From assembly GCA_010093515.1 (NCBI GenBank), contig MU001676.1:727686-791685 (forward strand): a stretch of 64,000 bases of DNA. The letters are read 5' to 3'. This DNA comes from Lineolata rhizophorae. Taxonomy: Eukaryota; Ascomycota; Dothideomycetes; Lineolatales; Lineolataceae. Positions 1 to 64,000 of the stretch are shown here, piece after piece. The notes below the pieces were generated by a model that saw only the letters and a list, made by a program, of their open reading frames with translations, searched no databases and was not told the origin of the DNA. Positions within the stretch are counted from its first letter, which is position 1. Each line of letters opens with the position of its first letter. A program made the translations under genes and the position numbers.

Positions 1-198
1 GGAGGGAACGCGCCTTTTTTGCCGCCCCCACCTTCGGCATCAGAAGTCAGGGCCGAGAGAAGGAGAGGAAGGAGGGAGGAACAGCCTGCTCAGTCGCAAC
101 CTACGCAGCCGCGACCTACGCAGCCGCAACCTACGCAGCTGCAACCGTCGGCCTCGGATCTTGGTTTTGATGATGGAGAGTTCGGCGAGTTCCAGTAG
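1..198 (+). CDS. C-terminal fragment of an unrecognised protein
   Basis: The first 66 codons of the window read as one open frame ending in TAG. The product is the tail of a longer protein whose start lies outside the window. It is low-complexity: a proline run, an Arg/Glu-rich stretch, four 15-bp repeats encoding QPTQP-like units, then an acidic end with two Phe-containing motifs (DDGEFGEFQ). I do not recognise the family, and the tail alone cannot tell a host gene from a mobile element. Confidence 0.4.
   Translation, partial: GGNAPFLPPPPSASEVRAERRRGRREEQPAQSQPTQPRPTQPQPTQLQPSASDLGFDDGEFGEFQ
91..150 (+). repeat. Four tandem 15-bp repeats
   Basis: Units start at 91, 106, 121 and 136 and differ by only a few bases (consensus cagccgcaacctacg). 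They are in frame and encode the QPTQP repeats of the partial protein above. Confidence 0.85.
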
Positions 199-740
199 CA
201 AGAGCTTCCTATATCAGGCAAATTAGAACAGGTCTATTGATGGACTATTTGTCCACGCGTAAACTGGCGGGTGCGTATAAACCGGTGCGGCTTGACACCC
301 GTTGGTTGGCTTTGCGCTGTGGTCAGGTACCTAATATTAGTAGCATTAACGGACGCATGTATAGATTTTATGTTGCATACTCCACACGGTTTAGGTCTTA
401 CTGCTCCCTTAAACTCTTAATCTGGGAGGGTGTTGAAAGCATGTTTTGTAAGCAGGAAGCCAACGACAGTCTATACAACCAAAAACAGCGTACCTCACCC
501 TCGACAAGGGCTATAACTCTTTACTTATATAAGACAGTGATAAGCAGTCTCTTTCAAGTGCTATAAACAAGCTCAATGTACCAGCCTAGTAAAACCATGC
601 TCCATTCCATGCTTACCTTGGCAAACATCTCAATGTGAACAACTCCGAACTCCGTCAAAACGCCTTCTTAATGCTACTTCGGCCACCATACTATCCCGAC
701 ATTGGAGGAGCGTAGATAAATGCACAATCAGTTGGATACA
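199..740. other. Intergenic, nothing recognised
   Basis: This 542-bp stretch lies between the end of the partial gene and the stop of the GILT-like gene on the other strand. A short open frame at 237-566 shows no recognisable domain or splice structure. I see no gene here. Confidence 0.5.
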
Positions 741-1735
741 TCAATGCTCCCCGTTCTCGTAAAGAGAGTTGACATCGCGAATTAGGTCCTCGGGTTCTGC
801 CCCATCATCACAGTCTTTCCATTGTCCGCCGTCCCTAACGCATCTGACTTTATCGGCTAACCGAACCTAGACGCTAGTCAGCATATCCGTTCTTCCCGCG
901 AGTCTTCCTCCCAGCTGATTGTGGCCCACATACCGTGCAGCTTATATGCACGTCCAAATCGTTGCTCCGTTCAACGCTCTCGCGCAACAGTCTGATCCCA
1001 TAAGCTCCATCATCCTTGCTAGAGCAGTCATTAAGTTTGCCGAAGTCTATCCCATGTTCAAGTGCACAGTCCTCGACGAGGCTTCTTTGCGGAATTTCCG
1101 AGTAATCGCGAGTGAGGCACATTGCAAAGCCAAGATAAATCTTGGGATCGGGGTACAACGTAGCAGCGCAGAGTTCGATGATATCGCCGAGGCATTCGGT
1201 TTGGCCGTGAGGACACTCAACGCCGTCGTCGTGGTCGGTCGTACTACATATAGGATCCTGTTAGCCAAGTTGCTGGAACGCGCTGGCCGATTTGAGGCAC
1301 TCCAATAGACTAGGGAGTGTTATAACCGTACACATACCGTCCAATAAAGGAGAGTTTGAAGTCTATCTTATCAGAAGCGTTCGCCATGGTAGGCAAAACT
1401 AGCTTTTGAAGGCAGTCCTTTGCGTCCGGACACTTCGACCTGCGCTGTGTCAGCTTACACGTGGTTCTGTGGCACACAAGTGCTAGTCCATACATGATGT
1501 GTGCCTCCAGCGGAACCTTCAACTCGGTTCCTCGCAGAGCCTCCTGATAAGGAAACCTGCATGAAATGGTCGGGCTGGGAAAAAGAAGTTGATGCAGGCA
1601 CCAGAGCAGCGCTACCACTCCCACGATGCGAAGTACGTTTCGGCGCAGTCGGGCGCAGCGTTGGCGCGGTTGCACCCATCCAACAGGGCGCTGGCAGTCG
1701 TCGTAGGGCAGTTTCTCGTCCATGTCGTCCGTCAA
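741..1735 (-). CDS. GILT-like thiol reductase (gamma-interferon-inducible lysosomal thiol reductase family)
   Basis: Four exons, complement(join(741..866, 934..1243, 1338..1439, 1494..1735)), give 259 residues. All three introns (67, 94, 54 nt) start GTATG and end AG. Residues about 34-52 form one hydrophobic segment after a charged N-terminus, so the protein is probably a single-pass type II protein of the secretory or vacuolar system rather than one with a cleaved signal. After it comes the reductase core: VPLEAHIM, then a cysteine pair CPDAKDC, then CPHGQTECLGDIIELC, which fits the family signature C-x-H-G-x2-E-C-x2-x-x4-C, and a C-terminal WKDC. Animal GILT reduces disulfides at low pH through CxxC. 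Here the first pair is spaced C-x5-C, which matches my recollection of fungal members but leaves the reaction uncertain. The 54-nt intron is a multiple of three without a stop, so retention would only insert 18 residues. Confidence 0.85.
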
Positions 1736-2399
1736 AGGCCGCGAACAGTGCCGTGGAGTGTGGCCGCAACGGGCTGCGGGGCTGATGCAGGCGAATATGG
1801 TGAGCTCTAGCTTCCGTCGGAGTTGGCTCGCCCAGACGCCAACTTTAGGAACGCAGGTCCCCAGTCACGTGTGAGGTCACGTGCTGAATTTCACTTCCCC
1901 CTTTAAAGTCCCGGGTTGACCTGAAGCTTTTAGGTCTCGATCAGAGAGGCTTTGTTCAGAAATTACTGTCGCATTGCGAAGCACGCGCCAATTGTTTTAT
2001 AATAGCAAAGCTAAAGCATCATCCTTTTATGCAAAGCAATCCAACTCAAGCAGGATTATTTGAATAGCTTGCAGTGATGAGCGCGATTGGCATAATCTAA
2101 ACCGTTCGGAATAATACAGACCCACTTGCACGGAGCGCACTGGCTAGAATACAACTACACCAAACAATGCAGCCCAGCTAGGGTAACCAGGGAACAAACT
2201 TGCTGAAAACCAACTAACTACTCCGTAGGCGAGCCAAAGCTAATGGGTATCACAGAAAACCACCCAGAAGAGTGCAAGACAACCGAGACGAAACGACCGA
2301 CCTCAACCAATCACCGCCGTTCCAATAGGACACGGGATGCCTCCTGAGAAGTGACGGCTTCCACAAATGTGGCCTCGTCGTCATAGGGCCATATGGATC
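1736..2399. other. Intergenic, promoter side of the GILT-like gene
   Basis: A 664-bp gap containing the twin CACGTG boxes. The left side is the 5' region of the GILT-like gene and the right side is the 3' flank of the acidic-repeat gene. No other gene is visible. Confidence 0.5.
1864..1883 (-). promoter_or_regulatory. Two GTCACGTG boxes upstream of the GILT-like gene
   Basis: Perfect GTCACGTG motifs occur at 1864-1871 and 1876-1883, 12 bp apart and about 130-150 bp upstream of the GILT-like start codon. RTCACGTG is the known site of Cbf1/CDEI-type bHLH factors in yeasts, and CACGTG is a general bHLH core. Factor binding here is inference. Confidence 0.4.
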
Positions 2400-4683
2400 C
2401 TAAGAGCTGGATCCAGTCTTCAGCTTCTTGAGCTGACCCTTGAGTTTCTTCGGCCACCGGGAGACGTTGGCAACCCCTTTCTTGAGCTTATTTGTAGCCC
2501 GTTCCATTCGTGTGACCGTTTGGCCGACGCCACGTACCGAGAATTGGAACGAGCTATTATACTCCTTAGGAGTGCCAACGGTCGGTTCTCCCCCGGTGTT
2601 TGCTTGAGTTTGTGGAGCCGGGAGAAATTCGTTGGGGGTAATGTCATGACCCCCGGTCTCCTGCTGCTCCGCCGAAGAGCTCTTCACCTCCGGGCCCCGT
2701 TCCTGTGTCGTGGCGACCTTGATGGCCTCGATCGGCTCCCCAGGAACGAGGAGGCCAGGTTGCTGACCTTGATGTTTTCCGCCGGCAACATCAAGGTCCT
2801 GGTCTTTCAGGATGATCCAGGAGTGTTGAACTGGCTCCCAGATGATGATAGTATCATCATATTTGGTGAGCTCCTCCGGACCATCCTCTACCGAAAACGA
2901 GCCAGGAATTCCCTCGAGGGGATCGTCGTTTAGCGCGGCCTCGGGCGTCGAAGCCGCTCCGGAAATCCCATCCGGTTTACCACCATGGGTGCTGCCATGG
3001 TGCTCCGATGATAGCGGTGCATTCCCCTCATCGCGGGCGATTGTGCACCACAGATCATCGTCGGCATCCTCTGGCAGCCCCGGCAGGTCCGAGTTCTTGG
3101 GAGACTCTTCCGACGCCGAGGTCTCCCCTGTATTCTCGCTCGGACCTGTGGTGGACCGGGACGATCCCTGGTCGGAGCGATCGACTTCGGACCCCGAAGT
3201 CGTCGACTGCGGTTCGCCGGCAGAGGTCTCCTTGGTGCGACTGCTTTAGTTAGTCATTTATGCTCAAAAGTCTGTAAAATCACCAAGCAGGAGTAACTTA
3301 CGCCTTTTCTTCTTCAATGATCATTCCCAGCTCCTCCTCCTCGTCCGGGAATTCGAAAGCGCTCACCTTCGCGAGCCAGCACTTCTTGCTGCTCGCGACC
3401 TCATCTGATGCAGGTGTCGTGGCAGCCCCACGACCCTCACTGGTTGCTGCAGTCTCGTCCTCGACAGCACGTTCCTCAGGATCGTCCGACAGTGCGGACA
3501 TATCACCCGAGGATATCTCGGCGTAAGGCTTGAAGCCGCCGGTCGGGAGGATCGCAGGAGAGGAACTGCTGCGAGGACGAGTCTGAATATTGTCGACATA
3601 GTCGAACAAATCACCTCCGCGCGAGGCGGCTGACGAGTGAGAGCGGAGCCGCGGGAGGATGCTGTCGGTCCAGTCAACCGTCTTAGGAGGGGGGCGGCCA
3701 CCATAGGAGGAGGATGAGTGTGAGAGGAGGCGGACGCAATAGGAGGAGGAGAAGTTGGGAGAGGAACCGCCATCGGAAGAGGGGAAGGAGGAGGAGCAGC
3801 CGCTCCGGGAGAGGGGAGTGTTGCCAGCTGGTGGCCAGGATTGAGAGGAGCGTCGTAAAAGTATTCGGCCATGTTGACCTCTTTATTCCTGCCCGTAGGA
3901 GTTGCGGACATGTTGTACGCCCTTGTGCCAGGCGACATCTCCTTCTTCTCGAAATACGTCCTTATTTTACTTGTGCCTTGGTAATGGCAGACTGTGTGGC
4001 CATGCCAGAGGCCATTACCATTTGCGTCGAGTTCGACGCTCAGGCGCGACTTGAAGGGATACTCTTCCGGCGACAGGGTGATGTCTTCGTATGGGCGGCG
4101 AGGCCTCGGCATCGACGCATCCGGCGTAAGTTCTCCGTTCTCCATGCTCCGCCATATGAACCGGGAGACGTGATTCTCCATCTGCACACAGATGACGTCG
4201 TTCTCGACACTGGTGCCATTATCGTACTCAAAGTCGGTGTTGGCATAACCATCGGAGGAATCAGCGATGGGACCGACTGCTGCAACATCCGAGCTCGCAA
4301 TGGTGCCTATGTTGTAGGCTGAAGAGTCGGCGACAAGGCCAACGGCAGAAGCAGACGGGTCAGTGACGGCGCTAACAGCGGTGGCCGAGTCAGCAATGAC
4401 AGGTGCGGCAACAGCACCATGGCGGTTTCGGGAGTTGTTACTGCCACATGCATAGCGTTAGTATTCGAGTGTCTGCCAAACTTGGCCTAGAAACTTACGC
4501 ATTTTCTTCGGCAATGATCATCTCCAGCTCTTCATCCTCATCGAGGATATTAGCGGCGGCCAATGCCACGCGATCGTGCCAGGATGACGACCCATTTTCT
4601 TCCGCAATGATCAACTCCAGCTCCTCATCTTCGTCTGGGATATTGGCTGCGGCCAATGCCACACGGTCCATCCAGGATGACAT
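2400..4683 (-). CDS. Unrecognised protein with three copies of an acidic W...EE module
   Basis: The chosen start (4683) gives MSSWMD, which begins the first copy of an internal repeat; an upstream in-frame ATG at 4881 adds an unrelated tail. Exon 1 (4499-4683) holds two tandem ~30-residue copies of a module with an initial Trp, hydrophobic residues, and an acidic end (DEDEELELIIAEEN). A third copy ends exon 2. Introns 4441-4498 and 3241-3301 have GTAAGT donors and CTAAC-like branch sites. Exon 3 (2400-3240) is Ser/Glu/Gly-rich and ends in a basic tail (KKLKGQLKKLK). Between 4440 and 3302 the reading frame changes once. A further intron at 3828-3970 (GTAAAA donor, CAG acceptor) would restore it and give 673 residues, but that intron is a guess. 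Function unknown. Confidence 0.5.
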
Positions 4684-6273
4684 CGCTGCTAGCAAAGATT
4701 GTGGAAATGGAGTAAGGTAGGAAGGGGTCCGAAGACGCGAGAGGGTAATGAAAGTAGGCGGGATTAGGATGCAATAGGAGCGAGGTGTGTTACGGCTCTC
4801 GCGAAGGCTGCCGAAGCTGCGGAGCAGCTGGATAGCCAAGCGGCGCCAGGAAAGAGCTCGTGGGATCGAAATTCTATGCAAGAGGCCGTGAGGCTAATGC
4901 AAGTGTAAAAGTAAGATCGATCGAGTTGGTTGTGTACTTCGCTCTGGTCGAGAGGAATCTCTGGCATGAGCGAAGGGAAGCTGTGATCGATGTGTGGGAG
5001 AGACGACAATCGGGTGGGTGAGAGGGATGAAATATGTGTGGGCGGGAGAGAGATTTGTGTGAAGGCGCGGTTAGGGCTCACATTCACACAGAACAAGCGA
5101 TATTCTGGTGAAGTGATTCGGTTGATCTATCGTGGTTAATAGACTCGGTTGGACGCGTGAACCGCCGAAACCCTGGCAGCATCAGAGCGAGCGATGTGGA
5201 CACAGCTAATGAAGTTTTGTTGTATAGATCCACAAAGCTATTTGTGGACAACTGTTTCGGTATAAATCTTAGGCATCGATCTATCTAGATCCCGATAGAT
5301 CGTCCCTCGTGCGGCTTGGTAGAGTGGCAACGTGCTATCTATACATTGTAAGAGCTATGTATCGCAACACTTGCTGGCTTCTGTAGGGCGTCCGAGTTCG
5401 AAGCACACTTGGCGCTTCTATACCCCTAGAGAATAGTATAGAAGGTACTATCCCGCGTAGGTACTACGGATGTTTTTAGCAATGCTTCGCGCGCTGTCTT
5501 ATTCAATCCAAGGCATAGAAATGCCTCAAAACGGACTACTCCCACGACCTTAGAAAACAGGGATTTCTTAGTAACTCGATGTGATTAAAATGCAGCATAT
5601 ATATAGGGTAATGCTGTTGACAGAGATTGAACATGCCAACGTCCCCAACGGTTTAGAAAGTCCGCCTTTTCAGTGCTCTTTATTTCCCAGCCAAACAGAA
5701 GGACATAAAATATCTGCCTGCTAACACAAACGTCCTGAAGCATTCTGTTTGAGCGGGTTGGATCATTGTCGCAGCCTACAGTAGTCCGCCTGTTTGCGGA
5801 CATGGCAACGTGAGGCATGGGGCGATCTCTTTAGCGTCTAGCATGCGCGGCTCTAGCACCCTTGCAAGTTGAAAAGTGAGGCAATAGCACGCCCTCGAAG
5901 ATATTCGAGTTTTTGTGGAACAAAAATGCAGATTTGAAGCGGAATGGATGTACCCTGAGTGGCAAGGCCATCCAAATCACAGCCAGACAGAGGAGTGAAG
6001 TCAGGGCGGCGATGCAGTGAGCCGGGCACGCTAGGGTCTACATACGTAGCTGCACGGCTCGGGTGGAACACCAGCTCTGCTCGAGCCGCTGAACGCAGCG
6101 GGCGCTATTCCCGGGGCGCGGATGTTTTCGCGGTCGCCCTTCCTCGGCACCTGCGAGCCCCGCCAACCCCACGCTACACAGTCATAGTCCATCTGCTCCA
6201 ATACTCTACTTCTTCAACCCGCGCCTGCAATTTTCCTCGACTTGCCGGACACGCACCTTAGGCGCTCAGCCGC
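4684..6273. other. Long intergenic region
   Basis: This 1.6-kb gap lies between two divergently transcribed genes and so should hold both promoters. No open frame shows a recognisable domain. A tRNA-like stretch near 5310-5410 was considered and rejected. Confidence 0.4.
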
Positions 6274-7453
6274 ATGAATTTCTCGTTGCGATACTATACG
6301 CGGCCTCCTAATTCGCTTCGTGCCTCCATCAACGGCCAAGGCGTCCTTGTCCCACCGATTGCGACATCTCGGATCTTCACGGCCGCGAAAGCTCGACGAA
6401 CCATGGCGACCGCGATGGGCAAGCGCCTTGAGGGCAAGACTATCGTCGTCACCGGAGCGTCATCTGGGATTGGGAAGAGCACAGCCATCGAATTCGCTCG
6501 CACATCGCCGAAGAACTTGAAGCTAGTTCTTACCGCCCGGCGAATCGACACCCTAAAGCAGATCGCCGAGGAGATTAGGAAAGAAGTTGGCGACGGCGTG
6601 AAAGTGCTACCAGTCAAGCTTGACGTGAGCAACGCGGATGAAGTGCGAGGATTTGTGGACTCTCTACCCGCAGAGTTGAAGGAAATCGATGTTCTTGTGA
6701 ACAACGCGTGAGCTCAAACCCCTCTGACTTCAAGGAGACTTCTCTCTAGCTAAGTGAAATTAGTGGTCTCGTGAAAGGTGTCGCTCAGGCACCGAATATT
6801 GCGGAGGAGGACATCAATCTGATGATGGCGACCAACGTCACCGGCCTCATCAATATGACCCAGGCGGTTCTTCCCATATTCAAGAAACGGCCAGACGGCG
6901 GACACGGAGATATCATCAATGTGGGAAGCATTGCGGGTAGAGAGCCGTACCAGGGAGGAAGTATCTACTGCGCAACGAAGGCTGCCGTACGGAGCTTTAC
7001 AGATGCTATGCGCCGAGAGCTCATCGCAACTCGGATTCGTGTCATTGAGATTGACCCTGGCCAGGTGGAAACGGTATGTTAGCGTGGTGTAGCCCGCATT
7101 GTCGAGTTCGAGGCCTGACTTTAAGCAGGAGTTTTCTGTTGTCCGGTTCTACGGGGACAAGTCCAAGGCCGACGCTGTCTACAAGTATGTTTTGATGAGA
7201 TTCTTTTGCGAACGGATTGCTAACAGCACATAGGGGTTGTGAACCACTTACGCCAGACGATATAGCAGAGGTGATTGTGTTCGCAGCTGGCCGCCGGGAG
7301 AATGTCGTCATCGCTGATACTTTGATATTTCCCAATCACCAGGTATGTACCGCCCACTGTTTTTTAGCTCTGCCGAAAGCCCTGATCCACCCTACGAGTG
7401 CGGAGCTGACGTTTTAGAAGGCGGCAGCTACAGTCATGCATAGGAAGTCTTAA
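6274..7453 (+). CDS. Short-chain dehydrogenase/reductase, YMR226C (3-hydroxy acid dehydrogenase) type
   Basis: Five exons join(6274..6707, 6764..7073, 7129..7184, 7234..7342, 7418..7453) encode 314 residues, or 271 from the second Met at 6403. Numbered from 6403, the NADP-binding TGASSGIG is at residues 17-24 and the catalytic Ser157, Tyr170 and Lys174 are present in the usual order (VGSIAGRE, then YCATK). The end ADTLIFPNHQ followed by VMHRKS is typical of the yeast YMR226C family, NADP-dependent oxidoreductases acting on serine, L-allo-threonine and other 3-hydroxy acids. Yeast YMR226C has 267 residues, so 6403 matches the core enzyme. The 43-residue extension from 6274 is rich in Arg/Ser with no acidic residue and looks like a mitochondrial presequence, so two isoforms are possible. 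All introns have GTRNGN donors and AG acceptors. Confidence 0.9.
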
Positions 7454-9087
7454 AGCCTTGCTCTAACGAGTACCTAGGCCGGCACCAGGGGTGCTATGTA
7501 CAAGAAACCAAGCCTCTAGTCATTTCCGTCGGAAATCCTTTATGCCATGAAACGAGAAACTTCTTATGTATACTTGTATATAGTATAGAAATAAATGGTA
7601 CAAAGCTGTTGGATCGTTCTTTCGGTTAGGTATATGCCCTTGATCCTATTCAAGGTGCCCTTGAGACATAGGCACCGGGTATAGGGCCAAAGGATTTGAG
7701 GCTCCAGAAGGATCCGAGTCAACTAGGGGTACACATATCCGTATTTCCGTTAGACGGGGGATGGTTTGGTGTGCCATCGAAATTCGACTTTTGTGAATGT
7801 GTATATAGGTGAGGGGTTGAAGATAATTGGGTAGGGTGAAACGTCGAGGCTATGAACTCGCGTAGCTAATTACATTCTATTAAGAGCCAAATAGTAATCA
7901 CGTACCGGGGTGGCACGCCTATGAAGGTCTTAGCGCAACGGTTACTTATTCCTTGGTGGGTTTCCAATACGGTTTTGCAATGAAAATCGTAAACAGATTT
8001 GAGTTCCTGTCTCCCTATCATACTGTCGTAAATTCAAATCAATGTTAGAGACGAAGAAATTGCTCTGTATGTCTTAGCTACAGACGTTCTGCTCCCGACC
8101 TCCTGTATGAATAAGTGTTACTGTACTCCGTAGGCTTTACGATGAACGGGGGTGCAGTTTGTATTCTGAACAAGACGACTGCCTAGATTGGACGCACATA
8201 GAAATCGGGTATATCCCTGGTGCAAAATCTATACGGTATGCTGCGCAGTGAATAAGGGGCGAGGGAGTACTCTGTAGGTACAGAGTGCTCCGTAGAAGCG
8301 CCGGATTTGGCTGTGTGGCGTCGAAGCAGGCACCCGGGGAAGACGCGTGGGTCCGTGGCGCGCGCAAGGCGACGCGAAAGCCGGTTCTGCTCACCCAGAC
8401 CGCCTGCCAACGCGTCAGACCCTTGCTTCCACCGTCAGGACTCGAGGGGAGTCGAGTCACGGCCGCCTGTCTCGCCTCGTTCAGAGGCCCGGCACCTCCT
8501 GTACAGAGCACACAGGTTGGTGCTCCCGAAGCAGCAGGTGCCACTCTTTCTTGACGCTGCCCTTCGCTTGCCCTTCGCGCCGCGCTCTACCCTCCAACGG
8601 TCTTCTAGCTATCGCGACATCTGAACTTCACCGCCGACAACATTCACGCTCCCGGGCTTCTAACTAGCCTGTTAGTCGTGCATTCTCTGGTATACCTCTC
8701 GGAATATACGGGCTCATAGAGCAAATTTCAAAAGCCGAAATACGTACTCTGTGCAGTCAGTTTGTTGGCTGTTCTATTTGGCGGCACTTCAGAACCTCCG
8801 CAACCGCACTAGCTCAGGTCATTCCTGCGTTAAGAGCATTCAGTAGAACGCGAGCGTTGTCTACTGTTCTTTGGTGTTGATTAGCTGGTGCTGCTAGGTG
8901 ATTCTGCCTAGCCGCACAGTGCTACATCGCTATGATATCGCCACTCTTATTCTAATCCCACACGTTCGTCCCTTCACCACTTCCGCCGCGCCTCCACTTG
9001 TCAACTTCTGCTCCCTGTCGTCAAAGACAAAGTCGTATATATCTCACCAAAGCCTTTTTGCTCCTGTTCTTTTAGCCGATTCTGACC
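7454..9087. other. Long intergenic region
   Basis: This 1.6-kb gap holds the 3' flank of the dehydrogenase and the promoter of the next gene. Overlapping open frames at 8137-8667 exist on both strands in several frames at once. That points to GC-rich chance openness; none shows a domain. Confidence 0.4.
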
Positions 9088-9123
9088 TTGTCAACTTTCG
9101 TCCGACATTCGTCTGATCTCGTC

Positions 9124-10714
9124 ATGGCTCTCTTGGGGACCCTTGTCAATAACCGAATCATTAACCGAGTCTGGGGACTCTTCTCTCCTGCCCGTCCACC
9201 CGTACCTAATGCTCAACCTCAACTAGACAATGAGTCCCCTTCTGTGGCAGCTTTTGGGAGGCACGGAGGTTCTCGCGAAGACGTAGACTATACATCCCCG
9301 GCCCGAACGACCGCGCGCAGCAGGCTAACGCCTCTTGAGTCCGGTCTGGCTGCCAGAACCCCTGCATTACCTGTTTCTTCGGACCACTCTTTGCTCTCCG
9401 TGTCCGGAGGTACCTTGGTCCCGGCCACTGATAGGTTGGGCGATACGTCTCCTACCTTTCAGAATAATGAGCACACCTTAGTCGACGTTGGCGATGAGAA
9501 CGACCCGGAGAATCTGAAGTCATATGACCCTGAGGAAATGCGTCGGACCCAAGCTATTGAAGCTCATCAGTTGGCTATGGACGGGTGGCATGAGCATGAG
9601 ATTGTGGTGATTCAGAAGATTGCTTACCGAGGGTTGGAACCACTGATGCCGGATAACTGGCTGGATGATTTCCCTTCGCTGCCGAGAGAGCTGTTTGGAT
9701 CTGATGAGGAAGCCTTTATCCGCCATCGTTATGGCAGGGAGTACAGAGGTAAGCATTTCTACGATCGCCACTCGTATGGGCGTATGCTAATGGATGTCTG
9801 CCTATTTCTTAGCCATTAAATACCTCAACGACCTGATACTTGTCGGCTCGCGTGTTCGTGACGCAATTACGTACAAAAACCACACTCGTCCAGAGATCAT
9901 TCTCGCAAAGGCTATCAAGAACTATCTAAAATGGGCAATGCAAGACGGCAAGGTTGACACCAACCGTGCTCCACCGATTTATTTCGTTTGTGCCCAGTCC
10001 CCGACTACGACTGTTGAGCAAATGCAGGCGGTTATGAAGCAACGTCTGAATACGATTGCTGCCAAATACCAGGAGATTGCTCGCAGGGGAGAGATCGACA
10101 CGTCCGTTCCTGTCTTGTGGGGATTCATCTGCACTAGCAATCTCGTAGCTTGCACCAGCTACAACCTCGCAAACACGGAACCCGAACTGTCTAACGTTTG
10201 CATCTATACGTATGACAGCTCGGGCAAGGACGTGTGGCACGCGCTTGGCATCGCGATTGCGGCAAACCAGATTCGCAATGTTATGATGGACATTCAGAGG
10301 GACATTGAAGTTTCATGCGGACCTAGGTCCTCGCCTTTAATATATTCTAGCCCGGCCCCTTCCAGCGTACTTTCTCATAGGCGCGCGAGAGAGGCCTCGG
10401 CCGAGACAACCCTCCAGTCTCGCGAGAGAGACGGCAAGAGCGGCTGCAAACGGTTTCGTCAGGATTTGGAGGGTGCTTCGAAAGAATACGCTTCTCCGAC
10501 GGACACACCTCTTCGCCGTCATACTCACGCCTACGACGGAAAAACTGCGGCGGAAACCAATCTTCGCCTCTTCAGGAGGCATTCGCAGGGACATTCGTCA
10601 GAGGAGGACGAAGCGGATGAGGCGAATACTACCCGTAAGAGGCGCTTTGATGGTGAAGATGCGGCTAGTAGGGCTGCTCCTGGGAAGAAGATTAAGATTG
10701 AATCGGAAGCTTGA
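9124..10714 (+). CDS. Conserved Pezizomycotina protein of unknown function
   Basis: Two exons, 9124..9748 and 9813..10714 (64-nt intron, GTAAGC donor, TTAG acceptor), encode 508 residues. An in-frame ATG at 9088 would add 12 residues; I prefer 9124 because its context and the following hydrophobic start look more natural, but this is weak. The first ~140 residues are low-complexity. A globular part (about residues 150-400) has the pattern I associate with a widespread filamentous-fungal family of unknown function: IKYLNDLILVGSRVRDAI, then a region around VLWGFICTS, then DVWHALGIAIAANQIRN. The C-terminal ~110 residues are charged and contain KKIKIE and TRKRR stretches suggesting nuclear import. 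No catalytic motif is evident. Confidence 0.7.
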
Positions 10715-11578
10715 ATTGGAGTCGGCGATGTGCTCTGAACTTAGTTCTAGAAGCGCTCTTGCTTGGAGATGTAGGCGATGGCGCCATTGTAAGGAATCGT
10801 TTCTGGTAGCTTGCCTCTCTCCTTGATTTTCTTTTGTCTCTGTCGGATTTGAACGCCGGGTAATGCCCGGAAGTCGAAGTCCAGACTGAAGAGTTGACGG
10901 CAGGTAGATACCCTTTTTGAGCGTTGCATGAGCATAGCCGGTAATTGGGGATCTTTGATACTCCTGGAAAGCTGGAAAGGCTTGAAATGGCAAAGGTGAT
11001 CAACTGGAGTTGCAGCGATAGATTAATCGTGATGAGCCTGGGGACTAGAATGTTGGCGGTTTAGGTGGTACTTTTGAGTTACTCTTTAAACCTAGACTTA
11101 TCATACAGATGTGGCATTTTGATACTGCCACCAGCGACGGCAGCGAATTTAATTTACGTTGCTGTAGGCGGGCAGTAACGTGGAAGATGAGTTGTGCATA
11201 GTGCGGAGTAGTAGCCTGGATACGTACTTCCGTACTCGTTTAAGCTCTCTACACTTACTGTACAGTATTTGTTTACTCGACAGTCAATTCTCTGGTATCT
11301 TTGTCTAATTGTTCCCAGCAGCGTTTAAATTTGTTGGCCGCACATTAAGTGGGCTACCGGAGTGCGAGCGAAGAAAGTTTCGCGGTGATCGCAAGGAGGC
11401 GGGTGGGAAAATATTTCCCCGGCATCTCCGAGCGGCTTGGAGCTCCCCTCATGCCAGGCACCACCAGGCGAGGCGATTTGCGTCGGAAGCTTCGCGTCTT
11501 TTTCTGCAGAGCGTGTCCGTCCCCCACCAAACCACTTCTGATCCGCGACAGCACCACGCAGCCCGGAGATTCGCCGAT
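10715..11578. other. Intergenic, CCT1 promoter region
   Basis: An 864-bp gap between two genes on the plus strand. It includes the 5' region of CCT1. Small open frames on both strands overlap each other and show no domain. Confidence 0.4.
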
Positions 11579-13466
11579 ATGGCCGGAATTTTTGAGCAGC
11601 CGCGAAATGCGGGCACACTGTGTAAGTCATTCTGGCGGGGTCCGTGTTGCTTTGCCGTAGCATGCACACGAGTTGCTTAAACTTTTTTCCCTGGAGCAGT
11701 TCTTGGTGGCCAGAAAATTAGCGGCCAAGACATCCGCGACCAAAATGTTTTCGCGACGCAAGCAATCGCGAACGTGGTGAAGTCATCGTTCGGGCCGTCG
11801 GGCTTGGACAAGATGATGGTGGATGACATCGGAGACGTCACGGTTACCAACGACGGAGCTACCATTCTTTCGCTCCTGGAGATCGATCACCCCGCTGGCA
11901 AGATTCTGGTCGACCTGGCGCAGCAGCAAGACAAGGAAGTCGGTGATGGGACCACGTCGGTCGTGCTGATCGCGGCCGAGTTGCTGCGGCGGGCAAACGA
12001 ACTCATGAAGAACCGGATACATCCGACGACAATCATAACGGGGTACCGGTTGGCGTTGCGCGAGGCGGTCAAGTACATGAGCGAGAACATTAGCATCAAA
12101 GTGGAGAACCTGGGCCGTGAGAGTCTGGTCAACGTGGCGAAGACGAGCATGTCGAGCAAGCTCATCGGGGCCGACTCCGACTTTTTCGCCACCATGTGTG
12201 TCGATGCGATGCAGTCGGTCAAGTCGACCAACCATAAGAATGAGGTCAAATACCCGGTTAAGGCGGTTAATGTGCTAAAGGCCCACGGGAAGAGCGCCAC
12301 TGAGTCCATATTGGTCAAGGGCTACGCGCTCAACTGCACAGTTGCCTCGCAGGCCATGCGGACACGCGTCACCGACGCAAAGATCGCGTGCCTCGACATA
12401 AACCTTCAGAAAGAGCGCATGAAACTGGGCGTTAACATCACAATCGACGACCCGCAACAACTGGAGAAGATCAGGGAGCGGGAGGCGGGCATTGTCTTGG
12501 AGCGTGTGGAAATGATCCTCAAGGCGGGAGCTAATGTCGTGCTCACCACCAAGGGCATTGACGACTTGTGCCTGAAGATGTTTGTGGAGCGGGGTGCTAT
12601 GGCCGTGCGGCGATGCAAGAAAGAGGACCTGCGTCGGATAGCCAAGGCGTCCGGCGCGACGCTGGTCAGCTCGCTGTCAGATCTCAATGGTGACGAAAAG
12701 TTCGAGCCATCGTTACTCGGCCAGGCCGACGAGGTGGTGCAGGAAAGGATATCCGACGACGAGTGCATACTCATTAAAGGCATGAGGGTTCATTCGTCGG
12801 CGTCCATCATTCTTCGGGGCCCGAACGAGTACTCGTTGGATGAGATGGAACGGTCGGTGCACGATTGTCTGTCGGCGGTAAAACGTACGCTCGAGAGCGG
12901 CCGTATTGTCCCCGGTGGCGGCGCCGTCGAAACCGCGCTACACATCTACCTGGAGGAATGGGCGACGTCCGTGGTAAGTTTGATACACAAGAGCCACTGT
13001 CTGGCGCAGGCCTCACCGTACGCGCATGCTGCGGAACACGAGAGTTGCTCAAATAGCTTATTTTCTTTTTTACTGCCAGGGATCTCGCGAGCAGCTGGCA
13101 ATTGGAGCGTTCGCGCAGTCGCTGCTTGCCATACCCAAAACGCTCGCTATCAACGCGGCCAAGGACTCGTCGGAGCTGGTGGCACAACTGCGCTCGCGCC
13201 ACGCGCTGTCGCAGCGGACGGCCGACGGCGACGCCAACGAGGACGAGAAGACGGCGGCGCGCAAGAAGAACTACCGCAACTACGGGCTGGACCTGGCACG
13301 CGGCAAGGTGGTGGACGAGATCAAGGCGGGCGTGCTGGAGCCCAGCATGAGCAAGGTCAAGCAGCTCAAGAGCGCCGTCGAGGCGTGCATCGCCATCATG
13401 CGCATCGATACCCTCATCAAGCTAGATCCGGAGCAGCGTGGCGAGGACGACGGCCACGGCCACTGA
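11579..13466 (+). CDS. CCT1: T-complex protein 1 subunit alpha (CCT1)
   Basis: Three exons join(11579..11621, 11700..12973, 13080..13466) encode 567 residues, the usual length for this subunit. It is the alpha subunit of the hetero-oligomeric cytosolic chaperonin CCT/TRiC, which folds actin, tubulin and other substrates using ATP. The N-terminus [14 protein letters not shown] and the C-terminus [11 protein letters not shown] are characteristic of alpha rather than other CCT subunits. The equatorial ATP site shows NDGATIL and GDGTTS (residues about 96-101); the later VPGGGAVE is the conserved C-terminal equatorial motif. The start is fixed by the family N-terminus lying in a 43-nt first exon. 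Introns are 78 and 106 nt with GTAAGT donors. No odd residue was noticed. Confidence 0.97.
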
Positions 13467-16147
13467 AAACGGGCAATGTGGCGACCCTGGAAGGGGAGAT
13501 GATGCCGCGAATGTAATCTAGACACCTATGGATGCGTAGTACAAAAAAGAAGACCTTCTGCGGCCTCCCTGACTGAGGGTGCGGCGCAGCTGAACGGGGT
13601 GAAGTGCCTCCCCCCTCTCCTCCTCCTCCGCCGGCCTCTCTCTTCCCCGCCTCGCCCAAAAGCGAATTGCAGCGATCCTTCCCGTACAATTTTTTGCAGA
13701 GAGGCCCGGACAATCTCCTCGCGGCCTCTTCCGAATGAATGATTGGATTGGGATTTCCGAGAGGCCCATGCCGTGCCCCGATCGATCGTGCGACAGAAAC
13801 ATGTTTTATCACGCACGGAGCCTAGACGAGCTGTTCCACGACCGCAAGCAACAGTGACTGGCAAACGGCTGTGCTTTTTGTCCACCGTCGACCTCGCAGG
13901 GATGTGAGACCTGCAGACCTCCTGTTGTAGAATGTGCGATGCGCAAAGTAATGCTTTTGACCGCCGAGGCGCAGAGCAATAAGACCAAGTTAATTGTGGT
14001 GCAGGCGCAAAAGTGCGAAGTCGTCGAGCGAGGCTGACTTGAACCGGCTCCGTCACGACGGGGCTCAGAGAATCGAAAGGCCCGGGGGAGGGGGCCGCAT
14101 TCACACGCGCTGCAGCCTGCAGCCTCCCGGATCTGGAGGAGGTACCCACGTACCGTAGCATCGACCTGGCGCAGAACCCAAGTGCCGGGAGGACGCAGGC
14201 CGTGGTAGAGATCCTATAGGCAGGCGCTCCTGGGCGGGCAGGAACCCTGGGCGGAGGAGTTACCGGTATAAGGGCACGCCGGGGCCAGCAGGGCAAGATT
14301 AGGCTGCAAAGCACCTACCGAACGGGGCAAGCTGTCGTGCCAGATGGGTTCATACCGGTGCCCGGCCCATCTCGATCATGCCGGCCAGGCACAGAGCAAG
14401 GTGGTACCTCATGGCAGCATCGCGGCGAGCGCTGGGAAAAGAGATGCCCGCCGGATCGTGAATCCATGGGCACGATCAGCCCACCAATGCGCCCCGGCCT
14501 TCTTTTGGCTACTAAAATTGGCAAGTACGAACGCGACCTAGGGGTCGACATGGGACTCGATCGCCGGATCGATACGGAGTTGTGCTAGGTATGTACCTAG
14601 GCACAGTTGCCTCCTAGTTCTTGCGGTCGTCGTCTAGAACGCATAAATATTCAATTATTGCTTTATCTAGCATCTTTCTTTTTTTCTTCGGCCCCCCATC
14701 CCCTTTCTTCTTCTTTGCCAGCTTCGAATGTGGCCCTTACAGCAGTTAGAGGCGAACGCCCCCGCTAGACAGGTACTTGCCACCCGGCGAAGAGCGTGGT
14801 TCGCGGTCGCACCAGGGTGTAGGTCGCGAACGGTTTCCTTTGCGCTGGTGCTGGGTGGCTGCCGTGCGCCCCGAGCAAATTGAACCGAGCTCCTGTGAGC
14901 AAAGAGACCCGCAAATGCGGCCGAGGTCCGCGCGAGCCACTGTTCTCTTCCGGCGAGTGGGCCCGAGGCCGGTGCGCGGCCCCGACCGAACCGGCCCGGC
15001 CGTTGGGATTCCACGCTCGAGCTCGAAATTAAAATCCGCGCTCGGTCGCGCACGCAATTCAATTGCTTAATAGCTAGCTATGTATACCGCGCCAGAACAA
15101 TGTCCGGTTCTCAATTGCGAAACCGCCTGGAGAAACAGGGGGCGCCGACTGTCTACGAAGGGCAGCAAAAGAAGAAAAGGAAAAAAAATGGAAAAGGTTT
15201 CAAGACGAGATCTCTTTGAAACGAGCAGGGCCCCCACTCCTTCGCAAAACGGCGCCAAGGCCTCAGGTATCTCGTCGCGGTATGTATGTATGTACCTACC
15301 TTAGCGGCAGCGCCCGCACGGGGCGCCGGGACGTCAGCGCAGTCTGCCCGCCACGGAGCGCAGCAGGAGGGAGAGATACTCCCCCCCGGCGGCAGCAAAA
15401 GAAACAAAGCGAACCAGGAAAGGCAATGAAGACGTCCGAAAACGTCGTTGGCGATCGTCCGAGTAAACAACAGTCGAGTCCGCCGGTTCGCACGCTGCCA
15501 GCCGGCCTATCACGCACGCGCAGCGACTGGGTGTCGTCACGGGCGCCCGGGGGCTTGTTCGGGCGCGGGCGGGCGCAGGCAGGCGCAGGGCCCCGGCGCG
15601 CCAACCAAGGGCTGCCCCACGCGCCACCGGCGGGCGTCCCGCGCTCGCTCGGCCACATCGGGATGCTTCACTGGACGGTGCTCGCCGGCCGGGCGCGCCG
15701 CAGCTTGCATGTGCTGCAACCGGGGGCACGTCCAGGGTGCCGGAAGCACACTCTTTTTCTCTCTTGCTCTGGCTGCTGCGCTTCCTGCCCTTGCCCTTTG
15801 GTCGCGCCCTCCGTAAGCGGCGCCGCCCCATCCCATCTATTTCCCGCGGGGCCAAGAAGGAAAGAGAGGGAAACGAGATGCGTGCTCCGGGGAGGAGAAG
15901 GATCGCCCCCCAGCAGTGAAATAATATCAATCCGGTCTCCCGCCGCATACCCTCCCAGGCGCGTTGCACTTACATACCTCACCCAACCTCTCCTCACCCT
16001 CCCTTCCTCTCCCCTCCTCTCCCCTCCCTCCCGCCTCCGCCTCAGCGTACGCATTCCTGTCGCTGCTGTCCGCCGTGGCTTTATAGAGAGCCTTGCGGCC
16101 CGGCTTGTCACCGTGGCTCTGTCCGCAGACAGCTGCTCCGAAGCACC
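13467..16147. other. Long GC-rich intergenic region, TSC1 5' side
   Basis: This 2.7-kb gap between CCT1 and TSC1 is very GC-rich with purine- and pyrimidine-biased tracts, so many frames stay open on both strands at once (for example near 15216-16147). None has domain-like composition. The right end should contain the TSC1 promoter and 5' UTR. Confidence 0.45.
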
Positions 16148-19100
16148 ATGCTGATGAAGTACGTAATACGCCTTGGTCCCTCGCTCCCTGCTGGTTGGTA
16201 TAACCATGTACTCACGCCGTCGTCTCAATCTTCACAGGACGCTGGTCAGGTCGCTCAACGCGACCTTCGCGACGCCCGTCACCCACCTGCCGGACGAGAT
16301 CCAGCACGCCATCGAGCAATTCCTCGACGCGAACGAGAACACGATCGACGAGTACGATGCCTCGCGCCTGCACGACGACTTGCTGTGCACGTACGAGACG
16401 TACGTCGACAGCACCCAGGACAAGCTGGCGCCCTTCATCTGCGCCCTGCGAATGCTGCGGCCCGTCATGCGCGAGCAACAGCTCGCCGAGTGGTGGGAGC
16501 TCGTCATCCGGCCCGCCGTTGACTCCGTCGGCCACAAGCGCGAGGTCATCGACGAGGCCCGCGAGTTCCTGTTGGCGGTGCTGGTCTTCGACGCCGAGCG
16601 CGACTCGGCCGGCGACAAGGCGCGCGTCTCACGCCACTTCCTGACCCGCCTGCTCGACTCGTACCGTCGACGGACAAAGATCCCTCCCGCCGCTGCCGAG
16701 GAGACCATCACGCCCGAGTCCGAATTCATCGCCCACGAGCTCGAGTCGGTCCTGGTCGCCTTTGGCCGCCGCAAGCCCAAGGAGCTGCTCGTCGCCCTCG
16801 ACGAACTCCTCGTGCGCAAGGACGACCGCGCGCAGGTGCTCGCCTTGCTCTGCGCCTTCGTCCGCGTGCAGCCACCGCACCTCTACCTCGTGCTGGAGAC
16901 GTCCTTGATCCAACACCTCTACAAGTGCTTGATGATAGACACCTCGTCGACGGTCGTCTATCTCGCTCTCACCAACCTCATCATGTTCCTCCCGCACATC
17001 ACGAGCGCTCTGGTCGGGCTTATGCCCAAGCTCTTCCTGGTCTACGCCAGGCTTCTCTGCTGGAGCCGCATCGAGCCGTCCAGCCCGGAGCAGTATCAGA
17101 ACGAGGCCCCGGAAGAGGTCGAAGACATCGCGTGGGAAAAACTTGAAGGCACTAACCAAGACAACTCCGAGCCGGCTCCAGAGATCATGCACTTCTTCAC
17201 CTTTCTGTACGGACTGTTCCCTCTCAACCTCATGAGCTTTATCCGCAAACCTAGAAAGTTCCTCAAAGGCATCAATTTCCCGAAGGCCGACGAGTTCGAC
17301 CTCCCTCAGGACTACATTCGGGCTCAGACGGAGAAATATCGGGAAAACCATCTGCTTCACCCGCACTTTTTCACGATGCAGATCGAGGACGAGCTTGCGG
17401 AGAATCGATGGGTCAAGACGGATGCTGCGGACCTTGTAATGGAGTGTATGTCGTTGTGCGTGGCCACGCCCTCGTTAAATGATCCCGGTCCACCTCCGAA
17501 AAGCAAGCTACCCGCGCTTCCGAAGACGCTCGACCAGCAGTTGCCGCCTTCGGAGCCACTCCTTATGGCTGATGATGATTCAACTATTGCCAACGACACG
17601 TACTCGCCGTCCGAACTCAAGTCTAACAGCAGTTGGCGAAATACTCACTCTACCGCTATCACTCAATACACCTCTAACGAGCCTCTCCCTATACAAAAAT
17701 TCTCAAACCCTGCATCTCGGTCATCTAGGGCGGCATCGCCTGCATCTAGGGGCCAAGATACCGCCGGATGCGATTCGCCAACGCTGCCGCCAGTTGAAAA
17801 TGTCCCGGATCTTCCAGCCAAGATCCCCGAGATTTCGAAAAGTCTCAATTTCCCGATTCCACCGCCGAGTGAGCCTACGTCGCCGACTCTAGAGGAATTT
17901 GGAAGGAAGCTTTCGCAGCGGAGGAAGTCACCCAAATATCTGCGGCGGCCTGAGGACCAATCGCAAATTGCGACTCTGCAGCGCGAGCTCATGCTCTTGA
18001 GAAATGACCTGCACTTTGAACGGTATCTCAAGCTTCAGCACCTCTCGCATATTGGCCAGTTGCAGCGGAAGCATATCAAGGAGGCAACTGTCGAGGCTGA
18101 AACTCAAAATCTTATCAATGCTAACAAGGCTTTGAGGGCGAAGCTCGAAAAGGCCAACAAGCTCATGGAGCAGCTTAAGAAGCAGCAGGGCGACAGCAGA
18201 GCACGGTCGAAGAAGTGGGAGGGCGACCTTAGCACGAAGGTCAAGTTCTTGCGCGAGGAACAAAAGTCTTGGGTGACGGAAGAGGAGGCGCTTCGGCACG
18301 AATTGACCAAGTATCAGAGGGACTGTGAGGAGCTGCGCACAATCGTTGTGCAGCGGGAGTCGGCAAAGGTCAGGGCGGAGCAGCATCTGCAGTCACTGCA
18401 GGCGGATCTCTCGGAGCTAGACGCGCTACGTCATGAGGTGGATTCTCTGCAGTCGCGGCTGCGGGAGTACGAGTTGCGGGAGCTGGATTTCGAGCAAGCG
18501 AAGGAGGACAAGGAGCTTCTGCGCGCCGATCTCGACTCTGCGCTATTGAAACTGAACCACAAGGATGCCGAATTGGAGCGGACGCGCAAAGTGTATGAGC
18601 ATAAACTTTTGGATATGGAGCGGCGGTTGAACCACGTCAAGACGTACGAGATGCAGGCCGCGGACGGACGACTGCCGGACTCGGTTCAGGCGATGCTGGA
18701 CAGTGCGCTGGCGGCGAGCAATTCCCGCATCGATCGCATGCGCAAGGCGCACACCAAGCTGCTTAACAGGTACAACGACTTGCAAGCTCGATACTACGAG
18801 CTAGGCGGAGATTTCGATCACCCTACCGGACAGCCGCAGATGCAACAAGAACCGGACCGCACTGTGCACGCGTTCGACCGTAGACCTTCACATATGAGCG
18901 GCGGTGGAGGAAGCGGACCTCTAATGTTTAATTCTAACTACCGTCGGCCGCACGCCTTCTCCGATCCCATTCAGGACGAGGAAGAGTACATGGCGGAAAG
19001 CCCGACCGGCTATCATTCTTCGGGCATGTCCAGCGGGCCCAACAGCTTCCCGAACAGGCCTACCCGATACGAATCCCTAACGAACCGCCAGAATCCCGCC

Positions 19101-19954
19101 TTCTCGGACAACGAGTACATGAACGACATGCCGGCGCAGCAACACGAGTACGGCGGGCCGCTGCACGAAGCGAACACGGGCAGCTTCCGGGCGCTGCAGC
19201 ACCAGCACCAGCATCAGCTGGCGCCGTCAACCTCGCACAACGCGCCGTCGGAAACGGTGCACTCGAGCAACCGCAGCGCCTTCAGCATCGAGTCGGGCTC
19301 GTCCAACTCGAAGAGCGAGAAGAACAAGGAGAAGATTACTCCGAAGTCAGATGTACGCGTCTACGGCCGAGGTGAGTGCAGCCAAGCTACCAGCTTACTA
19401 CTTAATTCCCGTGTCTCTCTATCCCTCTTCCTCTTTCCCTCGTATATTTCTGCCCTTTTACGCATCCCCCGGGGTCCTTCCCGCTCCCCTCTCGCGTGCA
19501 TGTCTAGCGCGCCACCTTCAATCAGCCATGGGCCCTGACCCCTGGCGCCGACACGCCCTTTCGCCCGCCCGCGCCAGTGACGCCACGCCGGGCTCGAAAC
19601 GTCCCGGGCCTGGGACAGTGGGCGGGTTCACTCTCCCAATGCTGCCAGGCCTCCCACCCCACAATCCACCCCCGCCCTTTTCTTCTCTCTCCCCCTCTCT
19701 ATGTACGGCCGAACATTTGGCTTTTTACCCGTACGCGTACTTTCACCCAGCCCACCCCTCCCGGTTCCCTTTCGGCGCGCGTCAGGACGCACTCCGCTGA
19801 CTCGTACGCGTCTGCAGGCGGGGCCCAGAACATCGGGAAGAAGAAGAAGGAGAAGGAGAAGGCGGCCTCGAACGGAAGCGGGGCGAGCGCACCGCCGCCG
19901 CCGCAGCAGCAGCAGCACAAGTCGGGGTTCCGCGGCATTCGCGGCATCATTTAG
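16148..19954 (+). CDS. TSC1: Hamartin-like TSC1, negative regulator of TORC1
   Basis: Three exons join(16148..16158, 16238..19371, 19818..19954) encode 1093 residues. TSC1 partners TSC2, the GAP for Rheb, and so restrains TORC1. The hamartin domain covers about residues 5-410: an all-helical N-terminal part with SLNATF, FICALRMLRPV and YGLFPLNLMSFIRKP. A Ser/Pro-rich linker follows, then a long coiled coil (about 577-868), then a Ser/Gly/Gln-rich tail. I chose the 11-nt first exon because splicing its AA end to the acceptor at 16237 gives MLMKTLVRSLNATF, starting directly in the domain. The last intron (446 nt) is far longer than the others here; the final exon encodes a Lys-rich stretch, a PPPPQQQQ run and FRGIRGII. 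Failure to splice it would give a different tail ending at 19538. Confidence 0.88.
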
Positions 19955-22900
19955 GGTGGGGGCGGGTAAACATAGCGAACGATACGAGGAGTTTTCTGGA
20001 AAATGGAGAAACCAATTCTATGTGTGCGGGTTTGGATCTAATGATGCATGGCAGAATGGGGCGGTTTGCGACTGCGCCTTTTTTTGGTTGGTCTGTTTTC
20101 ACAGCGCTTTCTCATTTTGATTTGTTCTTTTCCCCTTCCTTCGAGTTTGGGTATGAGTTTCTACGGTCCGATTTGAGCGGGGCCTTGCAGCGTTGTGGGC
20201 CTTGGCGAGGGTTTGGGAACTTTACGGCATTTGAGATGGGGGACTTTGCATCCTTGGTTATTCGTTAGGTAAGGCGTTTTGTTGTGCGGGCCTTGCGCGG
20301 GCCACGATGGCGCGGAGATTGCCTTCCTTTCCGCAAGGGCCCTGGCGCGGGCTCGGCCGGCAAACCCCCGTTTTGCCTCCTCGGGTTTGGTTTACTCTCT
20401 CGCTCGCTCTTAGGCGACGCCGTTATAGGTAGACTGGGGCGGTTTTCTTTTTCCTTTGTGCGTTTGTCCGACTGCTTGGCAACAGGCAAAGTCGTTCGGG
20501 GTTCGACGGGCCACTAAGACATGTGGCATCCGCAAGGGTCATCGTTGTTCGTTCACGTTTTTGAAGGGAACGGCCGACTAGGGGAATCGGTGATGTGGAA
20601 CTGAAACTTCAAACAGCTCGCAGCGAAAGTATGTACGAACGCGCTATGTACCGATTTTGGAGGTAGGCTTGGTTGTCTCGTCTCCATTGCTGCTCGTGCG
20701 TTTGTGCCTACGGTTGCGTATGCGAGCGTGACTCCGAAAAGGCGGCACGTTGTCTTTTTCCGTTTTGCCTGCCCAGGGGGTTGACCTACGTCAAGTTCGA
20801 CCCCATTGCTGGTACGCAGTAATCTCTTACGTACGAAGTTTTTGTGTGTACATATTCTAGAGTCAGGCCCTGGTTCTAGACGTTAAACAAGTAAACTGTA
20901 AATATTAAATATCTGCATCTCGTTCGGCCGAAACAAACTTTACCTTTCCATGCGTTCCCATTTTATCGTCCTGTTTTGGTCTGCTGAAAATCGCAGTGTT
21001 GCGTCGTCCAGCTACACGCATTGGAGAACAATTGCCTATCATCACAGTCGAGCTGGAAAATTCAGCGTGGGAGGAACGCGCGTAGGTATGGTGAGCCCTG
21101 CACAAACTAACTAGCCACCCACTCTCCCCAGACGAGATGAGCTGCACATTGCATAATCTCGAAGCTTCGAGGAACGCTAGGGTAGCGATATGGCCGCCGC
21201 ACATCGACGTGGGGAGCTCGCAACTCTAAACGGGGCGAGGGCACTAAAGTCGCTGATAGAGCTTTCTTGGGACAGTCGGGGGAGCACGCTATGTATACTA
21301 GTAGGAACGCTATCCCACCCGAAGCCGCAGCCCTGGCTTGTGGCCCCTCGCCCTGCCCCGGACCCCCATTCGACGGCCCTGCCAAGCGGCGCTTGGCCTC
21401 CTTAGGGGGGGGAAGACAAGACCCACCGTCGCCGTGTCCGCGGATCAGACCGGGTCGTGGCGTTATCGCGGCGCTGCCTGGCTTGGAGGGGGGTATGTAT
21501 GTATGTATGTGGTCGATGCCATCGTAGCGGAAGGTGGTGTTTTGGACAAGAGATTGGTGGTGGTAGTGGTGGCGTGGTGGTGTCGCGGGTGCGGGCGGGC
21601 GGGCGGGAGAGTTGCGCGGGACGGGAGGAGGACGGCACGCGGTGCGGTGTGGTAGATTGGCTAGGTGTCGCGCTGCTCTTGCCTCTAGGCCGGGGGGTGG
21701 AGGATTTCGTCACCGCTTCCGTTTCGTTCGGTGGCACTTACATACGTAGTACCTATATTTCCCTTCGGGAGTGGCGGTGCGCCGGGGCATGGAGGTCACA
21801 CCTAGTTTCAAGCTTCAAAAGCAACAAGTAGCCTATGCGCTTGCCAATCCGGCCGTTCAACCCGCGCGAATATATGGGAAGGAATAAATGAGGAAGCGGA
21901 AAGAAAAAATAAAATAAAATAAATCCTTCGATTTATCTTCGCCCGCAGCACATTAGCGGGGTCACCCACGCACGGGATAGCGACATGAACTTATGCGATC
22001 TGCGGCCGCCTTGGGAATGGGCGGCCCGGACAGGTGGGGATTGTGGGAGACGAAGGGCACCGCTAAGTGGTGCTTCTCGCAAGGTCCCCTTCCCGGGGCG
22101 TTGGATCCGACCACACCATGCGGCAGCACATAGTGCAGGCCGCGATGCACGTTTCACGACCTTTTCTGCCCTCCGTCATCGTCCCTCGGCGGGGGAGTCA
22201 CGGAAGTCGAGGGCTACCTCTCGTTAACAGGGTGGGATGAGTTGCTTTCGTTGATAAGGCTCGTGGAGAAACCAAGTCTCGGTCAGCGCATTGCGCCCGA
22301 TAATGCGGTGCGTCTCTCGGCCAGCTTTGGTGGGGAGTGCATGAACGAGCGGTATCTGGAGTTCGTGGGGAGCTTGGGACTTATCGACGGGAGCTCGAAA
22401 CGTTTCTTTTTTTTTTTTTTTTTTGGGTTGGGGTTAGATGGCTATGAAGAACTCAAAGAGCTCATCAAGTCTCCGCTCACAACAGTGCTTCTATGCTATT
22501 AATACCCTAGAAATGATCTGGGAGGAATGCCGAAATGAAGCGTGAGATTTTCATGTACAGCCCTAAAGCTCCGGAAACCCTACAGTCTCGTTTGCGGAGA
22601 AACCCCTCCTAATTATGGTCAAATCAACCAATCGATAGTGGTTGGAATGCAACCGTCACTGTGTGCCGCTTTCCAGGCCTCCTGCCGCTCGACTACGGAC
22701 TAACTACCCGCCTTTTCACGCCACTATTAGCGGCATATCGAAGAGCCAATCACACGGACCATGGTGGGTACCGTAGGGCAAGTACATGATCAATGGACTC
22801 AATTTCACGTCTTACACGCCACCGGGAAGTAGTTTCATGCAGAGACTCCTTCGCGGGACGCGCACCATCGTCCCTTGCATTTCAATAGCCGAAGCTGACA

Positions 22901-23081
22901 CTCATCCCGAACGAACCCCAACGACATAGGCATAGTCCTGTATCAAGAGATATTCCAGAGAAACCAAGTAACTAGTGAAATAGCTTCTCTGGCAGATATG
23001 ATCACTTGTTTCTAAAAATTTAGGGTAGATGTCGGGAAATGAGCCATGGTGAACTGATTCTCGACATAAGGAAGGGATACT
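19955..23081. other. Long intergenic region between convergent TSC1 and MLH1
   Basis: This 3.1-kb gap lies between two genes that converge on it, so no promoter is required, yet it is the longest gap in the window. It has a short GTAT tetranucleotide repeat near 21494-21510 and a T run near 22404-22424. Overlapping open frames near 20905-21830 show no domain. I see no gene, but a non-coding transcript cannot be excluded. Confidence 0.4.
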
Positions 23082-25438
23082 TCAACATCGCTCAAACACC
23101 CGGTACAGTCCTTTGAGATTGGCAACCTCAACAACACCTTTCAAAAGCCCTCGGGTAGAGACAAGACGGGCTTTAAATGCCGGAAATACCACGTTTTCGA
23201 TCGCTCGGTTCAACTGCAGACGTCTTCCGTGAACCTCCGCGTCTTCCGAATCCTTGTCTACCGTGCCTTCATCGCCTTCCATCCCCGGTGTTTGAGAAGC
23301 AGGCGGCGGCGGCGTCGGCAGGGATTCAGGGACATAGAAACTCGCGAGTTCTCGCAGAAAGCTTTGGAAGCAGGCCTTCTCTTCGAGCCAATTGACGTGA
23401 GGTCCCAGTCGGAGAAGAAACTGGGGAAGTTTTGCCATGCTCGGCAGATATCCTTTCATCATGAGGGGTATGGCATGTAGGTCGCCGTCTTCGGATATTT
23501 CCACCGAGAAGTACTCCGCAAGCATGTCACGGCGGTTTATTAGTTGTTTGCGAACAACGATAACCACCTCATCCCAATCGAAGTCCTCGGGTGCTTCGGC
23601 AACCGTTCTCTCCTGCGTAGCCGCGACGTTTAGAATCTCTTGGAGGCTGAGCGGAGGCTCAAACCGGATGCAACCAAAATTACCGAAGTCGGTTAGCCCC
23701 AGCTGGTAGAAATACTCATTGCAAATCATCCCATAGTCAACAAGGTACAATTTGACCCCGCTCTGGATCGCTGCAATGCGTTTCCGCTCGTCCACGACAC
23801 CGACAAATGTGTGGCTCGCGAAGACGTCTGTCAGTTCATTATGCATATTGTCCCGAACTTCAGCTCGCAGTTCTTTGATTGACGTAAGCCTGCAAACTGT
23901 GGGCTCTTTGTCGGAATATTTGTATTTCAATTCCTGAAGGCCAGTGTCGCCTCCGGTTGCTGCTTGAGCGGACATTGATTGCTGGCCGGTGGAAAGCATA
24001 GAAGTAATCTTTCGCGCCCTGGAATCCGTTCGAATAAGGTTGTTTTCATAAGGCCTCTGTTTTGAGGCCGGCGGACGCCGATCAATTGATTTGGAGAGTT
24101 GCGGGTCTGGTTCTGCGTCGGTGGGAAGCTTCTCTCTTCGCGGTGTTTCGACTGAAGCGCGTAGCACCTGCGCCCCTGGAAGCAAAGTTTGGGTCATGAA
24201 TGTCCTACTAGTGTCGACCTTTCCGAGATTTTCTCTGATCTCATTCGTGATCACTCCAATGATTTCTTCCTCATTCAGGAAGTTCACTTCCCGCTTAGTC
24301 GGATGCACGTTCACGTCGACGCGCTGTGGCTCGATCTCAAGACTCAGGTAGACAAACGGGTGGCCGCCCTTTGGCAAGAAAGTCGAATAAAGTGAATCAA
24401 CGGCCTTCTTGATCGCCGAAGACTCGACAGCTCGATGGTTGATGAAGAGCAAGAAAGTCGTCTTCTTGACACTGTAGTTCGCATTGCTCGCCCAAAGTTC
24501 GGCTTTGAAGCCCCAACGGTCGTCCGAGATCTCCAGCGGGATCAACTCATTCGCGACACTACTACCATGGACATGGCGGATACGGTCTAGAGTATTTGCC
24601 TTTTCTGGCACGCTAATCCCAGGAGTTGAATCCCCATGCTTCTTGCACGAGAAGGCCACGTTGGTGCAATGAATGGCGTACCGTCCGACCAAATCCAGGA
24701 TTTTGGCGTACTCCTCACTAGCCGAGCGGAATGCACGCCTCCGGTTCGGAATATTGTAGAAAAGATCTTCAACCTAGATATGTAAGCCTATTCAGCCATT
24801 TGAAAGCCACGGAGAGGAAATTATCATACAGTAATTTGCGTTCCAATGCGGCCCGCGCAAGCTTTGGGTTCGGCGCTCTGACCTGCTTTCGGAGCAGCCA
24901 TCTTGCCGTCTGCGTAGCTAGCTCTCCAAGCGCAGCTCGAGTCCTTCGTCCTAGTAGCCACAGTGAGATGGGCGATATGACTGATACTCGCTAGAGCTTC
25001 GCCACGGAACCCATAGGTTCCAATCGAAGTTAAATCTTCGAAGGCTTTAAGCTTCGAAGTCGTAAAGCGCTCACACAATACTGGAAGGTCGTCGCGCTGT
25101 ACACAAAAATTAAAACCCCTCTACAAAAAAAGGAAGTTAGCATTGAGAGCGAAACATACATTGATCCCATGGCCGTTATCGGTAATTTGTAGAAGCTTCA
25201 ATCCGCCCTCCTTAACTAGAATCTCAAGCATAGTTGCGCCTGCATCAACGGAGTTCTCGATCAATTCTTTCAACGCATGTACAGGAGCGACAATGATCTC
25301 TCCTGCGGCAATTTTATTGACCACATCTTGGGCGAGCGCGCGGATTCGCCGGGGAGGTTGTACGAGGATTTCATCCTCGTCCGGTTTCCGCTTCGTCCCT
25401 CGTGAGAGGCCTTGTTCGTTCGACAGGCCTTCCTTCAT
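23082..25438 (-). CDS. MLH1: DNA mismatch repair protein MLH1
   Basis: Three exons, complement(join(23082..24773, 24830..25096, 25160..25438)), encode 745 residues. MLH1 is the common partner of the MutL heterodimers that act after MutS recognises a mismatch. The GHKL ATPase is clear: [23 protein letters not shown] with the general base Glu58 and the Mg-binding Asn62, DNGHGIN, and [10 protein letters not shown]. The transducer domain contains [12 protein letters not shown]. The C-terminal dimerisation domain ends in FERC, the diagnostic MLH1 terminus that contributes to the endonuclease site of its partner. The N-terminus has about 25 extra residues (KRKPDEDE) before the ATPase. Introns of 63 and 56 nt have GTATG donors. 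Confidence 0.97.
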
Positions 25439-25586
25439 GGCTGCAACCTTCTCCTATTCTTCAAAAGAATAACTTAGGAGTTGGAAATCGCAAATGTCGC
25501 GAAGTCCGGGGATGACGTTGGGGAAAACGTTGGCACGGTGAAGTGGCGATCAAACATATATGGAGGTACCTACTCGGTTGCGCTAT

Positions 25587-25609
25587 CACGTGCTCGCGCG
25601 TCCACGCGT
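25587..25609 (-). promoter_or_regulatory. CACGTG and MCB-like ACGCGT upstream of MLH1
   Basis: A CACGTG (25587-25592) and an ACGCGT (25604-25609) lie about 150-170 bp upstream of the MLH1 start. ACGCGT is the MluI cell-cycle box bound by MBF and is common before replication and repair genes in fungi. A six-base motif occurs often by chance, so this is only suggestive. Confidence 0.3.
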
Positions 25610-25725
25610 TCGCTACCTAATGTCACCTACGTGTCTCACATAACGCTTTAAATCGCGGAAGTGCAATACGGAGGTGGATACAGCTGCTATCCAGTTGAAA
25701 GGCACAGAATAATCTTGCGGTTTTC

Positions 25726-28700
25726 CTATCTATTATCATTAGTTACAAAGCCCACGTCTCTGTCCTCCAATTCCAATGCATCATCCGCATCCCCTTCAAC
25801 CACAAACCTATCCCTCTCTGGCGTTGTCGGCGAAACTGTGCTGCCTTCAACGCTGGAATCTCCAAGTCTCAGCCTACCACGGCTCAAACCTACCACCTTG
25901 CCCGAAATCCATTGCGCTGAGCCTTCGATCCAACGCCAGAGCCTCTCTTGCGCGTCCGTCAACGCGCTCTCATCTCTCGGGTTCTCATGCGCCTCCACCT
26001 TGAATTGGTACTTGAGGCAGTCCTTAACAGTGATCAGCCCTGTCAAGCGTCCTCTATATTCGACGAGGATGACCCGAGGGCCCATCTTTTTAAACAGTTC
26101 CATAACTGTCTCCAGTGGCAGCCGGGGATGAACTGTTAGTGGCGTCGGGTCGATAAAGCGGCTAAAATCCACAGTCATCTGGCCTTGAGTCGGCCCCATG
26201 GTGTCAAACGATATGGCTGGTGCAGCTGCCGAGGAAGGCGTGACAGCATGCCTTGTGGCAGATGGCATGAAGTAGCACTTGGCCGTTTGCGGTGCCATCT
26301 GGTCCTTCTTCGCACGATCTACCGCATATCGAAGTTCTGTGCGACCGATGTAGCCAAGCAGTGTTTTTGACCCCCTCCCCTCAACGATTGGATAGCCTTG
26401 GAACTTGTTCCGGGACATGATCCGTTCCACCTCTTTGAGTTCCATACCACTATCTTGAAGAGCGGTCATGTTGGTGGTCATGACTTGGGATACTGGCACA
26501 CCGAAGGTGTGATCTTCCTTGTTGTCAAGGAAAGGGAACCCACTGAACCAGATCATGCGATCCGCAATCCCGCCCTTTCCAAATCGGTCGCTAACGGCCT
26601 TGGTAACACCTACAACAATCTGCAAAAGTATTAGAGTAGGAAGAGAGAGAGAAAGAGAAAGAAAAAAAAAAAGGAGGCTGTTTACACACCATTGTAGGTA
26701 GGATGTAGGTTAAAGCACCCGTTAGTTCGAACATGATAACCACCACAGATACGGTGATGTGCATGATGCCGCTAAGAGCAGCTCCGGCACCAAGAAACGC
26801 GTATGTTCCTGGAGTGATGCACGGCCCATCCGGACCACAAGCCGAGAAAAAGGGTGAGTTGGGGAAAGTTTCGTGCAAATGCTGAACGAAGATCCCGATC
26901 ATCCTGCCGAAGGTCGCACCTATGGCCATTGATGGTACGAATATGCCAGCCGGAACTTTGCAGCCGTACGAAATGATAACTAGAATGGTTCTAATTATGG
27001 TTGCCAAGCCAAGAGAGACGACCATCTGCATCCGGTGTTTGCGCCTACGCTTATCAGCTCATGATCTCGAGGTCCACCAAACTCTTGTCGACTTACTCGC
27101 ACAGCTCATCATAGTCATGGTCTCCCTCACACTCGAGGAATAGGATCTCCATGCTCTCAGTCATGTCGATGCGGAGGAACATGTTCGGATAGCATATTAT
27201 GGCAGTAAGGGTGGCCAGTAGAGTTGCTTCCATAATGGGGTATTTGGTGAGGTACTTCTTTCGAAATGCCTGAACGCGTAGGTTCCATTTGATGACAAAA
27301 GCTCCGTAAAGGCCGCCGAAGATGCCGATGATTATGTAGAAGATAATCTCGAAAAAGTGCCACGAGCGGTCATATTTAACTTGGAACATGACGAGCTGGC
27401 CTGTCCTGAAAGGATTCATAGCCTAGCGATGTCAGCTACAGCTCATCAAAATGCCAACATCTAGGACTTACAGCTAACAGAGCCGTAGCCACAAGAGCGC
27501 AGAAATAACTCCTCCACATTGTCTTCAGCGGAAAGTAATTAGACATTTCCTGCGAGATAAATTAGTACAATTCCCGAGGATTGTATTAAAAGCACTATTA
27601 CCTCCAATGAAAACAGAACCCCGCCAATCGGACTACCGAACGCGACCGCAACACCGGCCGCTGCACAAGCACTGAGAATCTCCCGTGTTTTGGATGCATT
27701 GCGTTTATACTTATCAAAAAGCCGGGAGATCACGTAGCCTGTGCAGACAGCATAATGAACACTTGGGCCCTCTTTACCGACTGACAGGCCCGATGCGATG
27801 GCCAGAGGTAGACCAATGGATTTGATCAGGAGCGTCCAGAATCCGAGAAACCCTTTCATGACAAAGCCTGCAATGATGCACTTGATTTCTGAAATGCCCG
27901 ATCCCGATGCATAAGGAGCAAACGATTTGACCAGTCTAGCGGCGGTGAAAGCAAAAATGGTCTGTTACGCTTGTAAGGCGACATTCAGGTCCAAGTATCC
28001 ATGTGTACGTACCGAGAATATTATGTAAATTATGTAGTTCACTGGCTCAAAGGAGCTCCAGCGGTGCCACTCGTCACAGCCTACAATGTATTAGCTTGTT
28101 CCTATACTGGTATTAGAGTTGCCATACCGCTCTCCGTGCCCCAACAGCAGAAGTTTTCGTTCAAATAGAACGCAGTTGTACAGTAGCCCAGCTTAACGTC
28201 GGACAACCATTCGGTAACAATATTCAGGAAGCCAGCATTCAGCCCGATAGCCGCACCTGCGCTTGTCAGCATCGCATGTTACCTTAACTTCTCTTTAACA
28301 CACACCAATCAAGCTGACGACTATCCAAGCCTGGCCGGCGTTGTAGGACTCCCACAGGCTTCTTCTCCATCCCAGTCTACCCTCCTTCTCGAAGAACCCA
28401 GCGTTTTCCTGGCGTCGCGCCTTTCTTCGCAACTGTTCCCGCGCAGCATCCTGGACCCAATCTATCGCAAATGGTCAGAACTTTGCTTGTCATCGAAAGG
28501 TAATGTGTGGAGTACCTATCGTGGTGAAGTCCTAGGTTTACCAATAACGTCAGCAAGTCGTTTTTCCCACTAGATAAGATCCGCGAGAGTAGCTACCTCG
28601 TATCTCTTGATCTCCTCAATCTCCTCTGTGATAGCATGTTCTGCCCTCGCCGCGGCCTCATCGTGGCCTCGCTCCTCGGTCGAGAGCGCCGAGAACCGGC

Positions 28701-28764
28701 GGTTGAGTGAAGCCGGGGCATGCGCGGAGGATCGGCGTGTCGCTATGCTCGGTCGGGAGTTCAT
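25726..28764 (-). CDS. CLC-family voltage-gated chloride channel/transporter with CBS domains
   Basis: Ten exons, complement(join(25726..26619, 26690..27044, 27097..27422, 27472..27549, 27602..27961, 28013..28080, 28128..28256, 28306..28461, 28516..28531, 28597..28764)), encode 849 residues. The second exon is only 16 nt; it supplies DFTTI between KRYE and DWVQDAARE, and without it the frame is lost. CLC motifs are in order: GSGIS (199-203), GKEGP (241-245) with the gating Glu243, [10 protein letters not shown], and [14 protein letters not shown]. The C-terminal ~290 residues hold two CBS domains. CLC proteins such as yeast Gef1 move chloride across Golgi, endosomal or vacuolar membranes, often as Cl-/H+ exchangers; a Glu at the gate fits either mode. 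It lies just upstream of MLH1 on the same strand with 287 bp between them. Confidence 0.95.
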
Positions 28765-29472
28765 CGCATCGTGCAGTCCTTTGCCCAGAACGCACTCCTC
28801 ATGACAGCACTCGTATGCCTCGAGCCGGCCCCAGATACGAGCGGCGATATTGTAGGTCCTGCAGGTCGACGGCGGCTTGTTTGGTCGTGGTATGCGATTG
28901 GCGAAGGCAACTGCTTGCCTGGGCTAGGTGATAGGCCTTTGTGGAGGTGGTAATGTTACGCGCTGATGCACGACAAGCGGTAGCGTGGAACATCGATCCG
29001 AAGTCAACGTTTCGCGGAAAGCCAGGCACGGTCCCGTTTATTTAAAGAATACTCCGGGACCATGAGGCTGTAATTTTTAGACCTTGTGCATCAGAAAAAG
29101 AAAAATGCCGAATTCGAAATTAAATACGTGTTGCTTCCACCGCGATGGTCGCACCCTTTTGTCCGCTTGCAATGGCTTCTTGGCGGACACGCTATACCCC
29201 ATGCAGTAACTCTACCAATGTAGCTCCAAGGCCCCGCTGCTTTATTAGCAGGCGCGGTCCCCACCTGCTTCGACGCGTTAAACATTTGACACCCGCCTAC
29301 TCTCTCCCTTCCAGCTCAGTCTCGCCGTCCATCGTCGCAACCTCCACTTGCGTGTTTGTTCTCTAGCTCCTTCACAACATCCTCAAAGATCTCTTGTTAC
29401 CGTGTTGTGCTCGCGTTTCGCTCGCGTCTGAACCCCTCGTGACGGGCTCGACCAAGCTCAGTCGGGTCCACC
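28765..29472. promoter_or_regulatory. Divergent promoter region, CLC gene and CHRAC15-like gene
   Basis: This 708-bp gap is shared by two divergently transcribed genes. An ACGCGT (MCB-like) at 29273-29278 lies about 195 bp before the CHRAC15-like start, which would suit a replication-linked gene, but the motif is short. A pyrimidine-rich tract precedes the plus-strand start. Confidence 0.4.
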
Positions 29473-30217
29473 ATGCCATACAATAACACGCCTATTCGGC
29501 CTCCCACCGAATACAATGGGACGGTCTCTCTGCCGCGTGAGTGCTAGAAGAACTGAAAGTTAACCCGCCCACCTTAACTCTAACCTGCCGGCCCAACGCG
29601 CTCTTTCCCAGTGGCACGCGTCAAGAAGATCATAGCCGCCGACGAGGACATCAGCAACTGCTCTAACAATGCGGCCTTCATGATCGCCGTCGCAGCCGAA
29701 ATGTTTGTGCAGTATCTTGTCGAACAGACACACAACGTAGTCAAGTCGGAGCGAAAAGTGCGCCGGTACCTTCAGTACAAGGACGTTGGTATGAGTTCAC
29801 TTTTCGCTTGCGTTGCAACCTAGAGCTTAGCAGACTTACCTAACGACGTGCGCAGCAAATGCGGTAGCACGGATCGACAATCTCGAGTTCCTTTCTGACG
29901 TCGTCCCGCGAACTACTACGTATAAGGAGTTCAAGAAGGAGAAGGCCAAGGCAGCCACAGCAGCCGCGCCGTTGACCAATGGCCAGACTACTTTGGGCGG
30001 GACGGGAGGACGCTCCGCTGCAAATGGTCAACCGGGTCGAGTAGAATCGAGGCCAGAGCCAGTCGATGCTGAGCCTATGCAGCTTGATTCCGCCCCAGGT
30101 GCCGGTGCCTCTTTCGATTCCGAAATGCGACCTGGGTCGAGCTCAGATCCGGTGTCACGACAGCTGGAAGTTGAGATGCGAGGTCCAAGTCTCAACGGCG
30201 GAACACCCCATTCATAA
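29473..30217 (+). CDS. Histone-fold subunit, CHRAC15/Dpb3/Dls1 type
   Basis: Three exons join(29473..29536, 29612..29788, 29856..30217) encode 200 residues. The histone fold (about residues 21-100) is of the NF-YC/H2A kind: LPLARVKKIIAADEDI, AAFMIAVAAEMFVQYL, a KVRRYLQYKDVANAV segment, then FLSDVVPRT. The last motif resembles the end of CHRAC15 (FLADILPKK) more than POLE4. In yeast the corresponding proteins are Dpb3 (DNA polymerase epsilon) and Dls1 (ISW2 chromatin remodeller), each paired with Dpb4; filamentous fungi may use one protein for both, and the sequence does not settle it. The C-terminal half is low-complexity (Gly/Ser/Pro). Splicing of exon 1 to exon 2 creates the LPLARV motif, which supports the model. 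Confidence 0.85.
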
Positions 30218-30406
30218 GGGTACGACATCAGGAGCAATGAGTAATGCAGTTTCATCTGGATGATCCCATTGTCTTAGAGTTGGGCTTTTTCGAGAAATAA
30301 AACCAATCCATCCATGCTTCTCTTGCCACCGCCCCATTAAAATACTAGAGAAATGCAGGTGCTCAGGTTAACAAGCTACCAGCTTTGCCCGAATCTGAGT
30401 CTTCCC

Positions 30407-30958
30407 TCAATGTTCTTCTTCCGCCCGAGCCATAGCAGTCACTTTGTGAGGCATGTTTTCGTTTTGGATCTCGATGGTCCGAAGGACTCGACTTGTCTCT
30501 GCAAACGGAACTCCAAACTTGCCAGAGTTAATCAAGCACATCCGTAGCTCAGAGATATTATTCCCTTCGGCAATCGATTTGGTGACCAGCTCAAGGAGAT
30601 GCATCATTGCTTGCTCCGTTGCCGACAGGATTTCCACTGGAGCGTCTTTGGACTTCCCGTAGCGTGTGCTCGTGAACAGACACCCTACATAATGACACGG
30701 ACCACCACTGTCCTCGCAAGGCGCAATGAGTTGCGCGGTGCCCCGCAACTCCTCTGGATTTTCTTTATGCACTTTGCAATATTCGAAGTGCTCTTTGTAG
30801 GCTGCCGGGTACTTTTTCTTAAATTCGCTCGCGATGCCGGAGCCCCATATACCGAGACAATTGCAAGCATGAATGATGACAGTATCGTCCGGGGCATTGA
30901 AGAGGTCACCCTTGCTATCAATGAGTTGGAGATAACGTTTTGGTTTATTTGCTTCCAT
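30407..30958 (-). CDS. POA1: ADP-ribose 1''-phosphate phosphatase, POA1-type macrodomain
   Basis: One uninterrupted frame of 183 residues, essentially a single macrodomain. It shows the POA1 pattern KGDLFNAPDDTVIIHACNC, then LGIWGSGIASEFKKKYP, and a later INSGKFGVPF. POA1 hydrolyses ADP-ribose 1''-phosphate, a by-product of tRNA splicing, and related macrodomains bind ADP-ribose. The first Met, 11 residues before GDLF-like motif I, gives a normal N-terminus, and the length is close to yeast Poa1 (177). It converges with the CHRAC15-like gene (189 bp apart) and is divergent from RIP1. Confidence 0.92.
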   Translation of the reverse strand: MEANKPKRYLQLIDSKGDLFNAPDDTVIIHACNCLGIWGSGIASEFKKKYPAAYKEHFEYCKVHKENPEELRGTAQLIAPCEDSGGPCHYVGCLFTSTRYGKSKDAPVEILSATEQAMMHLLELVTKSIAEGNNISELRMCLINSGKFGVPFAETSRVLRTIEIQNENMPHKVTAMARAEEEH

Positions 30959-31476
30959 GATAAAAAGCGGGAATTGTGTTACGGGATCAGCGCCAAATAT
31001 CGATTGCTAGAAGAAGCGGTGTTGCTCGTGGTGGCCACAGTTTGCTTTGCCGTGAGAGATGGAGCACCTGGATGTGAACGAGCAGGTGCTTTTCTAGTCG
31101 ATACTCTGACGTTTTAAGAAATGTAGAAGTGCTTGCTCGCTTGCTGTAGAAAAATTGAAACCCATTTCAGTACATGCAAGTGGGCCCATTTCACAACAAT
31201 TGCAGCCTTGAATTGATCAATCACTAAGCCAGCGTAGTGGAGCGGCGATTAACTGCGAGGGCATCCAGCCGAGGACGCAGCTAAGTAAGGGAGCCCGCCA
31301 GCCAATCAGAAGCGTGCCAAAACCTGACGCAGCAAAACTTAGCGGACGTTCATCATTGCAAGCCCCGTCTGTCCGTCACCGTCGCACCACCACACCAGCA
31401 ACCGGCGACCCCGACCGCCCCTCGGCCCTCGTCCTCTCACTTTCCTTGACCCGTTCGCAATTCCTCTTCTCTCATC
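30959..31476. promoter_or_regulatory. Divergent promoter region, POA1 and RIP1
   Basis: This 518-bp gap separates the start codons of two divergently transcribed genes and must hold both promoters. No specific site stands out. Confidence 0.45.
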
Positions 31477-32397
31477 ATGACGGCCGCTCTGACGACGTCG
31501 GCCGGCGCGCTGGTGCGTAGGTGCGCGCGGCAGCAGCTGCCCGCCGTACGCGCTGCCGCCGCTACCGCTATCCAGCAACGCAGCGGCTCCTCGACCGCCA
31601 CTTTCGACAGCCCGTTCAAGGGTAGTGGCGCGACCAAAGTGCCGTCCTTCTCCAAATACAAGTCCAGCAGCGGCGAGACGCCCAACAAGATGGTTCAGTA
31701 CTTCATGGCGGGCACATTGGGTGCCATCTCGGCCATGGGCGCCAAGGCCACTGTGCAAGGTGCGTTTTTGTTGGATTGGCAGCTGGAATGCGCTGGATAG
31801 CCCTGGCGGAGATGAAAGTGCCTGATGGGAGGTGTTGGAGAAACCAATTGCTAATGGAATTGCGTCTACAGACTTCCTCGTCAACATGTCCGCTTCGGCC
31901 GACGTGCTAGCCCAGGCTAAGGTCGAGATTGATTTGAACAGCATCCCGGAAGGAAAGAACGTGAGTCAAACGCTACTTTAACTATATTTACTTGTACTTA
32001 TAGGCCCGTGCAGGTTATCATCAAGTGGCGAGGAAAGCCCGTCTTCATCCGGCACCGCACGCAGGATGAGATCCAGGAGGCTGAGAACACAAAGTGGGAA
32101 TCGCTTCGGGATCCTCAGCCTGACTCTGACCGAGTGCAGAAACCAGAATGGCTTATCATGCTTGGTACAGTCTCTCATCTTTGCCCGGAAGCATACACTT
32201 ACTAAGTATATTCAGGCGTCTGCACTCACTTGGGTTGTGTACCCATTGGCGAAGCTGGTGATTTCGGAGGCTGGTTCTGCCCCTGCCATGGTTCCCATTA
32301 CGACATCTCTGGCCGCGCACGCAAGGGCCCTGCGCCATTGAACCTCGAGGTTCCCGAGTACAGCTTCCCGACGGAGGAGACCGTAATTATTGGCTAG
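31477..32397 (+). CDS. RIP1: Rieske iron-sulfur subunit of the cytochrome bc1 complex
   Basis: Four exons join(31477..31759, 31872..31960, 32014..32164, 32216..32397) encode 234 residues. This is the Rieske subunit of mitochondrial complex III, which passes electrons from ubiquinol to cytochrome c1. The N-terminal ~30 residues are Ala/Arg-rich with no acid and form a presequence. One membrane segment (about 74-95, [17 protein letters not shown]) follows. The 2Fe-2S cluster motifs are intact: CTHLGC (177-182) and CPCHGSH (196-202). The ligands are Cys177, His179, Cys196 and His199, with Cys182 and Cys198 forming the disulfide. The C-terminus PTEETVIIG is typical. Exon joints restore these motifs exactly. 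Confidence 0.97.
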
Positions 32398-32658
32398 ACC
32401 AGCTGTAGGTAGGTTTGTGTGTACAATGTATCACTAGCGAAGGGCGAAGACCAAATGCTATGAGCTAGCATGTTGGTATGGCCAAGTTATATATATAGAA
32501 TTTCTTTTGACTTTATACGTGATCATGTTCTGGAGAGCGGAATTGGATTTTACTTCGTGTTCCACGCACTCCAATACTTATGGTACAGACCGAGCGTAGC
32601 CGCGCATAGTCGACCTAATCCAGAAGCCTGTGCTATTATTCAAGCTTCATAAATGGTA

Positions 32659-33716
32659 TTATAATGCCTGGGGGTTCAAATACTCGCTCACGGCGTCCAC
32701 CGCGGACTTGAACTTTTCAGCCTCGATCAATATCAAATGCCCTTGAGGTTTTACGCCTTCGTCATGAAACGTCCTTTTCGAATCCGATGCGCCTTCATCG
32801 CTCTGCTTCGAGTACTCGAAATTACAGTGGCCTATGGCGTGTTGATGCAGTACTTCATCCTCCGGATGATAATAGAATATTGCGTCCGTCTTATCCTTCC
32901 TTTTCTTCTTTTGCGGCCGGTTGTCTTCTTGATCTACCTTCGACTCCACTTCCGTGTATGTTTTTGAGAGCACCAAGATATGTGTAAAAGTGTACGGTTC
33001 CTTATCCTCGACAGCCCATATTATTTCCTCCAACAACATCCGGTACATGGGCGGCACGATCTCGGCCGGAAGGTTCATTACTCGCTCCGTCAAGATGAGG
33101 CCAACCTCTGCGTTGCTCGAAGGCGAAAGCAGACTAGCCAAGCCTGCAAGCGGTGAGCTTGACGCCGATTTCTCGACTAAATACTTTGTCATCGCCTCAA
33201 TTGCCGGTTTGTCCTATAAAGTAAAGGTCAGCTCATTCTTCCACGCTAGAAAGCTCGCGAGGGAGTACTGTTCGAGTACGCGCCATACCGCATGGGTTTT
33301 TAGATTCAACACCGTTAAAAAGGCTAGTGGATCCTCCTCGTTTCCGCCAACCTTGACCGTCGAGCCCAGCAGTGGCTGCGCCAAAATCAAGTCGGCCAGT
33401 TGCGACAGGCCGAAAAGCTCCGCGTCGCTGTCGAGCAACTGCCGCAGTAGCATCTTGACGCCTTCGAAGTCCTGCTCTTGCGGGTCAAACCACTCAAAAT
33501 CGACATTAACCATGTCCATATCCTGATTATATGCACAGAGCTTAACTTAGCCGAGTGGTCCAAGGTGAAAAGGAAAAATCTTTGTAGTAGCATTATTGGA
33601 GACAGAATACCAACCTCATTGCTACTATCACCTTCGTCGGCCTGTTTGGTTTTTCGCCGGGGCATGTCCGCCGCGACATCAAGTTCCTTTCGTTTTGCCA
33701 TCTCCGTGGCGGTCAA
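32659..33716 (-). CDS. BCP1: BCP1/BCCIP family protein
   Basis: Three exons, complement(join(32659..33213, 33289..33522, 33615..33716)), encode 296 residues. Yeast Bcp1 is a nuclear protein needed for export of Mss4 and acts as chaperone of ribosomal protein Rpl23; the human relative BCCIP binds BRCA2 and p21. Family features are VNVDFEWFDP, LADLILAQPLLGSTVK, LTERVMNLPAEIVPPMYRML, FTHILVLSKTYTEV, FYYHPEDEVLHQHA and KPQGHLILIE. An N-terminal charged tail has RRKTK, and a KKKRKDK patch lies mid-protein; both may be import signals. An in-frame ATG 5 codons into the model could also serve as start. It converges with RIP1, with 261 bp between stops. Confidence 0.95.
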
Positions 33717-34228
33717 AAGGGTCTTCCCGAGAGCTTTGTTGATGGAGGGACATTTTCATATGCGCGCACAAAATTGGATTCCCCCGCCCTAAATGTCCCG
33801 CTGCGCCACACCCTCAGCCGCGTTCGGGTACAGATGCCTAATCCGGTAAAGCTCACGTGGAACGACTCAACCACTGCTCGTTGTAGTCACTTGAAGGCTA
33901 TACAGAGACTTCTTTTGCAAGAAGAGTTGTGGATTTCTTGCTATTTAAATAGTCGGCATCTCTACCTGACGTCTTTAGCCTTTTTCCAAAATTTCCAAAA
34001 AAGCTCTATTGTGGTATAATCTACGCCCATAGCTTTACCGACCCACCACAGAGGGCCAGAAGCCAGCCCATGCTCTCTTTTTTTTTTTTTTTACATTATA
34101 ATTTTGATACGAACGCAAATTCACGTTGGAGACAGTAGTGACAAAAAAAATTTTTTCTTGTATTTAGTTTGGCAGTTCTACAGATGCAATGCCACCTGCC
34201 AGTTCTCCACCCCATTCTCCGGCTGCGC
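33717..34228. other. Intergenic, BCP1 5' side
   Basis: A 512-bp AT-richer gap with a long T run near 34078-34092. It should contain the BCP1 promoter and the 3' end of the neighbouring unrecognised gene. No other gene seen. Confidence 0.45.
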
Positions 34229-35000
34229 TCAAGGTTCAGCAAGACCAGTCATAGTATTTGACCCCTTGTTTTGCATCTCCAAAAGGCGATTCAAGCGTTC
34301 CTTAGCCTTCTCAAGCCGGTCAAGCAAGTCTAGCACCTCTTCAAAACTTTCTAGGCCAACAGGGTGGGCAATCCTCATTTGCTCCTGTCGACGTTTAGAT
34401 TCGTGATAGGCAAAGTCGCCGTTCTCCGAAGATCCTCTCGTGTTGTACGATTCGATAATATGAACGTCCGTCTGCAAAAATTCGATTGCCAGCTCCAAGT
34501 CTTTCAACTCGACCTTGGTTTGTGCTGCTTTGCATTCGGTCTCGGCTTTGAGGACTGGATAAGGTGATAATTGACCATTAGTAGTATTGTCGCTTTGAAC
34601 AAGGAGTGTGGCTATAATGACCTTCGAGCTGGAAATGATGGATGTTCTTGATGAACATGACGAGGTAGCACCTTAGATCGAACCTCTCGATGAATGTCCA
34701 TTTGCTTATGCGACCAGCATGGAGACCAACGCGTAGAGCCCAGTCCCGATACGGAGTCGCGACCTTGTTGAGAAACGCGTCGGAGATGTCTTCGCCGCCG
34801 ACTTCCCGCAGCCTTAACCAGGCCCAATGTAGTGCGGTGTCCATGAGGAAGGAGTGCAATTGTTTTAAATCTTCTGGAGGACGCGTGGCCTCTACCGGCA
34901 TCTGGAGCTCCACCAGGATCGAATTTGGCAGTATAGTTGGATCGGTCCGACGTCCAGGCAAGTTAGTCGATATGATCTTGTGCTTGCGGCGTACAGGCAT
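34229..35000 (-). CDS. Unrecognised two-exon gene with helical C-terminus
   Basis: Exons complement(join(34229..34554, 34622..35000)) encode 234 residues. The 67-nt intron has a weak donor (GTCATT) but a good TACTAAT branch site and CCAG acceptor, and joining makes a continuous frame. The first half contains LHSFLMDTALHWAWLRLREVG and a region ending FIKNIHHFQLE. The second half is charged and likely coiled coil (EVLDLLDRLEKAKERLNRLLEM). I recognise no family. It may be a lineage-specific gene. The base composition is lower in GC than the conserved neighbours. Confidence 0.45.
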
Positions 35001-35449
35001 CGTGACCGGGATGTTCGTAGAGAACCAGGAATGCTAATGTGTAGAAGTTTGTGGGCCACGATTATAATTGTACCCACAAAAGGAAGGCTAAGAGAAGGGA
35101 GTAGAGATGAGAAGTGGCAAAGGTTCCAAAGGTGAGACGGGTCTAAATTAGATCGCAAGGTGTCTTGTGAATGCGCACAATGTGATCGCTCGGCTATGCG
35201 GACACCACATCGCAAAAACATAGAGACCAATGCCCTCATTTGATCTAAAAATTCATGTCAGGTTTTCCATATGCAATGTCCAAATAGGAGTCCTCAGCCC
35301 ATGTTTTAACGTGCCAAAATTTTCCTTGTGAATAACCGTCTATGCTGATATGCGCAAGTTGCTAGCCTAGTTGTTGGTAAAAACAGGAGACATGCTTAGA
35401 AGAGCTGCCTAAATATGATGCAATGTATTCGTATGTGATAACGAGAGTA
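35001..35449. other. Intergenic, nothing recognised
   Basis: A 449-bp gap between two unrecognised genes on the minus strand. I see no motif or gene. Confidence 0.45.
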
Positions 35450-36109
35450 CTAACTCTCATGTACCATCCTGTCAATGCATCTTCCATAGATATTGTGTCT
35501 TCTTATGAGTTGGTTCCACCTTTCAGATATGGCTTTCACATTACTTTTAATTTCGTCCACAGAGCTCTGTACTTCTGCACCCCCAGCTGAACGTTCGCAT
35601 ATAGTGTTTATGCCTTCTTGCGCCCTATAGGAGATGACTTGTATATTTTGGAGCTTATACAGCTTAGCGAACTCATTAGGTAGAATTTCTCTGTTCATGA
35701 TTGGAATGCCAGCTGACATTTTTTTTGACATTAGCGAAAAATCGCAAGAACATTGTAGAGCATCCTTATTACGCTCACTTCTTAGCTGTTCTTCCACGAC
35801 ATTTATCAACAACGTAAGGACCTCGGCGGCAGTTACCCAGACCGAGATCTCGCTTTGCGGACCGTTTGACAAAAGCCTCTGGTTTGAGTCAACCCATGAC
35901 GCGAACTTGTCATAGCTGTCATATAGCTCATCGCATAGTTTGACAGCTAGATTTTGCCGGATGGGTTCTATCGTCGTGTGGTTCTTTCTCACTAGTTTCT
36001 CAAGACCTAGGCTGAGAGTTGCAAGTGTTAAAAGAGCCCAGTCAGTCCATATGCCCAGGTCAATAGACAATATGATATTGCCGCTTTCCAATTCTTTCAG
36101 TGTGGCCAT
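35450..36109 (-). CDS. Unrecognised single-exon gene, 219 residues
   Basis: One intact frame without introns. The product begins MATLKELESGNIILSIDLGIW and is mostly helical by composition, with hydrophobic segments around WALLTLATLSLGL and AAEVLTLLINVV and several charged stretches. I find no catalytic motif, signal peptide or clear membrane topology. Length, a natural Met start and balanced amino-acid use argue for a real gene, but nothing independent supports it. It lies in an AT-richer stretch with the previous unrecognised gene, so both may be young or lineage-specific. Confidence 0.4.
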   Translation of the reverse strand: MATLKELESGNIILSIDLGIWTDWALLTLATLSLGLEKLVRKNHTTIEPIRQNLAVKLCDELYDSYDKFASWVDSNQRLLSNGPQSEISVWVTAAEVLTLLINVVEEQLRSERNKDALQCSCDFSLMSKKMSAGIPIMNREILPNEFAKLYKLQNIQVISYRAQEGINTICERSAGGAEVQSSVDEIKSNVKAISERWNQLIRRHNIYGRCIDRMVHES

Positions 36110-37033
36110 AGAAAGATGGTGGTTGTAGACTTTGGCTCAATCGCTAGTCTATTGCTGATTGCCTTTTCAGACCTGGGAAAAGAGACTGATTGAGCGAGAC
36201 ACTAGGGACTTGAACATAATATGTGCGCTCAGAGGCAATAGATTCCGCAGTGCACCAGTACTCTATGGTGCGTATATGCTGGCTTATAATCTGGCACTTC
36301 TCGCTTTAGAGACCACGTGGAACATAAACCTAGGGAGCGTCGTGACCATGAGCGGTCAGCCACGAGATAACCATAAGAGACAAACAGCAATATGGCAAAC
36401 GTTCAACATTATATACTGCCAGCATATCGCCCATCGGCTAAGAACATACCTTATAAACATTGACTACTCTTTTGGCGAGAATACATGTATATATAACGAA
36501 CTATAGCCTCCTATTTCTTGTAATTTGTTGTATACAAGAGCTCTAAGTTCTATAGATCAGTGCACAGCCCATCTTTATGATTTCCGATAGATCATGAAGG
36601 AGCGGCGGCTATGGAATTACACATCTCAGAGCAAGGCAACGAATAGTGGCAGGTCGCTAGGGGATGGTAGCAAATGAACAGCCTGGTTATGTGAAGGGTG
36701 AATGACTAAAGGTGTCAGAGCTCGGGAACAGAAGTAGCATCGCATCCGCGGGCTAGTGCATGGTGGTGAATAGACTCCCAGCGCTGCGGCCAATAGATCT
36801 ATTGTGAGGCCAACGAGAATACGACCCAGCGGCCCACGTACCTACTCTTTCTACCTTCCGCGTCCTCATCCACCACCACCGCCACCATCACCAGCGCGTC
36901 TCGACAGCTTTCCTTCCGCACACCCAAATAGCTCACAAGACGCGCTACAACTCATCTCATTTTCGAACCCCAACCTACCGAAACCCAGAAATTCACAGGC
37001 GTTAGCCGCATTTCCGGACACACAACCATCAAA
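36110..37033. other. Intergenic, divergent
   Basis: A 924-bp gap between divergent starts. The right end is pyrimidine- and A-rich just before the ATG at 37034, as expected for a fungal 5' UTR. Nothing else recognised. Confidence 0.45.
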
Positions 37034-38304
37034 ATGGTCCCTCTCGAGAAGCAGATCCTCAAGCGCAGCTTTGCCTGCTCCACCACGGCGGTAAGTCCAC
37101 GCCCTCGCTCGCGTCTCCGTCAGCCGGTCAGACCCGCGCACTAACGCGCCATAGACGGCCACGCCTGCCGACAAGCGCAGGAAGATCGAGCCGCACCCGG
37201 CCATGCCGCGCGTCGCGCCCGCCGCCAAAGCCGTCACCGTCGGCGACGCCGCCTTCGAGGCCAAGGTGTACCCGCAGGCGATCGGCCTCGCGCAGGGCCG
37301 CGGCCCCTTGCTGGCCCACCGCGCCACCGGCGCCCTCGCGCCGGCGCCGGGCCCGGCCCCGGCCGCGGAGTCGTCGGGCCGGCCGTCCATCAAGGTGCGC
37401 CGCCATCGGCTCCGCCGCGAGCAGCGCCGGCCGGGCGGGGCGAGCCCGTGGTCGCTCCGGGTCAAGGCGGCGGAGCGTGCCAGGTGGGCGCCCGGCGCGA
37501 CGGGCGTCGACGAAGGCGTGTACCGCTGGTGGCGGCCGGGCGGGCTCGCGGAGCTCGAGGGCGAGGCCAGGAAGCGCGATCACATGGGCAGGGTGGCGCG
37601 CGAGCTCGAGGAGCTCGAGGAGGCCAAGAGGGAGGCGGTCAAGGCCGGGGAGAGCCGGCGGCAGCGCGGGGAGAGGGAGAGGAGGGAGGCGAAGGTGCGC
37701 AGGTACATGGACTTTAGGAAGAGGGTGGAGAAGAGGGTGGCGATGGAGAAGAAGAGGGGGCCACTCCTCCCGGAGGCGACGGCCACAACGGCCTTCGAGT
37801 CGGCCTACGCCATGGCCCACCAGGAGAGGATCAAATTCCTCCGCAGGCAATGCCTGCAGCGCAACGACCCGGTCCCGCGGTACCTCGGCGAGTGGGCGGT
37901 GCTCGAACAAGCCTTCTCCCACGTCTACGTGGTAGACGTGAAGGAGCACTTCGACGAACTCGCTGAGGTGGCCGGCAGGGCGATCCTCTGGGAGCCGATA
38001 AACGGCGAGACTGGCGTGGGGGTGCACTACGTGTACCCCAAGGGGAGCAAAGGGCTCAAGGTCGTCAAGTGGACGGATGAGAACGGCAAGGAGTACACCA
38101 AGAGGGTGTACAAGCCCACAAAGTCCCGGATGAACGAGGCGGAGACGGCGGAGGACAGCGAGGGTGAGTAACCGGAGACGGGAGGAACGACGAAGGCTCA
38201 GCCTCCCAGCCTGCGCAAACAGAACTCAACAAAAGGAACATGTTGCTAACTCTAAGCGTTGACTGGCAGACGAGGCCCCGGCCGAGACTCCGGAGAAGGA
38301 GTAG
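37034..38304 (+). CDS. Unrecognised Arg/Glu-rich, probably nuclear protein
   Basis: Three exons join(37034..37090, 37155..38163, 38270..38304) encode 366 residues; GTAAGT and GTGAGT donors and AG acceptors are canonical. The N-terminus is basic, with DKRRKIEPHP resembling a nuclear localisation signal. A Pro/Ala/Gly-rich part follows, then a long charged helix (about 160-235, ELEELEEAKREAVKAGE and following). A compact C-terminal part (about 245-345) has FLRRQCLQRNDPVPRYLGEW and VVKWTDENGKEYTKRVYKP. The last exon adds an acidic tail. Codon use is extremely GC-rich. I do not recognise a named family; the C-terminal part looks globular and conserved enough to be functional. Confidence 0.65.
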
Positions 38305-40930
38305 GGGACGATGAGGAGACCTTTAAAGCAACAAGAAAAAAAAAAAAAAACCATAAAACTGCAAAACCTCCAAAAACACAGAAAAGAAGCGGAGAAAATG
38401 GAAGAAAAAAAAGTTTTTCTTTTCTTCAAGATGAGATGTTTTGTGGTTGGACTGTTGGTCCTCCTTTTTCTTTTTTTTTTTCTTTTTTCTTTTTGCTTTT
38501 TTTCCTTCCTGCTTTTTCTGCCTCTTGTCGTGCAGTACAAAAGCGTCTGGAAAGAGTCGGATCACCTACACGCCCACTCTGCCCTCGCCGGCTCCAAAGG
38601 ACGTCCTCGAGAAGCGGACACGTGGGAGGCAGCCAACATGAGCTAGTACGTACACAACTTCGTACGTGCGGGGCCGCGCCGTCCCGAAGAGGCGGCCCTT
38701 TTGTCAGCCACAGGCGCGCTGCAGATGGATCGCCGAGCGAACACGGCGCCGACGCGCTCGACGGATGGCGCCAGAGATGGTTGACGACGAAAGAATCATC
38801 GTCGGGGTGGGCGCGTTGGGGGGAGGCGGGCCCGGATCGGATCAGCACCCACGGGCAAAGCACGAAGCCGGCCACGGCCAGGATGATCCCCACCAACACT
38901 CGTCACGGGCGGATGCTTACTCTGCCCGTCACGAGTCGCCCTCCCCGGGAAGGAAAAAGACGCCATGTGCTCGGCTCCACGTAAACACCCGGACGAGGGC
39001 TCTGCGGTTTACATCAAACCGTAGCCCGGCTCCGCATATAGCCCCCTGCACACCCCACGGGCTTCATATCGTCGCCGCTCTGCTCACGGGCACCATATTA
39101 AGGTACCCGTTCCGGCGCCGTGGCATGATGCCATCAAAGGCAGACCCGCATCCCGGCAGCGATCCCCGGCCTCGACTCTCGTGAGCTGCAAGGCCGGGGG
39201 AGCGCGCAGTTCCTCGAGGCTTCGGAGGCCGGCGGGACTGCGTCCTTCCCGGCCGAAGCCGCGGCGCTCCGTGGGGTTGTCGTGATGGCGGGTCGCTCGT
39301 CCCCGGAGCTTGCCCCGGCGGCGCGCCCGGTTGGTGCCAGCAGCGCCGGGCCGCGGTGGAGCAGCCCCCCAATCCCGCGAGAGCCCTGTCTCGGCGGCGC
39401 GCGCGGGTCTCCGGGCGCGTTTGTTGCTCGCTTTTTATTTCAAGTGCGGCCTTTTCCCTTCCATCCCTCCTCGCCATTCCTCACGCCAGCCGGCTGGGCC
39501 GCTGCTTTTCCGCTCGCGCTCCTCTTGCGACATTTTCCGGGGCCTTTTATGTTGCTCCTCTCTCTCCCTCTCCCTCTCCCTCTCCCTCTCCCTCTCCCTC
39601 TCCCTCTCCCTCTCTCTCTCTCCTCTTCTGTTCCACCTGCGACCGCACGAAAAGCCCGCGTCGTGGCTCCTCGGTCCCGCGCGAGCAGGGATCTCTTGCG
39701 CTCGAAACGCGGCGCACCAACATCCTTGGGCCCGGCCAGGGACAGCCCGGACACAGGGCGACGGGCGGAAGCGGCGCGCCTATCGTTTGTACCTGCTACT
39801 ACTGCATACGTCGTAGCACGCAGAGCGCAGCCGCTAGGCCGTTTCTCGCCGCCACCCGAGCGCCCAGCGCCGCGCAAGGCACGTTTCGCCGGCGACTGGT
39901 GGTGGTGAAGCAGCCCGCGGGACCCCTCGGATCGACCGCCGCTGGTTAAGAGAATATTCACCAAAAAAAGCGCCCCCATTTTGGTCTCCGTCGCCGCCTC
40001 CCTTCTCCGCCGTCTCCCGCTCTTCTCCTCGTCATTTGCCTTTTACTTTTCTTTTTTTTTTGTCGTGCCCTTTCCTTGGGCGGGTGTAGCCGATTGTTTT
40101 GCTGCGCCGGGCGTCGGAGTGCTCAGCACCTCCTGCCTCCTACCTGGGCCCGGCGTCGTCATCGCGGCCGGCGCGCGTTGCTCTTCCTCCTCCGCAGTCG
40201 CCCGCTTCCCACCCCCTTCTTCGCCCGCAAGTTCGCGGCAGCCGCGGCGCATTCTGCCCCTCGGGCGCACCGAGGGACCGCGCCGCCAGTGCAATTGAGG
40301 CCAGGAGCCCGCCCGGCGCGTCGTCGTGGCGGAAGGAATGGCTGTGGACCTCGGCGGCGTCCCGTTCGACTTGCCTATTTCGTGAACTGGTGATTCTACT
40401 GCCCGCCACACCGCGAAAGCGACCGGGTCGAGCGTCAATCTTTGGTGCCGGCGGACGCTCGCCTCCTTTCGAGCTCTCCCCTCCCGTGCGACTTTGGTAA
40501 CCGCACAACCTTCGCCTAGCTCATGCCGGACCAACCCAACCCGTCGTCGAGAGAGAACCACTCAACAAAAGAGCGCCAGGCGCAATTGCACCCACAACTG
40601 TCGAGACCGTGGCCATTGACCACGTCCGTCCGTTTTCCAACGTACCGGCTAGCGACAGAATAACAAATCAATCGAGCGACTGACGACGCCAGAGCCCGCA
40701 CATTTTGTTGGTTTCGTCTGGAACGCCACCGGCAACCCCCGCTCGTCAATTGCGTTGCCCTGTTGCTGGCTGGGTACGTCAGTAACAGCTAGCGGCAGCC
40801 AGCCGCCGTAACACTTGTTTCTCCCGGAGGGCCGAAAACCGGTCTTCCACATTCAGTTCGTCCTTTGGGTTTCTGCGACGGATTCCGGTGGATATTCGCC
40901 CTTCCTTTCCTTCCAAAGTACCTGCCAAAT
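38305..40930. other. Long intergenic region, promoter of the MSIWRG gene
   Basis: This 2.6-kb gap lies between two plus-strand genes. Directly after the 366-residue gene there is an A run (about 38337-38350) and a T-rich tract (about 38466-38510) that could form part of its 3' end. A CTCCCT hexamer array lies at 39561-39622. Open frames of up to about 240 codons occur in several frames at once and are chance products of composition. Confidence 0.45.
39561..39622 (+). repeat. CTCCCT microsatellite
   Basis: About nine to ten tandem copies of the hexamer CTCCCT/TCTCCC grading into CT dinucleotides. It lies in non-coding sequence upstream of the MSIWRG gene. Confidence 0.9.
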
Positions 40931-43090
40931 ATGTCCATCTGGCGCGGCGCTCAATCCGCCATATTCTACTACCTGTCCTGCACTCCCTGCACAAATGTCT
41001 CGCTTCAACGCCGCCGCAAACGCGAGGCCCGCGAAGCCCGCTCTCGCCGCAAGGTGCTCGAGATGGAGCAACCGGGCCTGTACCGACACCCGTCCCCGTC
41101 GGCCACGAATCCTTTCTGGGCGGAGGAGATGATGGCCGGTCCCGGCCCGCCGCCGAGGCGCACGAGAAAGGGCCGCACGCCTACCGATTCGAGCTTCGCG
41201 GAGAAAGGCGCCGCTGCTGGCAGAGTCGGGACCGCGGAGACGACGAGCACGGCGGTAAGCAGCCCGGGCGGAGCAGGAGGGCGGAGTAGTCGTGGGAGAG
41301 AAATGAGCGGTGGAGGCCAGAATGGAGGACTGTTCAGTTCGTGGGGCGGCGGCGGCGGCGGCGGAAGCCAGAGAAGTGGGCGTGGTGGTGGCCGTCATAA
41401 CCATGACCCGCAACACCCGGTGCCTCTGAGCTTGAATACGTCTGGGGATACCCTGGGTGGTACGGATGGTGTGGAGGATGACATCCATTGGAACCGCCGC
41501 CCTGGCTATCAGCGTGCGGACGAGGCATTGTGGGGACTAGACGACGAAAGCGACGAAGATGGACTTGAGGAGGAAGACGACGCGCACGTAGCCGAACTCG
41601 CGCCGGGCCCGGTATTGGTGAGGCCTCGCGGATCAGGAGCGACGGGAGTTCCTGGAGGAGATTCCCGGAATGGACCGGTACGACAGGCGCGATCGGCAGG
41701 GTCGTCGATTGGATTGGCTGGTACAACGGAAGGAGGGCAGCCTATAATGAGCTCGTCGCCCTCTTCGTCATGGTCGGCCACATCGAGGCTTTCGAAGACG
41801 GACGGGCAGCGTGGACCGCTTCGACGCACGACGTCAGGGGTATCGGTGGCAGGCGGCGGAAACGGCGGTAGCAGCTACTATACCCGATCAGTGCCGCGAG
41901 CGCCGCCGGTTAACGACCTGCACCCACCGGTTGTGAGCACGCCCCCCAGTCTTGAAAGCACGCGTTGGATGCTGCAGCCTCCGCCAAGTGCGAAGGTCAT
42001 GGAGGGTAAAGCTCCTCCGGCGAGCGCTAGAGGTAGCGAAGACGGCGGACCCGGGAGCACACGGAGTAGGAGCGGGAGTGGAGGAAGCAGTCTACGACGG
42101 GCAGGAGGAGCAGGAGGCGGTGGATCAGAAGTCTCACTTGGCCGTCAGCTGTCGGCAAAGGCCGTACGGGAGAAGTTGAACCGGGGCGAGACACCTCCGG
42201 TGCCGTTCCCGCGCTCGAACACGGCTCCCAATGGGATATCGACTACTCCTCGCCGTCCGAAAGTCAAAAGAGGGAGAACGACTCCATCCACACCACTTTC
42301 CTCGTCGTCTTCGGCCTCAAATACCTCCTCTGAAACCATCGCTGTTGGCGCCGCTGCCTCTGCCACCGCCGCTGTCACCATCACTTCACCACCACCCCCC
42401 GCCGCTCTCCAACCTCTCCCACACAGCGCGCCCAACGCAGTCCCCGCTCACCGCCGGCCTCCCTCCCGCCCCCAACTCGCCCCCATAAAATCCGCCTCGC
42501 TCATCCCGCACCGCTCCGACTCGAAGGAGAACTACCGCCCGTCGTCCGCGACATCGCCGTCGCCGTCATCCACGCGGCAACCAGAAGCCACGCGGCGCAA
42601 AGACTCGCACCTATCGCACTCGCCATGCGAGCCGGCGGTGGGGCCGCAGCCGCAGCCGCAGCCGCAGCCGCAGCCGCAGCCGCAGCCGGGGCCCAAGGCG
42701 TCGTCGCGCACGCTCGACTCGGAGGCCGGCACGGCGTCCAGCGAGGCCGGCTCGGCCGTCCTCGTCGCCGACGGCTCGCTCTCGCTGCTGCAGGAGCTCG
42801 TCTCGCCGAGCGCGCTGCTGCGGTCGCGCTTCGTCAAGGCGCCGGCCGTGGAGGCGCGCATCAGGTTGCCGGACGCCGACGCCGAGGAGGAGGTGGCGCT
42901 GGAGCAGCGGAGGCGGCGGCGGAGGAAGAGGAGAGAGGGGGAGACGTCGGAGGGGGGCCGAGCAGGCGAGATGCTGCGAGAGGGGTTGTGGGTGGGTTGG
43001 GAGGAGTGGGGGGGGTGGGCGCCGGGGGGGCCGTTGGGGATCGGAGCGCAGCATGATGCGGGGAGGGCGAGGTGGAGTGTGGATTTTTGA
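40931..43090 (+). CDS. Conserved Pezizomycotina protein of unknown function (MSIWRG N-terminus)
   Basis: A single exon of 719 residues from the ATG at 40931; an upstream in-frame ATG at 40865 adds 22 unconserved residues. The N-terminal ~75 residues (MSIWRGAQSAIFYYLSCTPC, then EMEQPGLYRHPSPSATNPFW) match a block I know from many filamentous ascomycete proteins annotated only as hypothetical. The hydrophobic start (IFYYLSC) may act as a signal or membrane-associated segment, and its cysteines could be lipidated, but that is inference. The middle is disordered (Gly/Ser/Pro/Thr), with poly-Gly near 140 and a (PQ)n repeat from a GCCGCA microsatellite. A second compact block (SLLQELVSPSALLRSRFVKA) precedes a basic region and the C-terminus. 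Confidence 0.75.
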   Translation: MSIWRGAQSAIFYYLSCTPCTNVSLQRRRKREAREARSRRKVLEMEQPGLYRHPSPSATNPFWAEEMMAGPGPPPRRTRKGRTPTDSSFAEKGAAAGRVGTAETTSTAVSSPGGAGGRSSRGREMSGGGQNGGLFSSWGGGGGGGSQRSGRGGGRHNHDPQHPVPLSLNTSGDTLGGTDGVEDDIHWNRRPGYQRADEALWGLDDESDEDGLEEEDDAHVAELAPGPVLVRPRGSGATGVPGGDSRNGPVRQARSAGSSIGLAGTTEGGQPIMSSSPSSSWSATSRLSKTDGQRGPLRRTTSGVSVAGGGNGGSSYYTRSVPRAPPVNDLHPPVVSTPPSLESTRWMLQPPPSAKVMEGKAPPASARGSEDGGPGSTRSRSGSGGSSLRRAGGAGGGGSEVSLGRQLSAKAVREKLNRGETPPVPFPRSNTAPNGISTTPRRPKVKRGRTTPSTPLSSSSSASNTSSETIAVGAAASATAAVTITSPPPPAALQPLPHSAPNAVPAHRRPPSRPQLAPIKSASLIPHRSDSKENYRPSSATSPSPSSTRQPEATRRKDSHLSHSPCEPAVGPQPQPQPQPQPQPQPGPKASSRTLDSEAGTASSEAGSAVLVADGSLSLLQELVSPSALLRSRFVKAPAVEARIRLPDADAEEEVALEQRRRRRRKRREGETSEGGRAGEMLREGLWVGWEEWGGWAPGGPLGIGAQHDAGRARWSVDF
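42643..42687 (+). repeat. GCCGCA microsatellite encoding Pro-Gln repeats
   Basis: About seven tandem hexamers in frame within the MSIWRG gene, giving alternating Pro and Gln. Copy number is likely to vary between strains. Confidence 0.9.
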
Positions 43091-43808
43091 AGATAGTGCC
43101 CCCCCCCTTTTTTTTTTCCCTTTTTGTTTTGCTTGGGATGTTTGATGGAAGCACTGGTTACGATTTTTATTGCGGGGGTTTTTTTTTTTTTTTTTTTGCT
43201 AGCCGGGTTGGCTCATTCTTGTTCTGGTCTTGCAGAGTTTGTGTCGGCATTTCAGCGTCCTTGTATATGTTTCTGGGTGTTTTGTTATGGTATGGGCACG
43301 AAAATCCTTCTTTCCTTTGGGTTGCTAATGACTGGGATGGAGAAAACCGGCGGCAGGCTTCACTTTGGTTCGTCACGGAGCGTGGCATCGGCGTTCTCCC
43401 TTGCGGATTCGGACGATATGGTACAAGCATGTTTTGGGGTTTGGCTTCAAGTTGTCTGGTTCTTCTTTCATTGCAACCACTCCCGTTGGAGGCTGGGGTT
43501 GAATGGCTAAGCCATGGCTTTCTGCTCCTGTCCGCGAACATATTTTATTTTCCTTGGGATAGCTAGGTCGGTTGCGCAGGGACAGTGCAATGGGAGCGTT
43601 CAGGTTCATCTTCATCAGACTCAGGCGAAGGTTGCGATCTGGGGGGGAAATCATTACGTACGAACGGTTGATACTTTGTGTGCATAAATACGCAACAGAG
43701 TGAAGAAATAAGATGCTGTATATTTCCAATTTCGACAGTGCTCAGATAACTGAGAGCAGTGTTATGCATGCTTAAACTCTTAACGGGAAGAGCCCCCATA
43801 TCCACGAC
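43091..43808. other. Convergent intergenic region
   Basis: A 718-bp gap between two convergent genes, with T-rich runs near 43106-43117 and 43181-43197. Open frames here overlap on both strands. No gene recognised. Confidence 0.45.
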
Positions 43809-46344
43809 CTATTGCAGTCTTCCCTTGGCCAGTTCGATTGCCTTCTCTGCCGCCGCATCGAAATCGTCAAATGCATAGAGCGGATATCCACTTTCGGCAA
43901 TCTGGGGTACAGCGCTTGTGGTCAGCAAACAGACAACATAACCCCCGCCCGAGAAGCCGAGCCCCCCCAGGCCTCGAAGAATCAAACTCACAATCTTCCG
44001 CCCCTCCTCCTCATTCGTGCCCCTGATCCTCACCACGACCGGCACCTCCCCGCGCGCCCCCTTCCCCCGCGCGTCCTTAAACGCCATCACGACCCCCTCG
44101 GCGACGACGTCCCCCTTGGTCAGCCCCCCGAAGATATTCACCAGCACGGCCGCGACCCGCGGCTCCGCCAGCACGAGCTCGAAGCAGCGCGCCACCGTCG
44201 CCGCCGTCGCCTTGCCGCCCGTGTCGAGGAAGTTGGCCGCGCGGATGCCGGCCGAGGCGCCGCGCGCCCCCAGCGCGTCCACCGTGTTCATGGCCAGCCC
44301 GGCGCCGTTGACGATGGTGCCGACGGCGGCCGCCGCCGTCGGGGAGTCGGACGGAGGGCCAAGAAGGCGTACGAAGGCTATGCCGTCGCGCGCCGCGGCC
44401 GCTGTGGCCGCTGCGTCGGCGTCGGCGTCGGTCGCGTCCGGGGCGGGCTGCGGGCGCAACGCGGCTGCGGCTGCGGTGCCGGCGTCGTCGAAACTGCACT
44501 CGGGAGCGAAGGCGACGATGGTCTCGGTGCTGCCATGGTCGTGGCCGTTGCCGTGGCCGGTGCCGTGGCCGGCGCCGTGGCCGGTGCCGTGGCCGTGGTG
44601 GCTGCCGCTGCTGCCAATGCTCGGGCCGGTGCCCTCGTTCGCGCCGCCTTCGTCCACGATGGCAACCTGGACCTCGAGCCGGAGCGCCTCGGCGGCGCGG
44701 AAAGCTTGCCATAAGAAGCCGAGCAGCTCCGCGGCATGTTGGGCGGCGCCTGTGTGGCTGATGAGGTGGGCGTGAGTAAGGGCCGCGCCGATGATGGCGA
44801 CGCCGGGGCCGTGGGTGTAACAGAAGGGAAAGAGTTTGCGGTCGGGTGCTGAGGTGGACGACGGATCTAGGCGGGCTGAAACGAGGCAAGGAGCACGGGT
44901 TGTGCGGTCGATCGTGATGCCGAGGAGCGCGGCAGCTTCAGAGTCGGGTGGAGTCGTGATAAGATAGGGGATGGAATGTTGCTCGTGAAGGAAGGTACTA
45001 AGGAAGGTATGTGCCTGGGAAGAGGAAATGTGGAGCGCGCGGCGGTGCTGGAGGACAGAAGGTGTTGGAGATGGGCGTTGTCGTAGTAGAGTATGCAGTC
45101 CGCGACGCTGTTGGCTAGCCGTTGTTGAAGGGGCAGAGCCGCCGGTGGAACCATGTAGCAAGCGCTTCATGACATTGCCAAATTTGGAGGGATGGTCAAC
45201 CATTGTGACTCCTGCATCCTGGAGAGCGTAGTACTTCTCATCTGCTGATGCCTCACCAGGAGAAGCGAAAGCTCCGGCATGACCCATGATGTAGCCTGGT
45301 CTAGCGCACATACCCACAACTAGAGCGGCTATCGGCCTTCAAGATTATTAGATCGCTTCTAATGTCCCAAGGGACTTCTCCAAACGGGGAAGGAAGCAAT
45401 GTTCGAACTTAGAAGGGAACAACTCACTTCGGACTCGTACACCTCTTTCTATACTCACGAATCCATTCGGCTGCATCTTCCTCCGCGCGTCCTCCAACTT
45501 CACCGATCAAGATAATGCCCTGCGTATCCTCATCATTTTCAAACACGCGCAGCGCGTCTACAAAATCAGTCCCGGCTACGACATCGCCTCCCATGCCGAT
45601 GCACAGACTCTGACCGAGTCCTGCGCGCGTCGTCGACGCCGCGGTCTCGTAGCTGAGTGTCCCGGACTTGGATACGATGCCGACGTGGCCTGGCGAGAAA
45701 CATGGGATAGGCTGAAAGCCGATACGGCAGCGGTGGATGGCGGAGATGATGCCAGGAGAGTTGGCGCCGATGAGGCGACACTTGGATTGTGTGGACAGCA
45801 TAGAATGGACCTGTGGCGAAAGGAAATAACGTGAGATTTGGGACTACTGAAATAGAAGAAAACAAGCTGCTCTCATTTGACTGCGTGCGGCTGTTCAACG
45901 TACTCTTAGCATGTCATGCACAGGCACATGCTCCGCGACAGCCACGATCAGCGGAATTTCGGCCTCGACAGCCTCTTCAATGGCGCCCGCAGCATATTGC
46001 GCAGCCACGAAAATCGCAGTGGCGCCCGGATTGAGCGCGTCTTTGGCGGCTTTAACGCTGGCGAGTACAGGCAAGTCAAGATGCTCGCCTTCCCGACCAG
46101 GAGTGACACCCCCAACGACCTTGGTCCCATAGTCAATGGACTGTAGCGCATTCACGGTGGCTTGTTTACCGGTAAAGCCTTGGTATATAACGCGGGTGTG
46201 AGATCCAATGTTGAGATGTGAGATGGTGTTCGCATAGTCCAGAGGGTAAGAAGTGGAAGAAAAAGGAGCGACTCGGGGAAGCGAAAGACTGCGCAAGGAA
46301 AGACGCCGTAAATGGCGAGGACAGTGAGAGACACGCAGAGCCAT
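43809..46344 (-). CDS. Succinyl-CoA synthetase-like alpha/beta fusion protein
   Basis: Four exons, complement(join(43809..43901, 43992..45336, 45428..45810, 45904..46344)), encode 753 residues. Residues 1-30 look like a mitochondrial presequence. About 35-335 is a complete ADP/GDP-forming CoA ligase alpha chain: IYQGFTGKQATVNA, GGVTPGREGEHL, the CoA-binding fold, SKSGTLSYE, and MGHAGAFAS with the phosphohistidine His294. The following part resembles the beta chain but is reduced: a short remnant where the ATP-grasp fold should be (no GGRGKG-type motif), a Gly/His-rich linker (about 512-540), then a good beta ligase-CoA domain (NGAGLAMNT, NFLDTGGKA, VNIFGGLTKGD, GTNEEEGRKI). Normal mitochondria use separate alpha and beta subunits, so this is probably a paralogue, not the citric-acid-cycle enzyme. 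The last intron (90 nt) is stop-free and in phase. Confidence 0.85.
44540..44625 (-). repeat. Gly/His-encoding minisatellite in the fusion protein
   Basis: Repeats of CACGGC/GGCCACGG on the minus strand encode HGHGTGHGAGHGTGHG-like sequence within the linker of the CoA-ligase fusion. The repeat may bind metal, but low complexity alone does not show that. Confidence 0.8.
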
Positions 46345-47516
46345 GATAGAAAATGACTACGACAAAATGCCAGACCAATCGAAAGTTAGGAATGAAATTG
46401 ACTGGACGGAAGACTGAACAAAACTCGACAAGCTCTCTAATCAGCCGGACTCTATTGCAATTCTAGGGTTTAGCGTCCCATTGTGCTTTTGCAAGAGAAT
46501 GAAAACTGTACGAAATTGAGAACGAGCAGTAGGAGGTAGGAAGAGGCCGAAAGCAGGCGCACAAGACGCGGTGTCAGACTGCCGGCCTTATAAAGCGGGC
46601 GCTAGGCGGAGATACCGAGGGAACCAGTGCGGATGGCGGATATCATTGCGAGATACTTAATGCCGATCTCGGGGGCGGTCTCGTCCCGCTTCGAAGAACG
46701 GAGCTCGAATTCTGGACTGATTTTGGAATCACACAATCGCCATGGAACGGCAGCGCGCAGCTGGAAATGCTGTGGTTCAACTTATAAGTGCTCCCTACTC
46801 CGTTCGCGACAAGGATTCCACTTCATGGCGTGACAAGCCGACGCGGAAACGGACGGGAGAGGCTCGTCCTGTGCGGGGAATGGCCAAAGCTCCCGAGAGC
46901 TCCTCCGCATCCCCCCGGTCTTGGCGTCGCCAATCCCCAACGGTCCCAGGAAGCTGTCTGCAATTCTCTCAGCCCACCGCAATTCCCTGCGGCCTTGGCG
47001 TAGTGGACGCAGGTAACTACGGCTCTTCGTTCCGCATCGTTTGGCGTCTATAAAGAGATTGTAGCATGGAGTGCGCCGAGCGCCGCTTCGTAGGAGCGAC
47101 AACTACGTGTGTACGTTGGGGGTAATTGTAAGTTTGGAATATGCGCCCAACTCACCGTCGAAGCTCATGCGGGTCGCGCAAAGGAGACTGCCTGAGGGAG
47201 CAGTAACATGCCTGACCTCGACCTCTCTCCAACTCCTGCAAGTGCTTGTGCTTGCCAACCATAAACACCGAAGGCAGCGACAAAGTCATACCGAGAGCGT
47301 AGAGCGGAAGTAGGGTATTAGCCGTAGCTAAGTTCCTATAGAGCTGCACCGAAGACGCCGACTACGACACTATAGTAGAAGAACGCTCCAAGTAGTATAT
47401 TGGCCTCCTCGTCGACTACCTATCCTACCGATGGCCGGACTCGAGGGCGGACCCATCCCGGGTAGACGGGTCTCTTAAGAGCGACTCTGACACCAAGGAA
47501 GTCAAGCCGATCAACG
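46345..47516. other. Intergenic at the left edge of the accessory island
   Basis: This 1.2-kb gap contains the promoter of the CoA-ligase fusion gene at its left. The right part (about 47300-47510) has fragments that look coding in composition but carry stops in every frame. I cannot assign them. Confidence 0.35.
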
Positions 47517-48839
47517 ATGCCGAACTCAAGGCTCTCCCGTCGCTTCTCTATCAACCACACCACACTCCATCAACAACAAAGTATTATGCCCCGTCGGCCT
47601 TCTTTTCGTCCCACAACCTTCCTCAGAACCATGGCCCCTCCCGCATCCACACCCACGCTTTTCGAAGGACAGGTTCTTGTCGGCAAGCGTTGGCAGTATA
47701 GGCTCATAGAGCGCTTTCCCACTCAATGAGGCATCAACAATGTCTTCAAAGCCGAAGTCCTGGGGGACACATCTGAACGTGGTTTGAAACTGCATGTTAT
47801 CTCACCTCCCAGCACAACCAAGGTGGTCAGGCTAACTTTTCCACCAGGGCTATCATCAAGTCAGCATCTGAGTGGCTGCAAACCGATCTGGTAACTGAAT
47901 GCAATGAATACTCGTTTCCCAATGTGTCATCGTGCCAATCGATCTGGCCCCTATTGGAAGTTATTACTTCCGTGAACGACTTAGCCGTGTCAGAGGTTCG
48001 TGGCAACAGCGTCAATGACCCTCCACCGTACCTCGCACTTGCATGGACGGATGGAGACCTCTATGAGTTTCTTTTGAAGGGTGGCCAGAAAGACCTCGTA
48101 CTCTTTGAAGCCATCGTGGCCGGAATTTCACAAGCGCTTGTCCCCTTTGAGTCGAACCAACGGGTGCATACAGGTAAGCCGAGAGAAAACACCGCCCAAC
48201 CAAGTCCTCACTAAGCAATTACAGATATCAAAGGCGACAACATTATGATCGACTGTCCGCAGCCTGGCTTGTACAAAATCGAGCTAGCAGACTTGGGATG
48301 TGGTAAGTATGCGCTACCCTTCCCTTCATCGCTATACTCACCGCAACCCAGCGACCTACGATGGCTTCAACGACAATCTCCGTGGGGCTGCTGGCTCAGC
48401 GGCCCCTGAGGTCCTCGAAGGAAAAGGCTACTCTCATGCCTCAGACCTTTGGGCACTGGGAATGACGCTCTTGAAGAATTTCAAGGAAGACGCCGTTAAT
48501 TATGCGCTCCCGGCTGGATCATGGTACCCCGAAGTAGATGTCATTGCCACATTGAGGCGCCTCTATCCTGACTGGACACCGGAACCGGTCAAGGGGGTGT
48601 ATTTGATGGGTGTGCCTGTGGTAGACTTGTTCGAACAGGCTAGGGTGTTGGAACCGTTTCTTTCGGTCTCCCCGTTGAAGCAGCAGTTAGAGGGTATGAA
48701 TGCGCCTAAGGAGTTGAAAGATATGCTACATTTGCTGCTCAGCCTGGATGAAAAGAAAAGGTCATCTGCTGCCAAAGTCCTGAAATCTCCAGCGTATCTG
48801 GCTCTGCGCGAGGCAGTTCGTTCTTTGAAACGCGCCTAG
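47517..48839 (+). pseudogene. Decayed protein-kinase-like gene
   Basis: The 3' part is a good kinase C-lobe in three exons (to 48173, 48225..48302, 48352..48839) with canonical GTAAGY donors: VHTDIKGDNIM at the catalytic loop (His-Thr-Asp in place of His-Arg-Asp), ADLG for the DFG motif, AAPE for the APE motif, and SHASDLWALGM for subdomain IX. Its pattern resembles the many fungal-specific kinase paralogues. The 5' part is damaged. A start near 47586 gives FLRTMAPPAS, EGQVLVGKRWQYRLIERF, then a TGA at 47728, after which the frame continues with INNVFKAEVLGD. A second frame change near 47820 precedes IIKSASEWLQTDL. No clear VAIK lysine or glycine loop remains. It could still yield a C-lobe fragment, but no active kinase is expected. 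Confidence 0.65.
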
Positions 48840-49195
48840 GCACATGGACATTTGGGGAAGGCTCGTTGGGGTTTCACTTTGGATCTCAGTCTTGTATTAT
48901 ATTATTGTTCTATCAACATCGCTCTCTTTCACCTTCATGACTACGCTCCATCTGAATGTCACTGCTCGCCCGTCCGAAAACAGCCCCTTGCTTACATCAC
49001 TTCTCATGTTTCCAGCAAGGCTTGTTCAGAGCCCCCCACGCTCCTCAGTTTCTATTTCAGCATAGTTACATCGGTTATTCTTAGTTTGCAGTCCAGTATT
49101 CCGTACATATCCCTCCTCCATCCACGAAAAACCCACACAACAACGAAACCTCCAACCCCGTACAAACCGACGCAGCCACCTATTCTCCACTCACC
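48840..49195. other. Intergenic in the accessory island
   Basis: A 356-bp gap, pyrimidine- and A-rich towards the right end, fitting a 5' UTR for the next small gene. Nothing else seen. Confidence 0.4.
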
Positions 49196-49540
49196 ATGTC
49201 CGTATCACCACTCTCCCTTGCCAAATCCCCCTCTCAGAAAAGACGACTCGCAAACAATAACTTCCAAAAGCAAATAAAAACCTTGAATAAAAAGTTTGCG
49301 AAGCTAAAACGTAACTTCGATACTGATATTTACTTCGTAGCATGGAGAAATGGGAAGTTCTACGTTTTCACTACAAAGGAAGATGACGGTAAGGCGTGGC
49401 CACCGAGCTCGGAAATACTGGTAAGTGTATTTTACTATCTCCTTCTTTGGTGCGGGATCGTTGATTTAGAATTCAAGGATAAGGTGTATCCGCCGGCGGT
49501 GAAGAGGACGGCAGAATCGAGAAATGATGGAAAGAATTGA
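49196..49540 (+). CDS. Small MADS-box-like protein
   Basis: The frame encodes 114 residues. The first part (KSPSQKRRLANNNFQKQIKT, KKFAKLKRNFDTDIYFVAWR, NGKFYVFTTK, WPPSSEIL) has the layout of short fungal proteins related to the MADS domain: basic DNA-binding helix, then a beta strand pair, then Trp-Pro-Pro-Ser. The end has YPPAVKRT, also typical. A possible 49-nt intron (49420-49468, GTAAGT to TTTAG) separates the two blocks, but removing it breaks the frame, whereas leaving it in keeps the frame open with a hydrophobic insert. So either the gene is slightly damaged or the insert is translated. Such short MADS-like genes are, as far as I know, unstudied. Confidence 0.45.
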   Translation: MSVSPLSLAKSPSQKRRLANNNFQKQIKTLNKKFAKLKRNFDTDIYFVAWRNGKFYVFTTKEDDGKAWPPSSEILVSVFYYLLLWCGIVDLEFKDKVYPPAVKRTAESRNDGKN

Positions 49541-50062
49541 ATGAATTGCTGTGTAGATTTTCACGTAGATATTAGAAGAAGTTTAAGCTCGAAAGTGTAG
49601 TGTTGCAGACATTGTAAATTTTATTACGTGCATTTCATCCCGTGACTTTTGGATATTTCTATCATCATTCTATCTTAGAATCACCTAGACCCTAGGGGTT
49701 TTGTCTCCTAGGAGCTATAGTCCTGTTTGGCTCTGCGGGTTTCATAGGAGAATGTGCCAGAGATAATATTGTTAGGAGTGAAGTGGTGATGCCAAGATAT
49801 GGTTACCACATACGGTTAGCGCGGGAGTAGCAGGCTTGGATCAACACACGCAAATATATATGAGAGATCGGTGCGGGGAAGAAGCACCCCAGCGATCAGT
49901 CTCTATTCTGGCCTGCGTAGTGCCTGCTTCCATCAATATCGATCATTCAGTGTTCATTGTGAGATTCACACGATTAATACACCTCCTGAACCCCTGCTTT
50001 ACCCCTGCATAAACCCTGGGTCTAACACTTACGTAGTGCTATCTTCAACAGCTTTAAAACTA
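49541..50062. other. Flank of the transposon
   Basis: AT-richer non-coding sequence of 522 bp ending in the TA target site. A TG...CA-bounded block at 49770-50027 was considered as a solo LTR, but its flanks do not match (see rejected). Confidence 0.4.
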
Positions 50063-50107
50063 AGCTAGCTGACCGGGTTCCGAGTCACCCGGGGTTCCAA
50101 CTCACTG
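50063..50107 (+). repeat. Left terminal inverted repeat
   Basis: Starts agctagctgaccgggttccg and matches the reverse complement of 51761-51805 at all 45 positions. A TA dinucleotide precedes it. Confidence 0.95.
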
Positions 50108-50164
50108 CCCAGAACTCAACACCCTCAACAAAACACGTGTTTTCTCACCACCCACACTGCCAAA

Positions 50165-51709
50165 ATGGACAACTGTGAAGAATCTATTCAAGCAGCTATC
50201 CGCGATCTTAATGCTGGTGTTTTTACTAGTCAAAGAGCTGCTGCAAAGGCGTACAACATCCCTCAAGCTACCTTCTCTGCCCGTGTACGAGGCACACAGA
50301 ACAGCCAAACCAGCCACGTATACCAACAACGATTGACACCAGAGCAAGAGGACTTCCTTGTACAATGGATACTTGAAGAGGACGCACGAGCTTTTCCTCC
50401 CTCCCACGCGCGCGCACGAGAAATGGCGAACCGAATACTGAGGATGAATGGAGACCACAGGCCCGTGGGCAAGCATTGGATGGCTGCCTTCCTGAAGCGC
50501 AACCCACGCGTCGCATCTGTTGTCGGACGAAAGATTGAGGCTGCCCGGGCTGANNNNNNNNNNNNNNNNNNNNNNNNNNNNNNNNNNNNNNNNNNNNNNN
50601 NNNNNNNNNNNNNNNNNNNNNNNNNNNNNNNNNNNNNNNNNNNNNNNNNNNNNNNNNNNNNNNNNNNNNNNNNNNNNNNNNNNNNNNNNNNNNNNNNNNN
50701 NNNNNNNNNNNNNNNNNNNNNNNNNNNNNNNNNNNNNNNNNNNNNNNNNNNNNNNNNNNNNNNNNNNNNNNNNNNNNNNNNNNNNNNNNNNNNNNNNNNN
50801 NNNNNNNNNNNNNNNNNNNNNNNNNNNNNNNNNNNNNNNNNNNNNNNNNNNNNNNNNNNNNNNNNNNNNNNNNNNNNNNNNNNNNNNNNNNNNNNNNNNN
50901 NNNNNNNNNNNNNNNNNNNNNNNNNNNNNNNNNNNNNNNNNNNNNNNNNNNNNNNNNNNNNNNNNNNNNNNNNNNNNNNNNNNNNNNNNNNNNNNNNNNN
51001 NNNNNNNNNNNNNNNNNNNNNNNNNNNNNNNNNNNNNNNNNNNNNNNNNNNNNNNNNNNNNNNNNNNNNNNNNNNNNNNNNNNNNNNNNNNNNNNNNNNN
51101 NNNNNNNNNNNNNNNNNNNNNNNNNNNNNNNNNNNNNNNNNNNNNNNNNNNNNNNNNNNNNNNNNNNNNNNNNNNNNNNNNNNNNNNNNNNNNNNNNNNN
51201 NNNNNNNNNNNNNNNNNNNNNNNNNNNNNNNNNNNNNNNNNNNNNNNNNNNNNNNNNNNNNNNNNNNNNNNNNNNNNNNNNNNNNNNNNNNNNNNNNNNN
51301 NNNNNNNNNNNNNNNNNNNNNNNNNNNNNNNNNNNNNNNNNNNNNNNNNNNNNNNNNNNNNNNNNNNNNNNNNNNNNNNNNNNNNNNNNNNNNNNNNNNN
51401 NNNNNNNNNNNNNNNNNNNNNNNNNNNNNNNNNNNNNNNNNNNNNNNNNNNNNNNNNNNNNNNNNNNNNNNNNATAAAAGATTAAATAGTCAACTTGAGG
51501 CTCTTAAGCCTCAACAGCCACGAAAGAAAGTTCGTGTTAATCCAAATCAACGATTTGCAGATATAGATACAATCATGGTTGCTGTACAGGCCTCACAACT
51601 TCTTGAGGCACAACGGGATGCCGACGCTGAGGAACGGGCAGCAGAAAGAGTAGCAGCTGAAACAGCAGCTCAAACACTTCAGTCTATGTGTACAGAGTGG
51701 CAATTGTAA
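50165..51709 (+). CDS. pogo-family transposase, centre lost in assembly gap
   Basis: The visible N-terminal 129 residues hold a psq-type helix-turn-helix (AAIRDLNAGVFTSQRAAAKAYN, IPQATFSARVRG) followed by a CENP-B/Tc5-type DNA-binding domain (LTPEQEDFLVQWILEEDARA, then GKHWMAAFLKRNP). The C-terminal ~78 residues after the gap are charged and helical (ADAEERAAERVAAETAAQT). The DDE catalytic domain must lie in the N run and cannot be checked. If the gap size is right the frame is continuous at 514 codons, a usual length for Fot/pogo transposases, but the gap length may be only an estimate. Confidence 0.85.
   Translation: MDNCEESIQAAIRDLNAGVFTSQRAAAKAYNIPQATFSARVRGTQNSQTSHVYQQRLTPEQEDFLVQWILEEDARAFPPSHARAREMANRILRMNGDHRPVGKHWMAAFLKRNPRVASVVGRKIEAARAXXXXXXXXXXXXXXXXXXXXXXXXXXXXXXXXXXXXXXXXXXXXXXXXXXXXXXXXXXXXXXXXXXXXXXXXXXXXXXXXXXXXXXXXXXXXXXXXXXXXXXXXXXXXXXXXXXXXXXXXXXXXXXXXXXXXXXXXXXXXXXXXXXXXXXXXXXXXXXXXXXXXXXXXXXXXXXXXXXXXXXXXXXXXXXXXXXXXXXXXXXXXXXXXXXXXXXXXXXXXXXXXXXXXXXXXXXXXXXXXXXXXXXXXXXXXXXXXXXXXXXXXXXXXXXXXXXXXXXXXXXXXXXXXXXXXXXXXXXXXXXXXXXXXKRLNSQLEALKPQQPRKKVRVNPNQRFADIDTIMVAVQASQLLEAQRDADAEERAAERVAAETAAQTLQSMCTEWQL
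50554..51473. other. Assembly gap (920 N)
   Basis: Unresolved bases inside the transposon. The sequence is unknown, so nothing is claimed about the catalytic part of the transposase. Confidence 1.
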
Positions 51710-51760
51710 CTACGTTGAGAGAATAAACACGATTTTTCATGAGGATGGGTGGTTTCGGGT

Positions 51761-51805
51761 CAGTGAGTTGGAACCCCGGGTGACTCGGAACCCGGTCAGC
51801 TAGCT
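51761..51805 (-). repeat. Right terminal inverted repeat
   Basis: Reverse complement of 50063-50107, all 45 positions. A TA dinucleotide follows it. Confidence 0.95.
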
Positions 51806-51880
51806 TAGGGGTGTGTGTTAGAATATTAGGTAGCCTATTTGGGCCTAGTTCGCCAAACCCTGACAGGGATTCTACAAGTA

Positions 51881-51922
51881 TATTTATGCAGCCTCAGATA
51901 GCACCATTTTTCCAATGTCAAT
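51881..51922 (+). repeat. LTR-like fragment, copy A of an inverted pair
   Basis: This 42-bp block matches the reverse complement of 56144-56185 at 41 of 42 positions. It starts with a TATA-like stretch and reads like the promoter part of a fungal Copia-type LTR, but that assignment is inference. Probably a fossil fragment. Confidence 0.6.
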
Positions 51923-52074
51923 TACATTAGGATCCGGCACGCCGGCCCACCTAAATTTGGCGTCCTTCGCCTTGTCCTTTTCTGGCAACCGCTTTCTAGA
52001 GCTTTTCTTATATCAGGAGTCTACACTTGAGTACGTATAGTCCATTTCTATAGTTATGCACGCGATACGGCTTT

Positions 52075-52959
52075 ATGCTAAAACATCTCGCAACCAGCGT
52101 CATGTTCGCGCGCGCCCTTGATAGAGTAGCATCCCTGACCCTACAAGTTCGGCTTCAAATCGGCAAGAAGCTTTTTGGCTCTCTAGGGCCGACCCTCGTC
52201 AAAATTAGTCGAAATCGAGTCATCAAAGGGCCTTGTCAATTGCCAGAGCTGGAAGCTCTCAACTACGTCGCCAAATACACGTCCGTACCTGTACCGAAGG
52301 TCTGCGCGACCCACGATCAGCCTGAGGGATTTTACATTGAAATGGAATACATCCAGGGGACAAATCTGGAAACCGCGTGGATTGGCGGCCTTTTATCGCC
52401 AGCTCAGAAAAAGGCTATTGTCCAAGAGCTTGCTGGCTTCGTTGAACAGCTTCGACGGCTCAAACCACCACATGAGGGGATAGTGGCTTCAGCAGGACTG
52501 AGAGGTGCTCTCGACTACCGGATAGGAACTAGTCTCTTCGGACCCTTTCACAACCATGAGGACTTCCATTCTTTTCTTCGTGGGCATATTCCCATGGAGA
52601 ATTGTTCGCAAGTTTATGGCGAACGAGTTTCACGTTGTCATTCTCGTCAATATCGGAGCTGTTTTCCCCATTCAGACCTCACGCTGCGAAATATCATTAT
52701 ACGCGACGGCAAGATCACTGCGATAGTTGACTGGGCATTCGCGGGTTGGTATCCAGAGTATTGGGAGTACACGAAAGCACATTATGGCCTCCTTGATATT
52801 CCTGATTGGTATGCGGAATTTGGACGCATTGTAGCAAGGTATGATGATGAACTGGCTGCTGAGCGTGCTTTATGGGCGCAGTTCGACGAACCCGGAATGG
52901 CACAGCAATGGATCAGCAGCTTTGCGAGCTCAAGGTGTGTAGAACGGACAGTTGTTTAG
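52075..52959 (+). CDS. Aminoglycoside phosphotransferase (APH)-fold protein
   Basis: A single frame of 294 residues with the APH/choline-kinase-like fold common in fungal secondary and accessory genomes. The catalytic loop HSDLTLRNIII (His199, Asp201, Asn206) is followed by the metal-binding IVDWAFAGWYPEYWEY (Asp near 218), and VPVPKVCATH and MEYIQGTNLETAW are typical N-lobe landmarks. The usual lysine-bearing strand is probably VIKGPCQLPELEAL. Members of the family in fungi phosphorylate small molecules or proteins, but substrates are mostly unknown and antibiotic resistance should not be assumed. There is no signal peptide. Length is close to the usual 280-320. It sits between the transposon and two gene relics. 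Confidence 0.8.
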   Translation: MLKHLATSVMFARALDRVASLTLQVRLQIGKKLFGSLGPTLVKISRNRVIKGPCQLPELEALNYVAKYTSVPVPKVCATHDQPEGFYIEMEYIQGTNLETAWIGGLLSPAQKKAIVQELAGFVEQLRRLKPPHEGIVASAGLRGALDYRIGTSLFGPFHNHEDFHSFLRGHIPMENCSQVYGERVSRCHSRQYRSCFPHSDLTLRNIIIRDGKITAIVDWAFAGWYPEYWEYTKAHYGLLDIPDWYAEFGRIVARYDDELAAERALWAQFDEPGMAQQWISSFASSRCVERTVV

Positions 52960-53135
52960 GACTGTATCTGCACTGTAATCCGGTGCGCTGATTCATTCCG
53001 TAATGAAATTTCATTCACGTAGATGCTTGCTAATAACCCTAGTAATAACATGACGCTACTAGGGTTGCCGTAGGTGAACCGGTAAAAATAGCAGTACGAC
53101 AATAGGTTAACAAACGCGTAATTCGATCGTGATGA

Positions 53136-53675
53136 CTACGAAGACGTTCTAGTATAATCGTAGAAATTGTCAAGTTCAGGGTTCGTCAACCCAGAATCGG
53201 CATACGTAAGGGCCCAAGCCATGAACTGGTTTATGTCGAATTGTTTGGCTATTCCAGCATTTTGTAACGACCCGATTGCAGCCGAGATCCAATTCACGCA
53301 GCTCTGTGCTGGTGTTGTATTTTTAACCGGAAGGGGGACCGCGGCAAGAATCGTCTGGATTTGCGCGTCTGTGACATGGTTGGGAACCTTTCCGATCTGT
53401 ACTCTGCTGATAAGACGACCGCTTCTGATAGGGTCAACTCGTTCCTTGGGTCGGAGGAACCAGTTACGTTCTGGATTGAGATCCTGTCGACTGTCCGGAT
53501 CAGAAATTGCCGCATCAGACACTTCGTATGCCGTGCAGTCAGCGCCTTTGGAGCCCTCTGGCGCAATCAAGATTCCCTAGTGAAAAGCCTCGTGGCCTAA
53601 CCGTGATCTATTTCCCCCGAGCGACAGTTCATCACGGTGGTGGATCGTGACCATAACCCGGCGTTTGTCACTCAT
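53136..53675 (-). pseudogene. Relic of a fungal gene of unknown function (DUF6914-like)
   Basis: From the ATG at 53675 one frame runs for 180 codons to 53136, interrupted once by TAG in the context FH-stop-GILIAPEG. Relatives that I recall have a Trp at this place (HWALL/HWGIL), so a TGG to TAG change is the simplest reading. The rest agrees with the family: CTAYEVSDA, GRLISRVQIGKVP, ILAAVPLPV and CVNWISAAIGSLQNAG. The family is widespread in plant-associated fungi and has no known activity. An ATG after the stop (53570) could still start a 144-residue product lacking the first strand. The family name is from memory and less sure than the pattern. Confidence 0.55.
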
Positions 53676-55498
53676 TTTCCTATAAAACACCTAGGCATCC
53701 GGTCAGCATAGGAGGAACTTAGGACGGTGATCTTACGGAGGCTATAGGACCCGACAGTAAATGTATTCTATCGGCAAAGATTTCATAAAGGCTATAGGGC
53801 CTTAAACCTGTTCAGAGCGGTCTGCTTTTTAAGTAGATAAAGAGTTAGCAGATCGCAAAGGGGAAAACGGAAAAAGAAGTATTGATGCTTTATATATCCA
53901 TTTAGGGTCCCGATAACGTATCCGATTAGTAAACTGCATTTTGATCGGACGCACCGACGGTGCACTTTCTCTACCACTCCTTTCGCTTCTGGCTAGGTTT
54001 AGCCACCCTGCTTCCACAGATTTTGCGCAGTCCGGATGGTCATTTCTGTTGAAGAGGGTCCCCCGATTCATATCTGATCTATTGGATGGCTCGCACGTCT
54101 GGGACGTGCCCACGGCTTCGCTCGCTCCTAGCATCTTGGGGGGAGCCATGAGGGCATATATTCACGGCACCTCTTCCCGCCTTTACGCCCCGCATTGCTC
54201 TTTGCCTGTTCCCACTTCATTGCCTTGTTGCTTGCACCATCGTCCTCCTGTCAACTTACTTTGCGAAGCAGAAATGAGCCCTGCTGGTACACCTCCTTCT
54301 GTTGGAAAAAGTATGGTTGGTTGGTTCATGCTACGAAGCGAGTGGAAGTTGGTTTTCACCACCGCATGCGAAGTTGCGTACATTACATACACTAAAATTA
54401 GAGCAATATGAAGTACAACCCATTCTGATACTTTCTAGTCCCGCTTGCGGTAGCTCCCCCCTGCAAGTGCTGGTATGCGTTGCTATTAGTCTACATTTCG
54501 TCGTCTGACTATCCTCATAGAAGCCCGAAAGGATTGTCGTCGAAACCTTCTGGCAAGGTGTCCAGTTAAAGCAAAAATGCAGCGAACCTCAAATGGTATG
54601 TCATGATGAGATAATTATTTTCAGTCCACGCGCTGTGATTAACAGGTCGATACGCTGAAGCGCTAGAAACCCACTTGTTCTCTCGCAGATTATGGGAAAC
54701 AGCTCATGGAATTCCAACACAGATCAAATAGAGAGTGGGAGAAGATAGTGAAGGGAGAACTCGTTGATATGGTGCTCGTGATAAAGGAGGGTGGAAAGAA
54801 AAGGCCTGGCGCTTCTTGCTCACCGCAACTAGGTGTTCCATCTGAGGGACAAACGGGCTTTCATTAACCATGACTTGACCCCGCAGCTGGAAGTAGATTA
54901 CCAGCGGTTGTTCCAAAAGCAGGTCATGGTTATGCAGTCGAGTCACGGTCCGAATCGACTTGGTCTTCTGCCGGCGGGATCAAATCAGCTCGCAAAATGC
55001 AGTTATCCCAACTTCTGTGAATCCTGCTCTTCAATAAACACCAGCAACGTACTGTTTCTAATAAACGTTGACGATTCCAAGGCACCATCATGTAGGTTAT
55101 GCTGGGCAAGGTGTGCGGTCATTGCGGCAGATATGTGGGTTGAAATAGCGCATATGAGTACAACAGCGCCTGGGATCTGATTTGTCGGAGCGGTTTTGAT
55201 GTAGTCTACTGTTCTCCTGTCTCTAAGATTGATTGCTTCTCACATTTCCAGTCCGGTCTGGATTTGGCTGGGTAGCAGATAGTTATAGCTCTTAAATTAG
55301 CGGTGTCTTTTTTCCTGTCGCATATCGCTGTCATGCTCAAATTTGATCCGTGGATGCAGGAATCAACCATTGAACTGCTGTCAACGGCGCTAACATCTCC
55401 TTGCGTAATTTTCTGCACAGGCCGCGCGGAAGAGCAGCGACGATATTATCTTTCGGCTACCCCCTTCCCAAACCCCTCGTTTACTACCACCGCCTGAC
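53676..55498. other. Accessory-island intergenic region
   Basis: This 1.8-kb stretch has several frames of 80-156 codons on both strands (for example 53941-54411) but none with a recognisable domain or plausible exon structure. It may hold further worn gene remnants. Confidence 0.35.
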
Positions 55499-55855
55499 AG
55501 AGATTCCTGGAATTTTCGGATCGATTCGATTCCAGAGTCGTTGGACTTATTTACCTTCTCCGCGGCGTCCGATACAGACCGCTAGTGCAACATGGCACCT
55601 ATTATCTGCCAGCAGCTGCGGCATTGCTTCGTTTCTCCCAGAGTGACGATATACGCAGGTTGGAGGTTTGAGTGGGATCAAGCCGGGCTTGTGATCTTTG
55701 CGCGTGCTCCTCCAGGACGGAGCACACCAGCTGCTCCAAGCAACTATGGCGCTTTACTTCCGTACTCCTTCCACATGGTCGGCCCGGAGCTCAAAGATGC
55801 AAGTCTTAATGCGATTTCTGCGGAACCCCTGCGTGACTGTCTAGAATTCAATTAA
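55499..55855 (+). pseudogene. Relic of a DUF1349-like gene
   Basis: One frame with a single internal TAG near 55580 reads DLFTFSAASDTD before it and APII, then FVSPRVTIYAGWRFEWDQAG and LVIFAR after it. The arrangement (F-x-L-S-A-x-x-x-T-D, then A-P-x-x, then ARVTI-x-A-x-W-x-x-x-x-DQAGL) is that of the DUF1349/laminin-G-like fold of fungi. The conserved WRKPP segment and the C-terminal half are missing, so this is probably a decayed partial copy. Confidence 0.4.
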
Positions 55856-56339
55856 AACTCCTGTATGCATAATAATACGAGCTGCGCCGACCGTAACAGG
55901 CTTTCTCCATACAAACCCGGCTTCGCCCACCTCAAATCATAGCGAGCGGTTGAGTTTGAGTTAGGGAATACGGCGGTTGCTAAAATTAGTGTCGAGACGC
56001 CATAGGATTGATCCTATATCTACAAAGTGCAGGCCCTTCTTCGAAATTCAAGACGACTTTGATTACTGACAAGCTCCCTAAAGTGTGTTTCTAGGAGTGT
56101 CTGTCAGATTCCAGTGGAAATATGGAATGGGGAGGCCAAGTCTATTGATATTGGAAAAATGGTGCTATCTGAGGCTGCATAAATACGCTTGGAACCTTAG
56201 AGCACGTCTCCCTTCTTGAATCCGCGTTGCAATGCGGAAGCAAGCTCCTTAGTTGAGGATTGGCCTTAACAGCTAATCAGCGCCCCAAGCCTCGGGAAGG
56301 GATCCCTGGTGATATTACTAACTCCAAACTGCACCCACT
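55856..56339. other. Right edge of the accessory island
   Basis: This 484-bp stretch contains copy B of the inverted LTR-like pair and the 3' flank of POP5. No gene is seen. Confidence 0.4.
56144..56185 (-). repeat. LTR-like fragment, copy B of an inverted pair
   Basis: Reverse complement of 51881-51922 with one mismatch in 42. The flanking bases outside the 42 bp do not match between the copies. Probably a fossil LTR fragment, family uncertain (Copia-like suspected). Confidence 0.6.
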
Positions 56340-57048
56340 TCAATCATCATCATCCATAAGTTCGCTGTCATCTTCTTCCTCCCCATCGTCCTCCTCATTG
56401 CTCCCATCCACTATACTCTCTACTCTCGTCGGACCCTTGCCCTTCTCCCTGAACATTTCTAAAATCCCGCCACTCCCATCTCCTCCAGAGCCCTTGCCCT
56501 TTCCCTCCTCAGCCTCCCTCCTAGCTCTCAGCACCGCCGCTCGCGCCCGCCTAATCGCTTCTTCCTCGGCTTTCCGAATAGTGCCCGACACGCGAACGAC
56601 GCGGAGGACGCACGCCTCGGACACTGGGTAAGGCAGCGTAGTCATGAACGATAGCGATGCCCAAAGCAATCGGTAAGCGGCACGAGAGACACGGATGATT
56701 GCCGTTGATGTCGGCGCGGAGAGGTACATTACTGGGTTGTCGGGCTCACTAGTCAGAAGAACATGGCCCTTCCAGTCGACTGATGTGCGAATAAGAAGAC
56801 TCGGAGACAGCCTTACCGCGAAGACTTGCGCTCGTGATGCCGGCGCCGTAATCGCCGAAGTTTTCAACTATGGACTCGCGGATAGCGCGGAGGAGCAGCA
56901 GCGACGTCAGCGTGTCCGGGCTGGGCTGCAGGAAGCGCAGGACGTCTGGCTGCTGTTGGTGGGATTCGCCAGCAGCATTTTTCGATCTGGTGCTGCGTTT
57001 GGGGTAGAGGATGTTGACGAGAAGATAGCGGTGCTTCACGCGCACCAT
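56340..57048 (-). CDS. POP5: RNase P/MRP protein subunit POP5
   Basis: Two exons, complement(join(56340..56731, 56817..57048)), encode 207 residues; the 85-nt intron runs from GTAAGG to CAG. POP5 is a core protein of the RNase P and RNase MRP ribonucleoproteins, which mature tRNA 5' ends and cut pre-rRNA. The N-terminus MVRVKHRYLLVNILYP is diagnostic and fixes the start. Further family blocks are PSPDTLTSLLLLRAIRESI, ENFGDYGAG, and STAIIRVSRAAYRLLWASLSFM. The C-terminal ~60 residues are an extension over the core fold: basic, then Gly-rich, then strongly acidic (EEDDGEEEDDSELMDDDD), seen in several fungal members. Confidence 0.95.
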
Positions 57049-58120
57049 TAGTACACCGTGGACAGTCGCCGGTTTGGACGCACTGTGTCGTTGGTGCTTT
57101 TCCGGAACCCTCGAAATCTTTTTTGGCCAGGAGCGAAGCGACGCGACAGCACGTGATGGCGCTTTGGGATTAGCGTCGTACACGTTTGGTCAACCGGCCT
57201 TTGAACCATGATATCCCGCCGACTTTACGAGGAAGATATCACTAAACCATAAAATTCTGCGTCTCAGGTAAGTGTGCATTCGATTAATGATGTTTGCTAA
57301 GTTGATGAATCAAAAAAAAAAAGAAGAAACACAGTCTGGTGGCGCTAGAGACTCAAAACCGCTTGATTCTGACATTAGCGGATCTCTTGGAAACGTCCAA
57401 TGACGTGCTATAATTGGCACGCCCGAGTATCGGCGCCGAATAGGGCACAGGCCAAGAGATCACCATGACTCGTGCTCTAGTCGCAATGCTAAACTTTCTG
57501 CTGACCTCTATCGCGAGGAGGAAGACGGCATGTGACAGGTCATCAAATGTTGCTGCTCGATTGACCAAACGGTATTCTCCATCTCTACTTGTGGGCATTG
57601 CTTCCATCGTATTAAAATCATCAGATATCTCTCTGGTGCGGGCGATGACTGTATGGCCTGCATGTCTGCCTAGAGCGGTCTGTTTGTTCCAGCGAGACGG
57701 ACCGGACGCTGATTGAACAATCGCTCCCGGGCCTCGCAAACAGAATGCCCATTGCTACAAATCACTTCAGGTAGGAGATACTGGCCAGAGTACATGAGCC
57801 ACCTAACAAATCACAACTTCATATGATAGGGAGTTGCCTATCACCTGTTTCTGTTCGCTTGGTGCGTGCAATTCACTTTGTCACCTTGCCCCGTATCCGT
57901 GAACCCCTCGACCCCGTCGCTTCTCTCTTCACTTGTTCCCGCGTCGCACTTTTCGCCGGCTTTAACTTGTCCCTCAGCCTTATTCTGCCGCTCTTCACCT
58001 TCACCGCCCTTCCGGACCGGGGCGTGACGAGTTAGGCCGGCCACTTAAAGGTGTTTCTTCGCTTGACGCTGGTGGCTTCTTGTCTCATCGACTTCATCTT
58101 TCCTTCCGCTCAACGCTGCC
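57049..58120. promoter_or_regulatory. Divergent promoter region, POP5 and the La-Arb1 gene
   Basis: This 1.07-kb gap separates two divergent genes. An open frame at 57353-57739 on the minus strand (128 codons) shows no domain. A pyrimidine-rich stretch directly precedes the plus-strand ATG. Confidence 0.4.
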
Positions 58121-60589
58121 ATGGCTTCGCCCGAGGAGCCACTGGTCGCGCAAACCACCGGCGACGTTATCAACCAAGCACCCGAGACCTCCGTCGCAAC
58201 AGACAATGAAACACGCGACACGTCCACGACTAAGGACATGCCTGCAGCAGTTGGAAACGGGCCCAAGGTCGACAAAGCCATTAGCACCGAGCATGGTGGA
58301 AGCGGCGCCGCTGCGACCAACGGAAGTGGCCAGCCACCGAAAGATGATAACGTGGCGTATGTGGATCCACTATGCATGGACTACGAATGGAAACCTCCGC
58401 CTGTGAAGGAGCACCCAGAGGGTGATGCCATCCGCCGTCAGGTACGTACTCTCATCTCCGAAGACAAGAAGTAGCAAATTTCCTACGCTTTTCCATCCCC
58501 GTACCAGAGAAAAGTAAACTAGACGGTACCCTTCGGTCCTTTTCAGGTCGAGTACTACTTCTCAGACGAGAATCTCCCGTATGATGAACACTTGCTCGAG
58601 AAATGCGGTGGTGTCGAGAACAAACCTGTCCGCATCAAGCACATCTGTGGCTTCCCTCGTATGCGCAAGTTCAAGCCTTTCACACAGGTGGTCGAAGCCC
58701 TTCGCAGGAGTGCCTTTCTTGAGGTTTGCTCCGGCAACACCATTCGTCGCCGTGTGCCGCTGCTACCGGACATGTTGGTACATTCGGACGACAGCGAAGT
58801 GGAGGGTGGCGAGAAGGATGAGGACAAAGACAAGGACAACAGGAAAAAGGAGGAGAAGAGGGGCCTTGTACCGCCGCCGAAGCGGATGAATCAGAAGACG
58901 CAGAAGGACACGGGCATGCTCAAGGGGTCGACCGGCTTCGAGGAGTTCTTTGCAGAGGCACCATTGACCCCCGAGCAGGTCAAGGAAGAGAGCGGCCTCT
59001 ATGATGAGAAGAAACCCATCACTGAGTATGACCGTCCCTATATGGCTCCCACACTGTTTCTGTTGTTTCTTATTTACTCACTTGTTTATTGCAGACGCCT
59101 GGAAATCGCTATCCACCGCTACAAGCAGAAGCGCAAGTTTTGGACCTTTGCAGGCCAAGTTTTCAATCGTTTCCTCAAGTATGGCGGCGTAGAGGCGAAG
59201 GAGCGCCAGTTTACGGGACCGATGGACGAGGTCCTGACCCAGAACAAAGACAAGGGCGAGGTCGCGCAGCTACTTGCAACCCACCAGCTCGACCCCGAGC
59301 TTGATGAAGCGGACACATGGGTTGTCGACTTCGAAGGCGTGGCCAAGGGTTTCTTGTAAGTTCTGCCCGTGCGCCAGATTCCGGTAATGGTACAGCAAAT
59401 ATCGAGCAACCTTACTGACGACATACTCCGTAGCTCCTCCGTATACCCCGTATTTACCTCGTCTGTTACACCCCGCATGACCCGTGAAGCTACGGGAATT
59501 TTGCGCAACTTCTACAACTATCTCATGTACCACGACGTGTGTCCTGAGTACGCCGACTCGCTCGTGGCCGCTAGGCGTATCTGCGACCTAGCCGATCGGG
59601 AACTCCCTCGCGTGCGTCGCGCCGGTCTGCGCCTTCCCGGCGCCTTCAATGTCTCCTGTTCCGAGCTCCACAATGGCTATTGGTCTGGCATGTTCGTCGG
59701 CAAAGACAACTCTTTCATTCACGGCCGCTCTGACTGGGCCGAGGACGAAGCCGTGGCCGACCGCGAACTCGATGAAGAGGAAGGCCTCGAAGATGGCGAG
59801 GAGACGACCGGGGCACCCCGCGTCTGCCAAGCACTGGGCCCCATCCAGGCGCGCGTCGTCTTCTTCACAGCGCTAGCGTCACAGATGGACGAAGAGGAGC
59901 TGGACGCCTTGCAAAAAACGACGCGGAAGCTGGGGTTTGCGGGCAGCATGGCTCAGGAGCTCACACCCATGGGCCTCGAGGTCGCTCACGTCGAGATGCC
60001 GAACGAAAGGACCCTCCGCTTCTATGAGATGGCGCGGCTGAATCTACGCACCGACTTCAAAGTCGGCCGCGCCATGCAGCCCGTCGGCAAGCTGCATTGC
60101 CGGCCGTGGACGCCTCCCGCTTTCGTCAAATACGATCTGCCGGTCGAAGAGGCCGCGAAGCAAGACCTGAACTCCTCCGATGAGTTGCTTGTCTTCCTGG
60201 TCGAAACTGACGTCCTGAGGACCTGCTTCGTCGGCATGAAGCTCGACGCCGTCGTCGGCCGCATGGTCAACGGCATGCCGTTCCTTGACCAGATCAACAA
60301 CACTTACGCGTCATTCTACACTTACTTGCCCAACGAACTGCTTTCGACGCCTTGGAAGGCGCCCGAGATGACGGCACGTGCGCGTGAGCTCGAGATGACG
60401 GGCCCAGATGGTGAGATCGTCAAGCGGGACGAGGTTGCTGGCAAAAAAGGCGAGAATAGCGATCAGGAGGATCCGGCTAAAGTAGGCGGCGGATTAGACA
60501 CGATGGCGGCGGATGGACTACTAGATTTGACAGATCAGGACATCGGTGAGATGTATCGGATGCCGGGATGGGAGAGGGTCACCGAGTAG
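58121..60589 (+). CDS. La-motif / Arb1 fusion protein (Argonaute siRNA chaperone family)
   Basis: Four exons join(58121..58441, 58547..59025, 59095..59355, 59434..60589) encode 738 residues. About 100-180 is a La motif: RRQVEYYFSDENLPYDEHLL, GFPRMRKFKPF, VVEALRRSAFLEV, IRRRVPL, closely like yeast Lhp1; no RRM follows. A charged linker leads to an Arb1 domain from about 233: STGFEEFFAEAPLTPEQ, ERLEIAIHRYKQKRK, FNRFLKYGGVEAKERQFTG, then a long C-terminal half with SELHNGYWSGMFVGKDNSFI and FKVGRAMQPVG. In fission yeast Arb1 works with Arb2 and Ago1 in the ARC complex and is needed for siRNA-guided heterochromatin. La motifs bind RNA 3' ends rich in U. Both domains share exon 2 in one frame, so the join is not a gene-calling artefact. 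The third intron (59026-59094) is stop-free and in phase. Confidence 0.88.
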
Positions 60590-60866
60590 AAAGGCTCTGG
60601 TAGATTTGTGTGGTCCTGAGAACTAATTAGTGGAGAAGGCCACTTATGCTACGGAGTGGCCAAGGTGAGTTGGCAGCCTATCCAGGGGTTATTAGAGCTC
60701 TGCCATGTGGGCGGGAGTTCTCCTAGGTCATAGGTGAGAGCTATTACCTAGGAAGATACATGGGTTAAGCGAAGTGGCCATTAGGGCTGCACTATAACTG
60801 AAAATGACTTGGTTTTTCTACTTTTCAATTGCTTCTGGTGATTACAGTCTCTCTTAGTGCCGCCTC

Positions 60867-62344
60867 CTAGACTTTGAGAAGGAGCTTTCCTGTCGTCTTC
60901 CGGCCTCCCAGATCCTGCCGTATTCAGTGAGTCAGTCGATGTTTCCAAAACGCGTCTGACATGAAGAGGACTGAGACGTACGACTTGCGCCCTCGCCGCC
61001 TCAGCGAGCGGGTATATCTCGTGCATGTTCGTGTTGATTTTGTTCTTGAGCATCATGTCAAACAATTGGACAACGTAGCCCTCGAACTCGTCCTGGGTCG
61101 CAATGTACGGGTACAGTTGAGGTCGAACTAGCTTGAGGCACTTGGGCGAGAGGCGCCTAGAGCGATTTATATCAGCATATCAAATCGCCCAGAACAGTTC
61201 AAGGTAGAGTATCAATGCCACTCACGTAATCGTCAGGGGGGGCACCGCCCCGCTCGCGTTCCCAAAGCTGACCATAGTCCCCTTCCTCCTCAAGCACCCC
61301 AGGCTCAGATCGAACGTATCCTTGCCCACACCATCCAGCACGCAAATGACGCCCTCCCCGCCAGGCGTGTTCTCCTTGACCACCTTCTCCACCTCCGCAT
61401 ACCCGCCTTCCTTCTTATAATCCACCACGGCCACCAGGGCCTCACCCGCCGTCTCCCTCACGAGCCGGCACTTCGCCTCCCCGCCCGCCGTCGCGACGAT
61501 CCTGGCCCCCAGCGCCCGCAGCACGCGCAGCAGCCACAGCCCCACCCCGCCCGCCGCCGCGTGCACCAGCACGTAGTCGCCCTTCTCGACGCGGTGGCTC
61601 TCGCGCGTCATGGCGAGCGCCGTGAGGCCCTGGAGCAGGGCGGCGGCGGCGTTGTCGGTCGACAGGCCCGGCGGCACGGGCGCCGTGTTGCGCACGGGCG
61701 CGACGGCGTACTCGGCGTAGGCGCCGCCGCCGGTGAGGGCCGCGACGCGGTCGCCGACGCGGAGGGAGGTCGTGGTCGAGGTGGTGGGGCCGAGGGCGGC
61801 GATCGTGCCGGCGCATTCGCGGCCGAGGATCGAGGGGAAGGAGGGCGTCGGGTAGAGGCCGGTGCGGAAGTAGCTGTTGGTGGCGGGCGTTAGAACGTTT
61901 GGTGCGTGTAAGAGCAGGCAAGAGCAGGGGGGAGGGAGGGAAACAATACATGTCGATGAAGTTGACGCCAACGAACTCGTTCTTGATCAGCACCTCGCCT
62001 TCCTTGGGCGTCGGTACCGGCATCTCCTTGAGCTGCAGGACCTCGGGGCCGCCTGTCTGCTCGATGCAGACGCACTTCATGGTTTGGGGTACGTTGGCGG
62101 ACGCCATTGCGGTTGCGAAGGGCCGGGATCGGTTATTGCTGCTTGCTGGACTCAGGAGACGCGAGAAGATCGCAGAAGCTCTTTGAGTGGCGTGCTGAGA
62201 TTGGGCCAGGGTCAGAGTCGCGGACCAAGTGGAAGTTGCGCGTGCGGGCGATTCCGAGGTAGCGGTTGCCGCTGTGGCGAGAGGGTTGAAGCGCAGGCGC
62301 GAGATCAGACGGGATGGTGTGGCAAGGCGCAGGACGTGAGACAT
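60867..62344 (-). CDS. ZTA1: Quinone oxidoreductase, ZTA1/zeta-crystallin type
   Basis: Four exons, complement(join(60867..60914, 60982..61156, 61226..61873, 61950..62344)), encode 421 residues. It is a zinc-less medium-chain dehydrogenase that reduces quinones with NADPH. The core shows EQTGGPEVLQLKEMPVPTP, GVNFIDIYFRTGLYP, GRECAGTIAALG, the nucleotide site VLVHAAAGGVGLWLLRVLRALGA in two parts, and the C-terminal GRKTTGKLLLKV. The last, 48-nt exon is needed for this end; reading past its donor gives an unrelated tail. The first ~78 residues, before MASANVPQTMKC, are Arg/Ser/Ala-rich with a single Glu and look like a mitochondrial presequence; an internal start at that Met would give a cytosolic form of the usual ~340 residues. 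It converges with the La-Arb1 gene, 277 bp between stops. Confidence 0.93.
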
Positions 62345-63740
62345 GCAATGCGCTACGCCTTAAAGCTATATGTGAGTGAGGAGTCACTGCCTTGGTAGAC
62401 GACAGAGGGACGAACTTTGAACCTTTGAGTACGGAGCACTAGCTGCCTGATTCTCAGCGAGAACCAAGACTGACGACGAAATCGGACGAAAGGGTGAATT
62501 GAGCAATGGAAGCTAAAGGTGCGAGCACAGCTAAGCTTCGAAACAACCGGCGAGAAGGGAAGGGAAAGATCTGTTGCGCAGTGAGGAGTAGCTAGCAGTG
62601 GGTGGAAAGCTTCAGTTTATATATCCAATGACGGAGTCACGGAATTGCCTGCGCCCACCACTCGTGCCCCGCCCTGATCTTCCTCCACCCCTCTCGGACA
62701 TTAGACCGTCCTCGGATATAGGCAGGCACCGGGAACACCCAATCCCGCCATCCTCTCCTTGGTAGCTCGGGTATAACTAGCGCGTCAAAAAGACGTGCGC
62801 AATATTCCTTCAATGAGTGTATAAGCGTCGACAAAAGTACTGAGCCATGGTGATGAAAATAGTTCGGCATATCAGCGCGGACTTCGAATTTTGCTCGGCG
62901 ATGCTCGTTTCCGACGAGAGCGGGGCATCCGAGGGGCGAAGGACTCAGGTCGGGTGGCTTGCGCCGGCGGTGCCGCCTCAACGACTTCCGCTCAGTTGGA
63001 CATGACTTGCATGCCCGGACAAAAGCTTAAAAAAAGCTTGGCCCACGCTGAGGAACGGAAACGTCCACTGAGCCAATCCGTCACGGTGAGTCTAACTAGG
63101 GAGTCGGGAAAGTCGGACTTCGATTCGATTGAACAAGTGGATACGTTGGAAATCGGCATTTTCATTAATTCTCCTCTAGTATTCCTCACAAACACAAGCC
63201 AGTCCGACAGATCCGCTCCAAGAATCACCGAAGCACGGCTCTAACCATCTAGGAAGTGAAACTCAAGGAAACTTCCAAGCAACCCAATTGCCTACTTGCT
63301 TATCCGGGACCCCGGCCTTCAAAGCAACAGCCCGTGAGAAAGCCCTGTAAACCTAAGCAGTAAGCGCATTCTAGCACAAGGAGAAAAGAAAAATTGACAA
63401 TGTTGAGGGGATATAAGAGAATGCTAGCATTCTACGCAACAACATAAGAGCCCCAATGGCTACGAGGACAAATAAGCAACTCAAAAAAAAAGGCCTTAGC
63501 AGCAACTCGTGCACAAAATACGGAAAGCCAGTTCCAAAACCGTGCCATCAACGGAGGCTCCAAATTGTAACAAGAGGTGCCAGTAGAAAGAAACAACGGA
63601 AGCAATATCCAAAGATACAAAGAAAGGAAGTCGCACCATTAAACTTGTTACGCAGAGGACATAAGACGCAACCAATCATGGCAAACAGGGTCATCAAGCC
63701 TTCCTCCCCCTTCCCAACCAAACCATGGACGCGCTCCCGC
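62345..63740. other. Intergenic region
   Basis: A 1.4-kb gap holding the ZTA1 promoter at its left and the 3' flank of the next minus-strand gene at its right. Overlapping short frames near 62637-63244 on both strands show no domain. No gene recognised. Confidence 0.4.
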
Positions 63741-64000
63741 TCACGCAAGCCACATCAGGAACGCCATAAAAGCGCCGTACTCGAGGCCCTGCGGCACGCC
63801 GCCCACGGCCGGCACTGCGGCCCCAGACGAGGTGGCGCTCGGCGCCGCGCCCGTCCCCGTGGCGCCACCACTAGTGTCCTCGCCGGACGGGGTGTTGGAC
63901 TGGTCCTCTGGCAGTGGGCGGATCGCGAGGTCCTCGAGCACGTTGCCGTTGGTGCCGTAGCACTCCATGGGCACCTCTGTCTCGTCGACGTCGACGATCT
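63741..64000 (-). CDS. C-terminus of a probable GPI-anchored secreted protein
   Basis: The last 86 codons of a gene that continues beyond the right edge. The visible part has VDVDETEVPMECYGTNGNVL and DLAIRPLPED, then a Ser/Thr/Gly/Ala-rich spacer (GEDTSGGATGTGAAPSATSS), then a hydrophobic tail at the very end (GLEYGAFMAFLMWLA). A small-residue spacer followed by a terminal hydrophobic segment is the usual GPI-attachment layout of fungal cell-wall or membrane proteins. The catalytic or binding part is outside the window, so I cannot name the family. Confidence 0.6.
   Translation of the reverse strand, partial: IVDVDETEVPMECYGTNGNVLEDLAIRPLPEDQSNTPSGEDTSGGATGTGAAPSATSSGAAVPAVGGVPQGLEYGAFMAFLMWLA

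Follow-up and report, generated by a model that had tools for sequence, protein, structure and literature searches.

Organization of the La-Arb1 Locus

The window analyzed in this work is a stretch of 64,000 bp from contig MU001676.1 of Lineolata rhizophorae. At positions 58121-60589 (+ strand) it contains a gene of four exons, which are joined via GT-AG introns into an open frame of 738 residues and encode a La motif followed by an Arb1 domain. The gene, designated here La-Arb1, has the following structure (positions are those of the window):

58121-58441, + strand: exon 1, Met1 to Gln107; low-complexity N-terminus followed by La-profile residues 104-107; donor GTACGT
58442-58546, + strand: intron 1, 105 nt, GTACGT..TTTCAG, phase 0, inside the La motif and immediately following the codon of Gln107
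58547-59025, + strand: exon 2, residues 108-266 plus two bases from codon 267
58547-58705, + strand: exon 2 part of the La motif (PF05383), residues 108-160, 53 of the 57 La-profile residues
58922-60364, + strand: Arb1 domain (PF09692), residues 233-664, exons 2-4
59026-59094, + strand: intron 2, 69 nt, GTATGA..TTGCAG
59095-59355, + strand: exon 3, Arb1
59356-59433, + strand: intron 3, 78 nt, GTAAGT..CCGTAG, with CTGAC, a sequence resembling a branch site, 19 nt from its end
59434-60589, + strand: exon 4, remaining part of Arb1, C-terminal tail and stop codon

An earlier note on this DNA had proposed the same coordinates and a four-exon model, and the coordinates proved right. Exon 2 contains no stop codons in the coding frame and two and seven stops in the other two frames. 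The G+C content at the third codon position is 0.62-0.73 across the four exons, while the overall G+C content of the three introns is 0.41-0.50. Intron 1 contains a stop codon in the reading frame continued from exon 1. A YTRAY sequence resembling a branch site was revealed close to the 3' end of intron 3 and of no other intron; the matches in intron 2 fit the looser pattern YTNAY, and none was found close to the 3' end of intron 1, which is a mild weakness of the gene model at this intron. It should be mentioned that intron 2 is free of in-frame stops and has a length that is a multiple of three; if retained, it would insert 23 residues, most of them hydrophobic, within Arb1 and cause no frame shift.

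In-frame methionine codons are located between the La motif and Arb1 at residues 183, 221 and 231, and each of them could, judging by its position, start an Arb1-only product. Structure predictions made with AlphaFold were of low confidence (mean pLDDT of 55.7 for exon 2 aligned with the La protein of the same genome and 32.8 for exon 4 alone) and were judged too poor to use.

Several other loci were identified in the window. The divergently transcribed neighbour of La-Arb1 (56343-57189, - strand) matches, in two overlapping ORF pieces, the family Rpp14/Pop5, to which subunits of RNase P/MRP belong (PF01900). That an RNA-processing gene shares its upstream region with La-Arb1 is probably a coincidence. 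Downstream, a convergent ORF (61222-61986, - strand) matches the zinc-binding dehydrogenase domains ADH_N and ADH_zinc_N. Farther upstream, an ORF of 546 residues (50069-51706, + strand) contains the DNA-binding domains HTH_Tnp_Tc5 and HTH_psq, and at E <= 0.001 it matches no further family; as a guess, it encodes a CENP-B-like protein or is a remnant of a pogo-type transposon. It is followed by an ORF (52054-52956, + strand) that matches APH, a broad family of phosphotransferases (PF01636).

A La Motif and an Arb1 Domain in One Protein

The Pfam search with the whole protein revealed a La domain (PF05383) at residues 104-160 with a score of 69.2 bits (cut-off 37.1; E 2.8e-19) and an Arb1 domain (PF09692) with a score of 371.9 bits (cut-off 25; E 5.9e-111). 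The latter match covers profile positions 8-403 of 403 and thus represents the complete domain. Both matches are far beyond chance. When the La motif was scored exon by exon in the genome profile search, it received 69.5 bits. No third Pfam family was detected in the protein at E <= 1; in particular, no RRM match was obtained, and the HEAT/DM15 C-terminal region of LARP1 was not found by Pfam. The combination of a La motif with an Arb1 domain and no RRM, proposed in the earlier note, was therefore borne out by the profile search suggested there, and the four peptides quoted in it as La motif are present, at residues 110, 143, 158 and 174.

The search against PDB sequences gave 12 distinct sequences at E <= 1, all of them La, LARP1, LARP6 or LARP7 (the best was 2m5w, 3.6e-8); no Arb1 structure was among these matches. 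The PDB alignments of the La motif extend past the Pfam match to about residue 181 (position 58768).

The distribution of the domains over the exons is of importance here. Exon 1 contributes La-profile residues 104-107, up to Gln107, and all the others are encoded by exon 2, whose single open frame comprises most of the La motif, a charged linker and the start of Arb1. Since exon 2 alone carries 53 of 57 La-profile residues together with the beginning of Arb1 in one frame, the fusion does not depend on joining distant exons. It had been claimed previously that exon 2 spans the junction of the two domains in one frame, which is correct, and that it encodes the end of the La motif, which understates its share; the exon argument for the fusion is stronger than the earlier note put it. 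Thus, the La-Arb1 fusion is confirmed at the level of the gene model.

La-Family and RNAi Genes in the Lineolata Genome

We next give the distribution of related domains in the genome (30.97 Mb, 48 contigs, the window being part of contig C7); all counts of matches below are lower bounds. The La profile was found in at least three places: in La-Arb1 itself and on contigs C15 and C3. The C15 gene contains La and RRM_1 domains and a stretch, recognized by eye, that is rich in RGG; by its domains it is a genuine La gene, separate from La-Arb1. Beside the C3 La motif, the LARP1 HEAT region was detected in a further ORF, and this gene is a LARP1, likewise separate from La-Arb1. A search of the genome for a distinct gene of the Lhp1 type, recommended along with the initial description of the fusion, thus yielded such a gene on C15 and, in addition, LARP1.

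The Arb1 profile matched, genome-wide, the La-Arb1 gene only, as at least two pieces. Matches to Piwi were found on C6, C4 and C32 (four pieces), to RdRP on C5, C1 and C6 (four pieces) and to the Dicer dimerisation domain on C9 and C7 (two matches). The Arb2 domain was revealed on C4 as two pieces within one ORF, and no other ORF of at least 150 residues precedes it on the same strand in the fetched stretch. The histone-deacetylase domain was detected as four pieces on C21, C9 and C19 and none on C4, so that the C4 gene looks like Arb2 itself rather than like the Arb2-like tail of a histone deacetylase. With Piwi, RdRP, Dicer, Arb2 and Arb1 domains, the genome thus has the set of components of an ARC-type pathway.

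Relationship of the Fused La Motif to Genuine La

In pairwise local alignments, the fused La motif was identical to that of the genome's own La at 42 of 84 positions (50%), versus 36-37% for the comparison motifs (29/79 for Dictyostelium La, 32/90 for LARP6 and 28/77 for human La). Its alignment with the C3 LARP1 spans 15 residues, nine of them identical, and is too short for comparison. The stretches GG-x-ENKP and RMRxFxP are common to La-Arb1 and the genome's La. The stretch EWKPP is shared with LARP6, and we take this to be due to chance, since LARP6 scores 103 overall and the La of the same genome scores 194.

In a tree built from a small sample of 11 La motifs, the fused motif and that of the genome's La formed a pair (ultrafast bootstrap of 99 in IQ-TREE; FastTree support 0.993); the tree includes no other filamentous-fungal La, and most of its other branches are poorly supported. 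Judging by these sequences, the tree places the fused motif on the genuine-La branch and leaves the fusion undated. Given this placement, an origin of the motif from LARP1 or LARP6 was set aside. The branches of the fused motif and of the genome's La are both long, about 0.5 substitutions per site each, so the split between the La and La-Arb1 motifs is probably old, and many relatives would be expected to carry the fusion. We also looked for relatives of La-Arb1 in contig collections: 12 and 79 pattern-matched stretches from viral contigs and 75 and 34 from prokaryotic contigs gave no confirmed relative. As the collections are viral and prokaryotic, these misses say nothing about fungi.

Some of the aligned rows should be read with care. 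Three of the 11 have no letter at the position of Gln107 because the printed PDB alignments begin later, and by our reading the first letters of the genome's LARP1 row are intron read-through, the spliced codon at this position being CAA. For three structures the organisms are published: 2VOD (human), 1S29 (T. brucei) and 2M5W (D. discoideum) (PMC9705548). The PDB rows 2mtf and 1s7a are presumably human, and the organism labels of the remaining PDB rows are likewise presumed.

The genome's LARP1 gene has, again by our reading, an intron of 52 nt (L011 3309-3360) in the codon after the corresponding Gln. It lies 2 nt beyond the position of La-Arb1 intron 1, and the La gene on C15 is uninterrupted at this site. 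Nearly coincident introns in two of three La motifs may hint at an old shared intron that was slid or re-inserted; given the shift of 2 nt and a sample of three, this is only a hint.

Predicted Contacts With RNA 3' Ends

Classical La proteins use their La motif and RRM1 jointly to bind UUU-3'OH. The La motif of human LARP1 is reported to bind RNA 3' ends alone, with a preference for A; Gln333, Tyr336 and Phe348 are needed for the binding, and at the last ribose Asp346 forms bonds to O2' and O3', and Tyr337 to the phosphate (PMC9458460). According to the alignment, the counterparts of these residues in La-Arb1 are Gln107 (Gln333), Tyr110 (Tyr336), Tyr111 (Tyr337), Asp120 (Asp346) and His122 (Phe348). 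Asp is found at the Asp120 position in all 11 aligned rows. At the Gln107 position, Gln is present in seven of the eight rows with a letter, and the eighth, the genome's LARP1, reads Gln once spliced. The position of Phe348 is occupied by Phe in eight rows and by Tyr in two, and His is found in La-Arb1 only. Hence the predicted end-gripping core is kept, and the residue expected to stack on the last base is changed. Replacement of Phe/Tyr by His122 suggests an altered preference for the last base.

A second precedent is Mlp1 of Tetrahymena, which is of the genuine-La type and has no RRM. It is reported to bind UUU-3'OH, with poorer discrimination of uridylates than is shown by human La; for binding, a free 3' hydroxyl is required, as are the Gln and Tyr at the equivalent positions (PMC9705548). 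The Mlp1 La motif in isolation, according to the same source, does not bind uridylates, since a following non-RRM region is also required (PMC9705548). This counts against 3'-end binding by La-Arb1 unless its linker or Arb1 serves in the same way. With the contact residues other than the stacking one kept, binding of a 3'-OH by the fused La motif is plausible. The RRM-less precedents differ from each other (A in the case of LARP1; U, with a helper region, in the case of Mlp1), so binding of U-rich 3' ends, as put forward in the earlier note, is possible for La-Arb1, the base preference being a property that sequence cannot tell.

Comparison of La-Arb1 With Known Proteins

Like Arb1 of the S. 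pombe ARC complex, La-Arb1 has a full-length Arb1 domain, and Piwi, Dicer, RdRP and Arb2 domains accompany it in the Lineolata genome. The N-terminal La motif is an addition of the Lineolata protein; to our knowledge, S. pombe Arb1 has none.

Compared with genuine La (Lhp1, LARP3), whose representative in this genome is the closest to it in the La motif among the sequences compared, La-Arb1 has Arb1 in place of RRM1 and a His at the Phe/Tyr stacking site. For La motifs of the genuine-La type, the lack of RRM1 is a published exception, represented by Mlp1 (PMC9705548). Similarly to La-Arb1, Mlp1 joins such a motif to another domain, and its binding depends on the 3' OH and on the Gln/Tyr pair. 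However, its partner domain is DUF3223 and not Arb1, its role is in pre-tRNA processing, and no link to Argonaute appears in the available part of the source (PMC9705548). LARP1 resembles La-Arb1 in having a La motif without a neighbouring RRM, which in the human protein binds 3' ends by itself (PMC9458460), but La-Arb1 lacks HEAT/DM15, the genome's LARP1 is a separate gene, and LARP1 is located elsewhere in the La-motif tree.

Among fungal proteins, NCU06316 of N. crassa is Arb1-like by annotation, being 37% identical to Arb1 of Colletotrichum fioriniae across 76% of the query (PMC4203796). It has been paired with FGSG_04997 (pna-2) of F. graminearum (PMC5509106); we liken these proteins to La-Arb1 by the Arb1 annotation. 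Deletion of NCU06316 is reported to arrest perithecium development, with no beak formed (PMC4203796), and to give dark enlarged perithecia without asci or ascospores (PMC6904875). The F. graminearum "Arb1" of another study was set aside, as it is an ABC protein bearing the same name (PMC11237814).

No report joining Arb1 and a La motif was found in the open-access literature, to which our survey was mostly confined, and Arb1 was absent among the matches listed in a broader search of this literature (20 of 610). A search joining the La-motif family with fungal Argonaute gave no papers. In the accessible parts of three other papers, PF09692 is merely named among the search domains (PMC12210899), an expression value and a one-line role are given for Arb1 (PMC6933693), or the biology of S. 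pombe Arb1 is repeated (PMC13136243). Thus, the individual domains are known and their combination was not found in print; the mechanism considered below is a plausible hypothesis.

Possible Role of La-Arb1 in Argonaute Loading

We suggest that the only Arb1 detected in the genome, by means of an N-terminal La motif apparently derived from genuine La, may provide the Argonaute loader with a grip on RNA 3' ends; we estimate the probability of this reading at roughly 45%. The La motif would hold a free 3'-OH end of RNA while the Arb1 part would bind Argonaute, and the loading complex would thereby gain a direct hold on the end of its cargo, next to Argonaute, at the hand-over of the duplex. The 3' overhangs of siRNA duplexes would be the most obvious ligand; passenger strands, small-RNA precursors and RdRP products are alternatives. 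Such a grip would aid duplex loading, or it would retain the passenger strand until its release. A narrower form of the proposal, that La-Arb1 inspects or holds the 3' ends of siRNA duplexes or precursors during Argonaute loading with a base preference altered by His122, is tentative and must be considered rather doubtful.

In S. pombe, Arb1 and Arb2 are reported to be needed for loading duplex siRNA onto Ago1 and to restrain the passenger strand from being released (PMC5985592), and slicing by Ago1 is suppressed by Arb1 (PMC3380556). As for La, the Drosophila protein has been reported to aid RISC turnover (PMC7528652), and SSB/La to keep aberrant tRNA fragments from accumulating in RISC (PMC10191329). 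However, loss of the La orthologue in Naumovozyma castellii had little effect on silencing (PMC7528652).

The best surviving alternative, which we regard as unlikely, is that the La motif is a module for binding proteins or for tethering RNA in general, or an inherited leftover that binds RNA weakly, and that Arb1 functions in the S. pombe manner with no need of this motif. This would be consistent with His122, unique among the 11 aligned rows, and with the fact that the functions of S. pombe Arb1 have been described without a La motif (PMC5985592, PMC3380556). Against it, Gln107, Tyr110, Tyr111 and Asp120 are kept in a motif that is just 50% identical to the genome's La.

The second alternative, also unlikely and placed after the previous one, is that Arb1, through its La motif, binds Pol III trailers and other 3' ends and keeps them out of Argonaute, rather than aiding the loading of siRNA. 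The position of the motif on the genuine-La branch points in this direction, as do the reported prevention of aberrant tRNA fragments within RISC by SSB/La (PMC10191329) and the ability of the RRM-less Mlp1 to bind UUU-3'OH trailers (PMC9705548). But the genome retains a separate genuine La with an RRM, and La-Arb1 has none, while Mlp1, which also lacks it, shows weaker uridylate discrimination (PMC9705548).

It is improbable that La-Arb1 has an additional role beyond RNAi, as a LARP that binds mRNA, e.g., during sexual development. The disturbed perithecium development of the N. crassa NCU06316 deletion mutants (PMC4203796, PMC6904875) and the phenotypes listed as "Short beak" for NCU06316 and "Stage 5" for FGSG_04997 (PMC5509106) would fit such a role; however, RNAi itself is reported to act in ascospore discharge of F. 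graminearum (PMC11237814), so a sexual phenotype cannot separate a role in RNAi from one in mRNA binding. Finally, the joining of two neighbouring genes by mistake is very improbable: Met183, Met221 or Met231 could start a separate Arb1 product, but the end of La and the start of Arb1 lie in the same stop-free exon and the base composition by codon position looks coding in all four exons.

Returning to the preferred reading, a grip on RNA 3' ends by the Argonaute loader, it should be mentioned that domains found fused often work together, and for this reason the fusion would independently support the scattered reports connecting La with RISC in flies and human cells. How the ARC complex receives and retains duplex siRNA is only partly understood, and a fused 3'-end domain would be a concrete and testable handle on this question; point mutants of Gln107 and Tyr110 would separate the binding of RNA ends from the binding of Argonaute. 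If the narrower and more doubtful form of the proposal is true, La-Arb1 would, in this lineage, add to Argonaute loading an end-licensing step, of which the literature examined on the ARC complex of S. pombe gives no description.
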